Source: Isosphaeraceae bacterium EP7 (GTDB taxonomy: Bacteria > Planctomycetota > Planctomycetia > Isosphaerales > Isosphaeraceae). Taken from it: a stretch of DNA of 64,000 bases. Position numbers and translations under genes: made by a program. Positions 1-64,000 of the stretch are shown piece after piece. How positions within the stretch are numbered: the stretch's first letter is position 1; the number at the start of each line of letters is the position of its first letter. The notes beneath the pieces were generated by a model. It searched no databases and was not told the DNA's origin. It saw only the letters and a list, made by a program, of their open reading frames with translations. The stretch lies in assembly GCA_038400315.1 (NCBI GenBank), contig CP151667.1, forward strand, positions 3,545,174-3,609,173, read 5' to 3'.

Positions 1-2
1 TG

Positions 3-473
3 CACTACATCTACGCGGCCAGCGGCGACGAGACCACGCGCAAGCTGGCCTTGCTGCAAGCCGTCGGCTGGAACCCCATGTACCGCGAGCGGATCAACCC
101 CGCCCCGACCCTGCGGGTGGACGACCTGGCGGAGATGCCCACCGAGGCCAAGGGCGACGCCGCCGTCCCCGAGATCTTCGCGGCCATCAACGCCGACCGC
201 AAGCAGGCGAGCGCCAAGGCCCTTTCCTACCTGAACGCGGGTGGCTCGCCCGACCTGATCTTCGCCACGGCCCGCCGGATGATTTTCCACAAGGGCCGAG
301 ACAGCCACGACTACAAGTACGGGGCCGCCGCCTGGGAAGAATTCCGGCTCGCCGCCGACCCCCGCTGGCAGGCCCCCCTCGTCGCCGCCACCATGGCCAA
401 CCTCCCCGGCGCCGAGACCCCCGACAGCCCCCTGATGATCCGCGCCCGCGAGGCCGTGGCCCAGGCGCTCTGA
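3..473 (+). CDS. C-terminal part of an unrecognised protein (5' end outside window)
   Basis: The reading frame is open from base 3 to the stop at 471-473, so this is the last ~156 codons of a longer gene; the ATG at 51 is internal because the frame continues upstream of it. The visible part is helix-rich, starts HYIYAASGDETTRKLALLQ and contains a FHKGRDSHDYKYGAAAWEEF stretch. No catalytic motif, signal or membrane segment is visible. A strong hairpin follows 10 bases after the stop. I do not recognise the family. Confidence 0.8.
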   Translation, partial: HYIYAASGDETTRKLALLQAVGWNPMYRERINPAPTLRVDDLAEMPTEAKGDAAVPEIFAAINADRKQASAKALSYLNAGGSPDLIFATARRMIFHKGRDSHDYKYGAAAWEEFRLAADPRWQAPLVAATMANLPGAETPDSPLMIRAREAVAQAL

Positions 474-482
474 TTCGCTCAC

Positions 483-518
483 CCGAGGCCGTGCGACCTT
501 CGCATCGCACGGCCTCGG
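483..518 (+). terminator. Strong hairpin downstream of first gene
   Basis: A perfect 14-bp stem (483-496 pairing with 505-518) with an 8-nt loop lies 10 nt after the stop of the truncated gene. There is no T-run after it, so it may be an mRNA 3'-end stabiliser or a terminator of the U-tract-poor kind common in GC-rich genomes. Confidence 0.6.
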
Positions 519-552
519 CGTTCGATCCTCGGAACCGGCTTGGAGTCGGGCG

Positions 553-840
553 ATGAGGGGGCGAAGGTGCGGTTGGACCAGTCCGATCATGGCTGCTATC
601 ATTATAAGCATGTTGCTTTGTTGCTGGATTAAATCTATAATGAGAAAAGTATATTATGTGTTTGTGTCTATCGCCTCGATCGTCTGCTCGGCGATGATCT
701 TGAGGGCCTCTGGCCAGGGAATCAACTCCTTCGTTGGCTACCTGATTGTCATGGCGACGGCTGTGATGGTTTGCTTGCAGTGGCTGATTTTCCCCTCGTT
801 GGGCGCCCACCCCGGAAAGGTCAGCGATGGAGAAATCTAG
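553..840 (+). CDS. Small predicted membrane protein
   Basis: Up to 95 residues with about three hydrophobic segments (around MAAIIISMLLCCWI, VYYVFVSIASIVCSAMIL and FVGYLIVMATAVMVCLQWLI), which suits a small integral membrane protein. Start is uncertain: ATGs at 553, 589, 610 and 640 are all in frame and none has a clear Shine-Dalgarno site. Bases 590-670 are much more AT-rich than the surroundings, which may reflect recent acquisition or the hydrophobic coding content. No family recognised. Confidence 0.5.
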   Translation: MRGRRCGWTSPIMAAIIISMLLCCWIKSIMRKVYYVFVSIASIVCSAMILRASGQGINSFVGYLIVMATAVMVCLQWLIFPSLGAHPGKVSDGEI

Positions 841-981
841 ACGACCGACCATCCCTCATATCACCTGATCCGTCCGGGTTAGCGCCGAACGATGACCAGC
901 ATCCCCGGAGCCGAGACCCCGACTGCCCCTGATGATGCGCATCCGCTGGTTGGAACCACGGCTGAAACAAGGACTTGATTG

Positions 982-1836
982 ATGATCCTGGTGACCGGTG
1001 CGACGGGCAGCGTGGGCGGTGAGGTCCTGAAGCGGCTCTCGGCGAAGGGGGAGCGGGTTCGGGCCGTGACTCGTGATCGCCGCAAGGTGTGCGACCTCGA
1101 TTTGCCGGGGGTCGAGTGGATTGAGGGGGACTTTGATCGGCCGGAGACGATGGAGGCGGCCTGCTCCGGCGCGGATCGGGCGTTCCTCCTGACCAGTTCG
1201 TCGGATCGGGCGGAGGCCCAGCAGGTTGCGTTCGCGGTCTCGGCCGGGCGGGCCGGGGTCGGGCATCTGGTGAAGCTGTCGCAGCTGGGGGCGGAGCTGG
1301 ATTCCCCGGGGCGGTTCCAGCGGTATCACGCGGCGGTCGAGGCGGCCATCCGGGAGTCGGGGTTGGCCTTCACGTTCTTGCGGCCGAATCTGTTCATGCA
1401 GGGGCTCCTGAAGTTCCGGACCATGATCGCTGCCCAGGGCCTCTTCTTCATGGCCGCGGGCGACTCGCGGGTGAGCATGATTGATGTCCGCGACGTCGCG
1501 GATGTGGCCGTGGCGGCCCTGACTGAGGCCGGGCACGAGGGGAAGACTTACAACCTGACCGGGCCCGAGGCGCTGACGCATGACGAGATGGGCGAGCGGC
1601 TCTCGGCGGCCGTGGGGCGGAAGATCGCGTTCGTGAACCTGGAGCCCGAGGCGATGCGTCAGGCACTCATGGGCGTCGGGCTGCCGGACTGGCAGGTGGG
1701 CGGGCTGAGCGAGGAATATGCGATGTACCGGGCGGGCGAGGCCGCGGCCGTCGAGACCGGGGTCCGGGACGCCCTGGGGCGTGAGCCTCGAAACTTCGAC
1801 ACATTCGCCCGCGACTACGCGCCGATGTTCTCCTGA
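982..1836 (+). CDS. NmrA-like NAD(P)-binding SDR protein
   Basis: Atypical short-chain dehydrogenase of the NmrA/YtfG group, likely a redox sensor or quinone/NADPH-linked reductase in the cytoplasm. The N-terminus carries the Rossmann motif MILVTGATGSVGGEV, followed by the NADP-type basic patch RAVTRDRRK and the later FLRPNLFMQ and YNLTGPEALT segments typical of the family. About 284 residues, a normal length. The ATG at 982 is preferred over TTG at 979 because AAGGA at 969-973 then has 8-nt spacing. Substrate cannot be told from sequence. Confidence 0.85.
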   Translation: MILVTGATGSVGGEVLKRLSAKGERVRAVTRDRRKVCDLDLPGVEWIEGDFDRPETMEAACSGADRAFLLTSSSDRAEAQQVAFAVSAGRAGVGHLVKLSQLGAELDSPGRFQRYHAAVEAAIRESGLAFTFLRPNLFMQGLLKFRTMIAAQGLFFMAAGDSRVSMIDVRDVADVAVAALTEAGHEGKTYNLTGPEALTHDEMGERLSAAVGRKIAFVNLEPEAMRQALMGVGLPDWQVGGLSEEYAMYRAGEAAAVETGVRDALGREPRNFDTFARDYAPMFS

Positions 1837-1980
1837 CGCTCGGTTCGGCCCCGTCCCCTATGCCGCGATGGGTTCGTTCCGTCCGGGAGAAGGGCGCGAT
1901 CGGGAAGCCTCCGAGGCGGTCGGGCTTCGCTCGGTGTTTGCGCCCGTCGCGACGATCAGTGGAAGCGGATGGATCGAATC

Positions 1981-2211
1981 TCATTCGGCCGCCAGCTTCG
2001 CGTAGGACTCCAGGAAGCCGCATTTGGGGCAGCAGAAGGTGGTGACGGGGCGGCGGACCTTGCCCTTGAGTTTCAGGACGCCCGTCCACCAGGTTGAGGG
2101 TTCCGGGGTCCCTCCGATCCATTCGGCCTGCGTGTCCCGCCCGTAGCTGTGATCGATGAGGAAGCCATCGTCCATCGGCTGGGAGCACTTCGGGCAGTGG
2201 GGTTGCGGCAT
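1981..2211 (-). CDS. Small zinc-ribbon protein (DUF6487-like)
   Basis: A 76-residue protein with two CPxC knuckles: CPKCSQPMDDGF near the N-terminus and CCPKCGFLE near the C-terminus, giving a likely four-Cys zinc ribbon. The intervening WIGGTPEPSTWWTGVLKLKG stretch with paired Trp residues resembles small domains annotated DUF6487; that name is from memory. Role unknown. It lies convergent with the NmrA-like gene. Confidence 0.75.
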   Translation of the reverse strand: MPQPHCPKCSQPMDDGFLIDHSYGRDTQAEWIGGTPEPSTWWTGVLKLKGKVRRPVTTFCCPKCGFLESYAKLAAE

Positions 2212-2367
2212 GAATCCTCCGGGGGGTTTGGTTGGTCGGGACGTCGCGGGCCATTCGTCGGGCTCGGCCCGTTATTGGACAAAGAGGGGGGCGGGGGCCG
2301 ATGATCGGGGGGCGGTTCGTGGCCTTCGGCGGCGGTTTGTCGCGGCGGGTCGGGCCTGTTCAACCGG

Positions 2368-3072
2368 ATGGGATCGATGCACCAGACGTCGCACGATGAG
2401 TGGCACTTCACGGCGGGCGCGGCGGTCAGGGATGTCGTGATCGGCATGTCTGATGGGTTGACGGTCCCGTTCGCGCTGGCGGCGGGGCTGTCGGGGAGCG
2501 TGGCGTCGACGCGGATCATCGTGACGGCGGGGCTGGCCGAGATCGTCGCGGGGTCGATCGCGATGGGGCTGGGGGGTTATCTGGCGGCACGCAGCGAAGC
2601 GGAGCATTATGCAAGCGAGCGGGTACGCGAGGCCAGGGAGGTGGCCGAGGTGCCCGAGGTGGAGATGGCGGAGGTGGCCGCCGTGTTCCGCGGTTATGGG
2701 CTGACCGCCGAGGAGGCTGAGCCGATCGTGCTCGCCCTGAGCAAACGGCCCGAGGCCTGGGTCGACTTCATGATGAAGTTCGAGCTGGGGCTGGAGCCGC
2801 CCGACCCGAAGCGGGCCGTGACCAGCGCCCTGACGATCGCAGTCGCCTACATCGCCGGCGGCCTGATCCCGCTGGCCCCTTACATGGCAACGGGGTCGCC
2901 CGACTCGGCCCTGAATGCGTCGGTGGCCATCACGCTCGTCGCGCTGCTGATCTTCGGCTACGTCAAGGGGCGGTTCACCGGGGCGAAACCGTTGAGGAGC
3001 GCGCTGCAAACGGCGTTCATCGGCGGGATCGCGGCGGCGGCGGCCTTCGGGATCGCGCGGGTTATTTCCTGA
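2368..3072 (+). CDS. VIT1/CCC1 family Fe/Mn transporter
   Basis: Predicted inner-membrane divalent metal (Fe2+/Mn2+) exporter of the VIT1/CCC1 family. The N-terminal half has the family signature DVVIGMSDGLTVPFALAAGL and then GSIAMGLGGYLAARSEAEHY. A Glu-rich cytoplasmic stretch follows (EVAEVPEVEMAEVAAVF), matching the position of the metal-binding domain of VIT1, then three C-terminal membrane helices ending in FIGGIAAAAAFGIARVI. 234 residues is normal length. ATG 2368 and ATG 2377 are both possible; neither has an obvious ribosome-binding site. Confidence 0.88.
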   Translation: MGSMHQTSHDEWHFTAGAAVRDVVIGMSDGLTVPFALAAGLSGSVASTRIIVTAGLAEIVAGSIAMGLGGYLAARSEAEHYASERVREAREVAEVPEVEMAEVAAVFRGYGLTAEEAEPIVLALSKRPEAWVDFMMKFELGLEPPDPKRAVTSALTIAVAYIAGGLIPLAPYMATGSPDSALNASVAITLVALLIFGYVKGRFTGAKPLRSALQTAFIGGIAAAAAFGIARVIS

Positions 3073-3161
3073 AGGTAAGCGAGGGGATTCCGAGGGTGTC
3101 GCCAGGTCCGGGGCGCACGTTCCCCGGTGCCCGCCGGTTCAAGGGGCGGGCGTGGCTTGCT

Positions 3162-3176
3162 CCGAATTGCCAAAGA
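3162..3176 (-). repeat. Downstream box shared by both HGL-family genes (copy 1)
   Basis: Read on the minus strand this is TCTTTGGCAATTCGG, 20 nt past the stop of the HGL-family gene. The second HGL gene has TCTTTGACAATTCGG 31 nt past its stop (51491-51505), 14 of 15 bases identical. It contains a TTGRCA hexamer and may be a regulatory or processing site, or the edge of a duplicated segment. Confidence 0.5.
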
Positions 3177-3196
3177 ACGGCGGATGGTCGGGCGGA

Positions 3197-4393
3197 TCAG
3201 CGGGCGGCGAGGGTCAGCTCGCGGATGGCGGCGGCCCGGCGGCTGCGGCGGGCGCGGGCCCGGGGGGTGACGGGGCGGTCCTGGTCCTGGCGGCCTTGGC
3301 GGGGGGCTCGGGCCGGGACGATGGTCTGGATCTGGCCTGCGAGGCGAGCGGTCAGGCCAAAATAGTCGCGGGCGACGGGTTCGAGGGGGGGCGCTTGCTG
3401 CGAGGCGGGCGAGCTGTCGGGCCCCGGTTGGGTTCGTTCTGCCGCGGGGCTCGAACCGCCCGAGTCGGGGCCTTCGGGGGTAGGGTCGCCTTCGAACTCG
3501 CGTGCGGGGCCGCGGACGAAGGTGTGGTCCCTGGGGCGTTCCTGGTAGGAGTGGGTCATCTCGTCGAGCGGGGGCAGAGGCTTGTGGCGGCCCTGGTGGA
3601 GCAGGGCGATGGCCCAGCGCAGGCGGCGGAAGCTGGCGGTCTCGTAGCGCCGGAGCAGGATCAGGGTGGGGTCGTCGACGGCCGAGAGCCCCAGCGTGGT
3701 GGCTTCCTTCTGCTCATCCTCGATGGCGTCGAGGGTCTCGTGCTTGCGTGCCTGCAAGTCGTCGATCTTGTCGGCGACCAGCTCGCGCAGGTGGTCGAGC
3801 AGCAGGACGCCGGCGGCTGGGTCGAGCGGGGTGATGAGGTGGTCGTCCCTGAGGTCCAGCGGGATCCCGAGGAGGTCGAGGGCGAGCTTATTCTGGTCGT
3901 CGGTCCATCCCCCGGCGTGGTCGAGGGCCAGGCCCAGGGCGTCCCAGCGGGCGAGCAGCCAGTCGCAGCCGGGGGCGGTGGAAGCCAGGCGCGGGGCGAT
4001 GACGTCGGGCTTCCTGGGCAGGGCGCGGGCGAAATTGGCGGTCTCGGCCCGGCGCTCGTCGGCCCAGCAGTGGCCGGCCCGGCGGGCTTTAAAGTCGCGG
4101 GCGAGGTGCTCCTCGTTGCGGCAGCGCTCGATCCGGACGGTTTCGGCGGCGACGGTCTCGACCAGGTTCACCTCGAACGCATTCATCGGCCGCAGCGATG
4201 ATTGGAACTGCTCGGCGCGGCGGGCGAAGGCCTCGGCGTCCTGCATGGGATGCAGGGTGGTGGCGGCCAGGCCGTGGACCAGGCTATTCCGGCGCGACTT
4301 CGCCTTGCCCTCCTCGGTCTTCGGGCCGGTGCTGCGCATGGCGTTACGTCGATTGGCCTCGAGCCGCGCGGTGCTGACGATGAGCTTGGTCAT
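3197..4393 (-). CDS. HGL-family protein of unknown function, copy 1
   Basis: A 398-residue protein whose N-terminus holds the hallmark ANRRNAMRSTGPKTEEGKAK followed by SRRNSLVHGL, then SLRPMNAFEVNLVETVA, and a later DDPTLILLRRYETASFRR block; the tail is Pro/Arg-rich and low in complexity. The same blocks occur in the same order in the gene at 50215-51459, so the two are paralogues. The start at 4393 aligns with the paralogue's start, and the GGGAAAGCGACG before it matches the paralogue's ribosome-binding region. No enzymatic motif, membrane segment or signal is seen. Proteins with the NAxxSTGPxTxxGK...HGL motif are widespread, to my knowledge, as uncharacterised families in planctomycetes and acidobacteria. 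Confidence 0.8.
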   Translation of the reverse strand: MTKLIVSTARLEANRRNAMRSTGPKTEEGKAKSRRNSLVHGLAATTLHPMQDAEAFARRAEQFQSSLRPMNAFEVNLVETVAAETVRIERCRNEEHLARDFKARRAGHCWADERRAETANFARALPRKPDVIAPRLASTAPGCDWLLARWDALGLALDHAGGWTDDQNKLALDLLGIPLDLRDDHLITPLDPAAGVLLLDHLRELVADKIDDLQARKHETLDAIEDEQKEATTLGLSAVDDPTLILLRRYETASFRRLRWAIALLHQGRHKPLPPLDEMTHSYQERPRDHTFVRGPAREFEGDPTPEGPDSGGSSPAAERTQPGPDSSPASQQAPPLEPVARDYFGLTARLAGQIQTIVPARAPRQGRQDQDRPVTPRARARRSRRAAAIRELTLAAR

Positions 4394-4464
4394 GGGGGCG
4401 TCGTCGCTTTCCCAGATCGTGGTGTGCATCAAGTGCGCCTCGCCGGCATCGGCGAGCTAGCCTT

Positions 4465-4515
4465 GCTCACGCGACGTCGCGCGAGCGGGGCCTCTCATGG
4501 AGATAATCCTTTTTG
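4465..4515 (-). promoter_or_regulatory. Conserved upstream element of HGL-family copy 1
   Basis: A 22-bp near-perfect palindrome (4465-4486, core CGCGACGTCGCG at 4470-4481, one mismatched pair) sits 71 nt before the start codon. Upstream on the minus strand lie TCTCCATGAGAGGC (4503-4490) and AAAAAGGATTA just before it. The second HGL gene has the same order: AGGAT, TCTCCAATAGAGGC, then CGCGATGTCGCG, with the palindrome 73 nt from its start. It could be an operator or an mRNA leader hairpin. Confidence 0.55.
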
Positions 4516-4751
4516 GACGCGAATTAGTTCTGCCTAAATGGGAAATCTCGCCAAGTATTGGGAAATTTCCCCGCGGGGGCGAGCCCAGAATGAGATGGCA
4601 TCGATGTCTGTGATGTATTTAGACATCTTGTGAGTGCTTGTTTGCTGCTGGCGGTCTAAAATGTGCTATCGATCGGGAGACGACCCGGTGGTACGCTCGC
4701 ATCGCAAGCGTGGCGGCGGGGAGGCGCCCGCCTTTGGATCGGGGATGGGTC

Positions 4752-5507
4752 ATGTCGGCAGAATTTCAGGTGCCGTTTCGTTATCGGGTCAGCTCGGCGG
4801 CCTCCCCCTCCCCCGGCGTGCGGCCCCGGTTCTGGAGGGGCCTGAGGCACGACCCCTGGCAGAGGCTGGGGGTCATGGCCGTCGCCTTGCTGCCGGTGCT
4901 GGGCCTGGCGATGATCGGGGCCGGGATGCTGCTCTGGCAATCGGCTCGCGGGATCAAGGCCCAGGGGTTTGCCGCGCTGCTCTGCGGCTGCGGGGCCCTG
5001 GTGGCGGCGCTCGGCCCGCTGGTCGGGGTGGTGGCGACGCGGACGGCGCTGAGCACGGCGCGGCGATTCGCCGACGGCCAGCTCATCCCCGGGGTGGTCG
5101 TCTCCACAAAACCGCTGGTGGTGATGGCGCTGGCCGACCTGGGCATCGGCCGCCAGGGCGAGGAGTTCGCGCTGGGGAGGCTGAGGCCGAGCACGCTGCC
5201 GTCGGAGCCGCACGAGCCCGGGACGCGCATCGCCTGCCTGGCGAGGGTCGCCGCGGAGGGGCACGGGCATTACCTCTGGTTCACCCCGCACCCGATCTGC
5301 TGGGGGACCGGCGAGTCCTTCGAGCTGAAACGATGCCTCGACCGCCTGGGTGAGGCCCCCTTCCGGCGGCTGGAGGCCCTGCTGAGACGCGGACCCGTGC
5401 CGCAGCAGGACCAGGAGATCGTGGTGCTCGACGCCGCCGACAAGGTGCTCGACATCCGCCATTACTGGCAGGCCGTCGCCTCAGCCCAGGACGAGAAGCG
5501 GGCCTGA
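4752..5507 (+). CDS. Two-helix membrane protein, possibly DUF3239-like
   Basis: About 251 residues. After a short cytoplasmic start come two transmembrane helices (LGVMAVALLPVLGLAMIGAG and GFAALLCGCGALVAALGPLV), then a soluble domain with PGVVVSTKPLVVMALADLGI and GTRIACLARVAAEGHGHYLW. This resembles proteins annotated DUF3239, but I hold that name loosely. ATG 4752 is chosen because a G-rich stretch precedes it; the frame is open to 4638 but that extension looks non-coding. A textbook terminator follows at 5541. Confidence 0.75.
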   Translation: MSAEFQVPFRYRVSSAASPSPGVRPRFWRGLRHDPWQRLGVMAVALLPVLGLAMIGAGMLLWQSARGIKAQGFAALLCGCGALVAALGPLVGVVATRTALSTARRFADGQLIPGVVVSTKPLVVMALADLGIGRQGEEFALGRLRPSTLPSEPHEPGTRIACLARVAAEGHGHYLWFTPHPICWGTGESFELKRCLDRLGEAPFRRLEALLRRGPVPQQDQEIVVLDAADKVLDIRHYWQAVASAQDEKRA

Positions 5508-5540
5508 GCCCCCGGGCCCCTCGATCGATCTCTTGCAAGG

Positions 5541-5575
5541 CCGCGGCGCGTCTCACGGAGCGCGCCGCGGTTTTT
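5541..5575 (+). terminator. Rho-independent terminator
   Basis: A perfect 10-bp GC stem, CCGCGGCGCG (5541-5550) with CGCGCCGCGG (5561-5570), 10-nt loop, followed directly by TTTTT. It ends transcription of the gene at 4752-5507 just before the PadR promoter. Confidence 0.85.
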
Positions 5576-5578
5576 CGC

Positions 5579-5606
5579 TTGACAGCGCCTTCGGTCCCGC
5601 TACCCT
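5579..5606 (+). promoter_or_regulatory. Candidate sigma-70 promoter of padR-type gene
   Basis: A perfect TTGACA (5579-5584) is followed after 16 nt by TACCCT (5601-5606), a weak -10. It lies just after the preceding terminator and about 37 nt before the PadR start codon, where a promoter is required. Confidence 0.45.
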
Positions 5607-5642
5607 GTTATGCGTGGTAGCGATGGCTGGGGGCGAGGACGC

Positions 5643-5975
5643 ATGCTTCCTTGGGAGACGCAACTGCGCAAGGGGGTGGTCGAGCTGGCGGTGCTGGCCT
5701 CGATCGCCCGCGGCGAGACGTACGGGTATCGGATCGTGGAGGCGTTGCGCAGCCACCCCGGCCTGGAATTCACCGAGAGCACGGTGTACCCGGTGCTGAC
5801 GAGGCTGGCGCGTGACGGGTTCCTGGCGGTCCGCACGGCGCCATCGCCGAGCGGCCCGACCAGGCAGTATTACCGCCTGACGGACGAAGGGCGGGCGAGG
5901 CTGGACGAGATGGCCGGGCGCTGGCGGACGGTGGCCGGTTCGATCGAGGCATTCCTGCGAGGGGCCCACGAATGA
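5643..5975 (+). CDS. PadR family transcriptional regulator
   Basis: A 110-residue winged-helix regulator of the small PadR-s2 type. The diagnostic run is LAVLASIARGETYGYRIVEA, then FTESTVYPVLTRLARDGFL and RQYYRLTDEGRARLDEM, covering the HTH and wing. The start at 5643 follows GAGGA (5635-5639) with short spacing; ATG 5610 is also in frame. Its stop overlaps the start of the next gene by 4 bp (ATGA), so the two are translationally coupled. PadR proteins usually repress their own operon; the partner is a HAAS-type membrane protein. Confidence 0.9.
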   Translation: MLPWETQLRKGVVELAVLASIARGETYGYRIVEALRSHPGLEFTESTVYPVLTRLARDGFLAVRTAPSPSGPTRQYYRLTDEGRARLDEMAGRWRTVAGSIEAFLRGAHE

Positions 5976-6598
5976 CGGTGACGGCAATGCGACTGGACGA
6001 CGCGCTGCAAGCCCTGGTGGACGCCCGGCTCGACACCATCGACCGGATGCTGATGGGCCACCTGCCCAGGCGCGACCGCCTGGCGATCGTGCAGGACGTG
6101 GAGGGTCAGATTGATGAGATGCTCGACGGGTTGGGGACAGAGGGGGTGACCCGCGAGGCTTTGATGTCGATCTTGGCCCGGCTGGATCCGCCCGAGGCTT
6201 ATATTCCCGAGCCTGAGGGTCGAGAGATGGTCGTTCCGCCGCGTCGGGTGAGCATGCCGGCGGACCTGGGAGTGGATCGGCGGGCGCCGGCGACGGGCCT
6301 TGCTCGCCCGGCGAAGGCGAGCGGGATCGTCGGGCTGATCTCGCTGGTTGGCGGTGCGCTGGGGACCGTGCTGGGCTATGTGTTGGCGTTGATGACGGGA
6401 TCGATGGTCCTGTTCTACCTCGGATGCTTTGGGTCGCTCGGTGCGATGCTGTGCGGCGGCACCGTGGCGATCACGCTGGCGGCCTGTTTTCGACGCGGTG
6501 GGGAGTGGGCAACCGTTGGCCTGGTGACCGGGATCCTGGCCGTCGTTTCCTCGCTGATGACGGTGGCGATGGTTTTCACGGGAGTAATCCCCGTCTAG
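5972..6598 (+). CDS. PadR-coupled membrane protein with HAAS-like domain
   Basis: 208 residues. The N-terminal ~70 residues are helical (LDTIDRMLMGHLPRRDRLAI, VEGQIDEMLDGLG, LARLDPPEAYIP) and resemble the HAAS/DUF1700 signalling domain that accompanies PadR regulators. Three transmembrane helices follow (KASGIVGLISLVGGALGTVL; LGCFGSLGAMLCGG; VGLVTGILAVVSSLMTVAMV). The 4-bp overlap with the PadR gene supports a sensor/repressor unit responding to a membrane event. Which signal is sensed is unknown. HAAS assignment is from pattern and context. Confidence 0.7.
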   Translation: MTVTAMRLDDALQALVDARLDTIDRMLMGHLPRRDRLAIVQDVEGQIDEMLDGLGTEGVTREALMSILARLDPPEAYIPEPEGREMVVPPRRVSMPADLGVDRRAPATGLARPAKASGIVGLISLVGGALGTVLGYVLALMTGSMVLFYLGCFGSLGAMLCGGTVAITLAACFRRGGEWATVGLVTGILAVVSSLMTVAMVFTGVIPV

Positions 6599-6752
6599 CC
6601 TTCGAGCTGGGCCAGCCCCGACGATCGTTGCAACGGTCGCTTCCGGAGTGGGCGTGGTGGCGGGCGTTGGTTCCCCGATCGAAAGCGGCACGGGAGATGC
6701 CGATATCGAGAAGGGTTCCACCCGCCCTTCGCATCGATCATGGAGGATCGTG

Positions 6753-7205
6753 ATGAACCGCCGAATTCTCGCCGCCGTCGTTTTGCTCGCCGGACCGGGT
6801 TGCTCCATGATCGAGCGTGCCGACACGGCCATCGCTCAGCTTGGGACGGCCAACACCCAGCTCATGACGGCCAATGCGCAGCTGGGGACGGCCAACCAGC
6901 AGCTGACGGACATGCAGGGGAAGCTGGTCGAGGCGAATACGCAGCTCATCGCGGCGAACAAGCGGCTGGATGAGACGAATGCGAACATCGCCCGGACGAA
7001 CGGCAAGCTGGACACGACGAACGTCAGCCTGACCCAGACGAACGGCAAGCTGGAAGAGACCAACGGCAAGTTCAACCAGACCATCGCCGGGCTGGGCGAG
7101 ACGAACGTGAGCCTGGGCAAGACGAACGAGAAGTTCGACCAGACCAATTCCAAGCTGGGGGTCATCAGCCAGGCGATCGACAAGGTGCCGCTGCTGAGGC
7201 GCTGA
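6753..7205 (+). CDS. Lipoprotein made of exact heptad 'LxxTN' repeats
   Basis: 150 residues. A hydrophobic signal MNRRILAAVVLLAGPGC ends in a Cys with an atypical lipobox. From about residue 28 to the end the protein is 16 consecutive 7-residue units of the form xLxxTNx (for example QLGTANT, KLDTTNV, SLGKTNE) with no insertion, so it should form a long uninterrupted parallel coiled coil. GGAGG at 6742-6746 with 6-nt spacing fixes the start. A role as an envelope spacer or tether, like Lpp, is inferred from shape only. It ends VPLLRR. Confidence 0.75.
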   Translation: MNRRILAAVVLLAGPGCSMIERADTAIAQLGTANTQLMTANAQLGTANQQLTDMQGKLVEANTQLIAANKRLDETNANIARTNGKLDTTNVSLTQTNGKLEETNGKFNQTIAGLGETNVSLGKTNEKFDQTNSKLGVISQAIDKVPLLRR

Positions 7206-7260
7206 GCAAATCCGGGTGGCACGGAGGGGACGACGCCGGGTCCAGTGTGGCCGCCGTCCC

Positions 7261-7307
7261 ATGACTTGCCGATTTCGGCGACGAGCCGAGGTTCGTCGCC
7301 GAGTCAT
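7261..7307 (+). terminator. Two-part hairpin after heptad-repeat lipoprotein
   Basis: A perfect 10-bp stem (7275-7284 with 7293-7302, loop 8) is enclosed by a second complementary pair ATGACT (7261-7266) and AGTCAT (7302-7307). No T-run follows. It is the only structure seen in the 304-nt gap 7206-7509. Confidence 0.4.
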
Positions 7308-7509
7308 GTTGCCCGGCATGCGCCATCGAGGCGAGGCCTGACGAGCGTTCGGGCATGGACGCCGGGGCGGTCGTTGACCCGGCCCACGGCTACCGCCCGA
7401 CGACTCAACCTCTGGCCACCAATCCGACCCCGACCCGGGACGCGGCCGACCGTCTGCGGCAGCCCATGGCGGCGATCAGGCCGGTGGCGAGCAGGCAGAG
7501 TCGAGGCGT

Positions 7510-7890
7510 TCAGGGGCCGTCTCGGCGATCTTCGTTGGCTTCGCGAGGCGCAGCCCATCGCATGACTAGGCCAGCGATGGAGGACGTGAGCACAGCGATG
7601 ACGATGCTCGCGAAGTCGGGTCTCGACGATCCGACGGGAGAGGCAGCCAGGGAGGCAGCGAAGGTGGCCGGGAAGAGGAGGCCGCGGTCTCGGCGCCCCG
7701 AAGCGAAGGCGAGGCAGAGGCCCCCTGGGAACGCCGCGGCTCCACAGACCAGCGCACTGCCGAGGGGGGCGCCGAGGGGATCGATGACCAGCTTCATCGC
7801 GCCGACTGTGAAGGCGGCGATGCCTGAAGACATCACCAAGAGAAGGGCCAGATTCATGGGGGGGCGATTCCCTGCCGTGAACTGCGTCAT
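7510..7890 (-). CDS. Small membrane protein coupled to rnhA
   Basis: 126 residues with about four hydrophobic helices (LALLLVMSSGIAAFTVGAM, GSALVCGAAAFPGGLCLAF, LLFPATFAASLAAS, ASIVIAVLTSSIAGLVMRW). Its ATG overlaps the rnhA stop as ATGA (7887-7890), so it is read by translational coupling. An internal Met at 7857 with AGGGA upstream is an alternative start. No family recognised. Confidence 0.6.
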   Translation of the reverse strand: MTQFTAGNRPPMNLALLLVMSSGIAAFTVGAMKLVIDPLGAPLGSALVCGAAAFPGGLCLAFASGRRDRGLLFPATFAASLAASPVGSSRPDFASIVIAVLTSSIAGLVMRWAAPREANEDRRDGP

Positions 7891-8402
7891 CCGCCGGCCT
7901 TGCGGTCGGCGACGAGGGCCTTGTAGGCGGCGACGGCCATGCGGTCGCAGGCCTCGTTCTCGGCGTGGCCGGTGTGGCCCAGGACGGTGGTGACCTTCAC
8001 CTTGTGGATGGCGAGCAGGTCATCGAGCTGGCGCCAGAGGTCCTCGTTCTTGACGGGCTTGAGGGCGTTGCCCTCCTTGCGCATCCAGCCTCGGGCCTTC
8101 CAGCCCTTCATCCACTCGGTCATCCCCTTGGCGACGTACTGGCTGTCGGTGACGACCTCGACCTTGCAGGGGCGCTTCAGGGTGGCCAGGCCCTGGATGA
8201 CGCCCATCAGTTCCATCCGGTTGTTGGTCGTCAGGTCCTCGGCGCCCGAGGCGTCGCGGACCTGGCCGCTGGCCGGGTGGGCGAGGATGTAGGCCCAGCC
8301 GCCCGGCCCGGGGTTGCCGCTGCAGGCGCCGTCGGTGTAGAGCCGGACGAGGTCGGCCGGCGCGCCGGGGTCGGGGGCGGCTTCAAGGACGGCTTCGGGC
8401 AT
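7887..8402 (-). CDS. rnhA: Ribonuclease HI
   Basis: Cytoplasmic endonuclease that cuts the RNA strand of RNA/DNA hybrids. The carboxylates of the active site are visible: Asp in YTDGACSGNPGPGG, Glu in NNRMELMGVI, Asp in VVTDSQYV and the last Asp in ENEACDRMA, with the handle-region WMKGWKARGW and the loop His in VLGHTGHAEN. 171 residues, with about 18 extra residues at the N-terminus relative to E. coli RNase HI. It follows lexA on the same strand at a distance of ~100 nt. Confidence 0.95.
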   Translation of the reverse strand: MPEAVLEAAPDPGAPADLVRLYTDGACSGNPGPGGWAYILAHPASGQVRDASGAEDLTTNNRMELMGVIQGLATLKRPCKVEVVTDSQYVAKGMTEWMKGWKARGWMRKEGNALKPVKNEDLWRQLDDLLAIHKVKVTTVLGHTGHAENEACDRMAVAAYKALVADRKAGG

Positions 8403-8504
8403 GGGGGGCGTCGCTCGCGGGGCTCAGAAGCGGGGGGCCCGGCCCGGGAGACGGACCGGGCCCGGGCCGGCCTTCGGAGAGGGTATCCGCGATCGGCCCG
8501 GGGC

Positions 8505-9119
8505 TCAATACTTGCGGACGACGCCGACGAGGACGCCCAGGATATTCACCCGGTCGCGGTAGATGGGCTTCATCGTCTTGTTGGCGGGCTCCAGGCGGAC
8601 GCGGTTCTTCTCGCGGAAGAAGCGCTTGAGGGTCGCCTCGCCGTCCTCGTCGCGCACGGCGACGATCTGGCCGTCGCGGGCGTCTTCCTGCTTCTTGATG
8701 ACGACGAAGTCGCCGTCGGCGATGTGCTCCTCGATCATCGACTCGCCGGAGACGCGGAGGGCGAAGGTTTCCTTGGCGCTCTCCCACTCGCTGAACTCGA
8801 GCTCTTCCTCAATCTGCTCGATGGCCTCGATGGGCTGGCCCGCGGCGATCCGGCCGAGCATGGGGATGCCCGAGGGGCGGGGGGGGAGCGAGGCGGGGTC
8901 GTCGAGGAGCTGGATGGCCCTCGACATGTTGGGCTCGCGGTGGATCAGGCCCTTCTTCTGCAGGGCCTTCAGGTGGCACATGACGCCGTTGGGGCTCTTG
9001 ATGCTGAACTCGGTGCCGATCTCGCGCACGGTCGGCCCGTAGCCCCGCCCCTGGATCTTGCCGCGGATGAATTCGTAGATCTCGCGCTGGCGGGGCGTCA
9101 GCGAATCGGTGTCGGCCAT
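8505..9119 (-). CDS. lexA: LexA repressor
   Basis: SOS-response repressor and self-cleaving S24 peptidase. The N-terminal winged HTH is seen in LTPRQREIYEFIRGKIQGRG and GPTVREIGTEFSIKSPNGV. The Ala-Gly cleavage site lies in LGRIAAGQP, the catalytic Ser in RVSGESMIEEHI and the Lys in EATLKRFFRE. 204 residues from ATG 9119, which fits the family; the frame is open further upstream, but that extension is not LexA-like. Autoregulation is expected but I could not identify a certain LexA box upstream. Confidence 0.95.
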   Translation of the reverse strand: MADTDSLTPRQREIYEFIRGKIQGRGYGPTVREIGTEFSIKSPNGVMCHLKALQKKGLIHREPNMSRAIQLLDDPASLPPRPSGIPMLGRIAAGQPIEAIEQIEEELEFSEWESAKETFALRVSGESMIEEHIADGDFVVIKKQEDARDGQIVAVRDEDGEATLKRFFREKNRVRLEPANKTMKPIYRDRVNILGVLVGVVRKY

Positions 9120-9683
9120 GATCGGGGTCCCAACGGTGTCAAGGGGCCGGGCCAACGCAGCGGATGCCGAAGGGTCGACTGTCCCTGCTCCGACCGCCGC
9201 CGCGCGGTTTTCGGCGAACCGGCAAACCACGCGACGTACGATCACTAACTGGCCCTTTGTCGCTAATGTACACAGGTCGTCTAGCGCACGCGAGAACATT
9301 TTCGGAAAAAAGGGCCCACGTCGCGCGGGAGCGGGCCCGCCGCACCTCGGCACGCCCCGGGCGCGGCAAGGTCCCGGCGCCCGCCCGTCCCGCGCCGAGG
9401 TGCGGAGGGCGAATGTCATGTCCATCAATGTCATTGGAATTAACGATTCATGAATCGAGACGTCTTGCTCGGTGAGGGCGTTGACGCGACGCGACGTGGA
9501 GGCTGCGTGAAGTCAACGCCTTGATGCTTCCTTGCACGCATGGTCACGCGGCGATCTCGGTCCCGAATGAAGGTTGTCTCGCACGGATGACCGGCCTCGA
9601 GGGATGCACCCCGGGCCGGTCGTGGAGGCCGGCGAAGTGGGCCGGTCGCGTGTCGAGGAGCACTACAGACGGAGATCGAGACG
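9120..9683. other. Divergent intergenic region lexA / PEP-CTERM gene
   Basis: 564 nt without a supportable gene. It should hold the lexA promoter and SOS operator (minus strand) and the promoter of the PEP-CTERM gene (plus strand). A 9-bp inverted repeat, GGCGTTGAC (9477-9485) and GTCAACGCC (9512-9520), separated by 26 nt, is the clearest structure. A short AT-richer stretch lies near 9240-9315. Confidence 0.5.
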
Positions 9684-10391
9684 ATGCTGAAGACCTTCCT
9701 CCGCCCGATCGGCCTGGCCGCCCTGGCCGCCCCCGCCCTCCTGCTGGCGTCGTCCGCGCCGTCGATGGCCGGCGTCGTCGTCAGCCTCGAGGCGGCCGGA
9801 GTGCAGTCGTCCACGCAGGGGCCCGTCATCACCGAGACGTTCGACCGCCAGGACCTTCCCCCCGGCCAGTACTCGTCGATCGTCTCGGCGATCGGCACTT
9901 ACACCCCCACCTCCGGCGGCGCCTCGATCGTGCTGCCCGACACCTACGGCGGGGCCAACCAGACGAATTACATGACCATCGGCATCGCCTCCGGCAGGGC
10001 CCAGGAGGTCACCCTGAACCTGGCCAAGGCCGAGTCGTACTTCGGCTTCTACTTCGCCGCGATCGACGCGACGAACAGCGTCAAGGTCTACGACGGCGTG
10101 ACCCTGTTGACGACAATCGACCGCACCTCGCTGGCCTCGCTGCTGACCTCGGGGTACTACGGCAGCCCGAACCTTCCCGGGGTGAACACGGGCGAACCTT
10201 ATGCGTATGTGAACGTGTTTGGCACCGCCGGCCAGACGTTCGACCGGATCGTCTTCAGCAACTTCAACTCGTCGGGCCTGGAGTCTGACAACCACAGCGT
10301 GGCCGTGCCCGAGCCGGCCAGCCTCGTGATGACCGCGATGGGCGGCCTCGCCCTGGTCGGATGCGGCCTCCGCCGCCGCAGCCAGAAGTGA
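9684..10391 (+). CDS. PEP-CTERM sorting domain protein
   Basis: 235 residues, exported. A Sec signal peptide (LAALAAPALLLASSAPSMAG) precedes a beta-rich domain containing TETFDRQD, SYFGFYFAAIDATNSVKVYD and FDRIVFSNFNSSGLESD. The tail VPEPASLVMTAMGGLALVGC followed by GLRRRSQK is a complete PEP-CTERM signal: PEP motif, hydrophobic helix and basic end, recognised by an exosortase in systems known from other bacteria. GGAGA at 9671 gives 8-nt spacing. Cargo function is unknown. Confidence 0.9.
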   Translation: MLKTFLRPIGLAALAAPALLLASSAPSMAGVVVSLEAAGVQSSTQGPVITETFDRQDLPPGQYSSIVSAIGTYTPTSGGASIVLPDTYGGANQTNYMTIGIASGRAQEVTLNLAKAESYFGFYFAAIDATNSVKVYDGVTLLTTIDRTSLASLLTSGYYGSPNLPGVNTGEPYAYVNVFGTAGQTFDRIVFSNFNSSGLESDNHSVAVPEPASLVMTAMGGLALVGCGLRRRSQK

Positions 10392-10453
10392 TCGCGATCG
10401 AGCGGGAGGACGCGACCACGGAAGGATTCAGATGAACGACCAGAATGCCGGAA

Positions 10454-10494
10454 GACCGGCCGCCCGCCAGGCAATCCGCGGGAGGCCGGTCCTT
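10454..10494 (+). terminator. Hairpin after PEP-CTERM gene
   Basis: A 14-bp stem with one mismatch (10454-10467 with 10478-10491) and 10-nt loop, followed by CCTTCTCATT, weakly T-rich. Positioned 60 nt after the stop. Confidence 0.5.
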
Positions 10495-10562
10495 CTCATT
10501 CGAACCTCGGGCCGGCGATGGAACGTGCCCCGATGACGCGATGGGGTCTGTAAGATCCTCGT

Positions 10563-10760
10563 CGGGCGGGCCGTGCGGCCGCCGCTCCCCTTGGTCTTCA
10601 CCGTCCTCAGCCGCACCGTGGCGAAGGTCGACTTGATCGGGTTGGTCGTCCGGATGAGACGCCATTGCCCCGCCGCCTCGTCGAAACCCAGCAATGCCGC
10701 CCGGTCCCCGGCCAGGCACTCGGTCGCCTTCGGGGCCTTCGCCTGATCGATCGACGCGGG
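10563..10760 (-). pseudogene. IS256-type transposase remnant
   Basis: Minus-strand translation gives KAPKATECLAGDRAALLGF and then RTTNPIKSTFATVRLRTVKT, which closely match the C-terminal part of IS256/mutator-type transposases (RTTNPIESTFATVR is the family hallmark). Only about 60 codons survive; no DDE catalytic domain, no start and no terminal repeats are visible nearby. This is a decayed fragment marking an old insertion between the PEP-CTERM gene and the Gly/Tyr-rich gene. The rest of 10392-10953 holds nothing else I can support. Confidence 0.85.
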
Positions 10761-10953
10761 CTCCTTGATTTCTCGGAGTGGGAGAGACTCTTGCCGAACA
10801 GTCCTCGAACCTGGGCGAGGGGTTTCTCCAATTCCGGCTAAAACAACGCAGCCGGGACGCCACTGGAGTGACACCCGGCCGCATCGGTCGACGTGCGAAG
10901 GTCCTCACCTTCCGTGCGCGCCTCAGTAGGGTGCTCGCACAACCTGCGGACGG

Positions 10954-11295
10954 TCAGCGCCCGGGGCCGAAGCCGCCGGCGCCCAGGCCTGGGCGTACTC
11001 CGATACCGGACGCCGGCCCGCCGAGGCCGCCCGGGTTGTAGCCGGGCCGACCGAAATCGTACCCGCCGCCATAGCCGGGATAGCCGGCCGTCCCGCCGTA
11101 GTAGCCCCCGTTCGTCGTGGGGTAGCCGGCCGTCCCGCCGTAGGAGACGGTCTGGCCCGCGTAGCCCGACCCCGCGTAGCCGCCCGACGCGGGGGCGCAG
11201 GCCGCCCGGCGTCGGTGGCACGCCTCCGAGGACGTCGTCCAGGAGACGACCAGCATCGAGGCGATCAGCAAACTTCCCTTCACGTTGCGCGTCAT
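10954..11295 (-). CDS. Small exported Gly/Tyr-rich protein
   Basis: 113 residues. A signal peptide (GSLLIASMLVVSWTTSSEA) is followed by CHRRRAAC and then a Gly/Tyr-rich low-complexity tail with YAGSGYAG, YGGTAGYP twice and GYGGGYDFGRPGYNPGG. The repeated YGGTAGY is encoded by an identical 21-bp DNA repeat (11081-11101 and 11123-11143). Start at 11295 gives the signal peptide; a longer frame upstream looks non-coding. Likely a surface or envelope component; function unknown. Confidence 0.7.
   Translation of the reverse strand: MTRNVKGSLLIASMLVVSWTTSSEACHRRRAACAPASGGYAGSGYAGQTVSYGGTAGYPTTNGGYYGGTAGYPGYGGGYDFGRPGYNPGGLGGPASGIGVRPGLGAGGFGPGR
11081..11143. repeat. 21-bp direct repeat inside Gly/Tyr-rich gene
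   Basis: The 21 bases at 11081-11101 recur exactly at 11123-11143, a 42-bp period that keeps the reading frame and duplicates the YGGTAGY peptide. Confidence 0.85.
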
Positions 11296-11558
11296 GATTG
11301 CAACCCCCGCGGGACCGCGTGCGCTCGCGCAGAGTCCACACTCTCCCCGCGCGACGCGACTTCGCATAAGTGCCGCGAGCGTCAGCCTAAGCTGCGCCAT
11401 CCGCAATGTCTACGCATTTCCATCAAGTGTTAATATTTGTGATATCACGCATGATGCTGGTGGTCGCCTTCCCCGGGGCTCGCGTCCCGCATCAAGGTCC
11501 CCGGGGGACGGGAGTTGCCCCCCGGGGCTCGGCGGATTGCGCCAGATCTCGCCCCGAC

Positions 11559-12668
11559 TCACCACGCCTTCATGAACCAGAAGATCATGCCGAGGTCGCC
11601 GATTCGCTGCTCGGTCACCGGGGTCGGTAGCCCGGCCAGGAAATACCAGTCGCGTCCCACGTGGGTACGCATGCCGGGGGTCAGTGTCACGCCGGTATGA
11701 CCGCCGTCCACGAGGGACGTGTTCGCGACGGCCGACACGTAGACGGTAAAGTCACCGAACAGCGGCACGTCGTGATCCGTGAGAGTGTTGCCGATGGCGA
11801 GCTGGCTGATCAGGTTACTCCCGGTGCCGTTCATCGGGATGCCGAGGCCGAGGCCGCCTCGGATCGCCCAGCCGCCCCCGGGGTTATTCCAGAAGCCGAC
11901 GGCCGGGACCAGGGTGGTCGTCTTGCCGGCGAGGGGTTGATTGCCGGTTGGGGTCACAATCGCGAGTTCACTTGTTACTGAGAAGTTCTTCGTGTCGTGA
12001 AGCAAGAAGCGGGGCGTGAACGACATGTCGCCGAATCCCGAGTGGCTCGTCGTCGGCTGAGTCGTGCCGGTTGGGTTCAGGATCGGCAAGCCGCTGGCGG
12101 CATTGTTCCGGACCACGAACGGGACGTTCACGATCAGCTCGAGTCGACGGCTCAGCGGCGCCATCATCGTGTAGGAACCGATGTAAGCATTGCCCTTCGG
12201 ATCGCTGTTGAACGCCTGGCCGAACGTGAAGAACGACAGCCGGTACAGGCTGCCGTCCATGGCGTTGATCCAGCCTTGACGGGCCGCGCCACCGTCCCCG
12301 TTGGGTGACGGCACCCAGGCTTCGTTCCAACCCTCGCTGAAGAAGGTCGAGAGCGGCAGCGGCCGCCAGGTGTTCGGATCGGGCTTGCCGAAGAGCGATT
12401 CGCCGATCGTGTCGAAGAACCCCGTCTCGATCCGCGTCGTGCTCGGGATGACGCCGAAGCTTTGGCCGAGCGCAGGCCCGGTGACGGTCGTCGGCGCGGG
12501 AACCGCCACCGTCGGGTCCACGGGCTCGACGAGATCGGCAAAACTCCGGGCCGGCGTCGCGGCCGGCGTTGAAGGATCTTGCGCCTGCGCAAAATCCGAA
12601 ATCGTCAGGAAAGCAACGGCGAGCGCGAACAGGCCGCCTCGCCGGCGGAGAGCCTGGCTTCCTGCCAT
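11559..12668 (-). CDS. Putative outer-membrane beta-barrel 'transporter' family protein
   Basis: 369 residues. Signal peptide (GGLFALAVAFLTISDFAQAQ), then a beta-strand-rich body with alternating patterns such as ELIVNVPFVVRNN, GFGDMSFTPRFLLHDTKNF and SVTSELAIVTPTGNQP and the end IGDLGMIFWFMKAW, ending in an aromatic-rich strand as outer-membrane barrels do. This resembles the transporter/phenol-degradation meta-pathway OMP family (PF13557). AGGAG at 12676-12680, 7 nt before ATG 12668, fixes the start. No partner genes adjoin it, so the substrate is unknown. Confidence 0.75.
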   Translation of the reverse strand: MAGSQALRRRGGLFALAVAFLTISDFAQAQDPSTPAATPARSFADLVEPVDPTVAVPAPTTVTGPALGQSFGVIPSTTRIETGFFDTIGESLFGKPDPNTWRPLPLSTFFSEGWNEAWVPSPNGDGGAARQGWINAMDGSLYRLSFFTFGQAFNSDPKGNAYIGSYTMMAPLSRRLELIVNVPFVVRNNAASGLPILNPTGTTQPTTSHSGFGDMSFTPRFLLHDTKNFSVTSELAIVTPTGNQPLAGKTTTLVPAVGFWNNPGGGWAIRGGLGLGIPMNGTGSNLISQLAIGNTLTDHDVPLFGDFTVYVSAVANTSLVDGGHTGVTLTPGMRTHVGRDWYFLAGLPTPVTEQRIGDLGMIFWFMKAW

Positions 12669-13005
12669 CGGTCGACTCCTAGAGTATCGGTAGCGGCCAT
12701 CCTGGCCGCTCGAGGGGGAACGCTTGGTATCGATCGAGGGGATGGCGATACAACCCGGTGAATACATCATGTCTTCGACCCGAGGCTCGTTCCAACTTCG
12801 CCCGATTCGGATCCGGGCGGTGGAATTTTCAAATAATTAGGCTACGAGCCGGCTGCCAGTGGATCCCGCCCGGATGGGCGTCACGCTCACGGCCTGGTCG
12901 GCCGACCGCGTTCGGAGCCACCCAGCACCGGCCAGTGGGGTGTCGAAATACGACCTGTCACAGATTCTCTGCTCCCGGATCTGATGGACATCGGAGCACT
13001 GAAGG

Positions 13006-14871
13006 TCACGCCGGCGCGGCCTCATGCGCGTCAGAGCCGGGCTTGAAGAGTTGAGGGTCGAGCCGATTCAAGAGCCGCTGGATCTTCGGGATTTGTTCGA
13101 GCGCGGCCGCCTCGCCAATCGCGGCGAGCTCCTTCGCCCTCATGAACTCCGAGGGATCGATACCCGTCACGTCCGGCTCGATGACCACATCCGCCGGTTG
13201 AACCCCGAAGGCGTTCAGGTTGTAATTCTGAACGAGCAGGCTGCGGAAAATCGTCGGCACGATGCCCGGATAATTCCTGGACAGGGTTGGTTTCTCGGGC
13301 GAGATATCGCAGAAACGAGTCTCCAGCTTCGCCGACACACTGACGGCGATCACGAAATTGCAACCCATCGACACCAGCACATTCGCCGGGATGTTGTTGA
13401 CCAGCCCGCCGTCGATGAGCGCCTGGCCGTTGCGGACGATCGGCACGGAGAGCACGGGCAAGTTGATGCTCTCGAGGATCGCATGCACGGCGTCGCCGCG
13501 TTCGCGAACGACCGAGCTTCCGCTCACCAGGTCGAGCGTGACGGAAAGACATGGGATGGCAAGTTGCTCGAGTTTCCAGTCATCCAGGTACTTGCGCAGC
13601 ATCGGATCGAAGTGCCCGCGGCGATACTTGTACAGGAGGTGCCAGTAGTTGCCTTGCGACAGGTGGCGAAAAATCCAGGAGGGGAGAAGGTCCTTGGCGA
13701 AGGAATCGGCGTTGTAGTCGGGATCCAGGCCGGCGGAGTACATGATGCCGGTCATGGCGCCGGCGCTGGTGCCCGCGATCATGTCCACGACGATACCGCT
13801 GCGTTCGAGGGCCTTGAGCACGCCGAGGTGCGACAAGCCCCGGGCGGCCCCGCCGCCGAGAGCGACGCCCACGCGCACGCCTCGAAGGTCGTGGACCAGA
13901 CGCTCCAGTCCGTTGGCCAGGGACCGGCCTGACGGCAATCCCGGCGGCGTTTCGTGGATTTTGAAATCGCGGGAAGCGAGATCGACGAGGTTCGGAACCG
14001 TGGAGAGCACGGGGGTGTCACCCCCGAGCAGCCAGGCGATCCCGATCTTGTCGCGCCAGCCCCGGGCCTGCACGTCGATCTCCCTCAGGCGGCGGATTGC
14101 ACTGTACGCCTCATTTGCCGGGACGAAATAGATCACACGGTCGACGAGTTCCATCAACTGCGCCGTCCGTTCCGGCGTCAGGTATTCGTTGACGTCGAAG
14201 ATGACCCGATTGACGTCCTGCCATTGAGCGACTTGCTCCCGGATTTCGTCCGACGTCAAATCTCGTCCGTGCTCTCGGAGCGACCGAAATCGCACATTCG
14301 GCGAATCCAGTCGCTGGTCCGAATCGCTCAAGACGGCGAGCTTCTCACCGAGGTCGGACAGCCGACGGATGAGCCGTTCGGCCACCGGACGTGTTGCGGG
14401 TGAATTGTGGATCAGCGCCAGCATCATCGTCGACCGCTTGGGGGCGTCGCCCAAGAAGATCTTTCGCAAGCTTCTCGCGTAGGTCTTGAGCCACAGGCGG
14501 CGCAGGTCCGGCCTGGTGAGTGTCAGCTCGAGCGCCTCTTCATAGTCCAGCTTGAGGACCGTCGTGGGCTCCAGCGCGACGACGCGGATCGGGACCGATT
14601 CGCCTAGCGCGCCGACCATCAGCCCGAATTGTTCGCCTCGCTCGATCATTCGAAACAGCGACTCGCTGCCGTTCGCGCCGACGCGTACGGCCTTGAGCCT
14701 CCCGCGCAGGACGAAGCCCACGGTGGTGAGCACGACGTCCGCCTCGTGGACGACGCTGCCGACTGAATAGTGCACGACTTGCCCGAGCCGGGCGACTTCC
14801 TGGAGGGTCTCATCGGACGCATTCTGAAAGTACTCGTGCACTTTCAGGAGCGGAATGACATCATCGTTCAT
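13006..14871 (-). CDS. Cyclic-nucleotide-binding domain / patatin-like phospholipase
   Basis: 621 residues. Residues ~1-130 form a CRP-like cNMP-binding domain (FRMIERGEQFGLMVGALG, RVVALEPTTVLKLDYEEALE). Residues ~145-320 are a linker domain. Residues ~330-600 are a patatin lipase: oxyanion GGGAARG (339-345), nucleophile Ser369 in GTSAG, and catalytic Asp in DGG (487-489). The architecture is like NTE-family lysophospholipases, so a membrane-lipid hydrolase tuned by a cyclic nucleotide or an apo-CNB regulatory domain is likely. The start at 14871 follows AAAGGATCC. It overlaps the preceding DUF4105 gene by 11 bp. Confidence 0.9.
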   Translation of the reverse strand: MNDDVIPLLKVHEYFQNASDETLQEVARLGQVVHYSVGSVVHEADVVLTTVGFVLRGRLKAVRVGANGSESLFRMIERGEQFGLMVGALGESVPIRVVALEPTTVLKLDYEEALELTLTRPDLRRLWLKTYARSLRKIFLGDAPKRSTMMLALIHNSPATRPVAERLIRRLSDLGEKLAVLSDSDQRLDSPNVRFRSLREHGRDLTSDEIREQVAQWQDVNRVIFDVNEYLTPERTAQLMELVDRVIYFVPANEAYSAIRRLREIDVQARGWRDKIGIAWLLGGDTPVLSTVPNLVDLASRDFKIHETPPGLPSGRSLANGLERLVHDLRGVRVGVALGGGAARGLSHLGVLKALERSGIVVDMIAGTSAGAMTGIMYSAGLDPDYNADSFAKDLLPSWIFRHLSQGNYWHLLYKYRRGHFDPMLRKYLDDWKLEQLAIPCLSVTLDLVSGSSVVRERGDAVHAILESINLPVLSVPIVRNGQALIDGGLVNNIPANVLVSMGCNFVIAVSVSAKLETRFCDISPEKPTLSRNYPGIVPTIFRSLLVQNYNLNAFGVQPADVVIEPDVTGIDPSEFMRAKELAAIGEAAALEQIPKIQRLLNRLDPQLFKPGSDAHEAAPA

Positions 14872-15853
14872 GGCGGATCCTTTCGAGTTCGCGTCGGATA
14901 TGATCCCCGAAACCCTCCGCCGGGGCTGCGTTCGCAATGTCGTTCAGGTAGGAGAGTCGGCGGAGTTCCTTGAAAGGAATCGTCCGATCCACTCGACCGT
15001 CATGATAGAGGGCCCGATCTAAACGGGCGTTGGCAATGACACGCCAGTCCCAGCGGACCCGCGTGCTGGGAAGCTTGTAGAACGACGTCGTGCAGTTGGT
15101 GAACAGCGCATGGTACCAGCGAGGGCTCTCGTACAGTTGATTGATTGTATTCACGTAATCGAGAAACAGCATTTTTAGTTCCTCCACGCTCGAATTGATG
15201 TGGTAGAGGTACGCCCATTGGTGCTTGCCGAATTTCGTGCGACGCAGAATGATGTCGCGCTCATCCGCTGCGATAAAGATCAGCTCCTGCTGCCGATAGA
15301 GGCTGCTCAAGGCCGAGTATTTCTGCCCCTTCGTGATTCTCGCCTCAATTGACATGCAGATGCGGCCATCGTCTCCGAAGTCAAAGACCAAGACGGGGTG
15401 GCCCCTAAGCCCGTCTCCCCAGTCGAAGAAGATGACATCCACTCCTTTGACGTTCGAGAGATGATAAGTGCGGCTCTCCCAATGCGGTGTGAAATCGTCC
15501 AGCGTACGGTACTCCAGGTTGCGGACTTTATCGATCGTCACCGCGTCGCCGGTGATGTCAGCCCGCTGTAGCAGCGCCATGCTCGGGTCCCAGTCGCGGT
15601 CGTTGGTCGGTTTCAGTCGGTACCACCAAGCGAGGAACAGCGACCCCGCCCCGAGCAAGGCAACGATCGGCAGCCAGAGTGGCCGCCAGACCGCGAACAT
15701 CGCAATCACGCCGGCGGCCCAGGCCAGCGCGACCCAACGGCCCCATCCAGCTCCGCCACACACGTCGAAGTAAATCGCGCCGACCATCCAGACGGCAACC
15801 AAGGCACACACGAGCAGCGATGCTCCCGTGATGATTACCGGTATGTAAGCCAT
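14861..15853 (-). CDS. Membrane protein with DUF4105 (Lnb N-terminal-like) domain
   Basis: 330 residues. Three N-terminal transmembrane helices (IITGASLLVCALVAVWMVGA; WVALAWAAGVIAMFAVW; WLPIVALLGAGSLFLAWW) precede an extracytoplasmic domain with the DUF4105/Lnb pattern: WESRTYHLSNVKGVDVIFFD, HPVLVFDFGDDGRICMSIEA, ELIFIAADERDIILRRT, and a NCTTSFY motif whose Cys is the expected catalytic residue. The family includes Lnb, a lipoprotein intramolecular transacylase. Its tail overlaps the patatin gene, so both are probably made together; a joint role in membrane-lipid or lipoprotein acyl handling is inferred. Confidence 0.85.
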   Translation of the reverse strand: MAYIPVIITGASLLVCALVAVWMVGAIYFDVCGGAGWGRWVALAWAAGVIAMFAVWRPLWLPIVALLGAGSLFLAWWYRLKPTNDRDWDPSMALLQRADITGDAVTIDKVRNLEYRTLDDFTPHWESRTYHLSNVKGVDVIFFDWGDGLRGHPVLVFDFGDDGRICMSIEARITKGQKYSALSSLYRQQELIFIAADERDIILRRTKFGKHQWAYLYHINSSVEELKMLFLDYVNTINQLYESPRWYHALFTNCTTSFYKLPSTRVRWDWRVIANARLDRALYHDGRVDRTIPFKELRRLSYLNDIANAAPAEGFGDHIRRELERIRHER

Positions 15854-16397
15854 AAACTTTTCTCTTTAAATCGATAGGACGAAGGCCGCAGTGCCGTTCG
15901 GATCGCAGACTTGCGTAGGTGACACGCTCGTGCGAACCCGGAGGTGCCGACCGTGTCGAACGCCAAGCCGAGGAAACTCGCCGTCGCCGGGAAACCCGTC
16001 GAGCCGCTTCGCCCGGAACAGGCCGAGGCGGTGGGCATCGACGACGACGTCCACGAGGCGTCCTCCCGGCTGCGTCATCCAAGATCCGTGAGGGAAAGTT
16101 CCCTCTATGTTGATCCTAGCAGTGCCTGGATTGCGCACGTTGCGAAATTTCGTGAGGATCGGCCACGCCTGGCTAGGCGAATTGCCAGGTCTGACTGCGC
16201 GTTCCGCGTGGATTGTCCCAGTCCTGCCTCAAGAGCCCCGCATGCTCAGAGATGTCCTAAGGAAATCTTCAGGGTCGGCCCGAAGGAGCCCAAGCAAGTG
16301 ACGAGCGAGCCGCACCTTGGAGGCCGAGGCGACCCAGTCTCGGGAGACGCTGGCACTGGTTCGATGGCCAGACGTTCGGGGACCGGGCGCCGCCGGT
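15854..16397. other. 544-nt region without a supportable gene
   Basis: Frames are open on both strands (for example 15944-16408 plus, 15866-16138 minus), but none has a recognisable domain or credible start. It must contain the promoter of the DUF4105/patatin pair, reading leftward from about 15860-15950, where an AT-richer stretch lies. Confidence 0.4.
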
Positions 16398-17648
16398 TCA
16401 GGGCGTAGGCGGCGGGGCGGGCGCCGCGGGAGGGGTCGCGGCCGGGGTGGCTTGCTGGGGGCTGACGAGGGCCTCAAGCTTGGGCTGGATGTCGCTCAGG
16501 GACTCGCCGGTGGCGACGAGGATTCCCTGGCGGTCGACGAGGAGCTTGAACGGGATGGACGAGATGCCGAAGCGGGCGACGAGGGGGGCCTTCCAGGGGG
16601 AGGAGCCGGGCGAATCGTCGACGGCCTTGATCTGCGGCCAGGGGGGCTTCTCGGCCGCGAGGTGGTCCCGCAGCCGTGCGGCCTGATCGTCGAGGCTGAC
16701 GCCCAGGATCTCGAAGCCGAGCGGCCCGAGGCGCTCGCGGAGGTCGGTCAGGCCTCCGGCCTCGGCCATGCATGGACCGCACCAGGTGGCCCAGTAGTCG
16801 ATGAGGACGACCTTGCCCTTGAGGTCGGCGAGGTTCACCGCGGGGGCCCCGGGTTCGGGGGAGGGCCCCTTGAAGTCGGCCAGCGGCTGGCCCTTGGCCT
16901 CGATCCGCGCGGCCGAGCCGGCGGCGAACCTGGCGATGTCGGTGCCGGGGGTGTGGGCCTCGGCGAGCTTGTACAGTTCCAGGGCCTCGGCGTCCATCAA
17001 CCGGTGCTCGGCCTCGCCGGCCACCTGGAAGAGCGCCTGCGGGGCCTCCGAGCGGCGGGGCTCGACCTTTCCCAGCTCGATCGTGGCGGCGACGACCGGC
17101 TTGAATTGCGCGGGGGACATCACGCGGAGGGCCTCGGGGGTGATGTCGTCGCAGAGGGCACGCAGCTTGAAGGAGGCGATCACCGTCTTGAGGACCTTGG
17201 CGTGCTTGCCTTTCTCCATGGCCTGGACGGCGGCGAGCAGCTTGGGCCGCTCCTCGGGGAGGAACTCGGCCTGGCGTTCCAGGGCCACGAGCTTGGCCTG
17301 GGCGGCGCTTCGGATGTCGGCCTCGGGGGCGTCGGCGTCGGACATCAGCGTGTCGGCGGTCTCGATGACGGCCGAGCTGTAGTCGACGAAGCTCTTGCGC
17401 ACCTCGTTGAGGTCTTCGCTATTCCGCCCTTCGAACGTGTCGTCGAGCAGCTTCAGGTGCGCGACGAGGTCGCGCGACTCGCCGGTGGTCCTGGCGATGA
17501 ACGCACTCCCTCGCGCCGGCGAGGTCCCGTCGGCGCCCCAACGGCCGCACCCCTGGGCGGGCATGGCGGCGAGGGCTGCGGCGAATCCGAGGGCGAGCCT
17601 GAGCCTGAGCGTGAGGCGTGGGGCGTTGTCCCCGATCTGAGCGTGCAT
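16398..17648 (-). CDS. TlpA-like thioredoxin-domain lipoprotein/exported protein
   Basis: 416 residues. A signal (LRLRLALGFAAALAAMPAQGC) ends at a Cys, suggesting an exported lipoprotein. Residues ~50-255 are an all-helical, planctomycete-type region. Residues ~265-400 are a TlpA/AhpC-type thioredoxin fold with redox motif WCGPC (289-293) in VVLIDYWATWCGPC, and the cis-Pro loop in SSIPFKLLVDRQG. It probably reduces or isomerises disulfides in the cell envelope. The C-terminus is Pro/Ala-rich. ATG 17648 is preferred because GCGGAG precedes it; 17678 is possible. Confidence 0.85.
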   Translation of the reverse strand: MHAQIGDNAPRLTLRLRLALGFAAALAAMPAQGCGRWGADGTSPARGSAFIARTTGESRDLVAHLKLLDDTFEGRNSEDLNEVRKSFVDYSSAVIETADTLMSDADAPEADIRSAAQAKLVALERQAEFLPEERPKLLAAVQAMEKGKHAKVLKTVIASFKLRALCDDITPEALRVMSPAQFKPVVAATIELGKVEPRRSEAPQALFQVAGEAEHRLMDAEALELYKLAEAHTPGTDIARFAAGSAARIEAKGQPLADFKGPSPEPGAPAVNLADLKGKVVLIDYWATWCGPCMAEAGGLTDLRERLGPLGFEILGVSLDDQAARLRDHLAAEKPPWPQIKAVDDSPGSSPWKAPLVARFGISSIPFKLLVDRQGILVATGESLSDIQPKLEALVSPQQATPAATPPAAPAPPPTP

Positions 17649-17838
17649 GGGCGTGGGGCTCCGCGCCTGGTCGGGCATGGGGGAGGGTGGGGCCTGCCGG
17701 TCGTGGGCGTCGCGGAGCGGGCTTGCGTCGGGCCCGCCCTCGGGGTTACACCACAACCCGGCCGCCGTCGCCGATCTCGGCCCCCTGGTCGTCGTCAGTC
17801 CGGCATACTTAGTGTAGTCCGCCCCTCCGGAGCCCGCC

Positions 17839-18621
17839 ATGACCCCGCAGACCCGCGTCCTGGCCATCCACGCGCACCCCGACGACATCGAGATCCAGTG
17901 CGCCGGGACCCTGGCGCTGCTGGCACGGCTGGGCTGCCACCTGACCCTGGCGACCATGACCCCCGGAGACTGCGGCAGCGCCGAGCACGACGCCGAGACG
18001 ATCGCCGGAATCCGCCGCGCCGAGGCCAAGGCCGCCGCCGACCTGATCGGTGCCGACTACCACTGCCTCGAATTCCGCGACCTGGCCATCTTCAACGACG
18101 ACCCCTCCCGCCGCCGGATGGTCGAGTTCCTCCGGGCCACCCGCCCCGACCTGATCCTGGCCCCCCCACCGGTCGACTACCTCTGCGACCACGAGATGAC
18201 CCACCTCCTCGTCCGCGACGCCTGCTTCATCGCCCCGATCCCCAACTACGCCACCCGCCAGTGGGAGCCCGCCCCTCCCCTAACCAAAATCCCCCACCTC
18301 TACCTGGTCGACCCGCTCGAAGGCCAGGACCGAGATGCCCGCCCCATCCCGCCCGGATTCCACGTCGACGTCACCCCTGTTTTTCCCCTGAAGCGGGCGA
18401 TGCTCGCCAGCCACGCCAGCCAGCGCAACTGGCTGATGACCCAGCACGGCATGGACGAGTACCTCGACAGCCAGGACCAGTGGAGCCGCCACCGAGGCGC
18501 CGAGGTGGGCGTCGAGCACGCCGAGGGGTTCCGGCAATACCTGGGGCACGCCTACCCGCACGACAATTTACTGCTGGAACTGCTGGGGCAGGATGGCCGG
18601 GGGAGGTCGAGTGCGGTCTGA
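17839..18621 (+). CDS. PIG-L/LmbE family zinc deacetylase
   Basis: 260 residues. The N-terminal HAHPDDIEIQCAGT is the metal-binding AHPDD signature; the third ligand His is in VDYLCDHEMTHLLVRDA. The family removes acetyl groups from N-acetylglucosamine-type sugars and related small molecules (MshB, BshB, PIG-L). The HGMDEYLDSQ and GVEHAEGFRQYLG segments match planctomycete members annotated as PIG-L deacetylases. Transcribed divergently from the thioredoxin-domain gene. Substrate unknown. Confidence 0.92.
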   Translation: MTPQTRVLAIHAHPDDIEIQCAGTLALLARLGCHLTLATMTPGDCGSAEHDAETIAGIRRAEAKAAADLIGADYHCLEFRDLAIFNDDPSRRRMVEFLRATRPDLILAPPPVDYLCDHEMTHLLVRDACFIAPIPNYATRQWEPAPPLTKIPHLYLVDPLEGQDRDARPIPPGFHVDVTPVFPLKRAMLASHASQRNWLMTQHGMDEYLDSQDQWSRHRGAEVGVEHAEGFRQYLGHAYPHDNLLLELLGQDGRGRSSAV

Positions 18622-18902
18622 CGCTTGACGGATCGCGATCGAGCGGGCCGAGCGAGCGGGGGGCGCCTCGGCGGCATGCGGAGTGCACGCCTTGTCGATC
18701 GGTGGTCCCGTGGTTGTCATTCTGTTGATCGAAGTGCCGAATTGCGTTCGCCGACGTCGCCAATCGGTCGGTCAACCGGGATTCGGGGCGACGCGTGTCG
18801 GCGGCGGGCGTAGGATGGATGTCCCCGTTCCGCTCCCGGATCTTCTCCGGACGACTCCGATGCGAGCGACGGGATGCTGTCGGATGGATGGAGTGCCTTG
18901 CC

Positions 18903-19403
18903 ATGAGCAAGAGATCGGGCGAGAGCGAGTCGACCTTCGTGGTCACCGTGCCGAAGTCCCAATCCGCCGACGACCCGGCGGAGAAGCTCGCGAAGATCGG
19001 CGACCTGGAGCCGGTGGCGGGGCATCCGGGAGTGTATCTCCTGTCGGTCAGGTCGGCAAAAGCCGATCACGCGGGGATGCTCGGCCAGGTCCGCGAGCTG
19101 CTGGGCGACGGGGCCGATGTGCAGCCCGTCTTGCGGGGCGAGAAGGGCGAGCTGCAGATCCCGACGGGACAGGTGACGGTCCGATTCAAGAGCTCCCCAT
19201 CGGATCTCGAGCTGCACAAGTTCGCCGGGCCGCTGGGCCTGGACGTCGAGCGGCGCAACGCCTACGTCCCCAGCCAGGTCTCGTTCCGGGCGTCCAAGGG
19301 GGCCGAAGGGTCGGTCTGCGATCTGGTCGAGAAGATCCGCAAGTCCGAGGACCTGGTGCACAGCGTTTGGCCGGAGACGCTGAGCAAATATCGACGTGAG
19401 TGA
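18903..19403 (+). CDS. Stand-alone subtilase prodomain-like (fervidolysin-type) protein
   Basis: 166 residues with no protease domain, signal or membrane segment. Residues 88-163 (TGQVTVRFKSSPSDLELHKF, GPLGLDVERRNAYVPSQVSF, EKIRKSEDLVHSVWPE) line up with residues 88-166 of the neighbouring subtilase (KEIVIRFKAGTPEKAREKIL, HGLAVRSRNPLIPDQFVVYD, ACREAEEVVFATPNF). The first ~85 residues resemble the preceding half of such prodomains. ATG 18903 gives the best start. A free prodomain next to a subtilase suggests an inhibitor or folding chaperone acting in trans; this is inference. A terminator separates the two genes. Confidence 0.7.
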   Translation: MSKRSGESESTFVVTVPKSQSADDPAEKLAKIGDLEPVAGHPGVYLLSVRSAKADHAGMLGQVRELLGDGADVQPVLRGEKGELQIPTGQVTVRFKSSPSDLELHKFAGPLGLDVERRNAYVPSQVSFRASKGAEGSVCDLVEKIRKSEDLVHSVWPETLSKYRRE

Positions 19404-19446
19404 CCGACCTTCCAGTCGTTCGAGCGCATTCGATTCGGGCCCATCC

Positions 19447-19477
19447 GCCCGCCCCGGCCTTCGGGGCGGGCTTTTTT
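19447..19477 (+). terminator. Rho-independent terminator
   Basis: Perfect 10-bp stem GCCCGCCCCG (19447-19456) with CGGGGCGGGC (19462-19471), 5-nt loop, followed by TTTTTT (19472-19477). It ends the prodomain-like gene and separates its transcript from the subtilase. Confidence 0.9.
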
Positions 19478-19617
19478 GCGCCTCCTGCGCCGCATTCGCG
19501 GGGACCGTGTGCTTTTAATTTGACCCGGGCGTCTCGGTTCGCTCCAATGGTCGCCGGCCGGGGAGGGCCGATGCAGGCCCGTTTTCCCGAGGAATATGAT
19601 TTTATGTAAGGAATGTC

Positions 19618-21207
19618 ATGCACATCTTCGGTGCCGGTGGACAGCGTGTCGAGTTGGAGGAGGTCTCTGCGCAGGTCGAGGCGGGCGTCGGCGGGGCCGT
19701 CTTCCGCCTCGCGGGCTCGGAGCAGGCTTCGACGAGGATCACGAGGGCTGCCAGTGCGTTCCTGAAGATGGGCATGCGGGAAGCGTCCCCGGTGGCCATG
19801 GATGCCCGCGAGGCCAGGGCGATCACCGCGGCGCCGCCGGCCGTGTTCCGCGAGGCGAGCACGAAGTTATTGCGCATCGTCTATAAGGAGATCGTGATTC
19901 GCTTCAAGGCGGGCACGCCGGAGAAGGCACGGGAGAAGATCCTCAGGCAGCATGGGCTGGCCGTCCGCTCGCGGAATCCCCTCATCCCCGACCAGTTCGT
20001 GGTTTACGACCGGGCGGGCAAGCGCGCCGGGGCCGGGATCCTGGACGTGGCCAACGCATGCAGGGAGGCTGAGGAGGTCGTCTTCGCCACGCCGAACTTC
20101 ATCTCCGAGTACACCCGCACCGCCCCGACGATCATCGATGCGCAATGGCATCTGGAGAACCGCGCCAAGGTGCCCGGCCAGAAGAAGAAGGAGGACGTGA
20201 GGGCCGCCGATGCCTGGGCGGTGACGCTGGGCAAGGCGAAGGTGGTCGTCGCGGTGCTCGACGATGGCATCGATGTCGACCACCCGAATCTGAAGGCCAA
20301 CATCCTCAAGAAACCCGACCCGTCGGAGCCGCGTGACCTCCTCGGGCGCGACTTCTTCATCCCGGTCGACCCCGTCGACCCCGCCAGCACGAACCCCGAG
20401 CATTTCAATCCCAGGCCCAAGCTGTTCCAATTCCCGTTCAACCAGATGCCCGGCAACGACATCCACGGGACGGCTTGCGCGGGGGTGGTCGCCGCGGTGG
20501 GCAGGGCGGGCGGCGCGTTGGGCATCGCGCCGAAGTGCCGGATCCTGGCGGTGAAGATCTTCCACGCCGACAACTTCGCCGCCGATGCCCAGGTGGCCGA
20601 TGCCATCCGCTATGCGGCGCTGCACGCGGATGTCCTGTCGCTCTCCTGGTCGGGAGCGACGAGCCCCGATATCGAGCTGGCGATCCAGGACGCCGGGGTG
20701 CTGGGCCGCAACGGCCTGGGCTCGGCCGTGGTCTGCGCCGCCGGGAACGATTTCGGGTCCCCGGTCGGGTTCCCCGCCTCGCACGCGGACGCGATCGCGG
20801 TCGGGGCATCGACCGACCAGGGCAAGCTCGCGTCTTACTCGAATATCGGCCCTGAGCTGTGGGTTGTGGCCCCGTCGAGCGGTGGCAAGGCGGGCATCTT
20901 CACCACCGACGTCTCGATCGCGGGCCGCGGGTTCAACACGGGCTCGGCCGCGGCCGGGGGGATCGACGGGCTGCACACCAACAGCTTCGGCGGGACCTCG
21001 TCGGCCACGCCGCTGGTCGCGGGCGTGGTGGCGCTGATGCTCTCGGTGAAGCCGAGCCTGACCCGGCAGCAGGTCAAGGACATCCTGGCCCGGACGGCCG
21101 ACCGGATCGGCACCGATCACGACGCTGCCACCGGCCACAGCGACCGATTCGGTTTCGGCCGGGTGAATGCCTCGAAGGCCGTGGCCGCCGCCTTGGCCAT
21201 GCCCTGA
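19618..21207 (+). CDS. Subtilisin-like serine protease (S8), no signal peptide
   Basis: 529 residues. Residues 1-170 are a prodomain-like region (see the 18903 gene); residues ~200-525 are a peptidase S8 domain with catalytic Asp215 (VAVLDDGID), His283 (NDIHGTACAGV), oxyanion Asn377 (VCAAGNDFG) and Ser461 (GGTSSATPLVAGV). AAGGA at 19608-19612 sets the start at 19618. The N-terminus MHIFGAGGQRVELEEV is not a Sec signal, so the enzyme is either cytoplasmic or exported by another route. Substrate unknown. Confidence 0.93.
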   Translation: MHIFGAGGQRVELEEVSAQVEAGVGGAVFRLAGSEQASTRITRAASAFLKMGMREASPVAMDAREARAITAAPPAVFREASTKLLRIVYKEIVIRFKAGTPEKAREKILRQHGLAVRSRNPLIPDQFVVYDRAGKRAGAGILDVANACREAEEVVFATPNFISEYTRTAPTIIDAQWHLENRAKVPGQKKKEDVRAADAWAVTLGKAKVVVAVLDDGIDVDHPNLKANILKKPDPSEPRDLLGRDFFIPVDPVDPASTNPEHFNPRPKLFQFPFNQMPGNDIHGTACAGVVAAVGRAGGALGIAPKCRILAVKIFHADNFAADAQVADAIRYAALHADVLSLSWSGATSPDIELAIQDAGVLGRNGLGSAVVCAAGNDFGSPVGFPASHADAIAVGASTDQGKLASYSNIGPELWVVAPSSGGKAGIFTTDVSIAGRGFNTGSAAAGGIDGLHTNSFGGTSSATPLVAGVVALMLSVKPSLTRQQVKDILARTADRIGTDHDAATGHSDRFGFGRVNASKAVAAALAMP

Positions 21208-21253
21208 CGGCCTCCCCCTTCCGACCAGGTTGGCCCTCATCCGGTCCGACGTC

Positions 21254-21283
21254 CCCCGCCTCGACCGGGGCGGGGCCTTTGCC
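21254..21283 (+). terminator. Probable terminator of the subtilase gene
   Basis: Stem CCCCGCC (21254-21260) with GGCGGGG (21269-21275), 8-nt loop, followed by CCTTTGCC; weak T-run, but well placed after the stop at 21207. Confidence 0.45.
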
Positions 21284-21351
21284 TCAAGTGACCTCGGCGA
21301 GGTACTCGTGCGATGGGCTGCGGCGATCCGAGTTCGGTCGTGCCGAGGCCG

Positions 21352-22125
21352 TCATCTCGGCTTCGGGGCGTCCGGCTTCCGGATCTTGATCTCGTCGAAG
21401 GTCGTGGCGCAGAGGATGTCGTCGAAGTAGATGGTGTCGACCGATTTGGTGTGCGGGGCGCGGTGGATTCCGGGCTGGGAGAAGTAGACGGTCTGCGGGC
21501 CCTTGGTCTGCACCTTCTTGTCCAGGACCACCTCGCCGTCCCACCAGAGCTTGGCGTTTCCCTTGGCGGGATCCTCCGACCAGTGGATGTGCATGCCAAG
21601 CTGGTGCCACTCGCCGACAGTGAAGTCGGCCTCCCAGTGGACCCCCTTGCGGCCCAGGTTGCCGGTGCCGTATTTGACGGATGTGCCCGAGCCGTCCTTC
21701 TTGGGCTCGACCCACCAGGTCATCACGTTGTTGTAGCCGGGGGGCGGGCTGCCCTCCCAGTAGAGGAAGTTGTCGCGATCCTTGGGGGCTTCTTTCATGT
21801 ACATGAAGAGGGACATGAAGGTGTCCGAGCCTTCCTCGACCGTGACCTTGGCCCCGTTGGCCTGGACGCGCAATTGACCCTTATTGAAGACGTTGTCCTC
21901 GTGGATCGTGAACCTGCCCGAGTATTTGCCGGAGTGGACGACCTCGGTGTCGACCTCGATATGCCCCGACTTGATGTTCCTGCTCTTGCCGCTGAACTGG
22001 CTGAAGTCGCCGGTCTCGAAGTCGGCCTTGAAGAGGATCTCGGCCATCGCCGGCTTGAGGCAGATGAATGCGGCCGACAGCAGGGTGACGAGCGCCAGGC
22101 GGCCATGCCGGGTTGTCGGTCTCAT
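21352..22125 (-). CDS. Secreted polysaccharide lyase-fold protein (heparin lyase I-like)
   Basis: 257 residues. Signal peptide (ALVTLLSAAFICLKPAMAE) followed by a concanavalin-like jelly roll: ILFKADFETGDFSQFSG at the start, GKYSGRFTIHEDN, FMSLFMYMKEAPKDRDNF, WHQLGMHIHWSEDPAKGNAK, LWWDGEVVLDKKVQTKG and a DTIYFDDI end. This matches the polysaccharide-lyase family PF14099 seen in many bacteroidetes and planctomycetes. It may degrade or bind an acidic polysaccharide outside the cell. Active-site residues cannot be assigned with confidence. Confidence 0.85.
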   Translation of the reverse strand: MRPTTRHGRLALVTLLSAAFICLKPAMAEILFKADFETGDFSQFSGKSRNIKSGHIEVDTEVVHSGKYSGRFTIHEDNVFNKGQLRVQANGAKVTVEEGSDTFMSLFMYMKEAPKDRDNFLYWEGSPPPGYNNVMTWWVEPKKDGSGTSVKYGTGNLGRKGVHWEADFTVGEWHQLGMHIHWSEDPAKGNAKLWWDGEVVLDKKVQTKGPQTVYFSQPGIHRAPHTKSVDTIYFDDILCATTFDEIKIRKPDAPKPR

Positions 22126-22663
22126 CTGTGATCCTTATTGCGTGGTTTTCGCATTTCACTTTCACCGTCAGTCGACCAGCCATGATACGACGCGACCGGG
22201 ATCCAACGCGAATACGAGGGTGGCATTTCGAACTCGATGGTCGCAACGGGAGGGCCGCCCCCGATCGGCATCGCTTCGGCCCCTGGAGCTGGTTCGCCCT
22301 CTGCATGCCTGCGGCCTCGCCAGGCCATTGAACAGCCATTCCTGTCCCGAAGCAATCGCACTCGGACCAGCCCGCATTCTAATAATACGATCATTATTTC
22401 AATAATACGATTATCTTTTTGTTTGCCTTATGCTTCTTGCCGCGCGAACCTGAGTCGGCGGCCTGCGAGGCGCCTGGGTAATGACTGGGTCGTGGTGGCC
22501 ACTCCACCTCTCCGACTCGGCCGTCCTCCCTGGCGAGGAAGCCACCCTTTCGGGCGGCTCCCGATGAGGACAGGCCGTCGAGTCTCGAGCGTTCGAGGCC
22601 ATGTCTGACCGGGAACACGGACGGTCCGCCGCGAGGTGGGCCCGCCGCGCAAGGAGTGGGATC
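22126..22663. other. Divergent intergenic region with AT-rich island
   Basis: 538 nt between the lyase-type gene and the next exported protein. Bases 22376-22435 are strikingly AT-rich for this chromosome and contain AATAATACGAT twice (22381-22391 and 22401-22411) on a 20-bp period. This is the likely promoter/operator area. No gene supported. Confidence 0.45.
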
Positions 22664-23365
22664 ATGCGAGCGATGACGCGTGGGGCGACTGCGATCGCGG
22701 CCGGGATGATCGCATGCTCCGGGTTACTGGCGGTCGCAGGATCGGCGACCGCTGGGGGCAAGATCCTGCCGCCGACTGCCAGGGCGAACGGGCTCAGCCT
22801 GACCGACATAGCCCGGATCGTCGCGCCGTTTACGGCCGCAGGCAACGACCCGGCCCTTCTCCAACCAACCCCGGTGCAAGTCCTCCATTACGACCCTGCC
22901 ACGGCGGAGTTCAGCTTCGGGGACGGCGGGATCACCGCGACCGGCTCGGGTCGATTCACGGTGCCCACCGGGACGATGTTCTACATTCCGGTCTTCAACG
23001 CGGACGATACCGGGCTCGACGCGCCCTTCTTCCCGACCGACGACGCCGGCGGCGTCGCGTTCTTCTTCGGCCGCTCGCAGTTCGGGGCCGAGGGGATCAC
23101 GATCATCGTGGATGGGCAGGCGACCGTGCTCGGCCCCGACTACCTCTCGGGACTCCTCTCGTTCTCCGAGCCGCTGGCCAGTGGCGCCACGCGTGTTCTG
23201 ACCGTGGGAGCGTTCCTGACGCCATTGCCGCCGGGGACGCACACCATTACCATTCGCGCGGCTTTCACCGGCGCGGCGTTCCCGGACAGGTATGGCCTGG
23301 CATTCTTCGCGGAGGACATCACGTATACGGTGGAGGTTGTGCCCGGGCGCCGAGCATCGCCTTGA
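22664..23365 (+). CDS. Exported protein of unknown function
   Basis: 233 residues. AAGGAGT about 6-12 nt before ATG 22664 fixes the start. A signal peptide (TAIAAGMIACSGLLAVAGSA) precedes a beta-sandwich-like body (VQVLHYDPATAEFSFGDGG, FTVPTGTMFYIPVFNADDTG, ITIIVDGQATVLGPDYLSG, GTHTITIRAAFTGAAFPDRY). The protein ends EVVPGRRASP without a PEP-CTERM helix. The overall pattern resembles planctomycete exported proteins with no assigned family. Confidence 0.75.
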   Translation: MRAMTRGATAIAAGMIACSGLLAVAGSATAGGKILPPTARANGLSLTDIARIVAPFTAAGNDPALLQPTPVQVLHYDPATAEFSFGDGGITATGSGRFTVPTGTMFYIPVFNADDTGLDAPFFPTDDAGGVAFFFGRSQFGAEGITIIVDGQATVLGPDYLSGLLSFSEPLASGATRVLTVGAFLTPLPPGTHTITIRAAFTGAAFPDRYGLAFFAEDITYTVEVVPGRRASP

Positions 23366-23449
23366 GGGGCGAGTGACCTCCTGCCGCGTCGGCCTTGCCC
23401 CCGTGGCGGACTCAAACATGATCACTTCACGTTTTTTCATGAAGCCGAG

Positions 23450-23689
23450 GTGCCCGACCCTGGAAGCGACGCCCGCGTGCGGATTCAGGTCTTCGAGGGC
23501 GGGCCCAACCTGTCGCTGCATCGCAGCAAGCTCGGGACGAAAACGCGTTCCAACTATGATGCGGCCTATCTCGAACTCGCGATGCGGCGTGGCCTGCTGT
23601 TGGCGACGCTCGATGGCAGGCTCAGGACGGCCGCTCTTGCGGTCTGGGTCTCGTCGTTTGCGCGACGGGGCGCACCTCACAAGGGGTGA
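23450..23689 (+). pseudogene. VapC-type PIN-domain toxin remnant
   Basis: The translation SNYDAAYLELAMRRGLLLAT followed by LDGRLRTAALA is the C-terminal core of VapC-like PIN ribonucleases (YDAxYLELAxxxGLPLATLD). The N-terminal part with the first acidic active-site residues is missing and no antitoxin gene is adjacent. The C-terminus runs into unrelated sequence. It is a decayed toxin fragment in the 387-nt gap between the exported protein and the 23753 gene. Confidence 0.75.
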
Positions 23690-23752
23690 GCGGCGGTCAT
23701 TCCTCGTCCATCTCGACCCTGATTGGCGAACGATTTAGAACGGCTTGCGATC

Positions 23753-25075
23753 CTACGGGGCAGTCTTTGACGGGCCGGGGAAGAGGGCCTGGAGCTGGTC
23801 GATCGAGGCGCTGGCATGGCAGAAATTCGGGTCGAGGTGGATCCTGATCTGGTCGAGATCTTGATGGAAGGCTGGATCCTGGCGGAGGGTGGATTGGGCG
23901 GCGGGCAGATCGGGGTGGGTGTTGATTGCGTCGGCCTGTGCGCGAAGGGTCACGCGGAGGGAAGGGGCTTGGTCATGGCGGGCCAGGCGGCGGTCGAGGG
24001 CGTAGAGGAGGAGGGCGGCTTCCTGAGGGGTTTCCGGGGTGATCGGGCCGGGGGGGGCTCCGGAGAGGTGGATGAGGTGGGCGAGGTCGGTTTCCATGGC
24101 GGGGTAGGTGCAGCCGGCGGTGCGGACGAAGGTGAGGGCGAGCTGGAAGGAGCGGGCGTAGGGGGCGGCGATGGGGAGCGGGTCGGGGGGACAGCCGGCG
24201 AAGGTGACGGACTGGGCGGCGGCGAGGTCGAGGAGGGCCTGGGTGGTGTCGGTGATCATGGACTGGGCACCGATCAACTCTCGCTGGCGTTTGTCGTATT
24301 CCAGGGTGGCGGGGCGTTTGTTCTTGTCGGCGGCTCCCAGGCCGAGGGTGCGGAAGGCGAAGAGGACGAGGGCCGGGGCGGTGTCTTTCAGGCGGTCGTT
24401 GAGGGGGCGGCCGTTGGGCAGGCTGTGTTGGCGGCCGTCGACGAGCAGGGGGACGGCGGGGAGGGCCGCCAGGGCGGCGTAGAGGCGGTCGGCGAGGGGT
24501 TCGAATTCGGCGGCGAAGGCATCGAGGACTTCGGGGGGGAGGCGGCGGTGGTCGCGTGCGTTGGCGGCGGGGTCTCGGTGGCGATCGAGGAGGGCGAGGT
24601 AGATGTCGATGAATGCGTCGTACTGGCGGACGTCGGCTTCCAGATGAGGCGGGATGACGAACGCGCGACCGATGCCGAGGCTGGACTTGCGCATCAGGGC
24701 GTGCAGGCGGTTCATGAAGGCGGCGAGGTCGGGCCCTGATTTCGGCTGAGGGGACCGGCCGGTGTCGGTGCGGTGGAAGGAGGAGCCCCGGCGCGGGTCG
24801 CTGGCGATGCGCTCCAGGTAGGGGGGAACGCTGGAGATGTTCAAGTGGCGGTAGGCATGGTCTTCGGAGACGTCGAGTGCCGGCTCGTCGCCGATGTGAC
24901 GCATGAAGAGGACGGCATCCTTCAGGGTGTCCAGCATGTGACCGAGTTGGGCGAAGGTGGGGCTGTCGGTGGCGCCGGCATGGTGAGGGCGCGGTGCATC
25001 GCGGTAGATGAGGCGTGCCTGGTAGGCGTCGGTTTGTGTGAGGGCGTCGAGATGTCGGTGGGCATCGTCGGGCAT
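23753..25075 (-). CDS. Hypothetical all-helical protein
   Basis: 440 residues, no signal, no membrane segment and no motif I recognise. It is rich in Ala, Leu, Arg, Asp and His, and mainly helical by composition (DAFAAEFEPLADRLYAALAA, TQALLDLAAAQSV). It starts 9 nt after GAGGACG. It lies 78 nt downstream of the CxxCH/cyclase-fold gene on the same strand, so co-transcription is possible. Coding character is good throughout; function unknown. Confidence 0.7.
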   Translation of the reverse strand: MPDDAHRHLDALTQTDAYQARLIYRDAPRPHHAGATDSPTFAQLGHMLDTLKDAVLFMRHIGDEPALDVSEDHAYRHLNISSVPPYLERIASDPRRGSSFHRTDTGRSPQPKSGPDLAAFMNRLHALMRKSSLGIGRAFVIPPHLEADVRQYDAFIDIYLALLDRHRDPAANARDHRRLPPEVLDAFAAEFEPLADRLYAALAALPAVPLLVDGRQHSLPNGRPLNDRLKDTAPALVLFAFRTLGLGAADKNKRPATLEYDKRQRELIGAQSMITDTTQALLDLAAAQSVTFAGCPPDPLPIAAPYARSFQLALTFVRTAGCTYPAMETDLAHLIHLSGAPPGPITPETPQEAALLLYALDRRLARHDQAPSLRVTLRAQADAINTHPDLPAAQSTLRQDPAFHQDLDQIRIHLDPNFCHASASIDQLQALFPGPSKTAP

Positions 25076-25153
25076 GGGGGGGCGTCCTCGCGTCCTCGCG
25101 TCGTCGCGGGTCGGCTTGTGCGTCGATTCAGCGGGGCGTGCGTGGGGCTTAGG

Positions 25154-26194
25154 TCATTCCTCGCCGCAAGCGGTGAGGGCCATCAGGGCGAAGCCGGTGC
25201 CGGCGTGGGTGATGTAGTGGACCTGGTCGACGGTGACGGAGCGGGTGAACCAGCGGCCCGAGGCCCTCTGGTTGGACTTGAGCCAGGCGACGCCTTTGCG
25301 GATGGCGGGATCGTCGGTGGGCAGTCCGGCCTGCCGGAGGACGTAGACGACATAGCCGGTTCCGTAGCCGTCGGAGGGGGCGTCCGGCGAGTTGGGGGTG
25401 CCGTCGCGCCGGGTCCACTTGCCCAGGGAGGGGAGGCTCCAGCCGCCGTCGGGGCGCTGGGCGGCCAACAGCTCGCGGATGGTGGCGTCGCGGTCGGCGG
25501 GGGCGAGCAGGCCGTCGAGGCCGACGGAGGCCCAGAGGAGCATGACCCGGTGGTGGAGGTTGGGGGCGGGGGTAGACTTCAGGTAGGTGACGAGCTTCGA
25601 GAGACCAACCTTGGCCGACTCGGACGACTTGTAGTCGTCGGGGGCGTGGCCGACGGCGATGGCGGCCAGGGCAGTGCCGTAGTAGTCGTCGTCCTCGGCG
25701 GGGGGGAGGTCGCAGTCGAACCAGTCCCAGGTGCCGTCGGCCCGCTGGAGGGTCCACATCCGGTCGAGCGAGGCGCGGGTGAGGGGGTGGAGCTTGCCGG
25801 TGGTGGCCGCGTCGTGGAAGGCGAGGGCGGCGCCGACGGCGACGACCTCACCGTCGGCGATCGGCTTCGACGCCTTCTCGGGCCGGTCCCAGTTGGCGGC
25901 ACGCCCTTCGAAGAAGGCGCGGACCTCGGCCAGCTCGGGCGAGGGGTCGCCCTTGATCGTGGGGCGGGCCATCATGTGGGCGTAATTCGTGTGGCAGGTG
26001 CCGCACTTGCGGGCGCGGGTCCAGTCGACGGAGACCTTGTCCAGGAACTGGCCGCCCCGCAGGAGCGAGAACTGCTCGGCCAATGGCTCGGAGTCGGAGT
26101 TGGGCGTCGGCTTTTTGGTGGCGTCGCCGGCATGGGCGGAGTGCGCGCCGAGGAGGGCCAGGGCGACCAACAACCGTGGAAGGAGTCGCGACAT
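25154..26194 (-). CDS. Exported CxxCH protein with terpenoid cyclase/prenyltransferase-like repeats
   Basis: 346 residues. Signal peptide (LLPRLLVALALLGAHSAHAG), then one haem-c type motif KCGTCHTNYAHMMARP, then an alpha/alpha-toroid region with repeats such as LDRMWTLQRADGTWDWFDCD, IRELLAAQRPDGGWSLPSLG and VAWLKSNQRASGRW, which match QW-type repeats of squalene-hopene cyclase/prenyltransferase folds. The catalytic DXDD of true cyclases is not visible, so it is more likely a periplasmic haem protein using this fold. ATG 26194 gives the signal peptide. Confidence 0.8.
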   Translation of the reverse strand: MSRLLPRLLVALALLGAHSAHAGDATKKPTPNSDSEPLAEQFSLLRGGQFLDKVSVDWTRARKCGTCHTNYAHMMARPTIKGDPSPELAEVRAFFEGRAANWDRPEKASKPIADGEVVAVGAALAFHDAATTGKLHPLTRASLDRMWTLQRADGTWDWFDCDLPPAEDDDYYGTALAAIAVGHAPDDYKSSESAKVGLSKLVTYLKSTPAPNLHHRVMLLWASVGLDGLLAPADRDATIRELLAAQRPDGGWSLPSLGKWTRRDGTPNSPDAPSDGYGTGYVVYVLRQAGLPTDDPAIRKGVAWLKSNQRASGRWFTRSVTVDQVHYITHAGTGFALMALTACGEE

Positions 26195-26282
26195 CGGTTG
26201 GCTCTCCGGGGGCGTCTGTCTCGGGCGTGTGGCCGGCGGCGGGACGCCCATCCTAGCAGGCGCGCGGGGGCCCGCCTAATGG

Positions 26283-26321
26283 GTCGATGACTCCGCGTCG
26301 GGGCCGCGCGGAGTCATCGAC
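26283..26321 (-). terminator. Perfect 15-bp hairpin between accD and CxxCH gene
   Basis: Arms 26283-26297 and 26307-26321 are fully complementary (GTCGATGACTCCGCG), loop 9 nt. No T-run on either side. It lies downstream of accD on the minus strand and upstream of the CxxCH gene. Confidence 0.55.
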
Positions 26322-26362
26322 AGCCTTGAGTCAGGTCGATGTCGGGAAACCGACATTCAAGG

Positions 26363-26465
26363 GGAGACGAAGTCGAGGAGCTGAGAGATGTCGAGAATAC
26401 GGCATCGAATTATGCCGATTTCACTAAAGTGATTTTCAGGGCGAGACGAAGTCGAGGAGCTGGGA
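26363..26465. repeat. Duplicated accD 3' end
   Basis: GAGACGAAGTCGAGGAGCTG occurs at 26364-26383 and again at 26441-26460 with the same GRGAGA continuation. The second copy encodes the accD C-terminus (LLDFVS); the first lies past the stop. Between them is a small hairpin, CGGCAT-CGAATT-ATGCCG (26400-26417). Confidence 0.6.
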
Positions 26466-27287
26466 GAGGAGGCCTCTCAGCTCGTGGCGGGGGACGATGC
26501 GGTCGAGGAAGCCGTGCTGGAGGAGGAACTCGCTGGTCTGGAAGCCTGCGGGGAGGCGGACGCGGACGGTCTGCTGGATGACCTTGGGGCCGGCGAAGCC
26601 GATGAGGGCCTTGGGCTCGGCGAGGATGATGTCGCCCAGGGAGGCGAACGAGGCGGCAACTCCGCCCATGGTGGGGTTGGTCAGGACGCTGATGTAGAGG
26701 CCGCCGGCGGCGTTGTGGCGGGCCAGGGCCGCGGAGACCTTGGCCATCTGCATCAAGGAGAGGATCCCCTCGTGCATCCGGGCGCCGCCGCCCGAGCCGG
26801 AGACGATGACGACGGGGAGCTTCTGGCGGGTGGCTTCCTCGATGGCCCTGGTCAGCTTCTCGCCGACGACGGAGCCCATGCTGCCCATGATGAATCCGCT
26901 GTCGGTGATGCCCAGCACCAGGCGGATGCCCTTGATGAACCCCTGGCCGACGATGGCCGCCTCGCTCAGGCCGGTGCGCAGCTGCTCGGCCTTGATGCGC
27001 TCGGGGTAGGGGCGGCGGTCGTTGAAGCCCAGGGGGTCGGCGGGCTGGAGGTTGGGGAACCACTCCTCGAAGGTGTCGAGGTCGAGGATCTGGGCGATCC
27101 GCCGCCGCGCCGGAACGGTGAAGTGGTGGTTGCACTCGGGGCAGACGCCCAGGTTCTCCTCGACCTGCTTGCGGTAGAGGGTGGCCTGGCAGCCGTCGCA
27201 GCGCATGAAGATGCCTTCGGGGACCCCCTTGCTCACGGCGTGTCCTTCGCGTCGGTCGGCGGGTGCGCCTGGGGGTGTCGAGGGCAT
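26436..27287 (-). CDS. accD: Acetyl-CoA carboxylase carboxyltransferase subunit beta
   Basis: Transfers carboxyl from carboxybiotin to acetyl-CoA to form malonyl-CoA, the first step of fatty-acid synthesis, together with AccA. The N-terminal zinc finger has Cys30, Cys33, Cys49 and Cys52 (MRCDGCQ and [10 protein letters not shown]). The crotonase-fold core shows [49 protein letters not shown] and [13 protein letters not shown]. 283 residues, normal. ATG 27287 follows AGGAG by 9 nt. It is the last gene of the carbon-metabolism run on this strand. Confidence 0.96.
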
Positions 27288-27429
27288 GTCCGGTCCACTC
27301 CTGGTCGTCTCAAGCGGGCCTTCGGTCGGTGTCCCGGCGCCGGCAAGGGCCCCCGGGCTTCGGTCCCGGCGGGTCAGTCGGTCGGTGGCGGGCGTCGGGG
27401 CTGGTCAGATCCTGCGTCGTCGGGGCGGG

Positions 27430-28014
27430 TCAGTGGTCGTCGCCGTTGCGTCCGAGATCGGCGGAGACTTCAATCCGTTCGAATCGGCCGGTGGCGGCCT
27501 GTTCCTGAAGCTGGACCAGGGGATCCCGGCGCAGATAGCAGGCGATGAACTGGGCGATGGGGTCGCCGACGACCATGCCGATCGACTCGTCTCGGTGGCG
27601 CCTGATCAGGGGCTTCAGCGCCGCCTTGAGTCGTTCGAGGGCATCTTCGACACTTTCGCCTTGGGGGGGGCAGATCGTCAACGGGTCGTCGAGCCACTGG
27701 CGGAAGACCCGCTGGTGGCGGCGGCGGATCTCGTCGACTTGCAGGCCCTGCCAGAGGCCCTGGTCGAGGTTCCGCAACTCGTCGAGCCGCTTGGGCTTGA
27801 GCGAGAGGGCGCGGCCGACGGCCTCGGCGGTGCGGACGACGCTCTCGCCTGGCCCGCAGTAGATGGCGGCGAGGTGGACGCCCGCGAGCGTCTCGGCCAG
27901 GGCGACGACCTCGAGCTTGCCCCGGTCGCTGAGGGGGATGTCGAGGATGCCCTGGACGCGGTTCTGCTCGTCATAGACGGTGGCGCCGGGGCGGATCAAG
28001 ACCACCTGGGTCAT
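27430..28014 (-). CDS. Histidine-phosphatase-superfamily protein lacking both catalytic His
   Basis: 194 residues with the phosphoglycerate-mutase-like fold: VVLIRPGATVYDEQNRVQG at the start, SVVRTAEAVGRAL, LRNLDQGLWQGL and PPQGESVEDALERL. The canonical RHG is RPG (Pro9 instead of the phosphorylated His), and the second catalytic His, normally in a xSHG turn, is absent in SIGMVVGDPIAQF. Arg61 and Glu79 remain. It is therefore probably not a phosphatase; a binding or regulatory role is inferred. Its start overlaps the rpe stop by 4 bp (TCAT/ATGA), indicating coupling. Confidence 0.85.
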   Translation of the reverse strand: MTQVVLIRPGATVYDEQNRVQGILDIPLSDRGKLEVVALAETLAGVHLAAIYCGPGESVVRTAEAVGRALSLKPKRLDELRNLDQGLWQGLQVDEIRRRHQRVFRQWLDDPLTICPPQGESVEDALERLKAALKPLIRRHRDESIGMVVGDPIAQFIACYLRRDPLVQLQEQAATGRFERIEVSADLGRNGDDH

Positions 28015-28727
28015 GCCGTTGAAGTCGGCCCGGCGGGTAAGGCCGGGCTGCTGCCTCGTCGGGGCCCGCGGCGGGCGTGATCGGCCAACTCGGCCAGCGC
28101 CTCCGCGTAATTCTGTTCGCCGCGGAAGACGGCCGAGCCGGCCACGAACTGGGTGGCACCGGCGTCGAACGCCTCGCCGATCGTCTGCGGGTTGATCCCG
28201 CCGTCGATCGAGATCGGCAGGTCGGGGCGCGCGGCGCGGGCCGCCCTGACCTTCTCCAAAACTTCGGGCTGGAACGCCTGGCCGCCGAAGCCGGGCATCA
28301 CGCTCATCACCAAAATCGCGTCGACGGCGTCCAGGAATGGCTCGATGGCCGAGAACGGGGTGGGCGGGTTGAGCGTGAGGCTCGCCTGGCAGCCGGCCGC
28401 CCGGATCCGCTCGATCAGGTCGATGGGATCGGGGACGACCTCGATGTGGAAGATGATCCGATCGCAGCCGGCCTCGATGAAGTCGTCGAGGTAACGCCCG
28501 GGGTCGGACATCATCAGGTGGACGTCGAAGGGGAGGTCGGTGACCTTGCGCCACCAGGCGATGACGGGGGCGCCGAAGGTGAGATTGGGGACGAAGTGGC
28601 CGTCCATCACGTCCAGGTGGACGCCCAGGGCCCCGGCCGCCTTCAGGGCGTGCAGCTCGTCGCCGGCGCGGGCGAAGTCGCAGCTGAGCATCGACGGGGT
28701 GATGAACGGCGCGGGGGCCGTGTCCAT
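28011..28727 (-). CDS. rpe: Ribulose-phosphate 3-epimerase
   Basis: Interconverts ribulose 5-phosphate and xylulose 5-phosphate in the pentose phosphate pathway. TIM-barrel motifs in order: ITPSMLSCDFARAGDE, VHLDVMDGHFVPNLTFGAPV (metal His and Asp), FDVHLMMSDPGRYLDDF, LVMSVMPGFGGQAFQPEVLE, and ISIDGGINPQTIGEAFDAGA plus FVAGSAVFRG. About 238 residues from ATG 28727; a longer N-terminal extension is possible. The C-terminal ~20 residues are a Pro/Arg tail beyond the usual end. Confidence 0.95.
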   Translation of the reverse strand: MDTAPAPFITPSMLSCDFARAGDELHALKAAGALGVHLDVMDGHFVPNLTFGAPVIAWWRKVTDLPFDVHLMMSDPGRYLDDFIEAGCDRIIFHIEVVPDPIDLIERIRAAGCQASLTLNPPTPFSAIEPFLDAVDAILVMSVMPGFGGQAFQPEVLEKVRAARAARPDLPISIDGGINPQTIGEAFDAGATQFVAGSAVFRGEQNYAEALAELADHARRGPRRGSSPALPAGPTSTA

Positions 28728-28854
28728 CACCCGCAGCCTCTGGGGCCTGGTTCCCGACCGGTCTGACGTCGTGCCCACGCGGATTGGCCTCCCCAAACCA
28801 AACACTTCATCGAGCCGGGAACTTGCCGCCGACCTCCCGTTCATCCGCGGCCCA

Positions 28855-28884
28855 CCTTCGAGGGCGGGCCGCGGCGTGAATGTC
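28855..28884 (-). terminator. Hairpin at the pgk stop codon
   Basis: Stem of 9 bp (28855-28863 with 28876-28884), loop 12, overlapping the pgk stop. No T-run; may trim or stabilise the transcript between pgk and rpe rather than end it. Confidence 0.35.
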
Positions 28885-30073
28885 AGCGGTCGGGGATGAC
28901 TTTCAGGGAGTTGAACGACTTGCCTTCGAGGCATTCGAGGAAGGCGCCGCCGCCGGTGGAGACGTGGCTCATCTTCTCGGCGAAGCCGAACTGCTCGACG
29001 GCCTCGGCGGTCTCTCCGCCGCCGATGACGGTGACGGCCGGTGAGCCGGCCATGGCCTCGGCGATGCCGATCGTCCCCTTGCGGAAGGGCTCGTCCTCGA
29101 ACTTGCCCATCGGGCCGTTCCAGATGACGGTGCCGGCGGCCCCGACGATGGCGGCGTACTTCTTGACGGTCTCGGGGCCGATGTCGAGGCCCAGGCCGTC
29201 TTCGGGAAGGTCGGAGCCGGCGACGACCCAGGTGCGCGAGGCGGGGTCGAGCGACTCGGCCATCAGGTGATCGACGGGCAGGACGAGCTTGTCGCCGGCC
29301 AGCTCGAGCAGCTTGCGGGCCTCGTCGAGCTTGTCGGACTCGGCCCGGCTCTTGCCGATCGTGTGCCCCTGCGCCTTCAAGAAGGTGTAGGTCATGGCGC
29401 CGCCGATGAGCAGCTTGCTGACCTTGGGGAGCAGGTTCTCGATGACCCCGATCTTGTCGGAGACCTTCGATCCCCCCATCAACGCGACCATCGGCTCCTT
29501 GGGCTGGCCGAGGAGCTGGTCGAGGATGTTCAGCTCCTTCTCGACGAGGAAGCCGATTGCCCGGTCCTTGGGCTCGAAGGCCTCGGGGACGGCGACCATG
29601 CTCGCTTCGTCGCGATGGCAGGTGCCGAACGCGTCGTTGACGTAGGCGTCGGCCAGGCCGGCGAGCTGGGCGGCGAAGGCCTTGTCGCCCTTCTTCTCGC
29701 CCTTGTTGAACCGGACGTTCTCGAGGACGACGACCTCGCCCGGCTTCAGGGCAGCGGCGGCGGCCTGCGCGGCGGGGCCGACGGTGTCGTCGACCTTGGA
29801 GACGGGCTTGCCGAGCAACTCGCCGAGTCGCTTGGCGACCGGGTCGAGCTTGAACGGGCCGTCGGTGGCGGGGTCGCCGGTGGGCCGGCCCAGGTGGCTT
29901 ACGAGGATCAGGGACGCGCCGTGGTCGAGGGCGTAGTTCAAGGTCGGCAGGGCGGCGCGGATCCGGCGATCGTCGGAGATCGAGCCGTCACGCCCCATAG
30001 GGACGTTGAAGTCCACGCGGATCAAGACCTTGCGGCCCTCGAGCGTCAGGTCGCGGATCGTCTGCTTGGGCAA
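28883..30073 (-). CDS. pgk: Phosphoglycerate kinase
   Basis: Glycolytic/gluconeogenic enzyme making ATP from 1,3-bisphosphoglycerate. Recognised by KVLIRVDFNVPMGRDG near the N-terminus, SLILVSHLGRPTGDP, VVVLENVRFNKGEKK, MGGSKVSDKIGVIENLL, TVIWNGPMGKFEDEPFRKGT and the nucleotide loop GGGETAEAVEQF with STGGGAFLECLEGK. 396 residues, full length. It follows gap by 114 nt on the same strand, the common gap-pgk order. Confidence 0.97.
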   Translation of the reverse strand: MPKQTIRDLTLEGRKVLIRVDFNVPMGRDGSISDDRRIRAALPTLNYALDHGASLILVSHLGRPTGDPATDGPFKLDPVAKRLGELLGKPVSKVDDTVGPAAQAAAAALKPGEVVVLENVRFNKGEKKGDKAFAAQLAGLADAYVNDAFGTCHRDEASMVAVPEAFEPKDRAIGFLVEKELNILDQLLGQPKEPMVALMGGSKVSDKIGVIENLLPKVSKLLIGGAMTYTFLKAQGHTIGKSRAESDKLDEARKLLELAGDKLVLPVDHLMAESLDPASRTWVVAGSDLPEDGLGLDIGPETVKKYAAIVGAAGTVIWNGPMGKFEDEPFRKGTIGIAEAMAGSPAVTVIGGGETAEAVEQFGFAEKMSHVSTGGGAFLECLEGKSFNSLKVIPDR

Positions 30074-30132
30074 CGAAGTGGTCCTAGCCTGGGGTCTCGA
30101 TCGGTCGACGTGCCTGCGAGGTGAGTTGGGCG

Positions 30133-30164
30133 GGGCCGCCCCGCGTATGGATGCGGGGCGGCCC
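30133..30164 (-). terminator. Perfect 12-bp hairpin between gap and pgk
   Basis: GGGCCGCCCCGC (30133-30144) pairs with 30153-30164, loop 8 nt. No T-run in either direction. It may be an intercistronic processing or attenuation site setting the gap:pgk ratio. Confidence 0.5.
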
Positions 30165-30187
30165 GATTCGGATCGATCCGTGCCGGA

Positions 30188-31195
<1,008 letters not shown>

Positions 31196-31300
31196 CTTGT
31201 CCGGCTCCTGCCCAGAGAGAGAATGCATAGGGGACGTGCAAGCTGGCCCCGGATGCCCCGCAAGGGGGCGCCCGGGGCCGCGCATTGGTCCTAGAGCCGG

Positions 31301-31330
31301 ATTATAGGAAGGGGCCCGACGGCCTGTCAA
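31301..31330 (-). promoter_or_regulatory. Consensus sigma-70 promoter of gap
   Basis: On the minus strand TTGACA (31330-31325) and TATAAT (31306-31301) are both perfect hexamers with an 18-nt spacer. The leader to the gap start codon is about 100 nt. It probably drives gap-pgk and perhaps the genes beyond. Confidence 0.75.
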
Positions 31331-31359
31331 CGCGCGGAGGCGTGCCGGTCGGCGGCGGG

Positions 31360-32580
31360 TCAGGCCTTGGGCTCGGCCTTCTCGTCGGCCTTGGGGGCCG
31401 GGGCTGCGTCCGGTGCGGGCGCCTCGGGCGTGGCATCGGGCTTGGGGGCGGCGATCGCGGCGGGGGTGCCGTCGGGCGCCGTCGCGGGACGACGGGGGCC
31501 GTCGAAGTTCATGTCACGGAAGAAGTTCGGCGCACGACGACGGACCTGGGGGGCGGCGACGGACGGCGTGCCCGCGTCGGCCTGGGCCGTGTCATCCTTG
31601 GGGGCGCCAATGACTCGGTCGCGATAGCCGAGCAGGATCGGGTGGAGCTGCGTGTAGACCTCGCGATGGCGGGGCGTGGTGGCCGGCCCGAATCGCAGGT
31701 TATAGGCGTGCATGAAGGCCAGCAGGTTGCCGAGGTTCGTGTCCTTCACCGACTCGAGCTCGCCGAGGATCTTGTCGATCGCAGGGCGCTGGATCATCCG
31801 GCTCATGCCGGCGAGGGCCTGCAAGTAGTCGCGGGCCTCGGACAGCGCGAGCTTGTCTTCGGGCGGGTTCTTGGCGAACCTGGCCCGCATCCGAGCCACC
31901 GGTTCGCGCACGGCGGCGGCCGTCTGGGGAGAGACCGTCTCGCCGTCCTTGGTCTGCTCGAGCGCCTCGTCCATGGCCTTGCGGTAGGCCTTGCGGTCGG
32001 CGGCGTACTCGTCTCCGGCCAGCGCGGCGGGCCAGGCGTCGTCGCTGGTCAGGTCGCCGAGGCTGACGACCACGGCCTGCGCGGCGCTCTGGAAGGGGAC
32101 GTCCTTGATGAGCGCCGCGGGGATCGGGGAGGTCCCCTCACTCTTGCTCCCCTTCTTGGCCGAACCGACCTGGTCGAGCAGGGCGTTCAGGGCCGAGCCG
32201 CTTTCAATATCCGTGGAATCGGGGTCGGAAAGCAGCTTGCGTTGGCGGGCCTCGTACCCGTCCTTGGTCCGCTGCTTGTCGCGGGTCTGACGTAGGTACG
32301 ACTTGCGGTCGAGTTCCCGCTGGGCCTCGTAGAGAAACTGGTTCCAACGCATGACCGCGTCGGCCTCGATGGATTCGGCCTGGGCGGTGTTCAGGTTATA
32401 GACCCCTTCGCCTTCGGCGAAATAGCCGAGGCCGCGGGCAAAATCGCCCTGACCGGTGGACGACCAGCCGCCCCAGCCGGGGCTGCCGCCATATCCGCCG
32501 ACGAGCTGGGCCTGGGCGTCCGCGGCCCCTGCGGCCAGGGCGACGCCAAGGGCGAGCGCCGGTCCGAGGTTTCGAAGCAT
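31360..32580 (-). CDS. Exported helical protein of unknown function
   Basis: 406 residues. Signal peptide ([20 protein letters not shown]) followed by a Gly/Trp-rich patch ([11 protein letters not shown]), then a long helical region ([40 protein letters not shown]) and an Ala/Pro/Lys-rich C-terminal tail ([20 protein letters not shown]). The pattern is that of abundant planctomycete exported proteins without known function. Start 32580 is chosen for the signal peptide. Separated from gap by the gap promoter, so it has its own terminator or reads into that region. Confidence 0.75.
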
Positions 32581-32892
32581 GGGGGAAGTTCCTTCGAGGG
32601 AGGACCTTGGCCCTGGGAAGGCTCGCACGATTGAGAATGGCCCGGGCCCAGGCTGCGTTCAGTCCGATGTGTTGGACTTCAACATAAGCAAGGGCCGTGC
32701 CGCGGTGTGCAAGCCGGCGAGCCTTCCCGCCCATCGACGGGGCATTCGTTCAGGCGCCGTTCACGCATGAAGCCAGCGAACGCGCGTCATCCTCGACCGC
32801 CATCGCCGAGCAATCGACGAGTCCGCCGGACTTCGCGGGATTCTCCATCCCGACCGCTTTCACGCGTGTCCCCGCAGAGGGACGGGTTCGCT
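32581..32892. other. 312-nt spacer
   Basis: No supportable gene; holds the promoter for the exported protein on the minus strand. No repeat or strong hairpin noticed. Confidence 0.3.
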
Positions 32893-33330
32893 TCAATCCT
32901 CGTCGTCGAGCTCGATGAGCAGGATGTCGTCGAGGACGGTCTGCTCCAGCGGCGGCGGCGGCGGCGGCGGCTGTGGTGCGGGCTGCGGTTTCGGCGGCGG
33001 TGGAGGGGGCGCGGTCTTCCTCGCGGGGGCGGGCTCGATGATGGCCAGGTCCTCGACCCGGTAGATCCAGGGACCGATGGCGACCTCATCGCCGTGAAGC
33101 AGCTGGGCCTCTTCGACGAGGCGGCCGTTGACCCGCACTCCGTTGCGGCTGCCCAGGTCGCGGATCAAGGTGCGATCATAGGCCAGGGCCAGGCAGCAGT
33201 GGCGCCGCGAGACCTTGGGAGAGTCGATCCGGACGTCGCAGTCGGGGTGGCGGCCGACGAGCATCACGGGGCGTTGCAGGATGACGAGGGGGGCAGGCCC
33301 CGGCGTCAGAGGGACGAGTCGGGCTGGCAC
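32893..33330 (-). CDS. FHA-domain protein 2 (GTG start)
   Basis: 145 residues. Phosphothreonine-binding FHA domain: VGRHPDCDVRIDSPKVSRRH, then LIRDLGSRNGVRVNGRLVEE. A Pro-rich linker with poly-Pro and an acidic end (DDILLIELDDED) follow. The start is a GTG at 33330 giving VPARLVPLTPGP, which aligns with the MPARLVALDDGP start of the upstream FHA protein; GAGGA precedes it. It overlaps the upstream gene by 25 bp. Likely reads kinase output of the many Hanks-type kinases in such genomes. Confidence 0.85.
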   Translation of the reverse strand: MPARLVPLTPGPAPLVILQRPVMLVGRHPDCDVRIDSPKVSRRHCCLALAYDRTLIRDLGSRNGVRVNGRLVEEAQLLHGDEVAIGPWIYRVEDLAIIEPAPARKTAPPPPPPKPQPAPQPPPPPPPLEQTVLDDILLIELDDED

Positions 33331-33917
33331 GGGACCCGTTCCTCGGCCGGAGAATTGGGGAATCCCTGGTCGCCGGGCATCTGCAGGATCACCTGGATCC
33401 GGCAATGCTCGGCCATCCCGGCGGGAAGTAGCTCGCGCACCTTGGCGACGAGCTTGCTTTCTTCGAAGAACGGAGCGGCGGGCGCCGGCTCCGTCGGCGG
33501 CCGAGGCATCTCCTCGGCGTCGGGGGAGACGGGCGGGGTGGGCTCGGGCGCGAGCCGCAGCGGACTCTCGGGCGAGCTGCCCAGCGCGGCCCCGAAGGCC
33601 CGGCCGTTGCTGTCGACGAGGGTCATCTCCTGGCCGTTGGAGTCTTCCAGGCGGTAGCGATAGTGGGCGATCATCAGCTCATCGCCGGGCTTGAGTCGGC
33701 CCACTTCCAGCCGCTGGCCGTTGATCCGGATGCCGTTGGTGCTGCCCAGGTCGCGGACCAGGATCTCTTCCTTGTCGCGCGTCATGCAACAATGATGGCG
33801 CGAAACGCGGAGCGAGTCCAACCTCGCATCGCACTGGGGGTGGCGTCCCACCACGACCATCGTGCGATCCAGGGGGATATCCGGTCCATCATCCAGTGCG
33901 ACCAGGCGTGCGGGCAT
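33306..33917 (-). CDS. FHA-domain protein 1
   Basis: 203 residues. The FHA core is VVVGRHPQCDARLDSLRVSR, HHCCMTRDKEEILVRDLGST and NGIRINGQRLEVGRLKPGDE. The C-terminal half is Pro/Glu-rich, then a short helical stretch (SKLVAKVRELLPAGMAE). It and the following FHA gene are tandem relatives sharing HCC after the conserved His. Cytoplasmic signalling adapter by family knowledge; partners are unknown. Confidence 0.88.
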   Translation of the reverse strand: MPARLVALDDGPDIPLDRTMVVVGRHPQCDARLDSLRVSRHHCCMTRDKEEILVRDLGSTNGIRINGQRLEVGRLKPGDELMIAHYRYRLEDSNGQEMTLVDSNGRAFGAALGSSPESPLRLAPEPTPPVSPDAEEMPRPPTEPAPAAPFFEESKLVAKVRELLPAGMAEHCRIQVILQMPGDQGFPNSPAEERVPCQPDSSL

Positions 33918-33989
33918 GTCGTGGTGTCCTATGCCGTTGGGACCGACACCTTTGGGTGGAGAGATTAAACCGCCCGACGTTCCATCTTG

Positions 33990-33995
33990 ATTATA
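33990..33995 (-). promoter_or_regulatory. Candidate -10 element for FHA operon
   Basis: A perfect TATAAT on the minus strand, ~73 nt before the FHA protein 1 start, inside an AT-richer stretch. No good -35 is visible at the proper distance. Confidence 0.4.
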
Positions 33996-34148
33996 GAGCA
34001 GGAAATGCGAGAAGGGAGGGGGCTCCCCGCCGTCATCGGGCCGGACGGTCGAGTTCGCTCCAATGATCTTCCTTTTTCTACGGAGCCGACCGTCCGTTAG
34101 GGACAGTCGAATCCGGCCATGCATGCCGGAGTGGCTCCCGGCGGCGGG

Positions 34149-35180
34149 TCAGGGGGCGTGCGCCCGGCTTGCCACCGGGGCCAGGGTGGCCGGGATCTGT
34201 CCCTCTTCGATCAGCCAGGCGACGGCGTCGGCCAGCGACCGCCGCACGGCCCGGGGCTCCAGGCCCAGCTCGGCCAGGCTCCTGCGTGCGTCGAAGTGCA
34301 TCAGGCGGCGGGCCAGCCTCACGCCGGTGACGGTCGCCTTGGGGGGCCGCCCGCTGACCAGATTCGCCCAGGCCTCACTGGCGTGCGCCGCGGCCAGCGC
34401 CAGGGGATAAGGCACGCTCCAGCGCGGCACGGGCACGCCGGTCAGCTCGGAGAGGGTTTGCAGCAGTTCCAGGAGCGTGAGATTCTCGCCCCCCAGCAGG
34501 TACCGCCGCCCAGGCCTGCCCCGCTCCATCACCCGGACGAGCCCCTCGGCGGCGTCGCGGACGTCGACCAGATTCAGCGTGCAATCCATCCGCGCGGGGA
34601 GCCCGCCCCGGCAGAAGTCGCGGATCAGGCGGGTGGGAGGCGAAGGGCCGCGGTCGCCCGGGCCCACCGGCATGGTGGGGTTGGCCACCACCACGGGCTT
34701 GCCGGCCCGTCCACGCTCGAGCGCCTCGTTCTCGGCGAGCAGCTTCGACAGGCAGTAGGGCCCGACGGCATCGCCCAGCGAGATCGTCACGTCCTCGGCG
34801 ATCGGCCCGTCATTCCTGGCCCTTGTGAGGATGCTCTCGGTGCTGGTGTGCAGGACGCGCCTCGCCCCCGCGGCCAGCGCCGCGTCGATGACGTGCACCG
34901 CCCCCAGGTGGTTCACCTCGTCGAACTCGCGGCGGTCGCGCACCCAGAGGTTGGGGTTGGCCGCCAGGTGATAGACCAGGCCCGCCCCCCGCAATGCGGC
35001 CTCGACCTGCGCGCGGTCGCGGATATCGGCCCGGACGACCTCGACGGCCTGCGGCAAGTGCGAGACGTCGGCCCCCGGCCGCTCGACGACCCGCACGCGG
35101 TCACCCCGCCCGACGAGAAGGCCGACCAGGTGACTGCCGATGAACCCGGCCCCGCCGGTCACGATGGTGAGTCCATTCAT
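34149..35180 (-). CDS. NAD-dependent epimerase/dehydratase, HpnA-like
   Basis: 343 residues, extended SDR. NAD motif TIVTGGAGFIGSHLVGLLVG, VRADIRDRAQVEAALRGAG, catalytic YCLSK (YxxxK) and PTMPVGPGDRGPSPPTRLIR, which is the pattern of hopanoid-associated sugar epimerase HpnA and dihydroflavonol-reductase-like proteins. The RRYLLGGENLTLLELLQTL segment fits that group. No hopanoid operon adjoins, so the HpnA label stays tentative. It lies divergent from the sulfatase. Confidence 0.85.
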   Translation of the reverse strand: MNGLTIVTGGAGFIGSHLVGLLVGRGDRVRVVERPGADVSHLPQAVEVVRADIRDRAQVEAALRGAGLVYHLAANPNLWVRDRREFDEVNHLGAVHVIDAALAAGARRVLHTSTESILTRARNDGPIAEDVTISLGDAVGPYCLSKLLAENEALERGRAGKPVVVANPTMPVGPGDRGPSPPTRLIRDFCRGGLPARMDCTLNLVDVRDAAEGLVRVMERGRPGRRYLLGGENLTLLELLQTLSELTGVPVPRWSVPYPLALAAAHASEAWANLVSGRPPKATVTGVRLARRLMHFDARRSLAELGLEPRAVRRSLADAVAWLIEEGQIPATLAPVASRAHAP

Positions 35181-35482
35181 GCCGACCTAGTTACCACATC
35201 CGAGGCCCGCCGACGAGCAGGATCGGGCCCACTTTCCGACGAATTCGCCCCTCGGCGCCGGGGCTCCGCACGAATGTGGACGAAGCGGAGATCTCGGGCC
35301 CGAAATCGAGGTCCAACCTGCCCACTTGAGTCCGATGTCGTCCGGGGGGCACAATGGCCTCCAATGATGATCGGGAAGCGGATGTTTCGAGTCGAGTCAG
35401 GTCGATCGTCGCGCCTGGCCGGTGCATGCGGCCCGATGATCCGGGGGGTACGCTCTTGAGCAATCAACGCATCGACGGGGCC

Positions 35483-37024
35483 ATGACGCGGACGACCGCC
35501 CTGTTCGCCGGACTGCTGGCCGCGCTGGGCGGCGGGGTCGAGCGTGCCGAGGGGGCCGAGGCGTCGCGGCCGAACATCGTCTTCATCTTCAGCGACGACC
35601 ACGCCTATCAGGCGATCTCGGCGTATGGCGACTCCCGGAGGCTGCTGGAGACGCCCAACTTCGACCGGCTGGCGAAGGGGGGCGTCCGGTTCGACCGCTG
35701 CCTGGTGCCCAACTCGATCTGCGGGCCGAGCCGGGCGACGGTGCTGACGGGCAAATATTCCCACCTGAACGGTTTCTACAACAATAACAACAGCCGATTC
35801 GACGGCGGCCAGCCCACGTTCCCGAAGATGCTGAAGGGGGCCGGCTACCAGACGGCCCTGTTCGGCAAGTGGCACCTGGTTTCCGACCCCACCGGGTTCG
35901 ACGAGTGGTTCATCCTGCCGGGGCAGGGGGCGTACTACAACCCGCCGATGATCCACAACGGAACGAAGGTCGAGCGTCACGGATACGCCACCGACCTCGT
36001 CACCGACGACGCGATCGGCTGGCTGAAGGGGCGAGACAAGACGAAGCCGTTCCTGCTGATGCTCCAGCACAAGGCCCCCCACCGAGAGTGGTCGCCCGCC
36101 CTCCGCCACCTGGGCCACGACGCCGACCGCGTCTATCCCGAGCCCGCCACCCTGTTCGACGACTACAAGGGGCGTGGCGTCGCCGAGCATGATCAGGACA
36201 TGACGATCGCCAAAACCATGACCCCCCATGACCTGAAGCTCGACACCCCGGCCCGCCTCGACCCCGAGCAGCGCAAGGCCTGGGACGCCTACTACGCCCC
36301 GCGCAACGCCGAGTTCGCCAAGAAGAAGCTCGCGGGCGACGACCTGACCCGCTGGAAATATCAGCGCTACATGCACGACTATCTCGGCACCGTGAAGGCC
36401 GTCGACGAGTCGGTCGGCCGGGTGCTCGACACCTTGAACGCCGAGGGCCTCGACGACAATACGATCGTGGTGTATGCCTCGGACCAGGGGTTCTACCTGG
36501 GTGAGCACGGCTGGTTCGACAAGCGCTGGATCTTCGAAGAGTCGCTGCGAACCCCGCTCATCGTCCGCTGGCCGGGCGTGGCCAAGCAGGGCATCGCGGA
36601 CGCGCACCTCGTCTCCAACGTCGACTTCGCCCAGACCTTCCTCGACGCCGCCGGCCTGCCCATCCCGGCCGACATGCAGGGCAAGAGCCTGGTCCCCCTC
36701 CTCAAGGGAGAGGCTCCCGCCGACTGGCGCAAGAGCTTCTATTACGCCTATTACGAGTACCCCCAGCCCCACCACGTCCGCCCGCACGAGGGGGTCGTCA
36801 CCGACCGATACAAGCTCATCCACTTCAACGGCCCCGACCTTGAGGCCTATGAGCTCTTCGACCTGAAGACCGACCCGGCCGAGCTGAAGGACGTCCTCAA
36901 CGACCCTGCGCACGCCGAGGTCGTGGCCGACCTGAAGCGCGAGCTCGCCCGCCTGCGTGCCGAGTTGAAGGTGCCCGATACGACGGACCCCAGGGCGTTC
37001 GGCAAGTCCGCGGCCCGCCGCTGA
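35483..37024 (+). CDS. Secreted sulfatase (arylsulfatase A family)
   Basis: 513 residues. Signal peptide (TALFAGLLAALGGGVERAEG), metal-binding Asp pair in IVFIFSDDHAYQ (D38, D39), and the formylglycine motif C80-G-P-S-R in NSICGPSRATVLTGKY. Further family blocks: ALFGKWHL, MLQHKAPHREW, VVYASDQGFYLGEHGWFDKR and the DUF4976-like tail YKLIHFNGPDLEAYELFDLK. Cys80 must be converted to formylglycine. It hydrolyses sulfate esters, probably of algal or other sulfated polysaccharides. The stop is 2 bp from the convergent membrane glycosyltransferase. Confidence 0.93.
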   Translation: MTRTTALFAGLLAALGGGVERAEGAEASRPNIVFIFSDDHAYQAISAYGDSRRLLETPNFDRLAKGGVRFDRCLVPNSICGPSRATVLTGKYSHLNGFYNNNNSRFDGGQPTFPKMLKGAGYQTALFGKWHLVSDPTGFDEWFILPGQGAYYNPPMIHNGTKVERHGYATDLVTDDAIGWLKGRDKTKPFLLMLQHKAPHREWSPALRHLGHDADRVYPEPATLFDDYKGRGVAEHDQDMTIAKTMTPHDLKLDTPARLDPEQRKAWDAYYAPRNAEFAKKKLAGDDLTRWKYQRYMHDYLGTVKAVDESVGRVLDTLNAEGLDDNTIVVYASDQGFYLGEHGWFDKRWIFEESLRTPLIVRWPGVAKQGIADAHLVSNVDFAQTFLDAAGLPIPADMQGKSLVPLLKGEAPADWRKSFYYAYYEYPQPHHVRPHEGVVTDRYKLIHFNGPDLEAYELFDLKTDPAELKDVLNDPAHAEVVADLKRELARLRAELKVPDTTDPRAFGKSAARR

Positions 37025-37026
37025 GA

Positions 37027-39105
37027 TCAACGAACGACGGCGTACAGGTCCTGCTGCGAGCCGAATGCGGTGGGAGGCCCGAGGATTCCCTGCGCGATCA
37101 GTCGGGCGAAGACTTCGGGCTGGACGTAAGAGGTGAAGCCGTAATTGCCCGGAGATCGGTAGCGTTCGATCTCGTGCCAGTCGACGTAGACGTGGGTGAT
37201 GCCCCGGTCTGCGAGGCTGGCGCGGATCGACTCCGTCGGCTGGTCGCGGGTGAGGGTCTCGAGGATCTCGGGGTTGAAGACGGTGTTGTAGACGGCCCGA
37301 TGGTTCAGGTGGAAGACCGCGGCCTGGCCGACGAGCAGGGGGACGGCGCCGGGAGGCAGTTCGGCGTCGAGCCGCGCCAGCGGCGCGTTGAGGAGCCTGG
37401 GGACGCGGGTCCGGAGGTCGGTCAGGTCGGCCGTCCACTCGTTGAGGCCGGTCAGCGAGGTGGTGCACTGCACGGCGTTGCTGGCGATTCCGGCGGCCAG
37501 GATCGCGGCGAGGACCATCGTCCCGACCTTGCCGGTCAGGGCGTCGGCGCCCAGTCCGGCCAGCACGGCGAGGGTCGGCAGGATCGGCAGCCAGAAGCGG
37601 TCGAGTCGGTGCGTGAACAGCCACCACGACAGGAAAACATACGCCGCATAAGCGGACAGGGCGAGCGCGACCCGCCGGTGTCCCCGGCGCACGAACGCGA
37701 GGGGGGCCAGCGCGACGAACAGGGGGGACTGCCAGTCGGACCGGCCGGCGACATCGAGGACTGAATCCACGAAGGCACGCACCTGGATGGGCTTGGGCCC
37801 GTGCGCGGGGGCCCACTTGGCGGCCTGCTCGGCGGTCCAGTGCCGGGTGGGGAAGAGGCTCGAGGCCAGCGGATAGACGGGGTTGCCGGTGTCCATCACG
37901 TTCTTAGCCAGCCAGGGGGCCATCACCAGCCCGAAGCCGACCGCGAACCGCAGGACAATCTTCGGATCCTTGCGCCGGATCGCGTCGGCCAGGGCGACAA
38001 CCGCGAACGGGACCACGGCCGAGACGAACCCGGTGTACTTGCAGGCCATCGCGCCGCCGGCCAGCAGCCCGACGAGCGTCCACCACCGCGGGCGATCCGC
38101 CGGAGCGGTCGACCAGGCGCGGCCGGCCGCGAAGGCGAGCGCCGCGTGATAGAAGCAGAGGGGCCCTTCGACGTATGGGATCACGGCGAGCCGGTAGATC
38201 CAGGGGGTCGAAAGATAGACGATTCCAGCGACCCAGCCGGCGCGTGGAGATCCCCACCGCGCGGCGGTGGCGGCTAGGATCAGGGCGGTCAGCGGGGCAT
38301 ACGAGGCGACGAGCAACTGGCCGGCGAGCGCCCCCCACCACCAGTCGTCCAGGGCTTCCATCCCCAGCAGGTGGAGCATCTCGACGTTGAACGGCATGCT
38401 CGTATAAACATTATGCGGCAGGAACGCGATGCGGCCCTCCAGGAAGTATTCCTTGGGCCCTTGCAGGTGATATTCGATGGCGTCGAAGTCGATCGTCGGC
38501 AGCATCGACCCCAGCGCCATGATGACCAGGAACGGCGCGGCCAGCAGCAGTGCCGCCCGAGGGGTGCGCGGGCAGGGTTCGCCGTCGGCCTGATCGCGGA
38601 TCGTCAGGCGCGAGGCGATTCCGCCGGCAATCAGGGAGAACAAGGCCAACCGCACCGACCAGGGGGTGAGCAGCCCCGCGCGGCCGGTGACGAGCGTGAG
38701 GCCGCCCAGCAGGCTCGCGCCCACGCCGCCGCCCAGCGCCAGCCGTTCCTGCCGCGTCAGTTGCCCGCGCAGGCCGAGCACACGCAGGGCGAGGTGGCCC
38801 AGCGCCAGCGCCGCGCCGGCGATGGCGGCGGCGGCCAGCATCGGCGGCAGGCGCTGGGGGAGGTTCTGCCAGTGGGACAGCTCGCGGGCGGCCTGCGGGA
38901 GCAGGGCCCGGTCATTGCGGATACCCGGGACAAGGCCGGGAATCGACCGCCAGAGGAGCTGCGACCGGGTGAGGCGCGGCCCGCTGCCGCTGCCCGAGTT
39001 GGGCAGCGGCTCGGCCCAGAAATGGGCGAACCAGGCGAGTTCCAGTACGACCAGGGCGGCGAGCGCCACCCAGATCCAGACCGGGCAGCGCGGGGGCGTG
39101 CTCAT
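37027..39105 (-). CDS. GT39-type membrane glycosyltransferase-like protein
   Basis: About 692 residues with roughly 12 transmembrane helices. The first extracytoplasmic loop after LPTIDFDAIEYHLQGPKEYF carries the acidic residues expected of a polyprenol-phosphate-sugar-dependent GT-C enzyme; later come GGAMACKYTGFVSAVVPFAV, PWLAKNVMDTGNPVYPLASS and HRLDRFWLPILPTLAVLAG. The C-terminal soluble domain ends HVYVDWHEIERYRSPGNYGF. ATG 39105 is chosen just before the first helix. Donor and acceptor unknown. Confidence 0.8.
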   Translation of the reverse strand: MSTPPRCPVWIWVALAALVVLELAWFAHFWAEPLPNSGSGSGPRLTRSQLLWRSIPGLVPGIRNDRALLPQAARELSHWQNLPQRLPPMLAAAAIAGAALALGHLALRVLGLRGQLTRQERLALGGGVGASLLGGLTLVTGRAGLLTPWSVRLALFSLIAGGIASRLTIRDQADGEPCPRTPRAALLLAAPFLVIMALGSMLPTIDFDAIEYHLQGPKEYFLEGRIAFLPHNVYTSMPFNVEMLHLLGMEALDDWWWGALAGQLLVASYAPLTALILAATAARWGSPRAGWVAGIVYLSTPWIYRLAVIPYVEGPLCFYHAALAFAAGRAWSTAPADRPRWWTLVGLLAGGAMACKYTGFVSAVVPFAVVALADAIRRKDPKIVLRFAVGFGLVMAPWLAKNVMDTGNPVYPLASSLFPTRHWTAEQAAKWAPAHGPKPIQVRAFVDSVLDVAGRSDWQSPLFVALAPLAFVRRGHRRVALALSAYAAYVFLSWWLFTHRLDRFWLPILPTLAVLAGLGADALTGKVGTMVLAAILAAGIASNAVQCTTSLTGLNEWTADLTDLRTRVPRLLNAPLARLDAELPPGAVPLLVGQAAVFHLNHRAVYNTVFNPEILETLTRDQPTESIRASLADRGITHVYVDWHEIERYRSPGNYGFTSYVQPEVFARLIAQGILGPPTAFGSQQDLYAVVR

Positions 39106-39160
39106 CGAGGTGCCCCCGGGCGCCTGGTGCTCGATCCATCGCGGCGTGAGCGGGCGGGCA

Positions 39161-40738
39161 TCAGAGGGTCGGGCCGATGTGCCAGGGGGAGAACTCCTCC
39201 TCGCCGATGCCGTGGGCCTCGCTCTTGGTCGCCTTGCCGCCGGCGACATCCAGGATCAACTCGAACATCCGGCGGCCGGCCGACTCGATCGGCTCGCCTT
39301 CCAGGATCGGGCCGGCATCCATGTCCATGTCGTCGGACATCCGCTCATACATGGGGGTGTTTGTGGCCACCTTCACGCAGGGGGTGGGGCGCAGGCCCAG
39401 CACGCTGCCGCGGCCGGTGGTGAAGACCAGCACGTTGGCCCCGCCGGCGACCAGGCCGGTCGTGCAGGTGGGGTCGAAGCCGGGCGTGTCCATGAAGGTC
39501 AGGCCGGGCTTGTCCACCTGCTCGGCGAAGCCGACGACGTCGACCAGCGGGGTCGAGCCCGCCTTGGCCAGCGCGCCCAACGACTTCTCGTAAATGGTCG
39601 TCAGGCCGCCGTTCTTGTTGCCCGGCGAGGGGTTGTTGTTGATCTCGGCGCCGAAAACGCCGGTGTACCACTCCCACCACTTGATCCGTTCGACCAGCTT
39701 CTCGCCCACGGCCCGGGTCACGGCGCGGCGGGTGAGGAGGTGCTCGGCGCCGTAAATCTCGGTGGTCTCGCCCAGCACGGCCGAGCCCCCTTGCGCGATG
39801 AGCATGTCGGTGGCGATGCCGAGCGCGGGGTTGGCCGTCACACCCGAGTTGCCGTCGGAGCCGCCGCATTCCAGGGCGAGGCAGATCTTCGAGGCGGGCT
39901 GCTCGGTGCGGGTCCAGCCGTTGGCCGTCGGCAGGAGCTGGCGGACGGCCTCGACGGTGGCGTCGACCGTGCGGCCGACACCTCCCTGGTCCTGGATGTT
40001 GATCATCCGCGGCGGGCCCGCCGGAGCGGCCTTCGTGTGTCCGCCGACGCCGGGACGGGCGATCAGGTGCTGGGTCTCGACGATGTGCTGGGCGAAGCTG
40101 ACCTCGCAACCCAGGCCGACCAGGACATAGGCGGCCACGTTGGGATGGTTGGCGATCCCGGCGAGCACCCGTTCCAGGCTCTTGTGGTCGACGCTGTCGA
40201 ATGGCAGCCCGCATCCCCCCTTGTGGGTGATGGCGAAGACGCCGTCGACATTCGGATAGTCGCGGCGGAAGTCCGACTCGCGGAAGCGGTCGGCGACGAG
40301 CCTCGACGTGCTGGCCGAGCAGTTCACCGTGCTGATCACGGCGATGTAGTTGCGAGTGCCCACGCGGCCGTCGGCCCGAAGGTAGCCGGGGAACGTGCGA
40401 GGCAGGCCGGCCGGGGGAATCGGCGGATGCTCGGTGGCGTAGGCGTAGTCGCGCTCGAACAGGTCGGCCTTGACGTTATGGACGTGGACCCAGGCGCCGG
40501 CCGGGATCGGCTTCGAGGCGAACCCGATGATCTGGCCATACTTCAGGACCGGCATCCCCTCGGGAATGTCGACCACGGCCACCTTGTGCCCCAGCGCGAT
40601 CGGCTCGCGAATTTCAACGGGGTCACCCCCCGCGCCCACATCGAGCAGGAACCCCTTGGGAATCGGCCGGGCGGCGACCGCCACATTATCCACGTCCCTG
40701 AGCAGGACCCCCCGCCGCTGATCGGCCGCCGTCGCCAT
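39161..40738 (-). CDS. uxaA: Altronate dehydratase family protein (SAF + UxaA domains)
   Basis: 525 residues. Residues ~1-100 are an SAF domain (VPLLRDVDNVAVAARPIPKG-like start, GHKVAVVDIPEGMPVLKYGQ, PAGAWVHVHNVK). The rest is the UxaA/GarD catalytic part: GYLRADGRVGTRNYIAVIST, THKGGCGLPFDSVDHKSLER, CLALECGGSDGNSGVTANPA, and FTTGRGSVLGLRPTPCVKVA. It dehydrates altronate or another hexonate/hexarate, feeding 2-keto-3-deoxy acids to catabolism. E. coli UxaA is slightly shorter. Substrate could be galactarate-like. AAGGGACG precedes the start. Confidence 0.9.
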   Translation of the reverse strand: MATAADQRRGVLLRDVDNVAVAARPIPKGFLLDVGAGGDPVEIREPIALGHKVAVVDIPEGMPVLKYGQIIGFASKPIPAGAWVHVHNVKADLFERDYAYATEHPPIPPAGLPRTFPGYLRADGRVGTRNYIAVISTVNCSASTSRLVADRFRESDFRRDYPNVDGVFAITHKGGCGLPFDSVDHKSLERVLAGIANHPNVAAYVLVGLGCEVSFAQHIVETQHLIARPGVGGHTKAAPAGPPRMINIQDQGGVGRTVDATVEAVRQLLPTANGWTRTEQPASKICLALECGGSDGNSGVTANPALGIATDMLIAQGGSAVLGETTEIYGAEHLLTRRAVTRAVGEKLVERIKWWEWYTGVFGAEINNNPSPGNKNGGLTTIYEKSLGALAKAGSTPLVDVVGFAEQVDKPGLTFMDTPGFDPTCTTGLVAGGANVLVFTTGRGSVLGLRPTPCVKVATNTPMYERMSDDMDMDAGPILEGEPIESAGRRMFELILDVAGGKATKSEAHGIGEEEFSPWHIGPTL

Positions 40739-41010
40739 GCTTGAATCGTCCCTTCGCCAGACTGTTCGGGCCGCGACGAGCCCCGAGTGGCCGCCCGTCG
40801 ACTCAACGGACCATCTTAGCAATCCTCGGGTTCTTCCACCACAACGCGGGCCACCGCAAACCCAGCCCGCTCCACATCCTTGATGGCCGACCCGGACGAA
40901 AATGACCGCAGAGTCGACTCTCATCACCGGGAAAACGGCGAGCTCAATCCCCTCGGGACGTCAAGGCATCAGGAATTGGAAGATCGCCAGGCCAATCTCC
41001 GTGATCGGGG

Positions 41011-41568
41011 CTATCGGATGGAGCGATGTCCCGGCCCCTCGTCGATTTTCAGTTCCAGAATATCGTCCAACTGATCGTCGGATCCCACCGCGAAGATCTG
41101 GGAGCCGACCCTGCGAAAGCCCCATCGCTCGTAAAATCGCCGGGCCCGATCATTGTGCTGCCACACGCCCAGCCACACGACGTCGTGGCCGGTACTCCCG
41201 GCACGGTCGAGGCAGGCGCCCATCAAAGCGGCGCCAACTCCACGCCCGGCGTGTTCGCCCAGCACGTAGAGGCGGCATAGCTCCATGGGGCGGCGTGCGG
41301 TGACGCATGCGGTCTCGCTGCATTCGCGGACCTTGGCGAAGCCGAACATCTCCCCACGCACGCCGGCGACGAGATAAGTCACGCGGGGCTCGGACATGTC
41401 GTCGCGAATGTGCGATTCGGTATACGTGGACCGGAGATAGAGGTCCATGTCCGCCGGCGGCGTCGACTTCTCGAATGTCTCCCGGAATGAGGCGTCGCCG
41501 ATGTGTGCGACACGATGCGCGTCCGCGGTCGTGGCGATCCGCACTTCCACCTGCGAGCCCTCGGCCAT
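41011..41568 (-). CDS. GNAT family N-acetyltransferase
   Basis: 185 residues. The acetyl-CoA binding block is LCRLYVLGEHAGRGVGAALM (R/QxxGxG/A), followed by VVWLGVWQHNDRARRFYERW and GFRRVG, all typical of GNAT. GGAGG at 41577-41581 gives 8-nt spacing to ATG 41568, so the upstream TTG at 41583 is rejected. Substrate unknown; the loop DDQLDDILELKIDEG is common in members close to YitI-like enzymes. Confidence 0.9.
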   Translation of the reverse strand: MAEGSQVEVRIATTADAHRVAHIGDASFRETFEKSTPPADMDLYLRSTYTESHIRDDMSEPRVTYLVAGVRGEMFGFAKVRECSETACVTARRPMELCRLYVLGEHAGRGVGAALMGACLDRAGSTGHDVVWLGVWQHNDRARRFYERWGFRRVGSQIFAVGSDDQLDDILELKIDEGPGHRSIR

Positions 41569-41708
41569 GGCGTTGCCCTCCAAATGGTCGCGTAGTCGGC
41601 CTACCCGGGCAAGATCGCCGGTCGCCGCCGAGAAGGGTCGCGAACGTAAGCCGGCCGGGCACTCCGAGACGGGAGGCCCGGCCGGCCTGTTTGGATCTGG
41701 ATTCAGGC

Positions 41709-42935
<1,227 letters not shown>

Positions 42936-43364
42936 GCAGATCCTTTCCTGGGAGACGGGGGGTTCGGCCGAGCCGGCGTGCCGGTCCCGCGGAACAAAAG
43001 AGGTGGGCAACAAGGTCCGTCCGCCCAACCGGCCGCCGATGGCCCCGAGGCCGGGGCCGGGCCGAAATGGCGGAAAGCCTGTCGGGAGAAGGTTTTCGAG
43101 GCGTGGGCCTGGCGTCCGGGTCGAAAAGGCCGGGCGTGGATCGGAGTCCGACTGCCCCGCCAGGCCCCGCGCTCCGGGGGACGTTCGCGGCAACATTGTA
43201 CGTCCGCGGCAACGGGACGCCACGACCGAACGCCCCGGCGACCCTCTCGCTCTATCGAGAGGGTCGCCGGGGCGTCGAAATCTGGGTTGCTGACAAGGAA
43301 GTCAGGACGCGTCGGTTCAGGCCGTCCGCCTGAGCATGGGTCTTGGTCTCGTTCGCGTTTCGGC
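42936..43364. other. 429-nt spacer with a long hairpin
   Basis: No gene supported. It holds the promoter of the sugar dehydrogenase and the 19-bp hairpin listed separately. Confidence 0.4.
43231..43274 (-). terminator. Perfect 19-bp hairpin downstream of the dioxygenase gene
   Basis: Arms 43231-43249 and 43256-43274 are exactly complementary with a 6-nt loop (CTCTAT). It lies 90 nt past the dioxygenase stop on the minus strand. No T-run, but the stem is the strongest in the window. Confidence 0.65.
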
Positions 43365-44036
43365 TCAGGCCTTGGGGGTGAAGCCCAGGATGACATCGAC
43401 CCTGGCCGCAAGCTCTCCGGTGGTCGAGCCCGGCAGCGGCGTGAACTCGGGGGTGATCAGTTCGCGTGCCTTCGGATCGGTGAGGCTCCGGAAGATCCCG
43501 TCGCGCTGGTTCTGCTCGTGTCCCTTGATGTAGAACTGAGTCGTCAGCAATTCCTTGCCGTTCTTGCGCAGCTTGACGTGGATGTGCGGGGCGCGGCCGG
43601 TGTAGGGGACGGGCTTGATGGTCCGGAAGTAGTATTCGCCGGTTGAACCGGTGAGGAACTTGCCGTAGCCCTGGAAGTTCTTGTCGAGCTTGCTGTGCGC
43701 CGGGTCTTCGGTGTGGATGTAGGCGCCGTTGTTGTCGACCTGCCAGATCTCGATGAGCACGTTGCGAAGCGGGTCGCCCTTGTGGTCGAGCAGTCGGCCC
43801 GACAGGTGCGTGATCTCGCCCACGGCCGGTGTGATCTGATCATTGATCAGGATCAGGTCGTTGTCGGTGTCCAGCGGCAGCTTGTTGGGGTAGAACGGCC
43901 CCTCGGTCTGGCTGGGCGTGCGAGTCAACTCATCGGCGAAGGCCCCGCGCACCATGAAGGCGGCGGCGCCCAGGCCCATCGTCGCGGAGCCGAGGAACGA
44001 GCGGCGGCTGGACGGGCGAGATCCCTGGAGGCTCAT
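43365..44036 (-). CDS. Intradiol ring-cleavage dioxygenase, Tat-exported
   Basis: 223 residues. A twin-arginine signal (SRPSSRRSFLGSATMGLGAA) suggests export of the folded metalloenzyme. The catalytic domain shows TEGPFYPNKLPLDTDNDL, LLDHKGDPLRNVLIEIWQVD, GEYYFRTIKPVPYTGRAPHI and HVKL, with the Tyr and HIH residues that bind non-haem Fe3+ in protocatechuate 3,4-dioxygenase/catechol dioxygenases. It would cleave catechol-like aromatics outside the cytoplasm. Exported members occur in many planctomycetes. Start at 44036 places RR properly. Confidence 0.9.
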   Translation of the reverse strand: MSLQGSRPSSRRSFLGSATMGLGAAAFMVRGAFADELTRTPSQTEGPFYPNKLPLDTDNDLILINDQITPAVGEITHLSGRLLDHKGDPLRNVLIEIWQVDNNGAYIHTEDPAHSKLDKNFQGYGKFLTGSTGEYYFRTIKPVPYTGRAPHIHVKLRKNGKELLTTQFYIKGHEQNQRDGIFRSLTDPKARELITPEFTPLPGSTTGELAARVDVILGFTPKA

Positions 44037-44369
44037 CGGGCGTTCTCCTTGCAAGGCGGACCAAGGTCTGGAGAGTTCGGGAGAGACGACGATCGAATCT
44101 CCGGCGATCAGTTCGCCTCGCCCCCGTCATCGACCGCGAGGAGCAGGGGGCAATCATGCCCTCCGGCCGATCGATGGGGCGCCGCGAGATTCGGTCGGGT
44201 GCATTGTCTCGACGTCAAGGATAACGCAAACGGTCGGACGTCGAGGACAGCAACACGTCGCAAGGAATGACCAATCCACCTTCGTTCGGGGGATTGAGAT
44301 GGAGGAATCTGGGAGCGTCGCGTAAGTTGGGCGGGCCGCGGCGGTCGAATCGTTGAGGATCAGGCCCCC
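44037..44369. other. 333-nt divergent spacer
   Basis: Between the dioxygenase (minus) and the DUF1345 gene (plus); expected to hold both promoters. No gene or notable repeat seen. Confidence 0.3.
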
Positions 44370-45008
44370 ATGAAGCCGGATGTCGTCAAGCAGATCAAGG
44401 CGCAGCCGCGGTTGGTCACCGCCGTGCTGCTGGGCGTGCTGCTCTGGTTCGTCTTGCCCGGCGAGCACTCGACCCGCCTGCTGATGGCCTGGGATTGCTC
44501 GACGGGCGTCTACCTCGTGCTGGCGATGGCGATGATGGCCCGCTCGAACTTCGACCGGATCCGCGCCCGGGCCGCCCGGCAGGATGAAGGTCAGGCGGTG
44601 ATCCTGGCGCTCACCACGATCACGGCGGTCGTCAGCCTGGTCGGCGTCATGGTCGAGCTGGCGCTGGCCAAGAGCCTGGAAAACCACGAAGGCTGGCGGC
44701 ATATCGCGCTGGCCGGGGTGACCGTGCTCCTCTCCTGGACCTTCCTGCACACGATGTTCGCGGTGCATTACGCCCACGAGTATTACGCCGATCCGGAGGG
44801 GGGCCTGGAATTCCCCGGCGACGAGTCGCCCGATTACTGGGACTTCATGTACTACTCGTTCATCATCGGGACCGCCTGCGCCACCGCCGATGTGAACATC
44901 ACCGACAAGCGGATGCGCAAGATCACGACCCTGCACTGCATCGTCGCCTTCTTCTTCAACACCACCATCCTGGCCCTCACCGTCAACATCGGCGCCGGCT
45001 TCTTCTGA
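44370..45008 (+). CDS. DUF1345 membrane protein
   Basis: 212 residues with about five transmembrane helices. Characteristic DUF1345 blocks are TRLLMAWDCSTGVYLVLAMA, LSWTFLHTMFAVHYAHEYY and FPGDESPDYWDFMYYSFIIG, then VAFFFNTTILALTVNIGAG. Family function is not known to me. Its start is about 330 nt from the divergent dioxygenase gene; the SulP gene follows on the same strand after ~500 nt. Confidence 0.92.
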   Translation: MKPDVVKQIKAQPRLVTAVLLGVLLWFVLPGEHSTRLLMAWDCSTGVYLVLAMAMMARSNFDRIRARAARQDEGQAVILALTTITAVVSLVGVMVELALAKSLENHEGWRHIALAGVTVLLSWTFLHTMFAVHYAHEYYADPEGGLEFPGDESPDYWDFMYYSFIIGTACATADVNITDKRMRKITTLHCIVAFFFNTTILALTVNIGAGFF

Positions 45009-45511
45009 TCCAAACGCGGCCGATGGTGCGGGCTTCTCCGCCGAGCCTCGCCCCATTTCCGCCCCGAGAGCCGTTCCATGGGCCGGCTTCGGCGGCGTCG
45101 GACTGGCGTTGTCCGGCCGGACCCGCCTCTGTAGACTTGTCGCGATGCCCCCGTCTCCGGGGCGACGGGCCGCGTGCGATCGAGACGCACGCCCCGAACA
45201 CCTTCACGTTCATTCATCCCCGCCCCGTTCGCTTCCCTCGAAGCACCCATCTTCATGATCCCGGCATACTCCAGCACCACGACGCCGCCCTGAGCATGCT
45301 CTCCCCGAGCATCGCCCGACGATTCACGCTGCGCCTTGTCGCGCCGTGACTGTGCGGTCTGCGGCGCCTGCCGGATTGTCCTTGCGCCCTCGCCCCGTCC
45401 CTCGATCGGGGCTTCGGCGGGCTTAACCCAAATGAGTTCGCACCCATCCGATGTCCTCGCCCGCCTCCCGCCGGGAGACAGGCGCGGCGTCGATCCATTG
45501 TAGGAAGACTG
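45009..45511. other. 503-nt region upstream of the SulP transporter
   Basis: No credible gene; the open frames lack domain or codon support. GC-rich with scattered short inverted repeats near 45370-45490 (for example CCCGCCTCCCGCCGGGAG). It could carry a structured leader for the transporter, but I cannot identify a known riboswitch. Confidence 0.35.
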
Positions 45512-46999
45512 ATGTCTGCACTTCTTGAGAAGATCAGGTCCGAGTGGTTTTCGAACGTGCGCGGCGACCTGCTGGCCGGGACGGTCGTGGCGCTGGCCCT
45601 GATCCCGGAGGCCATCGCCTTCTCGATCATCGCCGGGGTCGACCCCAAGGTGGGGCTTTATGCCTCCTTCTGCATCGCCGTGGTGACGGCGTTCCTCGGC
45701 GGCAGGCCGGGCATGATCTCGGCGGCCACCGGGGCGATGGCGCTGGTGATGGTCGACCTGGTGAAGTCGCATGGGCTGGAATACCTGCTGGCGGCGACGA
45801 TTCTCACCGGCTTTCTCCAGGTTCTGGCCGGTTTCTTCCGGCTGGGAGCGCTGATCCGGTTCGTCTCGCGCTCGGTCATCACCGGCTTTGTCAACGCCCT
45901 GGCCATCCTGATCTTCATGGCCCAGGTGCCCGAGCTGGTGGGCGGCACCTGGCACGTCTACCCGATGGTGGCCGCCGGCCTGGCGATCATCTATCTGTTG
46001 CCCAGGCTGACGACGGCGGTCCCCTCCGCCCTGGTCTGCATCGTCGTCCTGACCCTGGTGGCGCTGGTCAGCGGGCTGCCGCTGCGGACGGTCGGCGACA
46101 TGGGGCAGTTGCCCACCGAATTCCCGGCCTTCTTGCTGCCGAAGATCCCGCTCACCTTCGAGACCCTGAGACTCATCCTCCCTTACTCGTGCACGCTGGC
46201 CGTGGTCGGCCTGCTCGAGTCGATGATGACCGCGACGATCGTCGATGACATGACCGATACGTACAGCGACAAGAACCGCGAGTGCGCCGGGCAGGGAGCG
46301 GGCAACATCGTCGCCGGCCTCTTCGGCGGGATGGCCGGCTGCGCCATGATCGGCCAGTCGGTGATCAACGTCAAATCGGGCGGGCGGAAGCGCCTCTCCA
46401 CGCTTTTCGCGGGCCTGTTCCTGCTCTTCCTGATCCTGGTGCTCAGCGACGTCGTGCGGCGCATCCCGATGGCCGCCTTGGTCGCGGTGATGACCATGGT
46501 TTCCATCGGCACATTCAACTGGGGCTCGCTGAAGAGCCTGGTCGTCCACCCGAAAAGCTCCAGCGTCGTCATGCTCTCCACGGTGGTGGTGACGGTGGCC
46601 ACGCGCGACCTGGCCAAGGGCGTGCTGGTCGGCGTCCTGCTGAGCACCCTCTTCTTCGCCATGAAGGTCGAGCGGATCGTCCACGTCCGCCCCGAATCCC
46701 TCGACGGCGGCCTGAAGCGCATCTACCACGTCAGCGGCCAGCTCTTCTTCGTCTCCTCGCACGCGTTCATCCGCGGCTTCGACTTCAACGACCCGGCGGA
46801 GCGGGTGGAAATCGAGTTCACCCACGCCCACTTCTGGGACATCTCGGCCATTGCCGCCCTCGACAAGGTCGTGATGAAGTTCCGCAAGAAAGGCGTCGAG
46901 GTCGAGCTGATCGGCCTGAATGAGGCCAGCTCGACGATGATCGACCGCCTGGGCACCCACGACAAGCCGGCGGCCCTCGACCTTCCGGTCGGCCATTGA
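45512..46999 (+). CDS. SulP family inorganic anion transporter with STAS domain
   Basis: 495 residues. The transport core begins [20 protein letters not shown] and includes [60 protein letters not shown] and [20 protein letters not shown]; the last 90 residues form a STAS domain ([20 protein letters not shown]). Such proteins move sulfate, bicarbonate or other anions across the inner membrane. The DxT-type LLES motif is typical of the BicA/YchM branch. No sulfate-assimilation genes adjoin, so bicarbonate is equally possible. Confidence 0.93.
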
Positions 47000-47087
47000 T
47001 GAGCGGGTGAACGAAGAGATGGGTGGCGGGCGTTGCCGGCATGGAGTGGTTCTCCCGTGGTCGTCCGCCACCCATCGTCGGCCTCGA

Positions 47088-47549
47088 TCAGATCAGCGGC
47101 CGGTTGAGTTCCGTGCGATACTCACCCGAATCGGGGCCCGATTCCGGTCCTTTAAGGTATCGTTCCCACAACTCCGAACCCGGCGTGTGGCCGCTGGCGG
47201 CGACCCAGGCGTTGAACTCGCCCCAGGCGGCGCCCAGGCCTTCATACGGCCCCTGGTAGATGGCGCGGGCCACCGTCATCGCGGGCCATTGACTTGGCTT
47301 GACCCGGCCGGTGGCGGCGATGGTCGCATTGACGGGGACGCAGATCTCGAAGTCGAAGGTGTCCGTGGGCATCCGCAGGTGGTGCGTGAACCAGGGGCCG
47401 GCGGGGCTGATTTTCTGGGCGTCGAGGGCGGCCATGATCTCGCCGAGGCCCGGGCCCATGACGTTCTGGATCTCCGAGCGGGCGACGGTCAGGTGAATCA
47501 TCGCGGTCGGCTGGTCGGCGGTTTCCGTGATCTGCGGCGCGTCGAGCAT
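47088..47549 (-). CDS. GyrI-like small-molecule-binding domain protein
   Basis: 153 residues consisting of one GyrI-like/AraC effector-binding domain: AMIHLTVARSEIQNVMGPGL near the start, then YQGPYEGLGAAWGEFNAWVA, and GSELWERYLKGPESGPDSGE with TELNRPL, matching the family's terminal pattern. It usually binds hydrophobic cations or acts as a hydrolase. It is the third gene of an ArsR-AHSA1-GyrI-like run, 54 nt after the AHSA1 gene. Confidence 0.88.
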   Translation of the reverse strand: MLDAPQITETADQPTAMIHLTVARSEIQNVMGPGLGEIMAALDAQKISPAGPWFTHHLRMPTDTFDFEICVPVNATIAATGRVKPSQWPAMTVARAIYQGPYEGLGAAWGEFNAWVAASGHTPGSELWERYLKGPESGPDSGEYRTELNRPLI

Positions 47550-47603
47550 GCGGGGGTCTCCGTCCCGGCCGAGGGGTTCAGGGGCATCCTTGATGGGGCG
47601 GGA

Positions 47604-48095
47604 TCAGCGGACCGCGACTTCTTCGAGGATCTCGTCCAGCCGGTCATAACCGGCGGCCATCCCTTGCTCCATGCCGGAGGCGGCGGCCCCGTCCCGGGCT
47701 TCTTTCGACTCGTAAAGCAGGGTGATCGTCAGGGCCGTCCTGTCGCCCAGGTCGGTGAGGACGAGCGTCGCCAGTTGCTCGCCCCCCCCGGGGACGCAGC
47801 CGGTGTCGAAGACCTCGGTGCGGACGCTACGCTCGGGCGGGACGACCTCGCGGTAGACGCCCGACATCGACATCAAGGCGCCGTCCGGGCCGCTCCAGGC
47901 CCAGCGGAACGTCCCGCCGGCACGCGCGTCTTCCTCGCAGACGGTCATCTCCCAGCCCGGCGGGCCGGTCAGCCAGCGCCTCAGCAATTCGGGCCTGGAC
48001 ATCGTGTCCCAGACCAGATCCCGGGGCGCGTTGAACTCGCGGGTGATGAGGATCTCTCGATCGGTCGGGGTCGCGACTTTCAGGGCATTTCGCAT
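47604..48095 (-). CDS. AHSA1/SRPBCC domain protein
   Basis: 163 residues. START-like ligand-binding fold: EILITREFNAPRDLVWDTMS, LLRRWLTGPPGWEMTVCEED, GGTFRWAWSGPDG and LYESKEARDGAAASGMEQGM. ATG 48095 is chosen because GGAGG (48105-48109) then has 9-nt spacing, while the ATGs at 48101 and 48104 are too close. AHSA1-type proteins are commonly paired with ArsR-type regulators as here, and possibly bind an organic ligand. Role in the cell unknown. Confidence 0.9.
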   Translation of the reverse strand: MRNALKVATPTDREILITREFNAPRDLVWDTMSRPELLRRWLTGPPGWEMTVCEEDARAGGTFRWAWSGPDGALMSMSGVYREVVPPERSVRTEVFDTGCVPGGGEQLATLVLTDLGDRTALTITLLYESKEARDGAAASGMEQGMAAGYDRLDEILEEVAVR

Positions 48096-48113
48096 CGGCA
48101 TCATCCTCCGGGG

Positions 48114-48452
48114 TTACTCGGGTTTCTTCCCTGCCTTCAACTCGTCCAGCAGGCTGTCGAGGCGGTCGAAGTTCGCCTCCCAGATCTTCCGGTAATCTTC
48201 CAGCCATCCGTTGGCTTCGGCCAGCGGCTGCGCCGCCAGGCGGCACGGCCGCTTCTGCGCATCCCTGCCGCGGGTGATCAGGCCCGCCTTCTCCAGCACC
48301 TTCAGGTGCTTGGAAATCGCGGGTTGGCTCAGCTTGAAGGGCGAGACCAGCTCGTTGACCGTGGCCTCGCCCTTCGCCAGCCGGGCGAGGATCGCCCGAC
48401 GGGTCGGGTCGGCCAGGGCCGCGAACGTGGTGTCGAGGCTCGCGATCATCAT
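48114..48452 (-). CDS. ArsR family transcriptional regulator
   Basis: 112 residues. Winged HTH: TTFAALADPTRRAILARLAK, VNELVSPFKLSQPAISKHLK, VLEKAGLITRGRDAQKRPCR. No metal-binding CxC, so it belongs to the non-metal ArsR group that precedes SRPBCC genes. Its gene leads a three-gene operon with the AHSA1 and GyrI-like genes and likely autoregulates it. ATG 48452 or 48449. Confidence 0.93.
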   Translation of the reverse strand: MMIASLDTTFAALADPTRRAILARLAKGEATVNELVSPFKLSQPAISKHLKVLEKAGLITRGRDAQKRPCRLAAQPLAEANGWLEDYRKIWEANFDRLDSLLDELKAGKKPE

Positions 48453-49033
48453 CGGTTGATCACCTGGAGGTTGTATAGCTAATCGGAAATATAACGGGAG
48501 CGATGAGGCCCGTCAATCACCGTTGCGAGCCATGTTGGCCATCCCGTAGTAACCGGACAAAAAACAACGCTAAGGGCGGTCCGTCCCGGAACTCGGCGGC
48601 TGGACGACGGCCAGGGACGTTGATTCCGGGACGGGTCAAGGGACGGGTTTTTGGCCCTCCCGCGGCCGGTCAAGCTGCTTCGGAAGGGAGTACCGAAAAG
48701 GGGCGTTTTTGACACATGGCCAGGATGCAGAAATGGGCCCGAAATCAGCCTCGAAAAGTGGAAAAGGGTCATCCCCCTCGACTGGTCGACGGATTTTTAT
48801 CCCTCGCGAAAGGACTTACGTCGAAGGTAAAGTGCGAGGGCTCGTTTAGAGATGGAATCTGACGGATCGGGGAGGATGTCTGCCTGGCCCGCGTGGATTG
48901 GTCCACCTTGGTCCCCGCCCTGGACGGTTTGTCCTGGATTTCGGGACCGTCGGGCGGGACTATACGGATCGAGGGCGTGATTGGACATGCCCGGAGTCGG
49001 TCGAATTTAGGTTAGGCGGTCGGGTGTCTCCCC
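48453..49033. other. 581-nt divergent spacer
   Basis: Between the ArsR operon (minus) and the amidohydrolase (plus). No gene supported. It has several A- or T-rich short runs (48555-48565, 48640-48650, 48690-48710). GGGCGTTTTTGACAC (48701-48715) resembles GAGCGTTTTTGGGAC at about 49965-49979 upstream of the second HGL gene. Confidence 0.35.
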
Positions 49034-49882
49034 ATGATCGACATGCACATCCACGCGGTCCATCCGCAGATCCCTGGCGTGAAGCCAACGACCGATCTCT
49101 ACGATGGCCCCATCGAAGCCCTGGTGGCCGAGCTTCGTGAGCAGATGCAGCGGTCCGGCACCGAGGTGCTTCTGGGCATGGGTCACCTGAATGGTCGAGC
49201 CGAGGATCCGCTGGGGGTCGCGTCGACGCTGGCGATCGCGGAATCCCTGCCCGAGTTACGCGCGATCGGGATCGCCGATCCGACTCGCGTCGATACCGAC
49301 CACCTGCAACGTGTCGAAGCCCAGCTTCAGGCCGGTTTCGTCGTCGCTCTGAAGGGCTACCTCGGGTACATTCATCATGGGCCGGACAGCCCCGGCTACC
49401 GACCCTACTTCGAGCTGGCCGCGAAGTACGACTTGCCGTTCATCTTCCACACCGGCGACAACTGGTCGAGGGCGGCGAAGGTCAAATATGCCCATCCGCT
49501 CCTGGTCGACGAGGTGGCCGTGGAACACCCTGGCGTCAAGATCGTCATGGCTCACTTCGGCAATCCGTGGTGCATGGACGCGGCGGAAGTAATCTACAAG
49601 AACGATAACGTCTGGGCCGATGTGTGCGCCATACTCGTCGGCGATGCGGCCCACTTCACCAAGATCACCTCGACCGGTTACCTGAGGCGGACGGTCGAGC
49701 GGGTGCGGCACGCCATCGAGTTTACCGAACGCCCAGACCGGTTCCTGTATGGCACGGATTGGCCGCTGAGTCCCATGGATGTGTACCCCCATTTCGTGCG
49801 ACAGTTATTCGACGAGGCGGATCATCCGGCGGTGTTCGAGGAGAACGCCCGCGGCCTCTTCAAGCTCACGAAGACCGCCTAA
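49034..49882 (+). CDS. Amidohydrolase_2 family metal-dependent hydrolase
   Basis: 282 residues, TIM-barrel amidohydrolase. Metal-ligand motif MIDMHIHAVHP at the N-terminus; then FVVALKGYLGYIHHGPDSPG, LPFIFHTGDNWSRAAK, VKIVMAHFGNPWCMDAAEVI and FLYGTDWPLSPMDVYPHF with the catalytic Asp. Family members hydrolyse or decarboxylate cyclic amides, lactones and aromatic acids. It stands alone and the substrate cannot be inferred. The start codon at 49034 leaves MIDMHIH as the natural N-terminus. Confidence 0.92.
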   Translation: MIDMHIHAVHPQIPGVKPTTDLYDGPIEALVAELREQMQRSGTEVLLGMGHLNGRAEDPLGVASTLAIAESLPELRAIGIADPTRVDTDHLQRVEAQLQAGFVVALKGYLGYIHHGPDSPGYRPYFELAAKYDLPFIFHTGDNWSRAAKVKYAHPLLVDEVAVEHPGVKIVMAHFGNPWCMDAAEVIYKNDNVWADVCAILVGDAAHFTKITSTGYLRRTVERVRHAIEFTERPDRFLYGTDWPLSPMDVYPHFVRQLFDEADHPAVFEENARGLFKLTKTA

Positions 49883-50214
49883 CCTCTCGCTGCAGCGGAC
49901 CCACTCCGCCGCGAGATCCGGCAAGGCTCGACTATGAACGGCGATTTACGATCGTCTCAAAAACGAGCGTTTTTGGGACTCGGCCGGCTTGGCGTTGTTT
50001 TTGTCCGTTTGCTACGGGAAGGCCATTTTGTCGCTCGGGCGGGAGAATTTTCCCATTTTGTCCATTTTCTAGGGAGGGAACGCCCCGTTTTCAGGATAGT
50101 TCTCCAATAGAGGCGTCTCACTCGCGCGATGTCGCGTGGGCTGGGCCACTCCGCCGACGTCGGCGAGAACTCGCACCCCCCTCGAATCCGCACCCCAGGA
50201 AGCGACGCAGCATC
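49883..50214. other. 332-nt leader region of HGL-family copy 2
   Basis: No gene supported. It contains an inverted repeat, AAAAACGAGCGTTTTT near 49959-49974, several TTTTGTCC motifs (around 50000, 50055) and the conserved HGL upstream element at 50093-50141. Confidence 0.45.
50093..50141 (+). promoter_or_regulatory. Conserved upstream element of HGL-family copy 2
   Basis: AGGATAGTTCTCCAATAGAGGC (50093-50114) is followed by the hairpin-forming 50120-50141 (core CGCGATGTCGCG, 50125-50136), 73 nt before the start codon. Order and spacing match copy 1 (71 nt). Here several pairs are G-T wobbles, which favours an RNA hairpin over a DNA operator. Confidence 0.55.
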
Positions 50215-51459
50215 ATGGGCAAGCTCGAAGTCAGCCAGAAGCGCATCGACGCCAATCGCCGCAACGCCATGCGCAGCACCGGGCCGAAGACCGAGGAGGG
50301 CAAGGCGCAGTCGCGCCGGAATAGCCTGATCCACGGGCTCTCGGGCAATGGCGTGGTCGTCCCCGAGCGCGAGGCGCAGGCCGCCCGCGAGCTGGGCGAG
50401 CAGCTCGTCTCGTCGCTGCGGCCGATGAACGCGTTCGAGATGGGGCTGGTCGAGACGATCGCCATCGAAGGGGTGCGGATCGATCGCTGCCGGATCGAGG
50501 AGCGATTGGTGCGTGACGTCCGCGCACGCAGGGCCGGGGCTTGCTGGCTCGATGAGCGCAAGGCCGAGGCGGCGAAGCTGGGGAAGACCCTGGCGGGCAG
50601 TCCCGACGAAGTTGCGTCGCGACTCTCCACCACATCGGCGGGCTGCGAGTGGCTGGGTGTCCGCTGGCGGGCGCTGGGCAAGGTGCTCGAAAAGAAGGGG
50701 TCGTGGAGCGACGAGCAGAAATCGCTGGCCCTTGACCTGATGGGCGTCGCGGCCGAGGTTCGCGCGATGGACAGCCCGCTCGACGCCCCCGAGGGGGTTG
50801 ATGCGGCGATCTATCTTCGAGAACTCGTCGAGTCCGAATTGGAAAGTCTGTCGTTGCGCCAGGAAGAGTCACTCGACGCCATCGACGACGACCTGCGCGA
50901 GGCCACTTCGCTGGGCCTGATCGCCGTGGATGACCCGACGCTGGTGCTACTCCGTCGCTACGAGACGGCCAGCTTCCGCCGCCAGCGGTGGGCGCTGGAC
51001 ATGCTGCACAAGGGTCGCCAGAAGCCGGCGCCCGTCCCGACGATGACCCACGACTACGTCGAGCGGCCCCGCCCGGATTTCTCCGTCTGGGGCGCCCCCG
51101 ATCCGGTCCCGCATGGCGATCACCCCGGGCCAGGCACCGATCCCGACACGACCTCGCCCGGTTCCGATCGGTCCCAGCACGGAACCGATCAGGCGCCGCA
51201 AGCCAACCCCACTCAGCCCGCCGCCTCGAAGCTCCGCGCCGATCGAACCCATCGGGCCACCCCCGGCCGATTGGCGGAACGAAGCCACCTGTCGGGCCTC
51301 TTTCGCCGCCTGGCCCGGTCGCTCGCCGGCCTGAACGTGGGTTGCCTGGCTGTCAAACCGCTTGCAAGGCCCGATCGACGCCGGTCACGGCCCTCGATGG
51401 TCCCGGCCCGGCCGATTCGCCCGGAACTGATCCGCATTCTGGATGCCCCGGCCGCCTGA
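50215..51459 (+). CDS. HGL-family protein of unknown function, copy 2
   Basis: 414 residues, paralogous to the gene at 3197-4393. Shared blocks: IDANRRNAMRSTGPKTEEGK, SRRNSLIHGL, SLRPMNAFEMGLVETIAIEG, the RRAGACWLDERKAEAAKL region, SATSLGLIAVDDPTLVLL-type and RRYETASFRRQRWALDMLHK. The region after residue ~290 is Pro/Asp/Thr-rich and poorly conserved between copies. No known domain, signal or membrane span. AGGAAG lies about 11 nt before ATG 50215. The Arg/Lys-rich N-terminus could bind nucleic acid; this is a guess. Confidence 0.8.
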   Translation: MGKLEVSQKRIDANRRNAMRSTGPKTEEGKAQSRRNSLIHGLSGNGVVVPEREAQAARELGEQLVSSLRPMNAFEMGLVETIAIEGVRIDRCRIEERLVRDVRARRAGACWLDERKAEAAKLGKTLAGSPDEVASRLSTTSAGCEWLGVRWRALGKVLEKKGSWSDEQKSLALDLMGVAAEVRAMDSPLDAPEGVDAAIYLRELVESELESLSLRQEESLDAIDDDLREATSLGLIAVDDPTLVLLRRYETASFRRQRWALDMLHKGRQKPAPVPTMTHDYVERPRPDFSVWGAPDPVPHGDHPGPGTDPDTTSPGSDRSQHGTDQAPQANPTQPAASKLRADRTHRATPGRLAERSHLSGLFRRLARSLAGLNVGCLAVKPLARPDRRRSRPSMVPARPIRPELIRILDAPAA

Positions 51460-51490
51460 ACGTCGGTTTGGCTCGTTGAACATGCCTTGA

Positions 51491-51505
51491 TCTTTGACAA
51501 TTCGG
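51491..51505 (+). repeat. Downstream box shared by both HGL-family genes (copy 2)
   Basis: TCTTTGACAATTCGG, 31 nt past the stop of HGL copy 2; 14 of 15 bases match the box at 3162-3176 downstream of copy 1. Confidence 0.5.
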
Positions 51506-51592
51506 GCGAATGAAGGCGTCCTCGCGCGCCGGCCTGGTGAGGCAGGAAGACGAGGCCGACCCGATCGCGCACACATTGCCACGGGGCGGGCT

Positions 51593-53092
51593 CTACTCAC
51601 CCCGGTAATGGCGTCGGACGGACTCGACGGCGCGGCGCCAGCCGGCGAGGGTGGCGGCTCGCCATTCCTCGTCCCTGCGCGGGGAGAAGGTCTGGCCCTC
51701 GGCGTCGAGCAGGGCGATGGCGTGGTCGGTGGTGGGCCAGTGGTTGATGCCGAGGCCGGCGAGCAGGGCGGCGCCCAGGGCGGTGGATTCGGGGTTGGGG
51801 CTGCGGCGGGGGGCGATGCCCAGGAGGTCGGCCTGGAACTGGAGGAAGGGATCGGAGCGGGCCATCCCGCCGTCGACGCGGAAGTCGGTCAGCGGGGTCG
51901 GCAGGTCGGCGTTGATGGCGTCGATGAGGTCGGCCACCTGGAAGGCGACCCCCTCGATGGTGGCTCTCGCGAGGTCGGCGATCGAGGTGGCGCGGGTCAG
52001 GCCGAAGATCGTGCCGCGGGCGTCGGGCTCCCAGTGCGGGGCCCCCAGACCGGTGAGGGCGGGGACGAAGAGGACGCCCGAGTTGGGGTCGGCGTGAGCG
52101 TAAAGGGCGTCGATCTCGGGGGCGGCGCCGATGGCCTTCAGGCCGTCTCGGAACCACTGCACCGCGGCCCCCGCGACGAAGACGCTCCCCTCGAGCGCAT
52201 ACTGGGGCGGGCCGTCGCCCAGGGTGGCCGCCAGCGTGGTGACCAGGCCCCGCGTGGAGGCAATGGCCCGGCCGCCGGTGTGGGCCAGCAGGAACGCGCC
52301 CGTGCCGTAGGTGCACTTGGCTTGCCCCGCCTTCAGGCACCCCTGGCCGGCCAGCGACGCCTGCTGGTCGCCGGCCACCCCCGCGATCGGCAGGCCGTCG
52401 GGCAGGAACCCCAAACCCCTGGTTCGCCCAAATTCACCCGCGCTGGGGAGGATCTCGGGCAATATTTCCGCAGGCACGGCGAAGAAGTCGCAGAGGTCCG
52501 CGGCCCAACGCAGCTGGATCAGGTCCATCAGCAGGGTGCGCGAGGCGTTGGTGACGTCGGTGACGTGCCGCTCGCCGCCGGTCAGGTTCCAGATGAGGTA
52601 GCTGTCGACGGTGCCCGCCAGGAGGTCGCCGTCGCGGGCCAGGCGAGAGGCGTCGGGTGTATGCTCCATCAGCCAGGCGATCTTGGTGGCCGAGAAGTAG
52701 GGGTCGAGCACCAGGCCGGTGCGCTCGGAGATCCAGGGTCGACTGGCCCGGTTCCGCTCGCAGAATTCGGCCGTCCGCCGGTCCTGCCAGACGATCGCCG
52801 GCCCCTTGGGCTGGCCGCCGCGGTCCCAGAGGATGGTCGTCTCGCGCTGGTTGGTCAGGCCGATGGCCGCGACCCGATCCGCCTCAACTCCCGCGTCACC
52901 AAGAGCCTGCGTCACGACCGGTCCGACCGAGTTCCAGAGGCCCTTGGCATCATGCTCGACCCAGCCTGGCTTCGGATAGCTCGGGAGGACTTCGACCTGC
53001 CCCTGGCCGATCGGCTTCAGGGTGCGGTCATAGACCACGGCGCGGGTGCTGGTCGTCCCCTGGTCGATGACGAGCAAGAGGTCACGGGCCAT
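51593..53092 (-). CDS. glpK: Glycerol kinase
   Basis: FGGY-family kinase making glycerol 3-phosphate. N-terminal ATPase motif LLVIDQGTTSTRAVVYD; substrate residues in PGWVEHDAKGLWNSV, GLTNQRETTILWDR and AIVWQDRRTAEFC; adenosine/phosphate motifs in GVAGDQQASLAGQG, CTYGTGAFLLAHTG and DFRVDGGMARSDPFLQFQAD. 499 residues, full length. No glpF or glpD lies next to it. The ATG at 53092 gives MARDLLLVIDQG, as in other GlpK proteins. Confidence 0.97.
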   Translation of the reverse strand: MARDLLLVIDQGTTSTRAVVYDRTLKPIGQGQVEVLPSYPKPGWVEHDAKGLWNSVGPVVTQALGDAGVEADRVAAIGLTNQRETTILWDRGGQPKGPAIVWQDRRTAEFCERNRASRPWISERTGLVLDPYFSATKIAWLMEHTPDASRLARDGDLLAGTVDSYLIWNLTGGERHVTDVTNASRTLLMDLIQLRWAADLCDFFAVPAEILPEILPSAGEFGRTRGLGFLPDGLPIAGVAGDQQASLAGQGCLKAGQAKCTYGTGAFLLAHTGGRAIASTRGLVTTLAATLGDGPPQYALEGSVFVAGAAVQWFRDGLKAIGAAPEIDALYAHADPNSGVLFVPALTGLGAPHWEPDARGTIFGLTRATSIADLARATIEGVAFQVADLIDAINADLPTPLTDFRVDGGMARSDPFLQFQADLLGIAPRRSPNPESTALGAALLAGLGINHWPTTDHAIALLDAEGQTFSPRRDEEWRAATLAGWRRAVESVRRHYRGE

Positions 53093-53317
53093 CGTCGCAC
53101 GCTCCGGACGCGGCGGCCCGCCTCGACGGGCGCCGGCAACCCGGCCACTATGGTTGAGAGAGATGGAGTTTGAGTCGGGAGACAGGGCGCCTCGCGCGGC
53201 CCGGCCCCGAGCGGCAGCATCGTACCACGCCCGACCCCCGGGTCATCCAGGCCCAGAGCCCACGACGACGACACCAGGCCCGATCCGTGGCCATCAACCC
53301 CGATAGGACCTGAACCC

Positions 53318-53860
53318 ATGAGCCTGCCCAATCTCTTCAATGACCTCGGCGGCCTGCTCCCGCTGGCCCAGTTTGCCTTCTCGCCCGACATGGCCCGCGA
53401 CCTGACCCGGATGGCACCGCTGCTCATCCCCATCGTGGCCCTCTTCATCCCGATCATCGTGGTGCCCACGGCCATCGTGATGAAGCAGTCGCAACGCCGC
53501 CGCGAGCTGGAGCACGCCGAGCGCATCAGGGCCCTTGAGCTGGGCCGGACGCTGCCCGGAGACGAGCCGAAGCTGAGCCCCGAGAAGCTGAGCGCCGGCA
53601 TCGGTATCCTCGTGCCGCTGGGCTCGCTGCTCGTCGGCTGGCTGGCCTGCGAGTCGCAGGGCTATCGCGAGGAAATCTGGATCATGGCCTCGGTGGTCTC
53701 GCTCGCCGGCGTCCTCGGCGGGACAATTTTGGCGTCCAAGCAGATGGGCATCCGCGAGCGTGAGCGTGTCCGCGCCGCCGGCGATCACCTCGCCGCCCGG
53801 CACGGGAAAGGCGAGGCCTACGACCCCGACATGATCGACGTCGTCGGCCGCCGTGGCTGA
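53318..53860 (+). CDS. Membrane protein with juxtamembrane coiled coil, unknown function
   Basis: 180 residues. One helix (RMAPLLIPIVALFIPIIVVP) is followed by a basic/acidic helical stretch (MKQSQRRRELEHAERIRALE), then two more helices (AGIGILVPLGSLLVGWLAC; WIMASVVSLAGVLGGTIL). This layout is common for small planctomycete and proteobacterial membrane proteins without known role. Its 3' end overlaps the convergent glycosyltransferase gene by 43 bp. Confidence 0.8.
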   Translation: MSLPNLFNDLGGLLPLAQFAFSPDMARDLTRMAPLLIPIVALFIPIIVVPTAIVMKQSQRRRELEHAERIRALELGRTLPGDEPKLSPEKLSAGIGILVPLGSLLVGWLACESQGYREEIWIMASVVSLAGVLGGTILASKQMGIRERERVRAAGDHLAARHGKGEAYDPDMIDVVGRRG

Positions 53861-55182
53861 GCAACACGGGCGAAAAAGGCCGGTTGACCCACGGTGACGC
53901 GGGCCAGGCCGGCGGCCGCCCAGAGCCCCATCAGGGGCTCGATGGGGATGTGAAACCGGGCCGAGACAATGGTCAATGTGTGGAAGGCGGCGATGAGTGC
54001 CGCCGCGAGCAGGGTCGGTGCCAGCCGCCGCCGCAGGTCGCCGGGCATCAGGATCAGGCCGAGCGCGGCAGCGATCGTCAGCGAAAGGTGGCCGGCCCTG
54101 TAGACAAGGTTGCGGGCCTTGGGGTTGGTCTCGTCGAAGAGGACGAACGCCTTGAGGCGAGCCAGGCAGAGCCGGGCGTAGCGTCCGGGCTCGGCGCGGA
54201 GGTCATCCAGGGCCTTGCCGAGCAGGTACCGCGACCTGGCCGGCTCGGTCATCCGGGCCATCGAGGCGTAGTCGGCGGGAGAGAGCGCGATGTCGTCGAT
54301 GCAGCCGGCCTCGTGCCGGGCCGCCCAGAGCGCCGCGTTCAGGGCACCCAGGCTCGACGCAGGCGCGGCCAGGGCCCGCTCGACCGAGGGCCGGACCACC
54401 TTGTCGGTCCCGTGGCTCAGGGCGCAATTGCCCTGCCAGAACGCATAGCCGAAGCTGCTCTTGATGGCCACGAACTCGCCGTGAACCAGGGCATTGCGCA
54501 CGATCCAGGGGGCGACGCACGCGGCGGCCACCGTCGCCATCACCAGGGCCGGCCTGGACGAGGCCCTGAAGCCGCGGTCCAGGCCCATGATCCAGGCCAG
54601 CGCGGGGGCGCCCAGTGCCAGGATCGGGTCGGCCAGGGCGACCAGGGCGAGCAAGGCCCCCGTCGCGGACGCATTGCGTAAGGAGTTCGTCCTGTTCGCG
54701 GAGTAGGCGTAGGCGAACGTCCAGATGAGGGCGGTCGTCGCCATGAGGGCAATCTGGACGTGCGTGGTCGCGTAGACGATCGTCGGGTGGAACGCGGCGA
54801 CGGCCCCCGCCAGCAGGGCGATTCCTGGCCGGCCGGGCGCGACCTCGCGGCCGAGGCGGATGGTCCCGGCGACGAGCAGCCCGCCGATCGCGGCCTGGAC
54901 GAGCTGGATCAGGAGCAGCGAGGCGGGGGTCTCGACACCGCACAGGGCATACGCACCGGCCACGAACACCGGGTAGGCCGGGGCCTGCTGCGAGGTGGGC
55001 CCCTCGACGCCCAGGTAGCGGACGGAGAACCCCTTGCCGGCCAGCAGGTTGGCGGCGATCTCGCCGTGCTCGTAGGTGGTCCTCGGCAGGAGGTAGCTCC
55101 CCAGCGCGAAGACCGAGGCGACGCGCACCAAGATGGCGGCGGCGATCAGGAGCGACTCGGGGCTGGGGCGACGCGGCTGCAT
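53818..55182 (-). CDS. GT39/PMT-like membrane glycosyltransferase 1
   Basis: 454 residues with about nine transmembrane helices. The first loop holds TYEHGEIAANLLAGKGFSVR and GPTSQQAPAYPVFVAGAYAL, where the GE/PxYP pattern resembles ArnT/GT39-type enzymes that use polyprenol-phosphate sugars. GAGGAGCC 9 nt upstream fixes ATG 55182; a much longer open frame upstream is non-coding. It is divergent from the CBM9-like gene and overlaps the convergent 53318 gene at its 3' end. Confidence 0.8.
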   Translation of the reverse strand: MQPRRPSPESLLIAAAILVRVASVFALGSYLLPRTTYEHGEIAANLLAGKGFSVRYLGVEGPTSQQAPAYPVFVAGAYALCGVETPASLLLIQLVQAAIGGLLVAGTIRLGREVAPGRPGIALLAGAVAAFHPTIVYATTHVQIALMATTALIWTFAYAYSANRTNSLRNASATGALLALVALADPILALGAPALAWIMGLDRGFRASSRPALVMATVAAACVAPWIVRNALVHGEFVAIKSSFGYAFWQGNCALSHGTDKVVRPSVERALAAPASSLGALNAALWAARHEAGCIDDIALSPADYASMARMTEPARSRYLLGKALDDLRAEPGRYARLCLARLKAFVLFDETNPKARNLVYRAGHLSLTIAAALGLILMPGDLRRRLAPTLLAAALIAAFHTLTIVSARFHIPIEPLMGLWAAAGLARVTVGQPAFFARVAQPRRPTTSIMSGS

Positions 55183-55365
55183 CCGTGCAGGCTCCTCGGC
55201 GGGGTGGTCAGGCGGCGGATTGTGGTCGGCGAGGGTCCGGGGGTCAACCCGAGTCGAGCGTGGCGGCGGCCCGGTCCGCTGTGCGACCATTGCCATCCCT
55301 GGGGGTGCGGTCCCGCGCCCCCCTTCATCCCGAAGCGATCCAAACTGAATGACGGGGGTCATGCC

Positions 55366-56106
55366 ATGATCGGGCTCGGTTGCGCGGTGGTGTGGGCGGG
55401 GCTGGTGGGCCAGGCGGCGGGCGCCGACCCCTTGAATGTGACCCGGGAGGCGACCTGTCGCTGGGCCAAGGTGGCGCCCGTGATCGACGGCAAGCTCGAC
55501 GACCCGGCCTGGGCCGACGCGGCGGTCATCGACAAGTTCAGCGCCTACTGGGCCAAGAAGAACACCGGCGACGGCACCAAGGCCAAGCTGCTCTGGGACG
55601 ACAAGGGCCTCTACTACGCGGCCACGATGACCGACGCCGAGCTGACGGCGCACGGCACCAAGCACAACGACCAGATCTGGAACGGCGACGTCTTCGAGCT
55701 CTTCTTCAAGGCACGCACCGACCGGCCCGAGTACCACGAGTTCGAGGTCAACCCGCACTCGGCCATCCTCGAGCTGCCGATCCCGGGCCGACCGTTCGAC
55801 TTCGACGCGCTCGTCAAGCTGCCGCCGGCCGGCTTGAAGGCGGTGGCCGTGGTGGACGGGACCCTGGACAAGCCCGGCGACGTGGACAAAGGCTGGCGGG
55901 TCGAGGGATTCATCCCCTGGTCGGCCTTCGCCATCTCCGGCGGCAAGCCCAAGCCGGGCGCCGTCTGGACGTTCGCGCTCTGCCGGTACGACTACGGCCC
56001 GAAGGGGACCGAGCCCGTCCTGATGAGCAGCGCCCCGCTGACCGTCGGCAACTACCACCGCTACGAGGACTACGGCAAGCTCACCTTCGAGGGGCCGAAG
56101 AAGTGA
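55366..56106 (+). CDS. Exported CBM9-like (DOMON type 9) carbohydrate-binding protein
   Basis: 246 residues. Signal peptide (GLGCAVVWAGLVGQAAGADP), then a CBM9-like beta sandwich: APVIDGKLDDPAWADAAVID, KAKLLWDDKGLYYAATMTDA, IWNGDVFELFFKARTDRPEY, EFEVNPHSAI and WRVEGFIPWSAFAISGGKPK. The family binds sugars or haem at the cell surface. A GGGGGT stretch precedes ATG 55366. Its last 26 bp overlap the convergent gene at 56081. Confidence 0.88.
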   Translation: MIGLGCAVVWAGLVGQAAGADPLNVTREATCRWAKVAPVIDGKLDDPAWADAAVIDKFSAYWAKKNTGDGTKAKLLWDDKGLYYAATMTDAELTAHGTKHNDQIWNGDVFELFFKARTDRPEYHEFEVNPHSAILELPIPGRPFDFDALVKLPPAGLKAVAVVDGTLDKPGDVDKGWRVEGFIPWSAFAISGGKPKPGAVWTFALCRYDYGPKGTEPVLMSSAPLTVGNYHRYEDYGKLTFEGPKK

Positions 56107-57565
56107 CCTCGTAGATGATGACGCCCCGGTCATACACCGTCCGCACCCGCCCGCCGGCCGCCTCGACATAGCGGCCGATCGGGCTGGCCGGGGCATTGGC
56201 GAATCTGTCGTCGTCAACCATCAGGAAGGTCTGACGGCCTTCCTCCGTCAGCCGGGCGATGGCCGCCGGGTCGTCCGGCGGGACGAGTGCCCTGAGCCGA
56301 GTCTGCCAGAAGACCTCGCCGGGGTGCCGGGTCAGTACCAGGGCGTCGGGCCTCTTCCCGCGCGCGGCCAGCCAGCGGCAGGCGTCGTCGAAGTCCGCGT
56401 GGGTCCGCTCGCGGGCCTGGACTCGAGACGGCAGGGCCGAATAGGCCGTATACGGGACGGCCGCGGCCAGCAGCAACCAGGCTGCCCGCGCCCGGCCCAT
56501 CGGCCCGACCCGACTCAGCCCTTCGACGGCCCCGACGAGCAGGAACGGCACCAGCGGGACGAGGAACCGGCCGGCCTCGGTGAACGGCCAGGCCAGCAAA
56601 AGGGCCAGGGTGGCCAGCGGGATGAGCCCCGCCAGACGCCTCCTCGGGTTCAGAGCCGCCTTGACCAGTCCGTACAGCACCAGCGCGGTCGCCCCGATAG
56701 CCCCGGCCGTGGCCGAAGCGGCCAGCCCTGGGGAACGGCCGAACACGGTGGCGACCTCGACGAACGGCCCGGCCAGGTGGTCGGGGATGCGCCTGGCGTA
56801 GAACAAGGCCTGCGAGGCGACCAGCGACGGCAGATCGACGGCCGTCAGCAGCCCCGCCTGCGAACCTCGCCCCACACGCAACTGCCAGGCAATCCAGGGT
56901 GAGATCAGCAAGGTTGCGGTCGCGCCGACTGCAATCGCCGCCGCGCGACGCTCGCGCCAGGCCAGGTCGACAACAACGGCCAGGACCAGGCAGGCCCCGA
57001 CGTGCCGGGTTAGCACGCAAGCCGCCAGCAAGACTCCCAGTCCGAGCGTTCCCAACCGGTTCCTCCGGTCGGTCCGCGCCAGGCGATCAGCAGCGTTGAC
57101 GGCCAGCGCCGTGAGCAGCAGGAACAGCGGCTCCGACTGGATCGACCCGCCGACGCGCGCCCAGCTCCAGTTGAACGCCAGCGCGAGGGCCAGCGGCGCG
57201 GCGACCCTCGGACTCTCGACCCGGGCGAACCAGTGGGCGAGGAACCAGACGGCGATGGTGGTGCATGCCGCCGACAGGACGTGAGCGACCCGGTCGGAAC
57301 GCCCGAACCAGGTCCATGAGGCGGCCAGCGCGGCGGGATAGCCGGGCGGGAAGTGGGCGTGCTGCGGCGCGTCGGGCTGGTCGATCGCCCGGTAGCCGTT
57401 GCCTTCCAGGATCGAGGTGGCCAGCACGGCGTAGCCGGCCCCGTCGTAGCGTGGAGGGGCGTCGAGGTCGGTGCTGGAGAGGATGCAGGACAGGGCGATG
57501 ACCGCGGCGAGCGCCGGCGCGAATCGCTCGAACTGTCGGCCCCACCGGGCGGATCGGGACGTCAT
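56081..57565 (-). CDS. GT39/PMT-like membrane glycosyltransferase 2
   Basis: 494 residues, about ten transmembrane helices. First loop: PPRYDGAGYAVLATSILEGN, then DAPQHAHFPPGYPAALAASW, with the acidic residue and HFPPGYP motif typical of GT39-like ArnT/RgtB enzymes. Further landmarks: RVGGSIQSEPLFLLLTALAV and WPFTEAGRFLVPLVPFLLVG. The C-terminal ~110 residues are a soluble domain (DDACRWLAARGKRPDALVLT). Probably glycosylates an envelope polymer or lipid. Confidence 0.82.
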   Translation of the reverse strand: MTSRSARWGRQFERFAPALAAVIALSCILSSTDLDAPPRYDGAGYAVLATSILEGNGYRAIDQPDAPQHAHFPPGYPAALAASWTWFGRSDRVAHVLSAACTTIAVWFLAHWFARVESPRVAAPLALALAFNWSWARVGGSIQSEPLFLLLTALAVNAADRLARTDRRNRLGTLGLGVLLAACVLTRHVGACLVLAVVVDLAWRERRAAAIAVGATATLLISPWIAWQLRVGRGSQAGLLTAVDLPSLVASQALFYARRIPDHLAGPFVEVATVFGRSPGLAASATAGAIGATALVLYGLVKAALNPRRRLAGLIPLATLALLLAWPFTEAGRFLVPLVPFLLVGAVEGLSRVGPMGRARAAWLLLAAAVPYTAYSALPSRVQARERTHADFDDACRWLAARGKRPDALVLTRHPGEVFWQTRLRALVPPDDPAAIARLTEEGRQTFLMVDDDRFANAPASPIGRYVEAAGGRVRTVYDRGVIIYEVTSSAPRR

Positions 57566-57703
57566 CGTCGGGGGCTTCCTCGCCCCGCTGCGGCTCGCGA
57601 CGGGCGAGCGACGGACCTGGCGGTTGGCGACCGGGGGCTTCGGTCCGGCCCATTGTAGGCCGGGCCGGGGCCGCGTTGGTAGCGGCCCGGTGTCGGCCCG
57701 GCT

Positions 57704-58570
57704 TCAAACGGCGGCGAGGGCGTAGCGGCGAGCGGGAATAGGGGAGGCGGCCCGGGTGGCCCGGCCCAGCTTGTCCACGGCGCGGACCTCGATCTTGCGG
57801 ACCCACTCGCGGGTCACGCCCAGGCGGCGGCCGACTTCCTTGAGGGTCAGCGGCTCGTCGCCGTCGAGGCCGAAGCGGAGGGAGAGGATCGTCTGCTCGC
57901 GCTCGTCGAGCTGGGCCAGGCGGCTACGCATCGCCTGCTTCTCGTCGTCGGCCTCGAGCGCGGCGTCGGGCGGGGCGCAGGAGTCGGTGGCTTCCTCGGG
58001 GGTCCAGGCCTCGTCCTCGTTGGAGGCCGTCTCCTGGCGGATCTGGCGTGACCGCATGGCACTCTCGACCATCCGCCGCTGGGCGTCGGACAGCCCGAGC
58101 TCGTCGGCCACCTCGTGGAACTCGACGGAGCGGCCCAGGACGCGGGACATCGAACGCTCGGCCCGGCGCCAGCGGGTCAGCAGGCCGATCATGTGGGCTG
58201 GCAGGCGGATCGTCGGCGCGGCGTTGGCCAGGGCGTGGCGGATGGCCTGCTTGATCCAGTAGGCGGCATAGGTGCTGAAGCGGGTGCCGAAGGCGGGGTC
58301 GAACTGCTGGACGGCCCGGAGCAGGCCGATGTTCCCCTCGCCGACGAGGTCATCCATGGTCAGGCCGCGGTTCTGGTAGTCGCCGGCGATCTTGACGACC
58401 AGCCTGAGATTGGCCCGGATCATCCTCGAGCGTGCCCCGCGGTCGCCCTCGGCGATGGCGACGGCCAGCTGCTTCTCCTCCTCGGCCGTCAGCAGGGCGT
58501 CGCCCTTGATCTCGTTGAGGTAGACGTCCATCGTCTGGGTCGAATCGTTCGTGCTGCGTCGCATCATCAT
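57704..58570 (-). CDS. Group 2/3-type sigma-70 factor
   Basis: 288 residues. Region 1.2 (TMDVYLNEIKGDALLTAEEE), 2.1-2.4 (NLRLVVKIAGDYQNRGLTMD, DLVGEGNIGLLRAVQQFDPA, RFSTYAAYWIKQAIRHALAN), region 3 (EVADELGLSDAQRRMVESAM) and region 4 with HTH (SLRFGLDGDEPLTLKEVGRR, LGVTREWVRKIEVRAVDKL). No region 1.1, so it is an alternative RpoD/RpoS-like sigma. An ASNEDEAW-type acidic linker splits regions 3 and 4. Divergent from the ECF sigma gene. Confidence 0.93.
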   Translation of the reverse strand: MMMRRSTNDSTQTMDVYLNEIKGDALLTAEEEKQLAVAIAEGDRGARSRMIRANLRLVVKIAGDYQNRGLTMDDLVGEGNIGLLRAVQQFDPAFGTRFSTYAAYWIKQAIRHALANAAPTIRLPAHMIGLLTRWRRAERSMSRVLGRSVEFHEVADELGLSDAQRRMVESAMRSRQIRQETASNEDEAWTPEEATDSCAPPDAALEADDEKQAMRSRLAQLDEREQTILSLRFGLDGDEPLTLKEVGRRLGVTREWVRKIEVRAVDKLGRATRAASPIPARRYALAAV

Positions 58571-58992
58571 CGGGTGCCTCCCGTCATTCCGCTCGATCGA
58601 CTCCGACTCCGATCGGCCCGTTCGGCCCGTCGTCGTCGGATGCGTCCCTACGCCATCGCTCGTCGGGGGGCGACCGGGTTCATCCCGGTAACCGACTCGT
58701 CACCCCCTTCAACCGAACCAGTTGCGCGCCGAGGAAAAAACCGGCAGGGTTTTTTGAAAAACTTGTCGGAATTTTAAAATGCGGCTCTTTGTTCGTCTTT
58801 GTTCGCTTTATTTTGGCTATTAATAACGACATAACGACGATGATGGACGGAATCCCTTCGATCGGGCGTGTTCGCCGGTTATACTAGGTGGCTAAAGTCA
58901 GGCTGCGTCCGGACTCGGGCGATGTGGCCCATGCGGGCGTCACAGGCCCCCGCGATCCGGGGGGCGTGGGTGGTCCTTCGAGGAGCACGGCG
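58571..58992. promoter_or_regulatory. Divergent sigma-factor promoter region with tandem repeats
   Basis: 422 nt between two sigma genes. The centre is AT-rich. It holds a 10-bp tandem repeat TCTTTGTTCG x2 (58786-58805), an 8-bp tandem repeat ATAACGAC x2 (58823-58838) and an inverted repeat AAAAAACC-GGCAG-GGTTTTTT (58735-58755). TATACT at 58880-58885 may be the -10 for the plus-strand gene. Confidence 0.5.
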
Positions 58993-59580
58993 ATGGACGA
59001 CGCAGACTTCGCCGGGATGATTTCCAGGGCCAGGGGGGGCGACGACGCCGCGGCCCGCGAGCTGATCTGCCGCTTCGAGGCCGACGTCCGCACGATGGTG
59101 CGGGTCCGCCTGCCGAAGCTCCTCCGCAACCGATTCGACAGCCTGGACTTCACCCAGGCCGTCTGGGCCAGCGTGTTCGTCGGCCTGCGGGACGACTCCG
59201 ACGAGTCGTTCCAGGACGAGGACCAGATGCGCAAATTCCTCGGCGGGGTCGTGCGCAACAAGGTGATGGAGGAGTACCGCAGGCACACCCGGACGCGCAA
59301 GTACGACCTCGCGCGCGAGCAGCCCCTCTACGTCAGGCGCAACGGCCGCGACCGGCCGATGGACCTGCCCGGCCACGAGCCGACCCCGTCGCAGGTGGTG
59401 CAGGCGGGCGACCAGCTCAACCGCCTGATCGCGGGCCGGACGGACCGGGCCGCCGAGGTCATCGAGCTGAGGCGCCAGAACCTGACCTTCGAAGAGATCG
59501 CCGCGCGGATGAAGATGAGCGAGCGATACGTCAGGCGGATCGTGGAGTCGCTCCGGGAACGCTTGGAGGAGCCGCAGTGA
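58993..59580 (+). CDS. ECF-type sigma factor coupled to Ser/Thr kinase
   Basis: 195 residues. Region 2 (CRFEADVRTMVRVRLPKLLR, FDSLDFTQAVWASVFVGLRD, MRKFLGGVVRNKVMEEYRRH) and region 4 (RTDRAAEVIELRRQNLTFEE, IAARMKMSERYVRRIVESLR) of the planctomycete-type ECF family. GAGGAG 8 nt before ATG 58993 sets the start. Its stop overlaps the kinase start (GTGA), so the two are translationally coupled; in related bacteria such kinases are thought to control the sigma factor. Confidence 0.92.
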   Translation: MDDADFAGMISRARGGDDAAARELICRFEADVRTMVRVRLPKLLRNRFDSLDFTQAVWASVFVGLRDDSDESFQDEDQMRKFLGGVVRNKVMEEYRRHTRTRKYDLAREQPLYVRRNGRDRPMDLPGHEPTPSQVVQAGDQLNRLIAGRTDRAAEVIELRRQNLTFEEIAARMKMSERYVRRIVESLRERLEEPQ

Positions 59581-62500
59581 CGATGTCCCCCCGTCCCCGC
59601 CGCGACCGCGCGACGCGAGGCGGCCGGCCCGCCCCCTCGGCCCGGAGGTCCGTCCCGGGGGAGTCACGCCGAAGGCCCGACGCGGGCGCCAGCGCCGGCC
59701 CCCCGCTGAAGGCCCGCCGCCCTGCGCAGCCTCCCAGGACGGGACGCGCGGTCGACACGGTCGACTCGCTGCTCGAAGAGATGGCCGACAGCTGGGGACG
59801 CGGGGAGAATCCCGCCGCCGAGTCGTTCCTCAGCCGCCTGCATGAACCGTCGCCCGACGATCAGCTGGCCCTGATCTACCAGGAATATTGCCTGGCCGAG
59901 GCCGCCGGAGTCGAGGCCGATCCGGCCGACATGCTGGCGCGATTCCCTGGCCACGCAGCCAGCCTGAAGCGGCTCTTCGGCCTGCATGGGGCCCTCGACT
60001 CGACGCAGCTGCGCGACGCGATCGGCCCGGTCGGCTCGACCGTCCTGCCCGGCCTGGGCGACCAGGTGGGCCCGTTCCTCCTGATCAAGGAGATGGGCAG
60101 CGGGGCATTCGCTCGGGTCTACCTCGCCGAGCAGACGGACATGGAAAGCCGCCTGGTCGTCGTCAAGCTGGGGGAGGCGGCCACGTCGGAGCATCGCCTG
60201 ATGGCCCGGGTCCGCCACCCGCACGTCGTCGAGGTGATCTCGCACGCGGCGGTCGACGGCGGCGCGTTCCAGATCATGGTCATGCCCTTCCTGGGCGGGG
60301 CGACGCTGGGGGCGGTGCTGGAGGAGCGGCGGCGGCGCGGCGTGCGGCCCAGGCGCGGGGTCGACCTGCTGGACGACCTGGACCATGTCTCGGCCCCCGA
60401 GTTCAAGGCATCCACCGCGGGCCAGCCCGCGCGCGAGCTGATCTCCGGTCTCTCGCACGCCCAGGCCATGGCCTGGGCCTTCGCTCGGCTGGCCGAGGCC
60501 CTCGATTACGCCGAGCGGCGGGGGGTGACGCACGGCGACCTGAAGCCCTCGAACATCCTGATCGCCGCCGACGGCGCGCCGATGCTGCTCGACTTCAACC
60601 TCGCGGCCGACGACTTCGCGCCGGGCGCGGCGACCGACTCGATCCGGGGGACCCCCGCCTACATGGCCCCGGAAGTCCTGCGGTCGGGGATCGCCAGGCC
60701 CAAGGCGGCGATCGACGCTCACAGGGCCGACCTGTACGCGCTGGGCCTGGTGCTCCGCGAGTCGCTGACCGGGCTGGCGCCGCCGAACGTCTCGGTCTCG
60801 GGGCAGGGGGGATTCGCCGCCCTGGCCGTCGCGCTGCTGGAGGCGCGGGCGGCCGAGTCGTTGAAGGGCCGGACCTCGATTGGCTACGACGCGGGCCTGC
60901 GCTCGATCATGGACCGCTGCCTGGCCGACGACCCCGCGGACCGCTACGCCCGAGGTAGCCAACTGGCCGAGGACCTCGAGCTCTGGAGGTTGGGACTGCC
61001 GCCGGCGCACGCCCGCGAGTCCAGGCTCGTGAAGCTCACCCGCGCCCTACGCAAGCGCCGTCCTCGCGCCGTCCTGGCGTCATTGGCGGTCGCCCTGGCC
61101 CTGGCGGTCGGCTCGGCGGTGGCCGTGCGAGAGGTCTACCGCGCCAGCCAGCGCGAGCAGGCCCTGGCCCAGCTCGCCGCCACCTGGGACCGCCACGAGC
61201 AGGGCGCCATCCGACTCCAGCGTCAGACTCAGTACGGCGACTGGGGCTCGGACGTGGATCCCGTCGCGCTGGCCACGCGACAGCTCTTGAGCTACCGGGT
61301 GCTTCCGCCCGGCGATTGGCGTCAGCGGGACAGTGTTCTCCGACTGCCACCCTTCTGGCGTGAGGAATTGGAGGGCTGGCTTCATGAGCAAGCCTTGCTC
61401 CTCTCGATCCAGACCCGTCGCCAGGGCCGCGGAACCGATGATCGCCAGCGGGCACTGGCCTACCTCGATGCCGTTGACCCCTCCGGAAAATCGACGGCTC
61501 TGCGATCCGAGCGCCGGCGGCTCACGGGCGAGTCGGGCTCGATCGCCCCGCCCTCGGGCGAGGACCCGCCGGGATGGCTGGAAGACTATCTCCTCGGCGT
61601 CGCAGCTGAGGAGGACGACGTGCGACCCGACTCACGTGCGGCCCTGGCTTTCTACAATCTGGCCCTGACGCAGCGCACCGGAGGCTTCTGGGCGCACTAT
61701 CGCGCCGGGTTCGTCTCGCACAAGCTGGGAGAGTCGCGTGCGGCAGCCGGGCACTTCGGAGCCTGTATCAAGCTGCGGCCCGAGAATGCCACCCTTCTCA
61801 CCAGGCGCGCCGGCGACTATTTCCTGATGGGCGACCACGCCGAAGCGTCAAGAGACCTGGATGCTGCCCTGAAGCTAGACCCGGAGCTGAAAGAGGCTTA
61901 CGTCACCCGGCTCCTAGTACGCACTGCGCTGCGGCGAGGCGAAAGCGCACGAGCCGATATGGAAGGCTTCCTGAGCCGCGCACGGTTCGGCGATCCGGCG
62001 GCCCGCGCCCGGCTTCAACAGTTGCTCGCTTCGGAGAGTCGGTTCGGCCTGCTGCCCTCCGCGAAGGACCAGGCTCAGGCCAAGGACCTAATCCTGTCCC
62101 TTGTGCCAGACGATGTTGACACGCGTGTCAACCACGCCCACCAGTTGGCCAGAGCTCGCAAGCTCGACGAGGCGATCGCCTTATTCGACGAGATCATCGC
62201 TGAGCAACCCAGGCATGTACACGCCCGCGCGTTGAGAGCCGGTTGCATGTTCAACCTGCGTCACCCGGGGACGGCTGAGGCCCTCGTCCGCGTCATCGAA
62301 GACCCGCAGTTCGAACAGGTCTGCGCCTACGACCCACTTTCGCTTCGACTTTTCGACTACGCAGCTCGCACCCTGGGGAATGAGGGTCGCGAGTACGCCG
62401 CCTTGCGTTACGCACGCAATGGCCTTCTCCTAGCTCAGGGGCAGGGCCAGCACGACAAGGATGGAATCAGGAAGGCCATGCGGGCCGAGATGAACTACTC

Positions 62501-62699
62501 GGTCGCGAGGAGTCTGGATGTCGCAGCGAAGCTCAACCCGTCGCTTAGCGATCAGGTAGCCGGCTACCTGAATGAGGCACTACGCGATAATCCCAAGATC
62601 CTTCTCGAAATGGAGGTCGACCCGGATGACGACTTCCCCAGGGCTCGCGAGCACTCAGGCCTGAATCTCGCCCGGATGCTGACCTCTACTCCCCGCTGA
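59577..62699 (+). CDS. Transmembrane Hanks-type Ser/Thr kinase with TPR-like region
   Basis: 1040 residues. Residues ~1-160: disordered then helical N-terminal region. Kinase domain ~165-475: Gly loop GSGAFARVYLA (174-184), Lys197 in VVVKLG, catalytic loop HGDLKPSN (319-326; HGD in place of HRD), DFN (339-341) in place of DFG, and GTPAYMAPE (358-366). One helix at ~499-517 (VLASLAVALALAVGSAVAV) then an extracytoplasmic TPR-like region (FWAHYRAGFVSHKLGESRAA, ATLLTRRAGDYFLMGDHAEA). Start is GTG 59577 or ATG 59583. Activity is uncertain because of DFN. Confidence 0.9.
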   Translation: MTMSPRPRRDRATRGGRPAPSARRSVPGESRRRPDAGASAGPPLKARRPAQPPRTGRAVDTVDSLLEEMADSWGRGENPAAESFLSRLHEPSPDDQLALIYQEYCLAEAAGVEADPADMLARFPGHAASLKRLFGLHGALDSTQLRDAIGPVGSTVLPGLGDQVGPFLLIKEMGSGAFARVYLAEQTDMESRLVVVKLGEAATSEHRLMARVRHPHVVEVISHAAVDGGAFQIMVMPFLGGATLGAVLEERRRRGVRPRRGVDLLDDLDHVSAPEFKASTAGQPARELISGLSHAQAMAWAFARLAEALDYAERRGVTHGDLKPSNILIAADGAPMLLDFNLAADDFAPGAATDSIRGTPAYMAPEVLRSGIARPKAAIDAHRADLYALGLVLRESLTGLAPPNVSVSGQGGFAALAVALLEARAAESLKGRTSIGYDAGLRSIMDRCLADDPADRYARGSQLAEDLELWRLGLPPAHARESRLVKLTRALRKRRPRAVLASLAVALALAVGSAVAVREVYRASQREQALAQLAATWDRHEQGAIRLQRQTQYGDWGSDVDPVALATRQLLSYRVLPPGDWRQRDSVLRLPPFWREELEGWLHEQALLLSIQTRRQGRGTDDRQRALAYLDAVDPSGKSTALRSERRRLTGESGSIAPPSGEDPPGWLEDYLLGVAAEEDDVRPDSRAALAFYNLALTQRTGGFWAHYRAGFVSHKLGESRAAAGHFGACIKLRPENATLLTRRAGDYFLMGDHAEASRDLDAALKLDPELKEAYVTRLLVRTALRRGESARADMEGFLSRARFGDPAARARLQQLLASESRFGLLPSAKDQAQAKDLILSLVPDDVDTRVNHAHQLARARKLDEAIALFDEIIAEQPRHVHARALRAGCMFNLRHPGTAEALVRVIEDPQFEQVCAYDPLSLRLFDYAARTLGNEGREYAALRYARNGLLLAQGQGQHDKDGIRKAMRAEMNYSVARSLDVAAKLNPSLSDQVAGYLNEALRDNPKILLEMEVDPDDDFPRAREHSGLNLARMLTSTPR

Positions 62700-62857
62700 A
62701 CCTCGGAATCGTTTCCGACTCGGCCTGCGGCGTCAGAGACGTCCCGGAAAAGATGAAGAGCCCTGCCGGACCCCCTGGGACGGGCGGGGTTGGAGCCGGC
62801 AAGGCTCATCGATCGTCTCATAGAATCGGGCCGAGCATTCAGGTTATCCGGCCAATC

Positions 62858-63130
62858 TCAGCGGACGGGGCCGAACGGCGGCGGCGGGGGCAGTTCCTTC
62901 GGAGTGTCGTAGGAGATGGTGCCGCTGACGGTCATCGACAGGCTCTGGGGGGCCGGGGCGAACTGGGCCGAGGTACCGGGGAAGCTGGCGGCGGGGTAGA
63001 GAGCGTAGGAGGACGGGCTCAGCTTGCGTTCCAGGGCTTCGGGGGCGAACTTCGGGTTGCGGAAGCGGTTCATCGATTCCATCTCCAGGTGCATGAGTCT
63101 TTTGAGTCTTCGTTTTTGAGTGGGCCACAT
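62858..63130 (-). CDS. Small protein with ALERKL-type motif
   Basis: 90 residues. A very basic start (MWPTQKRRLKRLMHLEMESM) is followed by RNPKFAPEALERKLSPSSYA, akin to the LExLExRxL-type N-terminal motifs seen in planctomycete surface proteins, then a Pro/Ala-rich body ending ELPPPPPFGPVR. AAGGA, 6-7 nt before ATG 63130, supports the start. No hydrophobic signal helix is present. Function unknown; possibly a tiny surface or secreted protein. Confidence 0.65.
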   Translation of the reverse strand: MWPTQKRRLKRLMHLEMESMNRFRNPKFAPEALERKLSPSSYALYPAASFPGTSAQFAPAPQSLSMTVSGTISYDTPKELPPPPPFGPVR

Positions 63131-63462
63131 CGCCCGTCCTTAAGAGATAATCCCTTTTTCGGGATGTTTTCTCCCTAGTATTTCGGTGGAAATCCGAAGT
63201 TTGTTTTAAGTTCTTTGTTGGTAGACGTTTATGTCGTGAATTATTTTGGGAATTGTCGAGATCAGGGCGGGATGCCCGGTGGAGATGAGCCGGGAACGTC
63301 TCCGTGGGGCGGGGAACGTCCGGTCTGAGGCGGGGGATGACGGCCTAATCCCGTATGTGCAATATCGGGGTGTCGACGCGGATTCGGCCCGGGCGTCAGG
63401 GGGACGCCGGGCCGCGATGGATTTGGGATGGGAGGGTCAGGAAGAGAGGGGCGGGGCCTGGA
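63131..63462. other. 332-nt spacer, AT-rich at 63140-63260
   Basis: Promoter region of the small protein gene (minus strand). GAGATAATCCCTTTTTCGG (63145-63163) nearly repeats the GAGATAATCCTTTTTGG found at 4499-4515 upstream of HGL copy 1. No gene supported. Confidence 0.4.
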
Positions 63463-63999
63463 TCAGCGGCCGACGCCCGCGGGGCGGGCCTTCGCCGCGA
63501 TCAGGTCCTTGACGCCGCAGGAGCCGCAGCCCCCGCCCGTGCCGCAGCCGCCCTCGCCGCCGGAGGAGCCGCAGCCGCCCCCGCCGGAAGAGCCGCACGA
63601 GCCGCAGCCATGCGAATCGTCGTCGGGCTGGTGGTCGTCTTCGCGTTCATCCTCGGCGTTCACGTCGGCGCCGACGGCCTCGAGCCAGACGTCCAGGCCG
63701 CAGCGGACGAGGAACGCGTCGCGCAGGCCGGCGGCCTCGAGGTGGTGCGGGCCGAGGTAGTGGAGCACGGTCCGGTTGCCGTCGAGCAAGGGCTCGGCGT
63801 CGACCAACTCGATGGGCCAGACGCCTTCGGCGAGGACCGCCCGGCACGCCTCGAACCGCCCGGCGCGGTCGCGGTCGAGCGTCTCGGCCATCTCCAGGTC
63901 TTCGGCCCCCGCGAGCCTCAGCAGCCGGCCGGGCCCGCCCGGGGTCGGGGGTGGCGAGCCGTCGTCGGCCTCGGGCCGGCTGGATTCGAGGAGGATCCG
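63463..63999 (-). CDS. PSP1 domain protein with Cys/Gly-rich tail (5' end outside window)
   Basis: The frame is open to the window edge, so the N-terminus is missing; ATG 63891 is internal. Visible residues include RLLRLAGAEDLEMAETLDRD, FEACRAVLAEGVWPIELVDA, EPLLDGNRTVLHYLGPHHLE and LRDAFLVRCGLDVWLEAVGA, which match the PSP1 (YaaT-like) C-terminal domain. The end is unusual: HGCGSCGSSGGGGCGSSGG and a second Cys/Gly cluster, giving six Cys in a Gly/Ser matrix, where other PSP1 proteins have a CGxxxCC motif. Possibly metal-binding. Confidence 0.8.
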   Translation of the reverse strand, partial: RILLESSRPEADDGSPPPTPGGPGRLLRLAGAEDLEMAETLDRDRAGRFEACRAVLAEGVWPIELVDAEPLLDGNRTVLHYLGPHHLEAAGLRDAFLVRCGLDVWLEAVGADVNAEDEREDDHQPDDDSHGCGSCGSSGGGGCGSSGGEGGCGTGGGCGSCGVKDLIAAKARPAGVGR

Positions 64000-64000
64000 G

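Follow-up and report, generated by a model that had tools for sequence, protein, structure and literature searches.

The window analysed here (the whole stretch of 64,000 nt, G000:C1:3545174-3609173, from a genome of 7.2 Mb) contains two members of a gene family called HGL below: copy 1 (L018) at 3197..4393 on the minus strand and copy 2 (L001) at 50215..51459 on the plus strand. Both genes are about 400 codons long and encode a conserved basic N-terminus. Upstream of copy 1, on the minus strand, a candidate promoter-like block consists of AGGCAGAAC as its upstream part (4527..4535) and a putative -10-like element, GGATTATCT (4501..4509), which overlaps what an earlier first-pass annotation had called a TCTCC box; the sigma-70 consensus has no match in 4380-4700. 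The leader continues with TCTCCATGAGAGGC (4503-4490) and the palindrome GCTCGCGCGACGTCGCGTGAGC (4486-4465), here called hairpin 1 (loop ACGT), whose single non-Watson-Crick pair is G-T and which lies 71 nt before the ATG at 4393. Hairpin 2 (CTCGCCG-ATGC-CGGCGAG, loop ATGC) occupies 4439..4456. In the leader of copy 2, on the plus strand, AGGGAGGGAA (50071..50080) and GGATAGT (50094..50100) have the presumed roles of upstream part and -10-like element, and they are followed by TCTCCAATAGAGGC from 50101, hairpin 1 as CTCGCGCGATGTCGCGTGGG (50121-50140, loop ATGT), hairpin 2 (50149..50167, inner stem CGCCG-ACGT-CGGCG, loop ACGT) and the ATG at 50215. Strings like AGGCAGAAC were also seen by eye in part of the family's leaders and at two non-HGL loci (L177 and L139).

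The first-pass annotation had described the palindrome and the box as conserved at a fixed distance upstream of both genes, with differences in copy 2 that turn pairs into G-T wobbles. Its reading of the leader sequences at both copies is correct, including the palindrome 71 nt before the ATG of copy 1. From copy 1 to copy 2, one stem pair of hairpin 1 goes from T-A to T-G, the loop has a C to T change, and pairing is lost at the next outer positions. What it overlooked is a second hairpin, a family of 34 copies rather than two, and a boxA after the gene. The palindrome is not rare by itself, and that idea was rejected: the window holds three 22-bp palindromes with at least 10 of 11 pairs, compared with a mean of 2.0 and a largest value of 7 in 40 first-order simulations. 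Its core, CGCGANGYCGCG, is above chance in the window, with six strand matches at four sites (two self-complementary sites being counted twice) against 1.0 expected and 5 in the largest of 100 shuffles. Since the palindrome alone is at chance level, the case for it rests on the family.

A protein search with copy 2 gave 38 matches in its own genome: 34 are close copies (L001-L034), one is another piece of L009 and three are remote relatives (L035-L037), which are left out of the family counts below. The proteins were aligned for 28 of the 34 copies (alignment A1, with L013, L027 and L031-L034 left out). Among 12 hand-chosen pairs dN/dS is 0.09-0.41, and those copies have therefore been kept as proteins. 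The two window proteins have no match in Pfam, NCBIfam or PHROGs, 28 members have only stray matches in Pfam (E 0.058 or worse), and PDB sequences contain no HGL match. An AlphaFold2 model (mean pLDDT 66) predicts an all-helical core and a disordered C-terminus, and comparing it with other structures gave nothing at E 0.001 or better; domain, sequence and structure searches recognised no RNA-binding domain or fold. A phage origin was considered and dropped, as viral contigs were scanned once and no relative was confirmed.

Twin hairpins in the HGL leaders

Alignment of the leaders of all 34 copies shows a common order of elements: a promoter-like block, hairpin 1, hairpin 2 and a conserved AGGAAGCGACGCAGCACC-ATG. 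A loose element of the GGATA/GGATT/AGATT/GGATG type is present in 30 of the 34 (a count without a control). Hairpin 1 can be aligned in 33 leaders, 28 of which form at least five of the six inner pairs, and hairpin 2 in 30, with at least four of the five inner pairs in 27. Neither hairpin is present in L011, and hairpin 2 is absent from L012, L020 and L026; pairing is poor for hairpin 1 in L003, L008, L009, L020 and L031, and for hairpin 2 in L022, L024 and L025. The loop of hairpin 2 ends 44-54 nt before the ATG (30 copies). That of hairpin 1 ends anywhere from 51 to 82 nt before it (median 76, 33 copies), so the distance that had seemed fixed in two copies varies across the family. The TCTCC box had to be given up as a family element: TCTCC occurs in 11 of the 34 leaders, and the full TCTCC-N(2-4)-AGAGG in only 3.

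Both hairpins favour the loop A-N-G-[T/C]. Among the stable tetraloop hairpins of these leaders, 31 of 34 have a loop of this kind, and they are spread over 27 of the 34 leaders; in the controls, random 85-mers from the window gave 2 of 18, and the regions ahead of 22 other ORFs gave 0 of 6. The loop also has a direction. Where it is not self-complementary, hairpin 1 has 19 loops in the ANG[TC] orientation and none in reverse (six are of neither kind), and hairpin 2 has 14 and one, respectively (again with six of neither kind). Eight copies of hairpin 1 and nine of hairpin 2 are centred on ACGT.

Pairing in the leaders exceeds most of the controls that were applied to it. The two-helix structure under test was taken from copy 2, and related sequences may come out above shuffles, a limit on all of the following: standard pairs make up 79.5% of the two-hairpin structure against a shuffle mean of 75.6% (above every shuffle), the covariation score is 0.183 against 0.127 (above 500 of 500 shuffles), and 10 pairs have changed on both sides against 6.1, as many as in 1 of 500 shuffles. 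Slid versions of the structure have 26.6-46.9% pairs and a covariation of at most 0.114, although one of them equals the named structure in both-sided pairs (10), and for cells changed on both sides a slide of +1 to +3 gives 24-25, compared with 23 in the named structure. The hairpin columns are better kept than an 11-column spacer in 8 of 10 hand-chosen pairs, the exceptions being L006/L007 and L002/L004, in which hairpin 1 is less well kept than the spacer. The leader hairpins are likely to be a conserved structure.

Whether that structure acts as RNA is a separate matter, and here the two hairpins differ. At the seven inner pairs of hairpin 1 there are 28 G-T cells against 6 A-C, and on the gene tree 19 exchanges between Watson-Crick and G-T pairs against 7 between Watson-Crick and A-C. 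For hairpin 2 the counts are 7 G-T against 14 A-C cells and 6 against 11 exchanges. Summed over both hairpins, 25 G-T events stand against 18 A-C events and substitutions have no overall strand bias, so that the wobble pairs were not upheld as proof of RNA. The earlier claim that structure is kept at the RNA level therefore divides in two: the hairpin is indeed kept (33 of 34 aligned, 28 well paired), but wobble counts do not secure its action as RNA.

The annotation had also proposed a covariance model of the family leaders. This model returns the 34 leaders, which were its own input, and one doubtful further place (E 0.22) about 1.5 kb upstream of L034, with 150 of 16528 first-look candidates scored; as far as the search reaches, the full leader is therefore tied to HGL genes. 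Neither the window nor any of 20 chosen loci has a match at or above the gathering cut-off of an Rfam family, in agreement with the first impression that no known riboswitch fits.

The 18 nearest genomes all belong to the same taxonomic family as the genome studied here. HGL matches are numerous in five related genomes: 42 in G001, 26 in G007, 25 in G003, 24 in G008 and 12 in G016. With a profile built from the own-genome copies, these matches reach at most 228 bits versus 417-584 for the 34 close copies, and the genes in the relatives would appear to stem from separate expansions. A profile search of the loci showed that the relatives' leaders differ in sequence from those of the own genome. 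Folding energy relative to shuffles, calculated for the 57 of 59 relatives' leaders with enough upstream sequence, has a mean z of -1.93 in G001 (n=9) and -1.24 in G003 (n=13), with other stem sequences, compared with -1.87 for the own leaders (n=34); the leaders of three relatives have no surplus of structure, with means of -0.26 in G016 (n=5), -0.13 in G007 (n=10) and -0.09 in G008 (n=20), and the means are -0.03 and -0.34 for the controls (random window sequence, n=60, and upstream of other ORFs, n=22). Tetraloop hairpins occur in 0 of 10 leaders in G007 and 1 of 20 in G008. The ANG[TC] loop accounts for 3 of 11 stable tetraloops in G001, 2 of 6 in G003, and 1 of 1 in both G008 and G016. 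By eye, the core CGANGTCG recurs in several G003 and G016 leaders within different stems. From this comparison the hairpin leader belongs to some lineages and not to the whole HGL family. Members without the hairpin had been named in advance as what would count against its conservation; outright this applies to one of the 34 own copies (L011), and most leaders in G007 and G008 lack it as well. Among loci with a named source, five have a related gene, and two of these come from Tautonia sociabilis, an Isosphaeraceae member; a survey of the phylum found a match in at least 3 of 294 genomes (own genome included), a lower bound because at most six candidates were scored per genome.

The rRNA boxA after HGL stop codons

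Copy 2 is followed by TCTTTGACAATTCGG (51491..51505, plus strand; C1:3596664-3596678), which is identical to the boxA before the genome's own 16S rRNA; it is presumed to be boxA from that place and from known boxA sequences. Copy 1 is followed by the boxA-like TCTTTGGCAATTCGG, with 14 of 15 letters (3162..3176, minus strand; C1:3548335-3548349). Within 100 nt after the stop, 24 of the 34 copies have at least 11 of the 15 boxA letters (all 15 in nine of them), 23-59 nt past the stop codon, and the reversed control finds 0 of 34; the other 10 copies have no boxA within that distance. The own genome has 32 matches to the pattern TCTTTGRCAATNCGG (reversed control 0), which by position are divided into eight in the four rRNA operons, 16 within 100 nt after HGL stops, four further after HGL genes (204-968 nt) and four elsewhere. 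A shorter form, TCTTTGRCAAY, occurs 50 times against three for its reversed control. The post-stop motif is, in other words, identical or near-identical to the boxA of the same genome's rRNA operons, and an rRNA boxA here stands outside the rRNA operons and after a stop codon.

In five related genomes a script did not find the boxA pattern after HGL stops; a 16S gene was found in 1 of 5 and 3 of 4 of the relatives' genomes in two lookups. By eye, strings of the ATTGGCAATT type follow the stop in two G001 loci (L104 and L106). HGL loci in G003, G007 and G008 (for example L125, L114 and L082) have GATCGCGGTGCGCGC, or part of it, in the place of boxA, and a string like GATCGCGGTGCGCGC is also present in the Tautonia leaders L148 and L150. 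In a Bryobacter MAG with 16 matches (seven of which gave no reading), the stop of the HGL gene L152 is followed at about 18 nt by a boxA-like TCTTTGACAACTGAAT, with two AACGAANCC motifs ahead of it. The paralogue nearest to L152, L153, has the weaker CCTTGAAAATTGAAT. The other seven readings from this MAG have no such string, three of them being without downstream sequence.

A second element lies within the genes: 28 of the 34 copies carry the decamer AACGAANCCA towards the end of the ORF. Near the 3' end of the ORF the window genes carry AACGAACCCA (copy 1, 3429..3438, minus strand) and AACGAAGCCA (copy 2, 51278..51287, plus strand). A third copy of the decamer in the window is at 1869-1878 on the minus strand, about 1.3 kb after HGL copy 1. 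Genome-wide, AACGAANCCA has 241 copies against 14 for the reversed control, and it exceeds this control in 18 of 18 members of the taxonomic family, from about 1.5-fold (G003) to about 100-fold (G014). An excess, mostly 1.5- to 4-fold, is also seen in 11 genomes outside that family, and the reversed control is therefore not neutral. Elsewhere in the genome the decamer is repeated in tandem, the period being 24, 25 or about 41 bp; periods of 25 and 41 place neighbouring units in different reading frames.

A linked set of loci forms what is, judging from the sequence, a seemingly intergenic or noncoding family. Fourteen loci (L137, L138, L140-L144, L172, L174, L178, L179, L043, L044 and L046) were picked by eye from 24 for showing a common block, GCCGGTTTTC...GCAACT, followed by boxA, so the block common to them is no independent count. 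In 13 of the 14, AACGAANCC comes after boxA, at some loci in tandem arrays of the periods just given: boxA thus stands ahead of this motif, whereas in HGL units it stands after the ORF. A conserved hairpin before boxA was rejected for this set, as the best stem is clearly beyond shuffles in three loci only (L140, L143 and L179; mean 5.36 against 4.84 over the 14). At L177, L139 and L145 an HGL-type promoter block was seen by eye with no HGL match there; at L177 a hairpin and boxA come right after it.

Possible readings of the hairpin leader

The family of 34, the second hairpin, the shared oriented loop and the rRNA boxA after most of the genes are solid observations that go beyond the first-pass annotation, and some 34 copies that mostly have two 5' hairpins and a 3' boxA suggest a common control of HGL genes. 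The reading favoured here, tentatively and as something short of probable, is that the hairpins are a lineage-specific pair of 5'-UTR sites at which one RNA-binding protein controls the expression of HGL. We infer the transcription of the hairpins, their binding by a protein, the identity of this binder and the direction of its effect: the promoter-like block would give an mRNA that starts with two short GC-rich hairpins with A-N-G-[T/C] loops in the same orientation, both would be bound as a pair by one RNA-binding protein (plausibly itself from the basic, helical HGL family, in autogenous control), and binding would tune translation or stability of the HGL copies together. The conserved consensus AGGAAGCGACGCAGCACC-ATG downstream of the hairpins is the ribosome-binding region.

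What appears to favour RNA over DNA is mainly the orientation of the loop and its position after the promoter-like block, and both bear on the idea that the palindromes are instead operators at the HGL promoters, bound by a dimeric repressor. GC-rich palindromes that adjoin a promoter-like block would suit a repressor, as would the hairpin 2 exchanges, where A-C is at least as frequent as G-T (11 versus 6 events), and the ACGT-centred copies (eight and nine) are DNA palindromes at their centre; however, the remaining loops run in one direction (19:0 and 14:1), and the element follows the -10-like block, a position open to an operator but one in which it would be transcribed as well. A DNA operator is unlikely. 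Another view gives the hairpins no specific ligand at all: stem-loops near a 5' end could shield the mRNA from decay. They are placed where the 5' end would be, and the G001 and G003 leaders are structured with other stem sequences, as mere protection would allow, but conservation of the loop in the own genome goes beyond what stabilisation as such would require, and protection by itself seems unlikely.

Two further readings draw on the unit as a whole. HGL loci could be copies of a dispersed element of about 1.5 kb with the hairpins in its left part and boxA at its right end; in favour are the 34 copies here and the many matches in related genomes (42, 26, 25, 24 and 12 in five of them). Of the 45 best pair rows, 14 begin at -163 to -175 of the ATG and 11 end at +55 to +95 of the stop; across the same 45, however, the start of similarity varies between -24 and -450 and its end between -458 and +196, and no transposase, which a transposon end should have beside it, was found with Pfam, NCBIfam or PHROGs. 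Hairpins that mark the end of a mobile unit are accordingly quite doubtful. The rRNA boxA repeated after 24 of 34 HGL genes, and standing ahead of AACGAANCC repeats in 13 of the 14 chosen noncoding loci, might instead suggest a nut-like unit in which leader hairpins and boxA load a Nus-type antitermination complex on HGL transcripts. This is very improbable: the boxA comes after the gene, over 1 kb away from the hairpins, and a hairpin before boxA clearly exceeds shuffles in only 3 of the 14 noncoding loci.

In a wider scheme, a dispersed RNA network might have borrowed the rRNA antitermination signal, with the HGL genes (hairpin leader, AACGAANCCA towards the ORF end, boxA) and the boxA-AACGAANCC array RNAs as its coding and noncoding arms, HGL proteins reading A-N-G-Y hairpins, the repeated motif or both, and the array RNAs serving as decoys; this scheme is speculative and quite improbable as a whole. 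For a large unannotated gene family, the oriented twin-hairpin leader in most of 34 paralogues provides a testable handle, and it opens the question of HGL function and of what reads the leaders. Open-licence literature yielded no description of the HGL leader element or of a boxA after a stop codon, which in both cases is weak evidence of absence.

Comparison with known systems

The mRNAs of ribosomal proteins have autogenous leader hairpins, in which the gene's own product binds a stem-loop of the leader. HGL leaders may be alike in the putative binding of a leader stem-loop by their own product; they differ in that some 30 paralogues would share the site. Insertion sequences of the IS200/IS605 group have subterminal imperfect hairpins. 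HGL units resemble them in being dispersed and in carrying, towards one side, imperfect hairpins whose loop has an orientation, but they differ in that no transposase domain was found with Pfam, NCBIfam or PHROGs and the units have no fixed ends.

A further comparison is with structured leader RNAs that comparative genomics has put forward as candidates (PMC2864571). Like HGL leaders, these include small conserved hairpins upstream of one gene family; unlike them, HGL leaders are defined among the paralogues of one genome, belong to a gene family without annotation and gave no match to Rfam in the window and the 20 chosen loci. For boxA, the comparison is with boxA-regulated genes outside rRNA such as suhB, with boxA in the 5' UTR (PMC5725501). 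These genes and HGL are alike in having a copy of the rRNA boxA within a protein-coding transcription unit (PMC5725501), and the HGL boxA is, from its sequence, a putative NusB/S10 site. The placement sets them apart: boxA of suhB is in the 5' UTR (PMC5725501), whereas that of HGL comes after the stop codon of a multi-copy gene whose leader has separate hairpins of its own.
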